Source: Deferrisomatales bacterium (GTDB lineage: Bacteria > Desulfobacterota > Deferrisomatia > Deferrisomatales > JARGFW01). Taken from it: DNA of 34,660 bases. The DNA lies in the NCBI GenBank assembly GCA_029211085.1, contig JARGFW010000030.1:1-34660 (forward strand). Reading direction: 5' to 3'. Shown here piece by piece: positions 1-34,660 of the stretch. The first letter of the stretch is position 1. Every line of letters begins with the position of its first letter. Both the position numbers and the translations under genes were made by a program. The notes under the pieces were generated by a model that saw nothing but the letters and a program-made list of their open reading frames with translations, was not told where the DNA came from and ran no database searches.

Positions 1-80
1 CCGTGGCGGAACCCAAAACCGGCTCAGATTTGACGATCAACACAGTTGCTCACTTTTCACCCAGCACCGGAGAACAGCAC

Positions 81-1139
81 ATGGCAAAGCCCCATAAGCA
101 GACAGAGGGAAGGACTTCACCCCAGCCGAGCCTCACCCACTACATCAACCGCAAGCGGCTGCTGGAAGAGAAGGTGCGCCGGCTCCGGGCGGAAGGTTTT
201 ACTGTGGCCGGACGCATTGCTCCGGCACAAATGGCCGCCGGGGATGCCGCGATGCGGCGCAACAGTCTGGTCGAACACTTCGGTTCCGTGGAGAAGGTTC
301 CAGACCGCCGCAAGGGGGAGCTGCAGGAACTTGAAGGGGTGATCAACACGAACCGGGAGGTCATCGTCAAAGGCCGCAATCGTGAGCAGCAGATCTCCCG
401 CGAGATCGCGGAGGCTCGCGAGGAGTTGGAAACACTGCGCTACACCGCGGGCTTCCAGGATGTCCTGGATTACCAGGCCAAAGTGGCAGACGCCGAACAG
501 CAGATCGAAGACTTGCGCGCCGCGATCGCCGAGCAGAAAGAGACCATCAGTGATGCTGAGGACGCGATTCCTACCCCCGGGGACCTGAAACAACAACGCG
601 ACACCCTGCGGGCCGAGATCGCCATGGGGGCCGAGAAGCAGGGCGAGTTGGCAGCCGTGGAGCAGGCGGTCGAGGAAGAAGCTACGGCCATCGACCAAGC
701 CCGGATCGACGTCGAGAAGACCATCTCCGCAGCCCGCCAGACCATCGCCGGGCTAGGGCGCAAGGTTGCCGAGGTGGAAGCCGCATTGGTGACTCTGCGG
801 GCGCAGGCCCCCGATCTGCTTTTGGCGTTCCTGCTCAACCAGGCCGAGGACGTTTGCCGGAAGTACGAACAGGCGGCGCACGCCGTCGCAAAGCAGTTCG
901 GCCAACTCAAAGCCATCGACGCCCTCATCTGCAAGCACGCCCCGGACCCTTACAAGAACGCCATCATGGGTCTGACGAGGCCAATCAATGTGCCTGGGGT
1001 ATCCATCACGCCCCACCAGGTCGCCGGCACGGCGCCGACCCTTCCGGACATGCTCGTCGATGGCCGCTACATTTCTGCCGCCGACGTTTTGGTACCAGAA
1101 CTGGATCGCATCAGGAGCCACGGAGTAACGATCCTCTAA
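81..1139 (+). CDS. Coiled-coil hypothetical protein of the accessory/phage-like region
   Basis: ORF 3..1139. ATG at 81 follows CGGAGA at SD distance. Long Glu/Ala/Gln/Arg-rich heptad-like central region. Confidence 0.6.
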   Translation: MAKPHKQTEGRTSPQPSLTHYINRKRLLEEKVRRLRAEGFTVAGRIAPAQMAAGDAAMRRNSLVEHFGSVEKVPDRRKGELQELEGVINTNREVIVKGRNREQQISREIAEAREELETLRYTAGFQDVLDYQAKVADAEQQIEDLRAAIAEQKETISDAEDAIPTPGDLKQQRDTLRAEIAMGAEKQGELAAVEQAVEEEATAIDQARIDVEKTISAARQTIAGLGRKVAEVEAALVTLRAQAPDLLLAFLLNQAEDVCRKYEQAAHAVAKQFGQLKAIDALICKHAPDPYKNAIMGLTRPINVPGVSITPHQVAGTAPTLPDMLVDGRYISAADVLVPELDRIRSHGVTIL

Positions 1140-1417
1140 TCCGACTTCACGCCCCTTTGCCGAGATAGGTGGGCCATAGGCAAGGGGGCGGGGCGCTCTC
1201 CGGTACCATCGGCGCCGAAGATCGCTCGAATGGCCCATCATGGCCCCGGCGAAGGGCCACCGCCGAAATCTGACCTCCATTCTCATCGGTTGCCCCCCTT
1301 CGCCTCTTTTCCTCTCTCCGCCGAGCTTCGGCGGGGAGCGGCAAGGGACGCCCGGTCGTTTGCATCGCCGCTCAAGGCATGGCCAGTTCACCGGCCGCAA
1401 AGAAAAAGGAGTAGACC

Positions 1418-1636
1418 ATGAAGACAGCAGCGAGCCAGTCACCCGCCACCCTATCCGAGGAAGAACTGCAGTTGTGTCGGATTTTCGGAACGTCACCCGA
1501 GGAGTATGCCGGCCAGAAAATGGCGCTGGCCACGGCTGCGGCGCAGGAACCCACCGGCACCAACATACTAACCCTCGCCAAGATCGCCGAGCTGTTCGGG
1601 AACACCCCTGAGGATCTCATAAAGCACGGAGGGTAA
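1418..1636 (+). CDS. Small 72-aa protein with two copies of an 'FG-x-[TS]-P-E-[ED]' helical motif; phage-associated
   Basis: ORF with AAGGAG SD. Contains LSEEELQLCRIFGTSPEEYAGQK and LTLAKIAELFGNTPEDLIKHGG, similar to the C-terminus of the Mu-like I protease ORF downstream. Confidence 0.6.
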   Translation: MKTAASQSPATLSEEELQLCRIFGTSPEEYAGQKMALATAAAQEPTGTNILTLAKIAELFGNTPEDLIKHGG

Positions 1637-1643
1637 CGAAGCC

Positions 1644-2021
1644 ATGCCCTTGGAACAAACCGACCGGCACGCGGTTCTCCTCCTCCCCCAGAGCATGCGG
1701 AACCTGTTCGATTGGGGCATGAGCCTCGACGCTATTCACACTTTGATGGAGGAACTAGGCGGGCGAGTTCTCTATGTGCCGCAGATCGTCCGGTTGGATG
1801 GTCACATCACGAAACTCATCGGCACGCAAGAGGCGGAGATCCTCACCAGCGCGGCGGGCGGTCAGCACGTCTGCATTCCATTGGGTCACGTCTCTTCTGT
1901 GAGAGCCCGCCACGAGGCCATCCGCAAAGGCTACGACAACGGCAAGCCCATAAAAGATCTGGTTCGTGACTACCGGATCTCCGAGCGGCAGATCTGGACC
2001 ATCCTGGGTAGTAGCGATTGA
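1644..2021 (+). CDS. Mor/C-type transcription activator family protein (Mu-like)
   Basis: Two GG-x-x-[LV][YC][VI]P repeats (GGRVLYVPQ, GGQHVCIPL) and a C-terminal HTH (IKDLVRDYRISERQIWTIL), the layout of the Mor family. Confidence 0.7.
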   Translation: MPLEQTDRHAVLLLPQSMRNLFDWGMSLDAIHTLMEELGGRVLYVPQIVRLDGHITKLIGTQEAEILTSAAGGQHVCIPLGHVSSVRARHEAIRKGYDNGKPIKDLVRDYRISERQIWTILGSSD

Positions 2022-2083
2022 AGCCCAGGGCGCACGCCGGCTGGCCGCCTCGAAAGGGGCCAGCCCCTTGAAGGAGGAAGCAC

Positions 2084-2377
2084 ATGTCAGAGGTTGATGC
2101 CGTGGAAACGAATCGTGAGTGGGCCGTACGGCAGGTTCTGTCGATGCTGGAGGGCTCCGGTCTGCCACGCAAAGGCAGCTACTCCCCCGCGGAAGTCTGC
2201 CAGTTGTTCGGCATAGAAAAGGAGACCTACAAGCTACTGGTCAACGGCACCACCTTCCCCAGTCGGGGAGAATACAAGAACCCGATTCATCGGCTCGCCT
2301 CGTTCCTGTTGGTTCGAGACAAACGCGTCCCGTTCGGATCGTTGGTCGACTACTTGGCAGCTCGGAAGACACCCTAA
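2084..2377 (+). CDS. Small putative HTH DNA-binding protein
   Basis: 97-aa ORF behind an AAGGAGGAAG SD. 'YSPAEVCQLFGIEKETYKLLVNG' looks like an HTH. Confidence 0.5.
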   Translation: MSEVDAVETNREWAVRQVLSMLEGSGLPRKGSYSPAEVCQLFGIEKETYKLLVNGTTFPSRGEYKNPIHRLASFLLVRDKRVPFGSLVDYLAARKTP

Positions 2378-2468
2378 ACCTACCCCGAAAGGCCGACCCA
2401 ACGATATGGCCGCCTCCTGGCACTGCAAAACTCAGGTCGGCGCCGCACAATCACCGAGGAAAACAGGA

Positions 2469-3143
2469 ATGCACTCACAGGCCCTTTCCGTACCCCTTGA
2501 ACTTCCCGCACGTGGCCAGGCCCCGGAGTGGGTGGAGCTGCTCCCGCTGGGGCCCACCATCAAGGGCCGCGATGGCCGGCAGTGGTTGAATGACCGGCCG
2601 GACGAGGTCGTGGCGGCATTTTCGACCGCGAACGAACCGGTGCTCATCGACTACGAGCACGCATCGGAACTGGCCGCGCCGGAGGGGAAGCCCGCGCCGG
2701 CCGCCGGCTGGCTTTCCCAACTGGCCGTGCGGGGGGGCGGCTCGGTGTGGGGGCGCGTCGAATGGACGCCGCGGGCTGCACAAATGATCTCCGACCGAGA
2801 GTACCGGTTCCTCTCGCCGTGCTTCTCCTACGACCGGCAAACGAACCGGATCGTGCGGCTGCTGTCAGTAGGACTGACCAATCGCCCGAACCTGGCCCTC
2901 GTGGCCTTGAATCGCCTGCTGGCGCGGGGCGCAGGACAAGCGATGGTGGTGAACACCGCGAACCCTGCCCCTGCTGCCATGGCGGGGATAACCCCAGAGG
3001 ATGCCGCGAAGATCCAACACGCATTCGGCCACACGCCGGAAGACCTGCAAAGGTGGGCGCCGCCGAGCACGGAAATCACGACGATCTCGGAAAAGGACGC
3101 GGCGACGTTGCGGCACCTGTTCGGGGAGGATTGGCGAGGTTGA
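2469..3143 (+). CDS. Mu-like phage I protein (protease/scaffold)
   Basis: Start at internal ATG 2469 of ORF 2406..3143. 'VELLPLGPTIKGRDGRQWLND...PVLIDYEHASE...PAAGWLSQLAVR...GRVEWTPRAAQMISDREYRFLSPCFSYD...LLSVGLTNRPNL' matches the layout of Mu gpI-type proteases. Confidence 0.85.
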   Translation: MHSQALSVPLELPARGQAPEWVELLPLGPTIKGRDGRQWLNDRPDEVVAAFSTANEPVLIDYEHASELAAPEGKPAPAAGWLSQLAVRGGGSVWGRVEWTPRAAQMISDREYRFLSPCFSYDRQTNRIVRLLSVGLTNRPNLALVALNRLLARGAGQAMVVNTANPAPAAMAGITPEDAAKIQHAFGHTPEDLQRWAPPSTEITTISEKDAATLRHLFGEDWRG

Positions 3144-3270
3144 ACGCTGTTGCGGCCTTCCGAAAAGGCCGGGATTCCTCCAACGGTCGTCGCGCTACAC
3201 CTGGACTTTCCGAAAAACCAACGAGCCGATCGTAATGACTCTCTCGTAGGCAGTGGGCGGTTCGGTATGG

Positions 3271-3504
3271 CTACGGGCGGGGAGAAAACCGGATGCCGTG
3301 GTCCCCGGGGTACGGAGCGGTGTGGGTGTGACTGCCGAGCAGAATGTCTTCGGGGATTCCTTCACCAGCGGGAAAGGCTGCGCAGGCGTTGAGATACTCC
3401 CGTTCCAGTTCTGGCAGGTCGTCTGCCGGGGTGAGATCCACCACGCCGAGGTAGTGTACACAGGAGCCGCAGACATCGGACGATGGGGGGAGCGTACCAC
3501 CCAT
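3271..3504 (-). CDS. Small Cys/His-containing hypothetical protein (CxxCxHY ... CAAFP.G.GIP ... H..PYPGDHGI)
   Basis: C-terminal part of ORF 3271..3765. ATG at 3504 is preceded by GAGG. The motif CGSCVHY...[33 protein letters not shown] has the pattern of a recurring small conserved hypothetical family. Confidence 0.6.
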
Positions 3505-3708
3505 GAGACACCTCATCGACTGTAGGAAACACCAAGGGAAATATACCACAGGGTAGGCACAACGGTAACGGCGTCGGTCCAAGCCAAGCGGCCCGTCCCT
3601 CCTGCAAATACTTTCGCATTTGACGCCCGGCGACCGAGTGTGTACGGTTTGCGACGCTGGATAAGGGGGAGCCGAATGGGCTTGATGAAGAACTCCAGAT
3701 GACAAGCC

Positions 3709-3737
3709 AAAGCCCGGGCGGGGTCGCCTGGGCTTTT
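3709..3737 (+). terminator. Hairpin AAAGCCCGGGCG-GGGT-CGCCTGGGCTTT followed by T
   Basis: 12-bp stem with one G.U pair and a 4-nt loop, then TCC; intrinsic-terminator-like. Confidence 0.5.
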
Positions 3738-3765
3738 CCGTGCACACGGTCAAAGGTGGTGCCAC

Positions 3766-4692
3766 GTGTCAACAGCACATTTCAGAATCACGTATGACGG
3801 CCCGGCTTTAGCCGACCACCAGATGGATGTGAAGAAACTTTCTCCGGCGCTCCATGCGGTCGGGGAACTGCTGGAGGCCGCGAACCGGGTTCTCAATGAA
3901 GATCACGGGAAGGTTTCCGTCCGGGTTCAAGGGTCGTTCAAAACGGGCTCGTTCGGCATCGACTTTGCGCTGATGCACAGCCCATGGGAAATACTGAGGG
4001 GCCTCTTGGTGCATGACAACACCCAGGCAGCTCTCAATCTGGTAGCTTTGCTCGGCTTGGCAGGGGGCACCGCCAAGGGGCTGCTCCAGTTGATTAAGTG
4101 GCTCCGCGGGCGCAACCCGACGCGAATCATCGACCTAGACGATGGCAGGGTGCGGATCGAAGTTCTGAATGAGGCCATTGAAGTCGAACTGGAGGTTCTG
4201 AAACTGCTACAGGATTACAAAGTACGCAAAGCGGTTGAAGCGATGATCACCGAGCCGATGTCCGAAGGGTCTGGAGTCGAAAACTTCGCGTCTGGGCCGG
4301 TCGAGGGGGACGGTTTCTTCGTGGTGGAAGCAAGAGAGGCCAGGGCCTTTGTTGCGCCGCCGGCCACGGACACTGACATTGGTGAAACGCGCTCGAACAA
4401 ATGGCTGCAGTTGGCTGGAGTATCCTTCGTTGAGGGAAACAAGTGGCGGTTTTCGGACGGGTCGACCACCTTCCCGGTCGCCATCGAGGATGAGGAATTC
4501 GTTCAGATGGTCCAGAAGAACGAGATCCGTTTCGGTGCAGGCGACCTACTGAGCGTCGACCTCGTGAGCCGTCAATTTCTGAACAACGCGGGCAAGATGT
4601 CCACCGAACACGTCGCCAAGCGAGTGTTGGAACACAGAAAGGCAGCAGTTCAGGTGAATATGGTCTTGCCCCGTGGTGAAAACGAAGACTGA
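3766..4692 (+). CDS. Conserved hypothetical protein, 308 aa
   Basis: GTG start preceded by AAAGGTGG. '[39 protein letters not shown]...[12 protein letters not shown]' with a hydrophobic hairpin ([24 protein letters not shown]). Confidence 0.7.
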
Positions 4693-4835
4693 CTTCAACG
4701 TGTCGCGCAGGCCCCTTCCGCGATGTTTTTCATTCACAAGCCGTGACAAACCACGCGACACCGAGTGACAAACCTTGTGGCGCGCTACAGAGAGATGGAT
4801 CGTTACCACAATCGTTACCATATGGCGCATTGTAT

Positions 4836-4870
4836 AGAAAAAGGGCCTAGGCGCAATCGCCTAAGCCCTT
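4836..4870 (-). terminator. Rho-independent terminator of tRNA-Lys
   Basis: Inverted repeat AAGGGCCTAGGCG-CAAT-CGCCTAAGCCCTT. On the minus strand it is followed by a T tract. Confidence 0.8.
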
Positions 4871-4878
4871 AGTATTAC

Positions 4879-4954
4879 TGGTGAGCCGTGCAGGACTCGA
4901 ACCTGCGACCGCCTGATTAAAAGTCAGATGCTCTACCACCTGAGCTAACGGCCC
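4879..4954 (-). tRNA. tRNA-Lys (anticodon TTT), CCA encoded
   Basis: Minus-strand GGGCCGTTAGCTCAGGTGGTAGAGCATCTGACTTTTAATCAGGCGGTCGCAGGTTCGAACCTGCACGGCTCACCA folds as a full cloverleaf. Confidence 0.97.
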
Positions 4955-5031
4955 ACAAAACGAACAAGTGGGCGTTTATACCCGGAGATCCACGGTGTGT
5001 CAATCCGCGGCCCGCCCGGCTCGTGAACTGC

Positions 5032-7623
<2,592 letters not shown>

Positions 7624-7646
<23 letters not shown>

Positions 7647-9207
7647 TGATCACGTTTTCCAACTGGCGCAGCTCGGCGAGCACCTCTTCGCCCACATTGC
7701 TGTCAACGTTGACCACGGTGACCGCCCGCCCGCCGGGAGCCTCGCGGCCGAACTGCAGTTGCCCGATGTTGATGCCGCGGTGGCCCAGGGTGGTGCCGAT
7801 GCTGCCCACGAGCCCGGGGCGGTCATAGTTCCAGAACACCAACAGGTGCCCCTGGGGAATGGCCTCGATGGCGATGCCGTCCAGTTCCACCAGCCGCGGT
7901 TCGCGTTTGCCGAAGATGGCGCCGGCGAGGCTGTACTGGCCGGACTCGATGTCCACCCGCAGGCGGATCAGGGCGCTGTAGTCCTCGCCGTTGGAGGCGG
8001 AGGTTTCCACGACGCGGATGCCGCGGTTGCGGGCCACCACCGGGGCGTTGACCAGGTTCACCCGCTCCCCCAGGGAAGCGGCGAGCAGACCCTCCAGGGC
8101 GGCGGCGGTGAGTAGCGCGGTGCGTCCGCTGGCGGCCTTGCCAAAGTACTCCAGTTCCACGCCCTTCAGCCCTTGAATGCCCAACTGGGCCTGCAGTTTT
8201 CCCAGGCTGCGCGCCATCTCGAGATAGGGGCGCATCTGCTCCATGGCCTCGGCGGGCACGCTGGGCACGTTGAGGGCGTTGCGGATGGTGCCGCCAATGA
8301 GGTAGTCGGCGACCTGCTCGGCCACCTGCAGGGCTACCGCCTCCTGGGCCTCGGCGGTGCTGGCGCCCAGGTGGGGGGTGCAGATCAGGTGGGGGTGGCT
8401 CACCAGGGGGGTCAGCCCCGGGGGTTCCTCCTTGAACACGTCCAGCGCGGCGCCGGCTACCTGACCGGACTCCAGGGCTTCCAGCAGCGCGTCCTCGTCG
8501 ATGATGCCGCCCCGTGCGGCGCACACGATGTGCACCCCGGGCTTCATCTTGGCCAGGTTCTCGGCGTTGATGAGGTTGCGGGTCTCGTCCATGAGCGGCA
8601 CGTGGAGGGTGATGATGTCGGCGCGCCGGAACAGGTCGTCCAGGTCCACCAGTTCCACGCCCAGTTCCGCGGCGCGCTCGGCGCTGATGAACGGGTCATA
8701 GGCCAGCACCTTCATCTTCAGGCCCAGTGCCCGGTCGGCGACGATGGAACCGATGTTGCCCAGACCCACCACGCCCAGCCGTTTGCCGCACAGTTCGCGG
8801 CCCTGGAACTTCTTCTTCTCCCACTGGCCGTTCTTCATGCTCATGGTGGCCTGGGGAATGTTGCGCACCAGGCTCATCATCAGCGACAGGGCGTGTTCGG
8901 CGGTGGTCACGGTGTTGCCTGCGGGGGTGTTCATCACCACCACGCCGTTCTTGGTGGCGGCGGGCACGTCCACGTTGTCCACGCCGATGCCCGCGCGGCC
9001 CACCACCTTGAGGTTGGTGGCGGCCTCCAGGATCTCGGCGGTCACCTTGGTGGCGCTGCGGATCACCAGGGCGTCGTAGTCGCCGATGATCGCCTTGAGT
9101 TCTTCGGGAGGGAGCCCGGTGATGACATCGACCTGAAGGCCCTCCGTGCTCTTTAGGATCTCCACGCCCTGGGTGGAGAGGCTGTCGCTGACCAGCACAC
9201 GCTTCAT
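7624..9207 (-). CDS. serA: D-3-phosphoglycerate dehydrogenase
   Basis: MKRVLVSDSLSTQGVEIL..., VVGRAGIGVDNVDV, GLGNIGSIVADRA, C-terminal ASB/ACT domain. ATG at 9207 follows AGAGGTG. Confidence 0.96.
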
Positions 9208-9275
9208 GCCGCACCTCTGGTGAAGGGAGTCGCCGGAGACCGGCTGCAGGTGGAAGACTGGGGGACGGTGATCAC
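9204..9275 (-). CDS. Putative 23-aa leader ORF overlapping the serA start (VITVPQSSTCSRSPATPFTRGAA)
   Basis: GTG 8 nt after GGGAGG. Its TGA overlaps the serA ATG as ATGA. Contains four Ser in a 7-residue stretch. Confidence 0.45.
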   Translation of the reverse strand: MITVPQSSTCSRSPATPFTRGAA

Positions 9276-9357
9276 GGTTGTTTCCTCCCGAAACAAAGAA
9301 CACGACCCGGCCCGGGGGGGCGGGGTCGAAGCAGGGTCGGTGCCGGCAAACCAGCGG

Positions 9358-9386
9358 ACGCTACCAAAGCGTCCCGCCGCCGTCAA
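9358..9386 (-). promoter_or_regulatory. Candidate sigma-70 promoter of serA-hisZ-purA
   Basis: Minus strand TTGACG - 17 nt - TAGCGT. Confidence 0.5.
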
Positions 9387-12184
9387 GGCTGGCCGGTGGC
9401 GGTAATCTTGCGCCGCCGGGGCGCCTTCTTGGGGGCAGGGGAGTCGCCGTCCGGGGCCGGGGCCTCGGGCTCTGCGGGTTCCGCCGGCGCCTTGCGGGCG
9501 CGGGTAACGCGCGGGGCCGGCTTCTTCTTGGCGACCGGTACTCCGGCCTCGTCGGCGGCTTTGGCCTCCGGCTCCTCTGGTGGGGGCTTGGCTCGGCTGC
9601 GCGGTTTGCGGGGTTTCTTGGCCGGTTTCGTTTCCGCCACGGGGGTTTCGACGCTCCCGGTGTCGGCGGGTGCCGGCTGCCCGGCTGGCGCTGGCTCGGC
9701 CGTGGCTGCCGCGGTTGCTGCCGCGGCCTTGGGTTTCCGGGGCCGGCGGGTGCGCGTGGCCTTCGCTGTCGGGGGCGGCTCTTCGGCCGCGGGCGCGACG
9801 ATCGGCGTCGCTGCTTCCGGGGCGGCGGCTGCCGGGGCAACGGTGGCTTCGGCCAAAGGCGTCGCTGGGGCTTCCGGCAACGCCCCCTGGGCAGTTCTCG
9901 GCTTGCGGCGCCGTTTGCGGCGGGAGCGTTTGGGTGCCTCGGTGGTCGGTGAACCGTCCGCGCCTGAGGCGGCAGCCTCTGCGGCCGGCGCTTCCGTCGC
10001 CTCCAACTCGTCGGTGTCGGTCGCCGGCTGTTGCTGCGCATCCAGCGCTTGGCTGTCCTCGCCCTTTTCGGGCTGTACAGCACTCCCGCCTCCCACGCGG
10101 GGCTGCACCTGCTCCTCCGTGGGCTGTTGCCGCGCCTGCGCCTCCTGCGCCTGTGGCACTCGCCCCTCCGTTGGCAGCGGCACGCTGCTCACCGGGCTCC
10201 CGCTCTCGCCGGTGCGGCCCGTGGCCCGTTTGCGGCGCTGCCGGCGCTTGGACGCCGCCGAAAGGGGCCGGGGTTGGCTGTTGGTTGCCAGTTCCGCGGC
10301 CTCGGCATCGGCTTCGGCGGCGGCGATCTCGGCGGCGCTGTATCCCGAGCCCCCCGCCGGGAACCGTGTCTCTTTGCCCTCCTCCGCTGGGGTGTTGTCC
10401 TCCACCCCGTCCCGGTTGCCGTTGCCGCGCCCGCGGCGGCGCCTGCGGCGCCGCTTCTTGCCCGGCTCCCGGGCGGCTTCTTCGGCACCGCTGGCCGAGC
10501 CAGCCACCACCTGTACCTGCTCCGTCGTCTCCGGCTCCGTGTCCGGCTCCGTGTCCGGCTCCGTGTCCGGCTCCGCGGGGACCTCGATGGCTTCCGCCGG
10601 CTCCTCGTCCACCAGGGGGTAGAGGGAGGGGCGGCGGGGGCGCTGGGGCAGGTCGGGCAACCCCTGGGGCGCCAGCAGTCGGGCCCGGTTGAAGCCCTCG
10701 GGCAGGTCGGTTTCCACCTCGGAGCGGTCCTTGGCACGGTACTCCAGGTAGAACTGGTTGGCCGACAGCGCCTCTTCGGCGAACACCAGAATCTCGGTGC
10801 CGAAGCGCGACTCCAGGTCCATCAGTTTGGTGCGGTGGCGGTTCTGGAGCAGGGTGGCCACCGGCCCCGGCACTCCCACCAGCACCTGGCGCACCGCGCC
10901 CTTGCGGGGCAACCGCAGCTGCACCCGCCGCAGCACCGACAGCGCCGAGCTCTCCGGGGTGCGGATGGTCCCCAACCCGCTGCACGCCGGGCAGGGCTGG
11001 ATGGCGCCGGCCCGAGCTACGCCCTTGATGCGCTGGCGCGACAACTCCAGCAGACCAAACTTGGAGATGGTGCCGGTGTCGGTGCGGGCCTTGTCTTCCT
11101 TCAGCGCCTTCTGCAGCACCTTGCGCACCTCGCTGCGGTTCTTGGCCGGGCGCATGTCGATGAAGTCGATGACGATGAGCCCCCCCATGTCGCGCAGGCG
11201 CAACTGCCGGGCGGCCTCTTCCGCCGCCTCCTTGTTGGCGATGAACGCGGTCTCTTCGATGTCCTTGCCGGAGGTGGTCCTCCCGGAGTTTACATCGATG
11301 CTCACCAGCGCTTCGGTCTGCTCGATGACCAGTGAACCCCCGGACGGCAGGGGTACCTTCTTGGCGTAGATCGACGCGATCTGGTCCTCCAGATTGTGTT
11401 TGGAGAACAGGGGGGACTGCCCCTGGTAGAGCTTCAGGCGCTTCGAGTGCACCGGCATCACAGCCTTGAAGAACGCTTCGACCTGCCGGTACATGTCTTC
11501 GTTGTCGATCAGCACCTCCTCGATCGCCGGGGTGAAGTAGTCGCGCAGGGTGCGGATGACGATGTCGGTCTCTTCGTAGAGCAGGGCCGGGGCCTTTTCC
11601 TGCTTGTCGCGGGCTTGTATGGTCTCCCACAGCCGCAGCAGATAGCCTGCGTCGCGGGTGAGTTCCTGTTTGGTGCGCCCCTCGGCGGCGGTGCGGGCGA
11701 TGTAGCCCATCTCCTCCGGGATGCCACTGCCGTCGAGGATCTGGCGCAGTTGTTTGCGGGTCGCCTCGTCGTCGATCCGGCGCGACACACCCCGCTTGCT
11801 CACCAAGGGCATCAGCACGAAGTGGCGCCCGGGCAAGCTCACGTAGGTGGTCAGCGCGGCACCCTTGTTGCCGATCTCGCCCTTCTTCACCTGCACCAAC
11901 AGATCCTGCCCCTTGCGCAGGCTGTCCACGTCGCGCTTGTCGCCGCGGAAGTACTGGGGGTGGATGTCGGGGGCGGCGAGGAAGCCGTTGCGCTCCCGGC
12001 CGTAGTCCACGAACACGGCATCGAGGCTGGCGATGATCTTGACGATGCGGGCCTTGTAGATGTTCCCTTCGATCTGTTCCTGCTGGGCCGTCTCGATGGA
12101 GAGTTCCTCCAGGCGGCCATCGGCCACGATGGCGATGCGGCTCTCCTCGTCGTTGACGACGTTGACGAGCATGGACTTGGACAT
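9383..12184 (-). CDS. rne: Ribonuclease E/G family protein with long Arg/Ala/Pro/Glu-rich C-terminal tail
   Basis: N-terminal S1/RNase E-G catalytic region (IEGNIYKARIVKIIASLDAVFVDYGRERNGFL..., VSIDVNSGRTT, GGLIVIDFIDM, CPACSGLGTIR), then a low-complexity basic tail. Confidence 0.92.
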   Translation of the reverse strand: MSKSMLVNVVNDEESRIAIVADGRLEELSIETAQQEQIEGNIYKARIVKIIASLDAVFVDYGRERNGFLAAPDIHPQYFRGDKRDVDSLRKGQDLLVQVKKGEIGNKGAALTTYVSLPGRHFVLMPLVSKRGVSRRIDDEATRKQLRQILDGSGIPEEMGYIARTAAEGRTKQELTRDAGYLLRLWETIQARDKQEKAPALLYEETDIVIRTLRDYFTPAIEEVLIDNEDMYRQVEAFFKAVMPVHSKRLKLYQGQSPLFSKHNLEDQIASIYAKKVPLPSGGSLVIEQTEALVSIDVNSGRTTSGKDIEETAFIANKEAAEEAARQLRLRDMGGLIVIDFIDMRPAKNRSEVRKVLQKALKEDKARTDTGTISKFGLLELSRQRIKGVARAGAIQPCPACSGLGTIRTPESSALSVLRRVQLRLPRKGAVRQVLVGVPGPVATLLQNRHRTKLMDLESRFGTEILVFAEEALSANQFYLEYRAKDRSEVETDLPEGFNRARLLAPQGLPDLPQRPRRPSLYPLVDEEPAEAIEVPAEPDTEPDTEPDTEPETTEQVQVVAGSASGAEEAAREPGKKRRRRRRRGRGNGNRDGVEDNTPAEEGKETRFPAGGSGYSAAEIAAAEADAEAAELATNSQPRPLSAASKRRQRRKRATGRTGESGSPVSSVPLPTEGRVPQAQEAQARQQPTEEQVQPRVGGGSAVQPEKGEDSQALDAQQQPATDTDELEATEAPAAEAAASGADGSPTTEAPKRSRRKRRRKPRTAQGALPEAPATPLAEATVAPAAAAPEAATPIVAPAAEEPPPTAKATRTRRPRKPKAAAATAAATAEPAPAGQPAPADTGSVETPVAETKPAKKPRKPRSRAKPPPEEPEAKAADEAGVPVAKKKPAPRVTRARKAPAEPAEPEAPAPDGDSPAPKKAPRRRKITATGQP
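10531..10574 (-). repeat. 12-bp tandem repeat (ccggctccgtgt) encoding (EPDT)n inside the RNase E tail
   Basis: About four consecutive copies; translated TEPDTEPDTEPDTEPE. Confidence 0.85.
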
Positions 12185-12275
12185 GTAATCCTCAGATGGA
12201 TCGCGCCGCGGCGCGGGTGGGTTCCGTAAACAATCGCCCTATATAGCAGATTTGTGATCCTGGGAGAAGCAACGG

Positions 12276-13730
12276 ATGCCCGAGGTACTGCGACCGGAAG
12301 GGTTGAAGAAGCGACTGGAGACACTGCCCGGCCTCGCGGCGGCGCGCGCAGCACTGGCCGCCGCCGGTGTCGGGAGCGCCTGGCTGGTGGGAGGCGCGGT
12401 GCGCGATGCGGCCCGCGGCGTTCTGCGCCCCGCCGGTGACCTGGATCTCGATCTGGCCCTGCCCGGCGACGGGCGGGACGCCGCGCGACGCATCGCCGCG
12501 ACCCTGGGCGGCAGCGCCTTTCCCCTGGACGAGGAACAGGGGGCGTGGCGGGTGGTGGCGGGGGAGCCCGCCACGGTGGACGTGGTTCCCCTGCGCGCCG
12601 CGACCGTCGAAGAGGACCTGGCGGGGCGCGACCTCACCGTGAACGCCGTGGCCTGGGAGTTGTTCGGAGACGGTGCGGTGCTGGACCCCCTGGGAGGGCT
12701 CGCCGACCTCGCCCGGGGGCGGGCCCGGTTGTGTTCCCCCGGAGTCCTGGAAGCGGACCCGGTGCGGGTGCTGCGGGTGTACCGCTTTGCCGCCACCCTG
12801 GCCCTGGAGTTGCCCCCGGAGGTGGTCGTCGCCGTGGCTGCGGCGGCGGAGGCGTTGCCCCGCATGCCCCGAGAACGGGTGCGCGACGAGCTGTTTGCGA
12901 CCCTCGACAGCGGGCGCGGAGCCTGGGCCCTGGGAGCCATGGCCGACCACGGGGTGCTCGCGCAGTTGGTGCCCGGGTTCGACGCCTGGAAGGGCTTCGA
13001 CCAGGGGGAGTACCACCGCTACGACCTGGCCGAGCACGCCCTGCGCACCGTGGCTACCGCCGAGGAACTGGCCTGGCATCCAGGACGCTTCCCGTTTCTC
13101 GCTCCAGCGGAACCGCTGGCGGAGCACCTGTCGGAACCCCTGGAGGCCGGGGTGACCCGCCGGGCCCTGCTGCTGTGGGTGGCCCTGCTCCACGACGTGG
13201 CCAAGCCCGCCACGGTGCGGCCCGACGGCGATCGGCTGCGCTTTCTCGGCCACGAGGTGCAGGGCGGCCAGGAGGTGTACCGCCTGCTTCGGGGCCTGCG
13301 GCTGGGGGGGCGTACGGCCCGGGCGGGCCAGCGCCTGGTGGCAGCGCACCTGCGCCTGTTCCAGCTGGCGCAGCAGGAGCCGCCCACCCCCCGGGCCCGG
13401 CTGCGCTACCTCAAGGATCTGCGCCGCGAGGTGCCCGAGGCCCTGCTGCTGGCCCTGGCCGACGAGTGGGCCACCGGCCCGGAGCGGCCGGCGTGGCCCC
13501 GGGTAAGCGTCACAGCGGGACAGATGCTGACCCAGTACTGGCAGCGGCGTCACGCGGCGCCGGTGGCGCCCCTGCTGCGGGGCCGCGACCTGTTGGCCCT
13601 GGGGCTCGCCCCGGGGCCCCGGGTGGGGGCGATCCTGCGCGCGGTGGAGGCCCAGGAGCGGCTCGGCCGGGTGGGCGACCGGGCCCAGGCCCTGGAGCTG
13701 GCCCGGGCCCTCGTCGCCGAGGCGGGGTGA
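12276..13730 (+). CDS. cca: CCA tRNA nucleotidyltransferase / poly(A) polymerase family protein with HD domain
   Basis: WLVGGAVRDAARG...GDLDLDLAL; RDLTVNAVAWEL; DPLGGLADLARGRAR; EADPVRVLRVYRFAATL; HD motif ALLHDVAKP. Confidence 0.88.
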   Translation: MPEVLRPEGLKKRLETLPGLAAARAALAAAGVGSAWLVGGAVRDAARGVLRPAGDLDLDLALPGDGRDAARRIAATLGGSAFPLDEEQGAWRVVAGEPATVDVVPLRAATVEEDLAGRDLTVNAVAWELFGDGAVLDPLGGLADLARGRARLCSPGVLEADPVRVLRVYRFAATLALELPPEVVVAVAAAAEALPRMPRERVRDELFATLDSGRGAWALGAMADHGVLAQLVPGFDAWKGFDQGEYHRYDLAEHALRTVATAEELAWHPGRFPFLAPAEPLAEHLSEPLEAGVTRRALLLWVALLHDVAKPATVRPDGDRLRFLGHEVQGGQEVYRLLRGLRLGGRTARAGQRLVAAHLRLFQLAQQEPPTPRARLRYLKDLRREVPEALLLALADEWATGPERPAWPRVSVTAGQMLTQYWQRRHAAPVAPLLRGRDLLALGLAPGPRVGAILRAVEAQERLGRVGDRAQALELARALVAEAG

Positions 13731-13800
13731 CGGGCGAACCAGCCGCGCTCCCCCGGGGGGCCCGGGCGACCCACCTGCCCCCCGAGGAGGAACCGCGCAT

Positions 13801-14530
13801 GGGCCATCGTCCGATTCTGAAACCGCTGCTGCTGGCGCTGGTGCCTGCGCCAGGACCAGGTCACCGCTATCGCCGAGGGCGAGCTGGGGGTGAGCCGGGG
13901 GTCCTTCAACGGGGTGCGGTTCAGCATGCTCCACGCCGATCCGGACTCCACTGCCTGGGAGTACTGTTCCCTGCAGGGGCCGGGCACCACCGACGAGTGC
14001 TTCCGATACAGGCCCACGAGTACGACATCCACATGCCCCCGGGGGGACCTCCTGCCCGGTGACCCCTATGCAGTGCTCTCCAAGGACATCCAGACGGGAA
14101 CCTACGTGGGTACCGCCAAAGTGCGCGGGACCCTGTGCCATCGCCCGGCGTTCACGGCGGCGAACGCCGACTTCAGGTCTGGGTGGAGGCCGGCTGGCGA
14201 TCCAGTACTTCAACGGGCCGGCGAGCGAGGGGCACCGGGGTTTCCGAAGAGCAGCGGGCGTACGCCCAGGAACTGCGGTTGAAACAGATGGAGCTGGAGT
14301 TCGAGAAGGAACAGCAGCGGAGCCAGCAGCAGCACGAGCTGCAGATGCAGAAGAGCCAGCACCGCCACCAGGAGAAGCTGCAGAGCGAGCGCAATAGCCG
14401 CTACTACCGGGGTAGCACCCGTTCCCGCGGGGCGAGCCGGTACCGGTACTCGGGAGGGGGCTCGAGGCCGGGCAGGTTACAGCCCTGGGTCGGAAGAAAC
14501 ACGAGGGAGGGCCGTCGCGGCGGCCCTCCC
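13801..14530 (+). pseudogene. Frameshifted remnant of a probable secreted/lipoprotein gene
   Basis: Coherent protein segments alternate between three frames: MGHRPILKPLLLALV / QDQVTAIAEGELGVSRGSFNGVRFSMLHADPDSTAWEYC / AHEYDIHMPPG / GDPYAVLSKDIQTGTYVGTAKVRGTLC / LAIQYFNGPASEGH / SEEQRAYAQELRLKQMELEFEKEQ. Confidence 0.6.
14505..14530 (+). terminator. Strong GC hairpin GGGAGGGCCG-TCGCGG-CGGCCCTCCC
   Basis: 10-bp perfect stem followed by TTGCGTT; sits between the pseudogene and the convergent DUF481 gene. Confidence 0.6.
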
Positions 14531-14601
14531 TTGCGTTGATGGGCAGGGGTGGCCGGGGTGGAGGCCGGCGGGCCCTCCCGCGTCCCTTTGCCGGCCCAGG
14601 G

Positions 14602-15348
14602 TCAGAAGTCGATCACCAGGGAGGTCAGGAAGGTGGTGTCGGTGTACTTGGCGTCGCCTGCCGGCCGGTTCTGGTAGTTGACGAGGTAGCTGAGCCCCAG
14701 GGACAGTTTGTCGCTGAGCTTGGCTTCCAGGGCGGTCTCCGAGTTGGCGAAGTACACGTCGGTGTCGTCGAACGAGACGGCAACATCGGCGTTCTGCTTG
14801 AACTTGAGGTTCGCGGTGATCTGCCAGGTGTAGTTGCCCTCGGCCTTGCCTGCGGCGTAGGACTCCGTGTCGTCGGCGGGTTCCGGGACCGCGTGCAGGT
14901 CCTCCTGGACGTAGAGCACCGACAGCAAACCCTTCAAGGTGTGGACGTCGGTCTTGAGGAAGTCGTAGCCGGCGCCGGGACCGACCGTAACCCGCATGTC
15001 GTACCCGGAGAAGGTGTCCTTCAGGTAGTCGGCGGCGGCGAAAGCGAACAGCCGGTCGGTGAGTGCCCGCTCGTAGCGCGCCCCCGCGAACCAGCGGCTG
15101 GAGGTGATGTCGCCCCCGGTCGCGCCGTAGAGGCCCTTGGCGTTGGCGAAGTACCGGTTGGGGGTGGCATCGGCAGAGGCCTCGATCTTGCCGGCGAAGG
15201 TCTGGGTGTCGGTGTTGCCGTTGGTCTGCACGTAGGAGATTTCCGAGCGGGCCTTCCACTCGGTTCCCGCGCCTCCCGCCGCCGCGGCCGGGCCGCCGCA
15301 CACCGCCGCCAGTCCCCCCAGTCCGAGGATCCAAATCACCCTTCGCAT
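14602..15348 (-). CDS. DUF481-family outer membrane beta-barrel protein (YdiY-like)
   Basis: Signal peptide, 'WKARSEISYVQTNGNTDTQTFAGKIEAS', alternating beta-strands, C-terminal aromatic residue (VIDF). Confidence 0.88.
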   Translation of the reverse strand: MRRVIWILGLGGLAAVCGGPAAAAGGAGTEWKARSEISYVQTNGNTDTQTFAGKIEASADATPNRYFANAKGLYGATGGDITSSRWFAGARYERALTDRLFAFAAADYLKDTFSGYDMRVTVGPGAGYDFLKTDVHTLKGLLSVLYVQEDLHAVPEPADDTESYAAGKAEGNYTWQITANLKFKQNADVAVSFDDTDVYFANSETALEAKLSDKLSLGLSYLVNYQNRPAGDAKYTDTTFLTSLVIDF

Positions 15349-15549
15349 GTCCGACTCCTCTCTTTCTGCACAGGGGCGCGGTGCCCACTGCGGTGCGCCC
15401 GGGAAAGGCCGACCAGTATAGGTGCGGCAACGGATCGGTCAAGTCGCGGGGCGGCGGGGAGTGGCGAGGGCCCGTCGGCGATCAGGCCTCCCGTCCACAA
15501 TGCGGTTAACGGCAACCGGGCGACTCCCAACAACGGCGTCCACTTCCCG

Positions 15550-15625
15550 GCGGGCGCAACTCAGTTGGTAGAGTATCAGCTTCCCAAACGGAGGGTCGCC
15601 GGTTCGAATCCGGTCGCCCGCTCCA
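15550..15625 (+). tRNA. tRNA-Gly (anticodon CCC), CCA encoded, two mismatches in anticodon stem
   Basis: GCGGGCGCAACTCAGTTGGTAGAGTATCAGCTTCCCAAACGGAGGGTCGCCGGTTCGAATCCGGTCGCCCGCTCCA. Acceptor, D and T stems pair; the anticodon stem has A29/G41 and C31/A39 mismatches. Confidence 0.85.
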
Positions 15626-15914
15626 GAACGGCCCTGCTTTCAAGGGCTTATCCATTTTGCAGCCCCTATTGGGCCCCATGCTTCCGCGAAACCCGCGGGC
15701 CGGGTGTCCCGGTAGGGGATTTTCGTCGGGTTCTTCCCATCCCAAGCGGGCGCGGATTCGCGCCGCGTGTTCCACCGGGGGCGCCACGGGCGCCCGTGCA
15801 CGGCGCGGACCATGGGGCGGGGGCCGCGCCTCGCCAACGGCTCCCGTCGTGACAGGACGGGTCGGTGGCCGGTGATCCCCACCGCAGTGGCCGAGATGCG
15901 TGGCACCCCGGCCC

Positions 15915-15944
15915 TTGACGATCGCAGACAGGCGCCGGTATTTT
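15915..15944 (+). promoter_or_regulatory. Candidate sigma-70 promoter upstream of the histidine kinase
   Basis: TTGACG - 18 nt - TATTTT. Confidence 0.4.
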
Positions 15945-15988
15945 CCCGTACCGAGCGCGGCTATTGCGTCGTCCCCCGGAGCAGTCCC

Positions 15989-17950
15989 TTGGTCATTCCC
16001 CGCTGGTTCAGAGACCTCAGTCTTCGCCGCAAGCTGATCGTGATGGTGCTGCCCCTCGCACTGGTGCCCCCGGTCCTGGTGGGTGCCGTGGTCGGGACCG
16101 TCGCGTCCCAGGAGGCCTTCTCGGGCGTGACCCGTGCAAGCCGGGATGATCTCGACCACCTGGCTTCGTTCACCTTGGACCTGCTGCAGGCCCACCACGA
16201 ACAGTTCCAGGTGTACCAGGAGGACAAACGGCGCACCATCCGCGAGGACCTGGCGTCCCTGGTGAACTTCGCCGTGGGGGTGGTGGAGGCCCAGCACCGG
16301 GCGTACCGGGAGGGACGGATCACCCGGGACGAGGCGCGGCGGCTCGCGGCCGAGGCGATTCGCAAGTCCAGCGTGGGGCGCTCCGGGTACGCCTACGCGA
16401 TGACCAGTTCCGGACTGTTGGTCGCCCACCTCGCCCGGGAGGGCGAGGTCATCCTCGACGAGCGCGACCCGGACGGCCGGCCGTTCATCCGGCAGATGTG
16501 CGAGGAGGCGGTGGCGGCGCCACCCGGGGCCGTGCTGCACACGGTGTACCCCTGGCAGAACCCGCTCTTCGGCGATACGGCGCCGCGCACCAAGAGCGTG
16601 GCGTTCCGCTACTTCGCGCCGTGGGACTGGATCGTCGCCGCCGGCAGCTATCTGGACGAGACCTACGAGGACGTCGCCTTCGAGCGGCGCAGCTTCGAGG
16701 CGCTCAAGGCCAAGGTGGAGGCGAAGCGGGTGGGCCAGACCGGGTACATCTACGCGATCGACGCCACCGGGACGGCGGTGGTCCACCCGTTTCGCGAAGG
16801 GGAGAACCTGGCGGACGAGACGGACGACGCAGGTCGGCCGTTCATCCGTGAGATGCTGGCAAACAAGTCGGGTTGGATCCGCTACCCGTGGCAGAACGCG
16901 ACCGACGCGGCGGGGCGCATGAAACTGGTGCGCTACGTGCACTTCGAGCCGTGGGACTGGGTGGTGGCCGTGGGTTCCTACGAGAACGAGTTCTTCGCCC
17001 AGGCCGCTTCGATTCGCAGCCGGGTTACCCGCACCACCGTGCTTCTCACCACCGCTACCGGCCTGGCGGCGATGCTGTTGCTGGTGTTCGCGTCCAGGGC
17101 CTTCACCAACCCGATCGAACGCATGACCGGGGTGATCCGGCGGGTGCGGGGCGGTGCCCTGAACGAGCGGATGGAGGTGGCGCGTTCGGACGAGCTCGGT
17201 GAACTCGGCGCGGCCTACGACCACATGATCGAGATCGTGCGGGAGCATCGCGCCATGGAGCAGGAGTTGGCCCAGCAGGGGAAGATGGCGTCCCTGGGAG
17301 TCCTGAGCTCCACCGTGGCCCACGAGATCAACAACCCCCTGGGCATCATGCTCGGTTACGCCGCGTTCCTGGAAAAGAAGCTCTCCCCCGACGACCCCAA
17401 CCACGCCTACGTGGTGAGCATCCGGCGGGAGTGCCAGCGCAGCAAGAAGATCGTCCAGGATCTGTTGGGCTATGCCCGGGTGTCCCGGCCGGTGTTCGCG
17501 CCGGTGGACGTGAACGACCTGCTCGCCCGCATCGCTGAGTTCGCCCGCAATCACGTGGAGATGGCGGCGGTGGAGATGGTGACGCGGTTCGACCCCCAGG
17601 TGCCCTGCGTCGAGGCAGACGGGGATCAGTTGCGCCAAATCGCGTTGAACCTGATGCTGAACGCCGGCGCGGCGATGGAACGGGGTGGCACGCTGACCAT
17701 CGAGACCCACGCCGAGCCCGGGGGCCGGGTGCGGATGGTCTTCCAGGACACCGGTGCCGGCATGAGCGAGGAGGTGCGTGAGAAGATGTTCGATGCGTTC
17801 TTCACCACCCGAGCCCGGGGCAGTGGGCTCGGCCTGGCGATCACGCGCCAGATCGTCGAACGGCACCGGGGCACCATCGAGGTGGAGACGGAAGTGGGGC
17901 GGGGCACCCGCATCACCGTGACGTTGCCGGTCGTCCACGAGGAGTTCTAG
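15989..17950 (+). CDS. Membrane sensor histidine kinase with duplicated Cache-type sensor, HAMP, HisKA and HATPase
   Basis: N-terminal TM (KLIVMVLPLALVPPVLVGAVVGTV); two Cache-like repeats (GRSGYAYAMTSSG..., GQTGYIYAIDATG...); H-box TVAHEINNPLGIMLGY; N/G boxes NLMLNAGAAM, GLGLAITRQIVERHRG. Start is uncertain (TTG 15989 with GGAG upstream); the ORF is open from 15767. Confidence 0.92.
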   Translation: MVIPRWFRDLSLRRKLIVMVLPLALVPPVLVGAVVGTVASQEAFSGVTRASRDDLDHLASFTLDLLQAHHEQFQVYQEDKRRTIREDLASLVNFAVGVVEAQHRAYREGRITRDEARRLAAEAIRKSSVGRSGYAYAMTSSGLLVAHLAREGEVILDERDPDGRPFIRQMCEEAVAAPPGAVLHTVYPWQNPLFGDTAPRTKSVAFRYFAPWDWIVAAGSYLDETYEDVAFERRSFEALKAKVEAKRVGQTGYIYAIDATGTAVVHPFREGENLADETDDAGRPFIREMLANKSGWIRYPWQNATDAAGRMKLVRYVHFEPWDWVVAVGSYENEFFAQAASIRSRVTRTTVLLTTATGLAAMLLLVFASRAFTNPIERMTGVIRRVRGGALNERMEVARSDELGELGAAYDHMIEIVREHRAMEQELAQQGKMASLGVLSSTVAHEINNPLGIMLGYAAFLEKKLSPDDPNHAYVVSIRRECQRSKKIVQDLLGYARVSRPVFAPVDVNDLLARIAEFARNHVEMAAVEMVTRFDPQVPCVEADGDQLRQIALNLMLNAGAAMERGGTLTIETHAEPGGRVRMVFQDTGAGMSEEVREKMFDAFFTTRARGSGLGLAITRQIVERHRGTIEVETEVGRGTRITVTLPVVHEEF

Positions 17951-19324
<1,374 letters not shown>

Positions 19325-19329
19325 CCACT

Positions 19330-19355
19330 GCGCTTTCGCAACCTTGCGAAAGCGC
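19330..19355. promoter_or_regulatory. Palindrome 1: GCGCTTTCGCAA-CC-TTGCGAAAGCGC (candidate regulator binding site)
   Basis: Perfect 12-bp arms; core TTTCGCA-ACCT-TGCGAAA. Confidence 0.7.
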
Positions 19356-19365
19356 CCCCCGACCG

Positions 19366-19381
19366 TTCGCACCGCTGCGAA
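19366..19381. promoter_or_regulatory. Palindrome 2: TTCGCA-CCGC-TGCGAA
   Basis: Same core and spacer length as palindrome 1; centre 31 bp downstream. Confidence 0.7.
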
Positions 19382-19502
19382 GATGGCGTGCCCCGACGCC
19401 AGGTGGGCCGGCGAAACCCTCGCCAGGCGGGCCTCCGCGGCGATCCGCCGTGCCTCCCGGGCCCCAGCCGCCCACCGCCCCGCCCCACGCTCCCCGAATC
19501 GA

Positions 19503-19520
19503 TTTCGCATCGGTGCGAAA
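19503..19520. promoter_or_regulatory. Palindrome 3: TTTCGCA-TCGG-TGCGAAA
   Basis: Same 18-bp motif; about 110 bp upstream of the sigma-54 promoter. Confidence 0.7.
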
Positions 19521-19619
19521 ATCCCACCAGCCCCGGGCTCCCAACGAGGCCCGGCAGGCAGATGCAAGCCCACAACATTGCTGGAGTTTCCGTCAGGCGC
19601 ACCGGCCCTCCACCACCCC

Positions 19620-19635
19620 TGGCACGCCGATTGCT
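19620..19635 (+). promoter_or_regulatory. Sigma-54 (-24/-12) promoter TGGCACG-CCGA-TTGCT
   Basis: Full match to consensus TGGCACGN4TTGCW, lying between the palindromes and the ORF at 19700. Confidence 0.85.
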
Positions 19636-19699
19636 GTTTGCTCCCGGCAGGAACAGGACCGTGACCCGGGTTCCGCTTGGGCCCTCGGGAGGTGACAGG

Positions 19700-21502
19700 A
19701 TGCTGGAAAGACGCTTGCACAGGGTTTCGGGGGACGGAGGGGACCGCCGGGGGTGCCCCTACTTCGGCAACGGCGAAGCCGGCTGTGGGGTGGGCTTCGA
19801 CCACTCCTCGGCCGCGGACGTGGAGAGGATGGTGCGGTTCTGCAGCGGCCGCTTCAGCCAGTGCTTCCGGTACGCGGTCCTCTCCCACGGCAATCCGGGG
19901 TGCGGCGACGGCTCCCTGGGGCTGGAACTGGCGACGGCCAGCGTGGCCTGGGACGTGCTGCAGCACGAGTTGCGCTCTCCCCTGGCGGCGATCACCGCGG
20001 CGGCCGAGGTGCTGGCACGGATGCCCGACGACGCCGGTGCCGCGCGGTCCCGTTTCGTGTCGATCATTCAACAGGAATCGGGCCGGATGCGGCACACGGT
20101 GGAGGCGCTGTTCGACGGCGTGAACCAGTGCACGGAATCCAGAGTGGACGTAGCGGAACCGCATCATCCATCCGAAGGGAGGAGTAACAGCATGGCAAAA
20201 GGCAGGTGGAACAAGGGCTGGCGTGTGGTTCTGGCGGGCACCGGCATCAACCTGGCGTTGGGCATCCTCTACGCGTGGTCGATCTTCAAGAGCGCGATCC
20301 ACTTCTCGATCGAAGCCGGCGGGCCCGGCGCCTTCCAGTGGGACCTGGCGGCGATCAACGACCCCTACGCGGTGTGCTGCCTGGTCTTCGCGTTCGCCAT
20401 GATCGCCGGCGGCCGGGTGCAGGACCGCTTCGGACCCCGGCTGACGGCGATGGCGGGGGGCCTGTTGGTGGGTGCGGGCTTCCTGCTGATGTCCCTCTCC
20501 ACCGCCTACGTCATGTGGGTGCTCGGCTTCGGGGTGCTGGCCGGGTTGGGCATCGGCTTCGGCTACAGCGCCGCCACGCCGCCGGCGCTGAAGTGGTTCC
20601 CGCCGAAACAGACCGGCCTGGTGGCCGGGGTGGTGGTGAGCGGCTTCGGGCTCGCCTCGGTGTACATCGCGCCCCTGGCCAAGGTCCTGCTCGGCACCGT
20701 GGGGCTCCAGACCTCGATGCTGATCTTCGGCGTCGCGTTCGCCATCGTGGTGGGCCTGCTCTCACTGCTGCTGGTCAACCCGGATGCGGCCGCCGGCCCC
20801 GCCCGGGCCGGTCAGGATCCGGTCGTGGCAGCCAGCGTGTCCGGCCTCACTCCGACCCAGGTGCTCCGGACACCGGGTTTCTACGCCCTGTGGCTGGTGT
20901 TCTTCGCGGCCTCGGGTGCCGGGCTGATGGTGATCGGGTCCGTGGCGGGCATGGCCAAGGCCAGCCTCGGCGAAGCGGCGTTCGTGGCGGTGGCGGTGCT
21001 GGCGGTGGGCAACGCTTCGGGGCGCATCGTGGCCGGGGTGCTCTCCGACAAGATCGGGCGCGGCCTGACCCTGGCGATCATGCTGCTGTTCCAGGCGGTG
21101 CTGATGTACGCCGCCGCCGCCGGCATCCAGAGCTACGGGCCCACGGCACTGGTGGTCCTGGCCGGGCTCATCGGTTTCAACTACGGCACCAACCTGTCCC
21201 TGTTCCCCTCGTTCGCCAAGGATCGCTGGGGCATGGCCAACTTCGGCACCAACTACGGGCTGCTGTTCTCCGCCTGGGGGGTCGGTGGCCTGGTCGCGGG
21301 ACGCGTCAGTCAGATGCTGGTGGCCTCGTCCGGCAGCTTCAACTCCTCGTTTCTGATCGCCTGCAGCTCGCTGCTGATCGCCGCTACCATCGCACTGAGC
21401 CTGGAAGACAGCCGCAGACCCATCCTGGTTCTGCTGCGCAACCACTCTCCCCTGCGGGGCCGTGTCGCGGCCCAGGGGGATCGGCCCCGCAAGGTGGCTT
21501 GA
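19700..21502 (+). CDS. Cys-rich + orphan HisKA-like module in frame with an OFA-type MFS transporter (possible fusion; internal start at 20192)
   Basis: ATG 19700 follows GGGAGGTG. No stop before 21502. N-part: CPYF...FCSGRFSQCFRY...DVLQHELRSPLAAITAAAEVLARM. MFS part from ATG 20192, with its own GGGAGGAG, is 436 aa: NLALGILYAWSIFKSAI...GGRVQDRFGPRLTAMAGG. Confidence 0.85.
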   Translation: MLERRLHRVSGDGGDRRGCPYFGNGEAGCGVGFDHSSAADVERMVRFCSGRFSQCFRYAVLSHGNPGCGDGSLGLELATASVAWDVLQHELRSPLAAITAAAEVLARMPDDAGAARSRFVSIIQQESGRMRHTVEALFDGVNQCTESRVDVAEPHHPSEGRSNSMAKGRWNKGWRVVLAGTGINLALGILYAWSIFKSAIHFSIEAGGPGAFQWDLAAINDPYAVCCLVFAFAMIAGGRVQDRFGPRLTAMAGGLLVGAGFLLMSLSTAYVMWVLGFGVLAGLGIGFGYSAATPPALKWFPPKQTGLVAGVVVSGFGLASVYIAPLAKVLLGTVGLQTSMLIFGVAFAIVVGLLSLLLVNPDAAAGPARAGQDPVVAASVSGLTPTQVLRTPGFYALWLVFFAASGAGLMVIGSVAGMAKASLGEAAFVAVAVLAVGNASGRIVAGVLSDKIGRGLTLAIMLLFQAVLMYAAAAGIQSYGPTALVVLAGLIGFNYGTNLSLFPSFAKDRWGMANFGTNYGLLFSAWGVGGLVAGRVSQMLVASSGSFNSSFLIACSSLLIAATIALSLEDSRRPILVLLRNHSPLRGRVAAQGDRPRKVA

Positions 21503-21533
21503 TCCGGCCGGTGCATGGGCGCCCGGCAAGGCA

Positions 21534-21572
21534 ACTGCGGCGGGACCTTCGGGTCCCGCCGCAGTGGTTTTG
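21534..21572 (+). terminator. Perfect 14-bp hairpin with TTCG loop, then GGTTTTGG
   Basis: ACTGCGGCGGGACC-TTCG-GGTCCCGCCGCAGT between the convergent MFS and XDH-family genes. Confidence 0.85.
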
Positions 21573-21653
21573 GCGCATGGAACAGCGCTTTTTCGTCGCG
21601 TGGTGCGGCGTAGCCAGGGAGGATCCGGGCGTCTCCTCCGCGGGGGCCGGTGA

Positions 21654-23966
21654 TCAGGGGGTTTCTCGGGAACGATCTTCCGCTTCCCGTTTCTCCTTGA
21701 GCGCACGCCAGACTTTCTCGTAGCTCAGCGGCAGGCTGTTCACCCGCACTCCCATGGCGTCGAAGATGGCGTTGGAGAAACAGCCCATGGTCGGGTTGGT
21801 GGATCCCTCGCCGATCTCCTTGACCCCCCAGGGGCTGCTGATCTCGTGGCTGTCCACCACCTCCGACTGGATCGGCGGCATGTCCAGGGCGGTGACCAGC
21901 CGGTAGTTGGCGAGCTCGGCGTTGCGGATCTTGCCCTTGTCGTCGAACAGCACCTGCTCCCAGACGGTTTCGCCCAGGCCCATGGCCAGGGCGCCGTGCA
22001 CCTGGCCGTGGAGCAGGCGGGGGTTGATCACCTTGCCGCAGTCGTGCACGTCCCACACCCCGACCACGGTGACCTCCCCGGTTTCCTCGTCGATCTGCAC
22101 CTCACCCACCTGCACCCCGAAACTGTAGGACGGTGAGGTGCCCACCGCGGCGCCCTTGAACGTGCCGCCCAGTTTGGGGGGGTGGTAGGAGCCCTTGCCG
22201 GTGAGGGGCCCCTTGAGCACGAAGAACTTGCGGGCCACCTCTTCGAAGGAGAGGGTCTTGGCCTTTCTGGACCGGGAAAACACCACGCCGTCCTGGCAGT
22301 CCAGGTCGTCGGCGGGGATGCTGAGCATGAACGACGCCAGTTCGAGGATCTGCGCCTTGATCTGCTCTCCGGCCTGTTTCACCGCGGCGCCGCTCATCAC
22401 GGTCTGCCGGCTGGCATAGGCGCCGAAGTCATGGGGCGTGATCTGGGTATCCGCGGCGACGATCTTCATCTCCTCGTAGCGGTAGCCCATGGCTTCGGCG
22501 GCCATCTGGCAGAGGATGGTGTCGGAGCCCTGGCCGATGTCGGTGGCACCGGTGTAGAGGGTCGCCGCGGTGCCGTCCTCGTGCACGGTGATGATGGCCG
22601 CCGCCTGGGGCAGGTCGGTGCGGTAGATCGGGTAGCCGGCGCCGCTGACGAAGCTGCCGGTGGCCGCGCCGATGCCGCGGCCGTGGGTGCGGTTGGCCTT
22701 CTTCTGGTCCCAGCCCGAGATCTCCCGGGCCCGCTCCAGGCACTGGCGCATCTCGCAGGAGTTGACGATGAAGTCGTTGGGGGTGACCGTGTCGGGCCGC
22801 CGCGCGTTGCGGATGCGGATCTCCATGGGGTCGATCCCCAGCTCCTTGGCCACGTTGTCCAGGTGGCTCTCGAAGGCGTACTTGGGCTGGGGTGCGCCGT
22901 GGCCGCGCTGGGCGCCGCACGCGGGCAGGTTGGTGTAGACCCGGTGCATGTCGAACTTGTAGTGGTCGAACTCGTAGGTGAGCGGCAGCAGGGCGCCGGC
23001 GTAGTAGGCGGTGGCGATGCCGAGGCTGGTGTAGGCGCCACCGTCCATGATGAAGTTGGCCTTGGCGCCGAGGATCTTGCCTTCTTTCGTCACCCCGGTG
23101 GTGATCTCCATGTGCTGGGCGTGGCGGCCCCGGTTGTGGGCGAACATCTCGGCGCGGTCGTAGAACATCCGCACCGGCCGCCCGGTCAGCCGCGCCAGCA
23201 CGGTGCCGGCGAACTCCAGGCCCGTGGGCTCGAGTTTGCCGCCGAACCCGCCCCCCACGTGGGGTTTGATGATGCGCACGTCGCCCATGGGCATGCCGAA
23301 CTCCCGGGCGATGTAGTACTGGAAGTAGTGGGGTGACTGGGTGCTGGAGTAGATGGTGAGCTTCTCGCCGTCCCACATGCAGGTGGCCGAGTGGGGTTCG
23401 ATCGGCGCCTGGTAGGTGCGCTGTCCCAGGAAGGTGTCGGTGCGCACCAGGTAGGCCTCCGCGAACGCCTTCTCCACGTCGCCGAACTCCTGGTGGATCT
23501 CGGTGTTGATGTTGCGCGCGTACTCCTCCTGGACCAGGGGCTGCCCTTCGTCCATGGCGTGGAGGAAGTCGAGCACCGCGGGCAGCACTTCGTACTCCAC
23601 CTTGATCGCCCGCAGGGCCTCGTAGCAGGTGTCCCGGTCCACGCACGCCACGGCGGCCACCTTGTCGCCGACGAAACGCACCTTGTCGATGCAGAAGATG
23701 TTCTCGTCCCAGCGTGCCGGGCTGATGCCGTACTTTAGGTCCGGCACGTCCCGGTGGGTGATCACCGCCTTGACCCCCGGGAGCTTCTCCGCCTCGGACG
23801 TGTCGATGGACAGGATCCGCGCGTGGGCGTGGGGGCTGGTGAGGATCTTGCCGAACAGCATGTTGGGGAACGTGAGGTCGCCGCTGTACTTGGCGGCGCC
23901 GGTGACCTTGTCCCGGCCGTCGATGCGCGGCACGCTGCGGCCGATGACCTTGTAGGATTTGCTCAT
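21654..23966 (-). CDS. Xanthine dehydrogenase-family molybdopterin-binding subunit
   Basis: MSKSYKVIGRSVPRIDGRDKVTGAAKYSGDL...; GGGFGGKLEP; YTNLPACGAQRGHGAPQ; GATDIGQGSDT; PWGVKEIGEGS. ATG overlaps the upstream gene's stop. Confidence 0.95.
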   Translation of the reverse strand: MSKSYKVIGRSVPRIDGRDKVTGAAKYSGDLTFPNMLFGKILTSPHAHARILSIDTSEAEKLPGVKAVITHRDVPDLKYGISPARWDENIFCIDKVRFVGDKVAAVACVDRDTCYEALRAIKVEYEVLPAVLDFLHAMDEGQPLVQEEYARNINTEIHQEFGDVEKAFAEAYLVRTDTFLGQRTYQAPIEPHSATCMWDGEKLTIYSSTQSPHYFQYYIAREFGMPMGDVRIIKPHVGGGFGGKLEPTGLEFAGTVLARLTGRPVRMFYDRAEMFAHNRGRHAQHMEITTGVTKEGKILGAKANFIMDGGAYTSLGIATAYYAGALLPLTYEFDHYKFDMHRVYTNLPACGAQRGHGAPQPKYAFESHLDNVAKELGIDPMEIRIRNARRPDTVTPNDFIVNSCEMRQCLERAREISGWDQKKANRTHGRGIGAATGSFVSGAGYPIYRTDLPQAAAIITVHEDGTAATLYTGATDIGQGSDTILCQMAAEAMGYRYEEMKIVAADTQITPHDFGAYASRQTVMSGAAVKQAGEQIKAQILELASFMLSIPADDLDCQDGVVFSRSRKAKTLSFEEVARKFFVLKGPLTGKGSYHPPKLGGTFKGAAVGTSPSYSFGVQVGEVQIDEETGEVTVVGVWDVHDCGKVINPRLLHGQVHGALAMGLGETVWEQVLFDDKGKIRNAELANYRLVTALDMPPIQSEVVDSHEISSPWGVKEIGEGSTNPTMGCFSNAIFDAMGVRVNSLPLSYEKVWRALKEKREAEDRSRETP

Positions 23967-24559
23967 CGGGATCCTCCGTTGCCCACGGATGGGCGAGTGC
24001 CGCGGTCGCAGGACGCGATGGAGCGGCCTTGCGCAGCGGCAGGTGCGTCGTCCTCTGGTACCACCCGCCCCTCGGCGGCGGCCAGGACCGCCTCGACGAT
24101 GTGCACGTAGCCGGTGCAGCGGCACAGGTTGCCGGCGATCGCCTCGCGGACCTGGTGCTCGGTGGGGTGGGGGTTGCGGGTCAGCAGGGCCTTGGCGGAG
24201 AGCACCATGCCCGGGGTGCAGTAACCGCACTGCACGGCGCCGTAGTTGACCATCGCCTCCTGGATCGCGTCGAGCTTGCCGTTTTGCGCCACCCCCTCCA
24301 CCGTGGTGATCTCCCGGCCGTCTGCCTCCACCGCCAGCACCATGCACGAGTCGACGGGTTTGCCGTCGATCAACACCGTGCAAGAGCCGCAGTCGCCGAG
24401 CTCGCAGCCCTTCTTGGTGCCGGTGAGCTCCAGCTGGTCGCGCAGCGCGTTGGTCAGGGTGGTGTTGCCCTTGACCATCAGCGAGTGCTCGTCGCCGTTT
24501 ACCTCGAGGGTGATCAGGTAGCGCTTCACCCCGTGCTTGTCGGTCACACTCTGTGTCAT
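23963..24559 (-). CDS. (2Fe-2S)-binding subunit, xanthine dehydrogenase family
   Basis: CELGDCGSCTVLIDG and CGYCTPGMVLSA...CRCTGY motifs. Confidence 0.96.
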   Translation of the reverse strand: MTQSVTDKHGVKRYLITLEVNGDEHSLMVKGNTTLTNALRDQLELTGTKKGCELGDCGSCTVLIDGKPVDSCMVLAVEADGREITTVEGVAQNGKLDAIQEAMVNYGAVQCGYCTPGMVLSAKALLTRNPHPTEHQVREAIAGNLCRCTGYVHIVEAVLAAAEGRVVPEDDAPAAAQGRSIASCDRGTRPSVGNGGSR

Positions 24560-24571
24560 CTCGTTTCCTCC

Positions 24572-25441
24572 CTACCCGTGGCCTTCGTCGATCGCCTTGC
24601 GCAGGGCGCGCTTGGTGAGCACCTCCACCAGGTTGCGGCGGTACTCGGCGGAGCCACGGATGCTGTCCCGGGGCCGGCTCTCCTCCCCGGCGAGAACCCC
24701 GGCTCGCGCCAGGACCTCGTCGCTGATGGTGCGACCCGTGAGGAACTCCTCTGCGCGCCGCGCCCGCAAGACCGTGGGGGCTGCCGAGGACAGGGCGATG
24801 CGGGCCTCCACCAGGGTGTCGCCATCCACGGTGACCGCGACGGCCGAGCCGGCCACGGCCAGGGCGCCGGAGCGGCGCAGCCCGAACTTGATGTAGGTGC
24901 TGCCGGTGGCGCGCTGGTCGGGGATGGTGATCTCGGTGAGAACCTCCCCCCGGGCCAGGACGCTCTGCGCGGAGCCGACGAAGAACTCCTCCAGGGGCAG
25001 CGTGCGTTCCCCGGCGGCGGAGACCAGGCGGATCGTCGCCTGGAGGGCCACGAGAATCGGGGGAAGATCCGCAGACGGCACCGCGTTGGCGATGTTGCCG
25101 CCGATCGTGCCCAGGTTGCGGATCTGGTTGGACGCCATCTGGTGGGCCGCCTGGGACACCGAGAGGTAGCGCTCCTGGAGCAGCGGCGAGGTGTAGATGC
25201 CGTTCTGGGTGACCAGGGCCCCGATCACCACCCCTCGGCCCGGCACGTGGCGGATCTCCCGCAGTGCATCCAGATGCTTCAGCGACACCAGGTGCTGGGG
25301 GGTCAGTTTCCACTGCTTCATCTTGTGCACCAGGTCCGTGCCCCCGGCCAGCACCACAGCCTTGTCTCCCAGCTCGGCAAGCAGGGCGCAGACCTCGCCC
25401 AGGCTCTCCGGGGCGTGGTACTCGAAATCGGGCATGTTCAT
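24572..25441 (-). CDS. FAD-binding subunit, xanthine dehydrogenase family
   Basis: VLAGGTDL, IGALVTQNGI, NLGTIGGNIANAVPSADLPP motifs. Confidence 0.94.
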   Translation of the reverse strand: MNMPDFEYHAPESLGEVCALLAELGDKAVVLAGGTDLVHKMKQWKLTPQHLVSLKHLDALREIRHVPGRGVVIGALVTQNGIYTSPLLQERYLSVSQAAHQMASNQIRNLGTIGGNIANAVPSADLPPILVALQATIRLVSAAGERTLPLEEFFVGSAQSVLARGEVLTEITIPDQRATGSTYIKFGLRRSGALAVAGSAVAVTVDGDTLVEARIALSSAAPTVLRARRAEEFLTGRTISDEVLARAGVLAGEESRPRDSIRGSAEYRRNLVEVLTKRALRKAIDEGHG

Positions 25442-25560
25442 GGGCTATCTCCCTGCTCGGTGTCCTGGCGAGGTCGGGATCCGCAACAGCGTGGCGGCCG
25501 TCGCAAATCCCCGTGCTCATTTCTCTACGGTTTAGTATGGTGAACAAAGATAGGACCAGA

Positions 25561-25588
25561 AGTCTACCAGACAATGCACGGGAGTCAA
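25561..25588 (-). promoter_or_regulatory. Candidate sigma-70 promoter of the XDH-family operon
   Basis: Minus strand TTGACT - 16 nt - TAGACT in an AT-rich intergenic region. Confidence 0.45.
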
Positions 25589-25839
25589 GCCGCAATATCA
25601 ATGAAAGATATGGCTCATGTCCTAATTTTGTTGACCGTGCAGTGGTGCAACCGATGCATGGTTTCTCTGACTGAACGATCCGGAGGGGCGCCCCGCAGGG
25701 GGGTTCCCGGGCGCAGTCCACCGGCTCCGGCCACCTCTGCACCGGAGGCGGTCGGGCGCCCGGGGCCTGGCCGGGTGCCCCGCCGCCGGGGCGGCACGTC
25801 GGTTTCGCTATGGGGAAACGGGGTCCCGGGGGGGCCGGG

Positions 25840-27045
25840 TCAGTCCAGGGCGTCGTGGTCCCGCACGCCGATCAGGTAGAGGATGCTGTCCAGGCCCAGG
25901 CTGGAGATGGACTGGCGCGCACCCTCCCGCACGGTGGGTTTGGCGTGGAACGCGATGCCCAGCCCGGACATCCTCAACATGGGCAGGTCGTTGGCGCCGT
26001 CGCCCACGGCGATCACCTGCTCCAGCCGGATGTTCTCCTGCCGGGCGATGGTCTCCAGCAGCTGCGCCTTCCGTTCGCCGTCGATGATCTCGCCCCGCAC
26101 CCGCCCCGTGAGCTTGCCGTCCACGATCTCCAGGTCGTTGGCGAAGGCGTAGTCCATGCCCAGCCGTTGTTGCAGGTGTTGGGCGAAGTAGGCGAAGCCA
26201 CCGGAGACGATGGCGGTCTTCAGCCCCAGGACCTTGAGGTGGGTGAACAGGCGCTCGAGTCCCTCGGTGAAGCGCAGGCGTGCGGCGATCTCCGGGAGCA
26301 CGGCGGCATCCAGGCCGGCCAGCAGGCGCAGGCGCTGCTGGAGGCTCTGCTTGAAATCGACCTCGCCGCGCATGGCGGCTGCGGTGATCGCGGCGACCTG
26401 CTTGCCCACGCCGGCGACGGCGGCCAGTTCGTCGATCACCTCCTGCTGGATCAACGTGGAGTCCATGTCGAACACCACCAGCCGGCGGTAGCGCCGGAAC
26501 AGGTCATCCTTCTGGAAGGCGATGTCGATGCCGACCTTGCGGGAGATCTCCAGGAACGCGCGGTGCATCTCTCCCGTGTCGGTTGCCTCTCCGCGCACCG
26601 ACAGTTCGATGCAGGTGCGCCGTCGGGTCTGCGGGTGGGCGCGCCGGGAGAGCCGGGTGATGCGATCGATGTTGAGGTTGTTCGCGGATACCACCGCGGC
26701 GACCCGGGCGATGTGGTCGGCGGTGATCACGCGCCCCAGCAGGCTGATGGAGAAGTAGGCCTTGCCGCCGCGGCCGACCCAGTGGGCGTACTCGTCGGCG
26801 GTGATCGGCGTGAACCGTACTTGGAGGCCGCGGCCGTGGAGGTGAAAGAGGAGATCCTTGAGCACCGGTGCGCGCACCTTGCGTTTGGGGATCTCGATCA
26901 GGATGCCGAGGGTGAGCATGCGGTGGATGACGGCCTGCCCGATGTCCAGGACGCTGACGTCGTGGTCCGAGAGGATGGGCATCAGCGCGGCGGTAAGCCC
27001 CGGTGCGTCTTCTCCGGTCACCTGGATCAGGATGATCTCACTCAC
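25840..27045 (-). CDS. serB: Phosphoserine phosphatase with N-terminal ACT region
   Basis: VVFDMDSTLIQQEVIDELA; TAIVSGGFAYFA; AVGDGANDLPML; N-terminal ACT-like ILIQVTGEDAPGLTAAL. Confidence 0.94.
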   Translation of the reverse strand: MSEIILIQVTGEDAPGLTAALMPILSDHDVSVLDIGQAVIHRMLTLGILIEIPKRKVRAPVLKDLLFHLHGRGLQVRFTPITADEYAHWVGRGGKAYFSISLLGRVITADHIARVAAVVSANNLNIDRITRLSRRAHPQTRRRTCIELSVRGEATDTGEMHRAFLEISRKVGIDIAFQKDDLFRRYRRLVVFDMDSTLIQQEVIDELAAVAGVGKQVAAITAAAMRGEVDFKQSLQQRLRLLAGLDAAVLPEIAARLRFTEGLERLFTHLKVLGLKTAIVSGGFAYFAQHLQQRLGMDYAFANDLEIVDGKLTGRVRGEIIDGERKAQLLETIARQENIRLEQVIAVGDGANDLPMLRMSGLGIAFHAKPTVREGARQSISSLGLDSILYLIGVRDHDALD

Positions 27046-27144
27046 GCTGCTGCCCCTCTGCAGGGGGCGTCGCCACGGGTCACGAGGGGGCGGCCGTCAC
27101 CGCCGGAGCAGGGCGCGGCGGCGCGGGGTGACCCCATCGCCACC

Positions 27145-28329
27145 TCAGCCCACGACCCGCTGCAGCGCCCGCTGGAAACCGGGCAGGCTGCGCTCCACCG
27201 TGTCGAAGGCGCAGCAGTAGGCGAGGCGGAAATGCCCCGGCCCGCCGAAACCGCTGCCGGGCACCGCCAGGATGTTCTCCTTCTGGAGTTCCCGGACGAA
27301 CGCCACGTCGTCGTCGATGGGGCTGCGGGGGAACAGGTAGAAGGCTCCCTCCGGCAGGCGGCAGTGGTAGCCCGCAGCGGTCAGGCCCTGGTGCAGCCGG
27401 TCCCGGTTGCGCTGGTAGAGGGACGTGTCCACGGACTGGCCCTGGAGGCGGGCCACGGCGCGCTGCATCAGGGCGGGGGCGTTGACGTAGCCGAGAATCC
27501 GGTTGGTCAGGGTCAGCGCCGCCACCAGGGTGTCCGCCTCGGGGATCGACGGGTTCACCGCGATGTAGCCGATGCGCTCGCCGGGCAGGCTGAGGTCCTT
27601 GGAGTAGGAGGTGCACACCAGGGAGTTGGGGAAGATCGAGAAGATCCCCGGCGGGGTGAGGCCGCCGTAGGTGATGTTGCGGTAGGGCTCGTCGGAGATC
27701 AGGTGGATCACCCGGCCGTACTCCCACAGCTTGCGCTCCAGCAGATCCCGCAACTGCTCCAGGTTGTCGCGGGAGTAGACCTTGCCGGTGGGGTTGTTGG
27801 GGGAGTTGATGAGAACCGCACGGGTGCGGGGGGTGATCGCCGCCTCCAGGGCGCCGACGTCCAGGTCGAACGCCTCGGTGGTGTCCACGGTCTTCAGCAC
27901 GCCGCCGTGGTTGGACAGGTAGAAGTTGTACTCCACGAAGTACGGCCGCGGCACCACCACCTCGTCGCCGGGCTCGAGGATCGCGCGGAATACCGCGTTG
28001 AGGGCGCCGCCGGCCCCCACGGTCATGATCACGTGTTGGGCCCCGACGACCGCACCCTGGTCCAGAGAGACCTGCCGCGCCACCGCCTCCCGCACCTCGG
28101 GAAGGCCGGCGTTGGGCATGTAGCCGTGGCACCCCGGCGGGTCTTCCTCCACCAGCTCCCGCAGGGTCTGGCGGAACGCTTCCGGGGGGGCCAGGTTGGG
28201 GTTGCCGAGGCTGAAATCGAACACGTTTTCGGCCCCGAACTCTGCCTTGAGTCGGGCGCCTTCCTCGAACATCTTGCGAATCCACGACGATCGTTCCATG
28301 GCTTGGCGGATCTTCGGTGCGATGGGCAT
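27145..28329 (-). CDS. PLP-dependent class I aminotransferase
   Basis: FDFSLGNPNLAPP..., NSPNNPTGKVYS, SDEPYRNITYGG, SYSKDLSLPGERIGYIAV. Confidence 0.93.
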   Translation of the reverse strand: MPIAPKIRQAMERSSWIRKMFEEGARLKAEFGAENVFDFSLGNPNLAPPEAFRQTLRELVEEDPPGCHGYMPNAGLPEVREAVARQVSLDQGAVVGAQHVIMTVGAGGALNAVFRAILEPGDEVVVPRPYFVEYNFYLSNHGGVLKTVDTTEAFDLDVGALEAAITPRTRAVLINSPNNPTGKVYSRDNLEQLRDLLERKLWEYGRVIHLISDEPYRNITYGGLTPPGIFSIFPNSLVCTSYSKDLSLPGERIGYIAVNPSIPEADTLVAALTLTNRILGYVNAPALMQRAVARLQGQSVDTSLYQRNRDRLHQGLTAAGYHCRLPEGAFYLFPRSPIDDDVAFVRELQKENILAVPGSGFGGPGHFRLAYCCAFDTVERSLPGFQRALQRVVG

Positions 28330-28418
28330 GGGCTTCCTCTGTGTGGGTATGGGTGGGCTGCGCCGCTACCGGGTGCCATCCGCCGACCGGGCGGGAGCCT
28401 CCGGCACCGCGCCGTTCC

Positions 28419-29591
28419 TCATTCGACGATGAACCGCGCGCTGGACGCCCCCAGGAACTCGAGGACCGCCCGGACTCCCGAGCCCAGCCGCGCCGGATGG
28501 CCCACCTTGCGCAGCGCGTACTCCAAGGTGGTGATGGCGGTGATGACCTGGATATCGTCGACGGTGCCCATGTGGGCGATGCGGAGGATCTTGCCTTGGG
28601 CCTGGTCCTGTCCGCCGGCGACGATGACCCCGAACCGCTCCCGCAGGATCTTCATGACCTCCCGGCCGTCGATCCCGTCGGGCATGCAGGCCGCGGTGCA
28701 GGCGTCGCTGGGGTGATCGGGGGCGAACAGCCGCAGGCCCAGGGCCAGGACCCCGGCCCGGGTGGCCCCGGCGAGTTTCGCGGTGCGCCGGAACACCCCG
28801 GCGAGGGTCTCCTCGCGGATGCGCCCCAGCACGTCGCGCAGCCCCACGATCAGGGTCACCGCCGGGGTCCAGGCGGTCTGGTTGTCCGCCTGCTTCTCCC
28901 GTTCGGTCGCCAGGTCGAAGTAGAAGCGGGGCAGGTCCGCCGCCTCCAGGAACCCCTCTGCCTTCTCGCTCCAGGCGATGAACGCCAGCCCCGGCGGCAG
29001 CATGAGTGCCTTCTGGCTGGCGGTGAGCAGCACGTCGATGCCCAGCGCGTCCATGGGCAGGTCGAACACGCCGACGGCGGTGATGCCGTCCACCACCAGC
29101 AGCACGTCGGCGCGCTCCCGGGTGATCGCGGCGAGGGCCCCCACCGGGTGGCGCACGGCGGTGCTGGTCTCGGTGGCCTGCACGTACACGGCGCGGATCC
29201 CCGGGTCTGCATCCAGTGCCCGGCGCACCTCTTCCGGGTCCACGGCCTGGCCCCAGGCCACGGGTACCTCGACCCCCTGGCAGCCGTAGGCGGTGAGAAT
29301 CTTGCCCCAGCGCTCGCCGAACTTGCCGCCGTTGACGTACAGCGCCTTGTCCCCGCGGCGCAGGAAGTTGGTGACCGCTGCCTCCATGGCGCCGGTGCCC
29401 GAGGACGCCAGGACCAGTACGTCACGCCGGGTCTGGAACAGGTACCGGAGCCCCTCCCGGCACTGCCCGAGCAGGGTCCGGAACTCGTTCTCCCGGTGGT
29501 GGATGACCGGCCGGGCCATCTCCAGCAGGGTCTCGGGGGGGACGGGGGTGGGGCCCGGAGTCAGCAGGTAGGTCTTGTCCACGGGGCGCAC
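28419..29591 (-). CDS. Class V aminotransferase (alanine-glyoxylate / serine-pyruvate type)
   Basis: LLTPGPTPVPPE, SGTGAMEAAVTNFL, ETSTAVRHPV, VDGITAVGVFDLPMDALGIDVLLTASQKALMLPPGL. Confidence 0.92.
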   Translation of the reverse strand: MRPVDKTYLLTPGPTPVPPETLLEMARPVIHHRENEFRTLLGQCREGLRYLFQTRRDVLVLASSGTGAMEAAVTNFLRRGDKALYVNGGKFGERWGKILTAYGCQGVEVPVAWGQAVDPEEVRRALDADPGIRAVYVQATETSTAVRHPVGALAAITRERADVLLVVDGITAVGVFDLPMDALGIDVLLTASQKALMLPPGLAFIAWSEKAEGFLEAADLPRFYFDLATEREKQADNQTAWTPAVTLIVGLRDVLGRIREETLAGVFRRTAKLAGATRAGVLALGLRLFAPDHPSDACTAACMPDGIDGREVMKILRERFGVIVAGGQDQAQGKILRIAHMGTVDDIQVITAITTLEYALRKVGHPARLGSGVRAVLEFLGASSARFIVE

Positions 29592-29627
29592 TCCTTGCCT
29601 GAGGGGTGACGGGGAACGGGCCGGGGC

Positions 29628-30197
29628 CTACGCGGAAAACCTGCTTCCCCGTTCCAGGGCCGCCAGGTTGGGCGCCCGGAAGGACGGCGCACTGAGCCCC
29701 TCCAGGGTATCGCGCACCTCCTCGTAGGTGAACGGGAAGCGGTCCTGGCTGGTCGCCAGGCCGAGCAGCACCAGGTTCGCGGTCAGCGGGTTGCCCAGTT
29801 CCATGGCGATCGCGTCGGCCGGGCAGGGGCACACCTGTACCCCCATCCCGTCGAGGATCGCAGCCACCCCGGGGTCCGGAAACCCGCCCAGGGCTGGCGC
29901 GTTGACCACGCACAGGGCCCCATGACCGCCGTTTGCGGCGCGCAGGAACGGCAGGTTGCGGCTGGCCTCCAAGGCGTCGAGGCCGAGCAGCAGGTCGGCA
30001 TCGCCCTCGCGGATCATCGGGCTGTGGAACTCCCCCAGCTTCAGGTGCGAGACCACCGAGCCGCCCCGCTGGCTCATCCCGTGGTTTTCCGAGCCGAGCA
30101 CCGGAAAGCCGTGGAGCCGGGCGATCTCGGTGAAGATCTTGGTGGCGAACAGGGTGCCCTGGCCGCCGATCCCGGCGATGACCACCTGGTACTTCAT
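29628..30197 (-). CDS. iorB: Indolepyruvate ferredoxin oxidoreductase subunit beta
   Basis: VVIAGIGGQGTLFATKIFTEIA, ENHGMSQRGGSVVSHLKLG. Start 30197 overlaps the iorA stop. Confidence 0.93.
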   Translation of the reverse strand: MKYQVVIAGIGGQGTLFATKIFTEIARLHGFPVLGSENHGMSQRGGSVVSHLKLGEFHSPMIREGDADLLLGLDALEASRNLPFLRAANGGHGALCVVNAPALGGFPDPGVAAILDGMGVQVCPCPADAIAMELGNPLTANLVLLGLATSQDRFPFTYEEVRDTLEGLSAPSFRAPNLAALERGSRFSA

Positions 30198-33100
30198 GGA
30201 GTGGGCTCCTTTGCCGTTCGGGGCCGGATCGCCCCCTGGTTGCACACCTGGATGCACATGCCGCAGTCCACGCAGATCTTGCGGTCGATCTCGGCCAGGC
30301 CGTCGGGCTGGCGGATCAGCGCGGGGCACTCGAACAGCGAGGTGCAGTACCCGCAGGAGACGCAGGCGTGGGTTTCGGGCATGGTGATCGCGCTGCGCGG
30401 GCACTCCACCTGGCACAGCCGGCACGCGGTGCACTTGGCGAGGTCCACCCGGTAGATTCCGTCGGTCTGGGCAATGGCGCCGGTGGGGCAGGTGTCCTGA
30501 CACACGTCGCAGTGGGTGCACACCCCGCAGTTGTAGCAGCGGCGGCGGGCTTCGGCGGCGGCCTGCTCCCGGGACAGGCCGGCCTCCACCTCGGCAAACG
30601 ACCAGATCGCCTCATCGGGGGGCAGGGCGCGGGAGCGGTTGCGCGGCACCTCCGGGAAGTGCCGCAGGTTGATGGTGCGCGCCGGCGGCACCGCCTGGAC
30701 CCGACGGGCCCGGGGGGACGCGCCGTTGTGGTGGAACACCTCGGCGGTGATCCCCGGTCCCCGCACCAGGCGCAGGGCGCGGGGGTCGGGCACCTCTCCC
30801 GACAGCTCGCCGTGGATCGCCAGGGCGGCGCGCTTGCCGGTGTTGATCGCCCCGGCCACCGTGCCGTCGCCGCTGCCGGCGTCGCCGGCGCAGAACACCC
30901 GGGCCAGCCCGGTGCGCCCCCAGGCGTCGCTGGGCAGGGCGCCGTTTGCGGCGACCTCCGCGGCGCCCAGGAAGCCGAGCTCGGCCTCTGCGCCCACCGC
31001 CACCACCACGGTGTCGACCTCGCTCCAGAACTCGGTGGCCGGTTCGGAGCCCTCCCGGCCCAGGGCAAACACCTCGGCCTCCTCCATGCGGGTTTCCCGC
31101 AGCTGCAGCGCCAGTTTCCGGTTGTTGCCACCCTTGACGGCCGTGGGCATCGCCCGGAAGCGAAAGAAGATGCCCTCGGCCCGCGCCGCCTCCACCTCTT
31201 CGGGGATGGCCCGCATCCGCTCCACCGCCCGCCGGTAGTAGACGGTCACCTCGGCCCCCAGGCGGCGCGCCGTGCGGGCGGAGTCGATGGCGGTGTTGCC
31301 GCCGCCGATCACCGCGACCCGGCGCCCGATCTCGGGGGGCTGGCCGCGCCGCACCTGTGCCAGGAAGGCGAGTCCGGAGAGCACCCCGGCCTGGTCTTCC
31401 CCGGGGATCCCGAGGCGCCGTTCCCGCCACGCCCCGGTCGCCACGCAGACGGCGGCGAAACGGCTCAGTTCGGCCCAGGCGAGGTCCTGCCCGATCTTGA
31501 CCCCGGTATGCAGTTCGACCCCGAGGTCCGTGAACACGGCGAGCTCCCGCTCCAGGACACCGGCCGGCAGCCGGTACTCGGGGATCGCCCAGCGCAGCAC
31601 GCCCCCCGCCTCCGGCTGCGCTTCGAACACCTCCACCGGGTAGCCCAGGCGGGCCAGGTGGTAGGCGGCGGTGAGCCCGGCCGGCCCGGCGCCGATCACG
31701 GCCACCGCCGATCCGCGGCGCTCCCCGGGGCCTACGCTGCCCGCGGCGGAGCGCGCCGCGTCACCCGCGGCCCGCTCCAGGTGGCGGATCGAGACGGCGC
31801 CGTCGTACCCGCCGCGGTTGCAGGCGCGCTCGCAGGGATGCCCGCAGACCCGGCCCAGGGTGGACGGGAACGGGTGCTCTTCGTAGAGCACCGCCGCGGC
31901 TTCCGCGAAGCGCTTCTCCCCGCTCAGGGCCATCAGCCGTTCGATGTCGTTGCCGGCGGGGCAGGCCTCGGCGCACGGCGAGATCTTGTCCTCATGGCGG
32001 GGCAGCCAGTTGGCGTCCAGGGGCGTAGGGCACCCCGGGGCCCTGGGCACGGGGTCGTGACAGACTTCGACCGGCACCGGCTGCTGGCCGGGCCCGAGCC
32101 CCTTCATGCGGGTCACGCAGGCGTAGCGGCCGATGATCACCGCCACGCCGCCGTCCGGCTGGCGGGTGTGTTCCAGGGCCTCCCGCAGGGTCACCAGGAA
32201 GCGGTCTGCGTCGAACGGGTCGGCCTCCACCAGGTACTCCACCCCGCAGCCCCGCACCAGGGCTTCGAGATGCACCGGCCGGCCCGGGTGCCCGTCCACG
32301 GTGGCGCCGTGCTCGGGGGTGGGCTGCATGCCGGTCATGCCCACCACCTCGTTGTCGAGGATCAGCAGCACGAAGCGGGCGCCGTTGTAGATGGCGTTTT
32401 CCAGGCCGGCCACCCCCGAGTGGTAGAAGGTGCCGTCGCCGATGGTGGCGAAGATCGGCGGCGGGCCCCCCGGGTCCTGGGCGTAGGCGTGGTAGAAGCC
32501 CGCGGCCATGGAGATCGAGGCACCCATGTCGTGCACGGTATCCACACTGCCCAGGTTGAGCCCCAGGGTGTAGCAGCCGATGTCCCCCGGGAAGATCGCC
32601 TGGGGGTAGGCGCGGCGCAGGGCGTAGAAAACGCTGCGGTGACCGCAGCCCGGGCACAGGGCGGGGCGGCGGATGGGCAGCTCCAGGGCCGCCACCGCGT
32701 CGTGCAGGGCGCGGTCGCCCAGGGAGTTTGGTTCCAGGCCGACCCCACGGGCGGCGCCGCTGACGATGGTCTCGATGACCTCCGGGGTGAGTTCTCCCTG
32801 GGGCGGCACGTGCCCCGTGAACCGGCCCCACACCGGCCCGTCGCCGCGCACCTGCCCCTCCACCGCGGTGTCGGGTTCTTCCAGGACCAACAGGGTGCCG
32901 CAGCGCGCGCGCAGGGCGCCCACCAGGTCCTGGGGCAGCGGGTAGGCGGTGGTCAGCTTGAGGACGCCCACCCGCCCCTCGAGGCCCAGGGGGGGAAGCA
33001 GGTCGGCGAGATAGGCGTGGCTGACGCCGGAGGCGACGATGCCCAGTTTCAGATCGCCGTCGGGCAGGTCCAACCGGTTGCTCGCCCAGGTCTCGAACTC

Positions 33101-33766
33101 CTCCTCGATCGCCGCGAGTTTCTCGTTGAGCAGGGTGTGGAGTTGAAACCGGGCCTTGGGGGTCGCCGCCCAGCGCCGCGGGTTCTTCACGAACTGCGCT
33201 GGCCGCTCGAGGCTCACCACCGGGCCGCAGTCGATGGTCTGCTTGGCGTGGCAGAGGCGGGTGGTCGGCCGCAGGATCACCGGGATCTGGTGGCGCTCGG
33301 ACAGCTCGAAGGCGAGCGCCACCATATCCTTCGCCTCCTGGGGGGTGGTCGGGTCCAGGGTGGGGATCTTGGCGAAGGTCGCAAACAGCCGCGTGTCCTG
33401 CTCGGTCTGGGACGAGTGGGGGCCGGGGTCGTCGGCGACCACCAGCACCAGCCCGCCGACCACACCGATGTAGGCTGCGGACAGGGCCGGGTCGGCGGCC
33501 ACGTTGAGCCCCACCTGTTTCATCACCACCGCGGTGCGCTTGCCCGCGTAGGCCGCGGCCAGGGCGGTCTCCAGGGCCACCTTCTCGTTGGTCGACCACT
33601 CGGCGTAGAGGTCGAGGCCGAGTTCTTCCTTGTACCCGACCACGCCGGGCAAGATCTCCGAACTCGGTGTGCCCGGGTAGGCGGTGATGAACTGGCATCC
33701 GGCCTCGACGAGACCGCGGGCGATGGCTTCGTTGCCCAGGAGTACGCGGCGGTCGGCCGTGTGCAT
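30194..33766 (-). CDS. iorA: Indolepyruvate ferredoxin oxidoreductase alpha subunit fused to GltD/NfnB-like flavoprotein and ferredoxin domains (1190 aa)
   Basis: MHTADRRVLLGNEAIARGLVEAGCQFITAYPGTPSSEI; CPGCGHRSVFYAL; CGHPCERACNRGGYDGAV; GAGPAGLTAAYHLARLGYPVEVFE; GGGNTAIDSARTARRLGA; several CxxCxxC clusters at the C-terminus. Confidence 0.93.
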   Translation of the reverse strand: MHTADRRVLLGNEAIARGLVEAGCQFITAYPGTPSSEILPGVVGYKEELGLDLYAEWSTNEKVALETALAAAYAGKRTAVVMKQVGLNVAADPALSAAYIGVVGGLVLVVADDPGPHSSQTEQDTRLFATFAKIPTLDPTTPQEAKDMVALAFELSERHQIPVILRPTTRLCHAKQTIDCGPVVSLERPAQFVKNPRRWAATPKARFQLHTLLNEKLAAIEEEFETWASNRLDLPDGDLKLGIVASGVSHAYLADLLPPLGLEGRVGVLKLTTAYPLPQDLVGALRARCGTLLVLEEPDTAVEGQVRGDGPVWGRFTGHVPPQGELTPEVIETIVSGAARGVGLEPNSLGDRALHDAVAALELPIRRPALCPGCGHRSVFYALRRAYPQAIFPGDIGCYTLGLNLGSVDTVHDMGASISMAAGFYHAYAQDPGGPPPIFATIGDGTFYHSGVAGLENAIYNGARFVLLILDNEVVGMTGMQPTPEHGATVDGHPGRPVHLEALVRGCGVEYLVEADPFDADRFLVTLREALEHTRQPDGGVAVIIGRYACVTRMKGLGPGQQPVPVEVCHDPVPRAPGCPTPLDANWLPRHEDKISPCAEACPAGNDIERLMALSGEKRFAEAAAVLYEEHPFPSTLGRVCGHPCERACNRGGYDGAVSIRHLERAAGDAARSAAGSVGPGERRGSAVAVIGAGPAGLTAAYHLARLGYPVEVFEAQPEAGGVLRWAIPEYRLPAGVLERELAVFTDLGVELHTGVKIGQDLAWAELSRFAAVCVATGAWRERRLGIPGEDQAGVLSGLAFLAQVRRGQPPEIGRRVAVIGGGNTAIDSARTARRLGAEVTVYYRRAVERMRAIPEEVEAARAEGIFFRFRAMPTAVKGGNNRKLALQLRETRMEEAEVFALGREGSEPATEFWSEVDTVVVAVGAEAELGFLGAAEVAANGALPSDAWGRTGLARVFCAGDAGSGDGTVAGAINTGKRAALAIHGELSGEVPDPRALRLVRGPGITAEVFHHNGASPRARRVQAVPPARTINLRHFPEVPRNRSRALPPDEAIWSFAEVEAGLSREQAAAEARRRCYNCGVCTHCDVCQDTCPTGAIAQTDGIYRVDLAKCTACRLCQVECPRSAITMPETHACVSCGYCTSLFECPALIRQPDGLAEIDRKICVDCGMCIQVCNQGAIRPRTAKEPTP

Positions 33767-33837
33767 GGGGGTTCCCTTCGACTGGGGTGAGCGGCTGCGT
33801 TTGCCGGGTGGGCGAGCCGCGGTGGCGACCCGTGGCA

Positions 33838-33875
33838 CGACCGGGGCGGGGTCCGAACGGGCCCCGCCCCGGTCG
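33838..33875 (-). other. Long GC hairpin between trpB2 and iorA
   Basis: CGACCGGGGCGGGGTCC-GAAC-GGGCCCCGCCCCGGTCG; 17-bp stem with one G.U, no T tract. Confidence 0.6.
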
Positions 33876-33884
33876 CCGTGGGGC

Positions 33885-34660
33885 TTAGGCCGCTGGCGTG
33901 GGCTGGCCCTTGATCGCCTGCCAGGCCCGGTCGAGTTCGGCCTGGGGCAGCTCGAACTCTTCGAGCTTCTTGGAGAAGAAGGCGTCGTAGGCGGACATGT
34001 CGAAGTGTCCGTGGCCGGAGAGCAGGAACAGGATGGTCTTTTCCTCGCCGGCTTCCTTGGCCTTGAGGGCGGCGTTGATCGCCCCGCGGATGGCGTGGTT
34101 GGACTCCGGCGCCGGCACGATGCCCTCGGTGCGGGCGAACAACACCCCGGCCTCGAAGCACTCAACCTGGTGATACGCCTCGGCGCGCAGCAGCTGGTCC
34201 TTCAGCAACTGGCTGACCAGCGGCGCCATGCCGTGGTAGCGCAGGCCGCCGGCGTGGATGCCCGGCGGCACGAAGCCATGCCCCAGGGTGTGCATGGGCA
34301 GCAGCGGCGTCATGCCGATGGAGTCGCCGAAGTCGTAGTGGAAGTGTCCCTTGGTCAGGGTCGGGCAGGCGCTGGGCTCGCAGCCGATCACGTCGATGGC
34401 CTTGCCGTTGATCTTGTCGCGCAGGTAGGGGAACGCCAGCCCGGCGAAGTTCGAACCGCCGCCGCAGCAGCCGATCACCACGTCGGGGTAGTCGCCGGCC
34501 ATTTCCATCTGCTTCTGGGCTTCCTGGCCGGTCACCGTCTGGTGCAGCAACACGTGGTTCAACACCGAACCCAGGGAGTACTTGGTGTCTTCCCGAGACG
34601 CGGCATCTTCCACGGCTTCGGAGATGGCGATCCCCAGGGAGCCGGTGGTGTCGGGGAACT
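33885..34660 (-). CDS. trpB2: TrpB2-type tryptophan synthase beta-like protein (5' part beyond window edge)
   Basis: [20 protein letters not shown]..., [53 protein letters not shown]. Open at the right edge. Confidence 0.9.

Follow-up and report, generated by a model that had tools for sequence, protein, structure and literature searches.

The window, i.e. the whole 34,660-nucleotide stretch of Deferrisomatales bacterium DNA that was analyzed, carries a 600-amino-acid gene in which a four-cysteine domain, a DHp (HisKA) domain, a linker and an MFS transporter follow each other in one frame, preceded by genes for a sensor kinase and a sigma-54-dependent regulator (Table 1). Counted from the GTG at 19388, the open frame spans 19388–21502 (704 aa), but this GTG was ruled out as the start, being placed among the enhancers and ahead of the sigma-54 site. 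Judged from the sequence, the true start is the ATG at 19700, which has a Shine-Dalgarno sequence and follows the perfect sigma-54 promoter at a distance of ~65 bp. The 164-aa N-terminal part (19700–20191) consists of two modules, the cysteine domain and the kinase-less DHp. The arrangement agrees with the original prediction of a cysteine-rich part and a HisKA domain without kinase domain that read, with no intervening stop, into an OFA-type MFS protein with its own Shine-Dalgarno sequence and ATG at 20192; the spacing given there for the first cysteines (CPYF-x8-C) has to be corrected to CPYF-x6-C, i.e. C-x9-C. Elsewhere in the window, a large open frame on the minus strand (21654–25742) resembles by eye the large subunit of a molybdenum hydroxylase (xanthine/CO dehydrogenase type), with upstream subunits, and two tRNA genes were found, tRNA-Lys(TTT) at 4879–4954 (-) and tRNA-Gly(CCC) at 15550–15625 (+). 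On either strand, the latter is enclosed by what look like long ORFs, a caution that high-GC open frames in this window are often spurious.

Table 1 Features of the fusion gene and its upstream region in the window.
Feature	Position	Strand	Basis
Sensor histidine kinase: Cache, HAMP, HisKA (HEINNPL, NtrB-like), HATPase	15989..17950	+	Pfam sCache_2/dCache_2, HAMP, HisKA, HATPase_c
NtrC-type sigma-54-dependent response regulator, GAFTGA loop at aa 221	17951..19324	+	Pfam Response_reg, Sigma54_activat, HTH_8
Palindromic enhancer 1, TTCGCA-N4-TGCGAA	19335..19350	.	one of three exact genome matches
Palindromic enhancer 2	19366..19381	.	exact TTCGCA-N4-TGCGAA match
Palindromic enhancer 3	19504..19519	.	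exact TTCGCA-N4-TGCGAA match
Sigma-54 promoter TGGCAC-N5-TTGCT, perfect site	19620..19635	+	sequence pattern
Shine-Dalgarno of the long form, GGGAGGT	19687..19693	+	sequence
Fusion gene: Cys domain, DHp (HisKA), linker, MFS transporter; 600 aa	19700..21502	+	no stop; same join in 7/7 order homologues
Four-cysteine domain, C19, C29, C48, C55, invariant DV	19754..19879	+	Cys invariant in alignments
DHp/HisKA domain without kinase domain; H89 codon at 19964	19958..20113	+	Pfam PF00512; AlphaFold2 hairpin
Internal Shine-Dalgarno AAGGGAGGAG	20175..20184	+	duplex energy -11.3; best 0.4% of in-frame positions
OFA/SfMCT-type monocarboxylate (L-lactate) MFS transporter (predicted), internal ATG	20192..21502	+	NCBIfam NF049980; PDB 6g9x
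Likely terminator: hairpin CTGCGGCGGGACC-TTCG-GGTCCCGCCGCAG, then TGGTTTT	21535..21564	+	read from sequence

A homologue search retrieved the N-terminal part from six more genomes belonging to the order of the window, and in all order genomes carrying the gene (7/7) it joins a monocarboxylate (L-lactate type) MFS transporter in frame and without a stop; the same holds for 23 further MFS fusions outside these seven members. The linker between HisKA domain and transporter is poorly conserved and its length varies by whole codons among the homologues. In the pair G007/G009, pN was 0.04 for both the cysteine and the HisKA part as compared to pS values of 0.59 and 0.77, which points to purifying selection on both; the linker is looser (pN 0.19). 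The transporter's own Shine-Dalgarno sequence and ATG, together with the draft state of the genome (470 contigs), could raise the suspicion that two separate genes were merged by a lost stop, a frameshift or an assembly join, and a lost stop or frameshift had indeed been considered initially. However, the conservation of the join across families, the whole-codon indels and the constraint on the cysteine and HisKA parts exclude a lost stop or frameshift, and with the same join in 7 order genomes and 23 other MFS fusions an artefact of any kind appears extremely improbable. By these comparisons the fused homologues have no stop before the MFS part, and the signalling-transporter fusion is genuine, beyond chance and conserved in related bacteria, the second start being kept as well. 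Plasmids searched gave no match, a single-protein contig scan returned only one weak HisKA match in a Thermoflexus MAG, and no description of the fusion or of its cysteine domain was found in the open-access papers searched.

The transporter half scored 379.8 bits with the NCBIfam model NF049980 (cut-off 320) and is an MFS_1 protein according to Pfam, not an SLC5 symporter. It matches PDB 6g9x (E=6e-41) with Y119, N276, R280 and Y331 aligned and identical (positions hand-counted on the alignment); in SfMCT these residues bind or orient the substrate (PMC6573034). Family match and conserved residues together predict a lactate-type monocarboxylate as substrate. The second Shine-Dalgarno/ATG at the transporter start is kept in the 7/7 order fusions, and across all MFS fusions examined (30/30) a start codon lies ≤2 aa from the predicted MFS start, with internal Shine-Dalgarno energies of -7.4 to -12.7 that rank among the best 0.2–4.4% of in-frame positions. 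Because this internal start is present in 30/30, each MFS fusion gene probably yields two products, the long fusion (predicted ~62 kDa in the window) and a short transporter (~46 kDa), which makes the earlier idea of a transporter made alongside plausible. An additional OFA-type MFS paralogue, 59% identical and not fused to cysteine and DHp parts, was observed at G000:C269:643-1899 (L165) and G004:C54:21312-22559 (L166).

In the alignments, the cysteine domain is defined by four invariant cysteines (C-x8/9-C and C-x6-C), one glycine and an Asp-Val pair. It matches no Pfam or NCBIfam family above the cut-off and no PDB entry by sequence. A profile built from the cysteine part alone (A3) detected it in 22/395 genomes of the phylum, and a broader profile (A4) in 204/277 genomes of one other class. 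The domain occurs in three forms: as a stand-alone protein of 63–80 aa, whose gene usually precedes those of two undescribed membrane-associated proteins and, in some cases, of a separate OFA MFS; as an in-frame fusion to an OFA-type MFS; and as an in-frame fusion to the unrelated acetate transporter AceTr/SatP. Several of the AceTr fusions lack a usable start codon where the two parts meet and must therefore be made as one fused protein. A tree of 42 MFS sequences requires at least 3–4 changes between fused and unfused states; fusion and/or splitting thus occurred repeatedly. The cysteine domain rather than the HisKA domain emerges as the widespread conserved core, a point that the first reading of the locus had missed. 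The four invariant cysteines suggest a metal or Fe-S centre; the part is poorly modelled by AlphaFold2 from the single sequence (pLDDT below 50). At the stand-alone loci L072–L074, L078–L083 and L153–L157, the genes after the cysteine gene encode an 83-aa protein (smallA) and a ~349-aa protein with ~7 TM (smallB), neither of which has a Pfam family above the cut-off, and some of these loci also encode a 40-aa peptide (smallC). Because several stand-alone loci have no MFS or AceTr gene in the surrounding DNA examined, smallB may itself be a transporter. The fusions to AceTr/SatP (GPR1/FUN34/YaaH) at L075, L077 and L138–L152 mostly have the same kinase/regulator and enhancers, and three genomes (G418, G492, G511) contain both an MFS and an AceTr-type fusion.

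The fusion gene is embedded in a sigma-54/enhancer circuit that had also been missed. The neighbouring regulator has the features of an NtrC-type protein (receiver, AAA+, HTH and GAFTGA), and the proposed target carries enhancers and a sigma-54 promoter. The exact palindrome TTCGCA-N4-TGCGAA occurs three times in the 5.8-Mb genome, with all copies in the fusion-gene promoter, and the reversed palindrome used as a control gave zero matches in the same 5.8 Mb. The relaxed pattern TTYGCA-N4-TGCRAA was found upstream of 53/61 cysteine genes (94 sites, with a spacer of always 4 bp) and a strict sigma-54 pattern upstream of 34/61, as compared to 0.0007 per locus in shuffled sequences in each case. 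Kinase and regulator homologues (~48–61% identical) flank most cysteine genes with enough surrounding DNA. Within the class, 7/12 genomes contain both the kinase orthologue and the fusion and 5/12 contain neither; in G002 the kinase lies on a different contig from the fusion. The kinase orthologue at G007:C22:53312-55255 contains one in-frame TAG, which might stem from a faulty assembly or truly truncate the kinase.

The DHp matches PF00512 over residues 87–138 (E=2e-8; 34.6 bits, gathering cut-off 26.9) with the H-box HELRSPLAAI at 19964–19993, and Pfam gave no HATPase match in either the 164-aa part or the whole 704-aa frame. AlphaFold2, run on the single sequence, modelled a helical hairpin (72–107 / 113–149) with block pLDDT up to 92, for which the top Foldseek match was the histidine kinase HK853 (probability 0.98, weak E of 0.44). 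The fused DHp is present in 6/7 members of the window's order, absent from G001, which keeps the cysteine domain and the fusion, and was not seen in the other fusions examined outside this order; it is therefore dispensable for basic function. Where it is present, the H-box histidine, whose conservation had been singled out as decisive, is invariant (6/6). Its closest same-genome relative is in 6/6 genomes the DHp of a CrbS/CbrA-like symporter-GAF-kinase (SSS-GAF-HK) or its orthologue, with 36/57 identical residues in G004 and 21–24/57 in the other genomes compared. In this kinase, GAF, HisKA and HATPase score above the cut-off and SSF just below it (19.2 bits, cut-off 22.8). In family f3, the nearest kinase is a 460-aa orthologue with the same gene neighbourhood and no symporter; the f3 genomes with a fused DHp have this short form (460 aa in G009 and G002, frames of 463–468 aa in all four), and in G005 and the f4 genomes, which have no fusion, the symporter-kinase is long (~1085–1155 aa). 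The symporter domain was apparently lost in f3, precisely the family with the best-conserved fused DHp. The symporter-GAF-kinase (L161 3399–6632; L163 4934–6316, in reverse-complement coordinates; L164 5314–6699) adjoins cobalamin genes. Derivation of the fused DHp from the adjacent kinase was rejected, with alignment scores of 30–47 as compared to 101–154 for the symporter-kinase. The adjacent kinase has the H-box HEINNPL and the fused DHp one of HELRTPL type, and at the positions expected from HK853-type specificity to contact the response regulator, the invariant TSSFI of related kinases is changed to A/T-A-A/S/T-A/S/C-I/V.

Three readings of this orphan domain were weighed. One possibility is that the tethered DHp acts on the adjacent NtrC-type regulator, as its phosphatase or as acceptor of its phosphate, which would create a negative feedback from transporter level to transcription. 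This would fit the invariant histidine, the conserved T/S at +4 and P at +5 and the E at +1 (5/6, T in G004), as well as the regulator gene adjoining the fusion in 6/7 loci, and HisKA kinases depend on T/N at +4 for their phosphatase activity (PMC3510030). However, the window has Ser at +4, where its relatives have T, and the adjacent DHp shows GIGYF at the contact positions as compared to AAAAV/AATSI in the fused one. Reports on the DHp alone as a phosphatase conflict, and DHp-only EnvZ showed no such activity in one later test (PMC8971529). We consider feedback on the regulator improbable. Since the fused DHp is of HELRTPL type, closest to another kinase family and changed in its regulator-contact residues, phosphotransfer with the kinase at 15989–17950, as originally envisaged, is likewise not favoured.

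The domain might instead pair with the SSS-GAF kinase, or with the orthologue that lacks the symporter, in mixed four-helix bundles and couple lactate transport to kinase output. Its similarity to exactly this kinase and the short form of the latter in f3 genomes with a fused DHp speak for this, but numbers are small and ancestry is shared, identity is low outside G004 and the contact residues differ, which leaves the mixed bundle doubtful. Alternatively, the DHp could be a mere dimerization or spacer device for the cysteine domain and the transporter, without phosphate chemistry. The drift around H89 (E replaced by T in G004, T by S in the window), the altered regulator-contact positions and the absence from G001 are consistent with such a role, even though the histidine never varies and the DHp is as constrained as the cysteine domain in close pairs; a spacer is a serious possibility that falls somewhat short of probable. 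Because the residues at the regulator-contact positions are changed, a structural or mixed-dimer role is favoured, without certainty, over phosphotransfer to the neighbour.

Altogether, the best explanation, which we regard as reasonably probable, is a monocarboxylate (lactate-type) transporter with a cytoplasmic regulatory module on its long form, expressed from a sigma-54 promoter under the control of the neighbouring two-component system. The fusion, the circuit and the phylum-wide cysteine domain are well supported, as the in-frame join and its conservation, the conserved second Shine-Dalgarno start, the distribution of the cysteine module and the kinase/regulator/enhancer/sigma-54 arrangement are all read from the sequences, whereas for the workings of the circuit and the function of the cysteine and DHp parts we infer the following. 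The Cache kinase would sense an external carboxylate, the regulator would bind the three palindromes and switch on the fusion gene from the sigma-54 promoter, and ribosomes would produce a long and a short transporter. The cysteine domain might hold a metal or Fe-S centre and adjust or report transport according to redox or metal state, and the DHp might dimerize the long form or form mixed bundles with the CrbS/CbrA-like symporter-kinase, with no phosphate passed to the adjacent regulator. In a more far-reaching scenario, which seems rather unlikely, the undescribed cysteine domain would have been added to unrelated carboxylate transporters throughout the phylum and one order would have captured the symporter-kinase DHp, so that the lactate transporter docks into the kinase dimer and reports its state while the internal start makes untethered copies.

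Most of the known transporters with a second role as sensors are SLC5 kinases. In the SLC5/STAC kinases (CrbS, CbrA, RpuS), a transporter is likewise fused to a histidine-kinase part, and in the same genomes the fused DHp has its greatest similarity to a symporter-GAF-kinase that resembles them; the fusion differs from them by its MFS instead of SLC5 transporter, the position of the DHp before the transporter, the missing kinase domain and the extra cysteine domain. Its transporter half is like SfMCT and other OFA proteins (NF049980; PDB 6g9x, 8hpj), scoring above the cut-off with all four substrate residues conserved, but the solved chains of 420–427 aa leave no room for the N-terminal cysteine-DHp extension. 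DHp domains without a kinase domain have been described as EnvZ fragments (Zhu 2000, as cited in PMC8971529); these are laboratory truncations without link to a transporter, unlike the fused DHp, a natural case in which the abilities of a DHp lacking its kinase domain can be tested. In Desulfovibrio, the sigma-54 response regulator DVU3023 belongs to a two-component system controlling lactate permeases (PMC3333781). Sigma-54-dependent control of lactate-type transporters would be common to both circuits, but the targets differ and no fusion is described for DVU3023.

The AceTr/SatP (GPR1/FUN34/YaaH) fusions of the same phylum share the N-terminal cysteine domain, mostly the same kinase and regulator neighbours and the same enhancers, but have an unrelated transporter fold, no DHp and often no internal start. 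An unnamed cysteine domain is found on carboxylate transporters of two unrelated folds that share one conserved sigma-54 circuit, and this may explain how carboxylate uptake is tuned in these bacteria; enhancer motif, target gene and domain are directly testable in cultivable members. Compared with these known systems, the fusion represents a new variant among transporter-signalling fusions, with a core domain that is undescribed.
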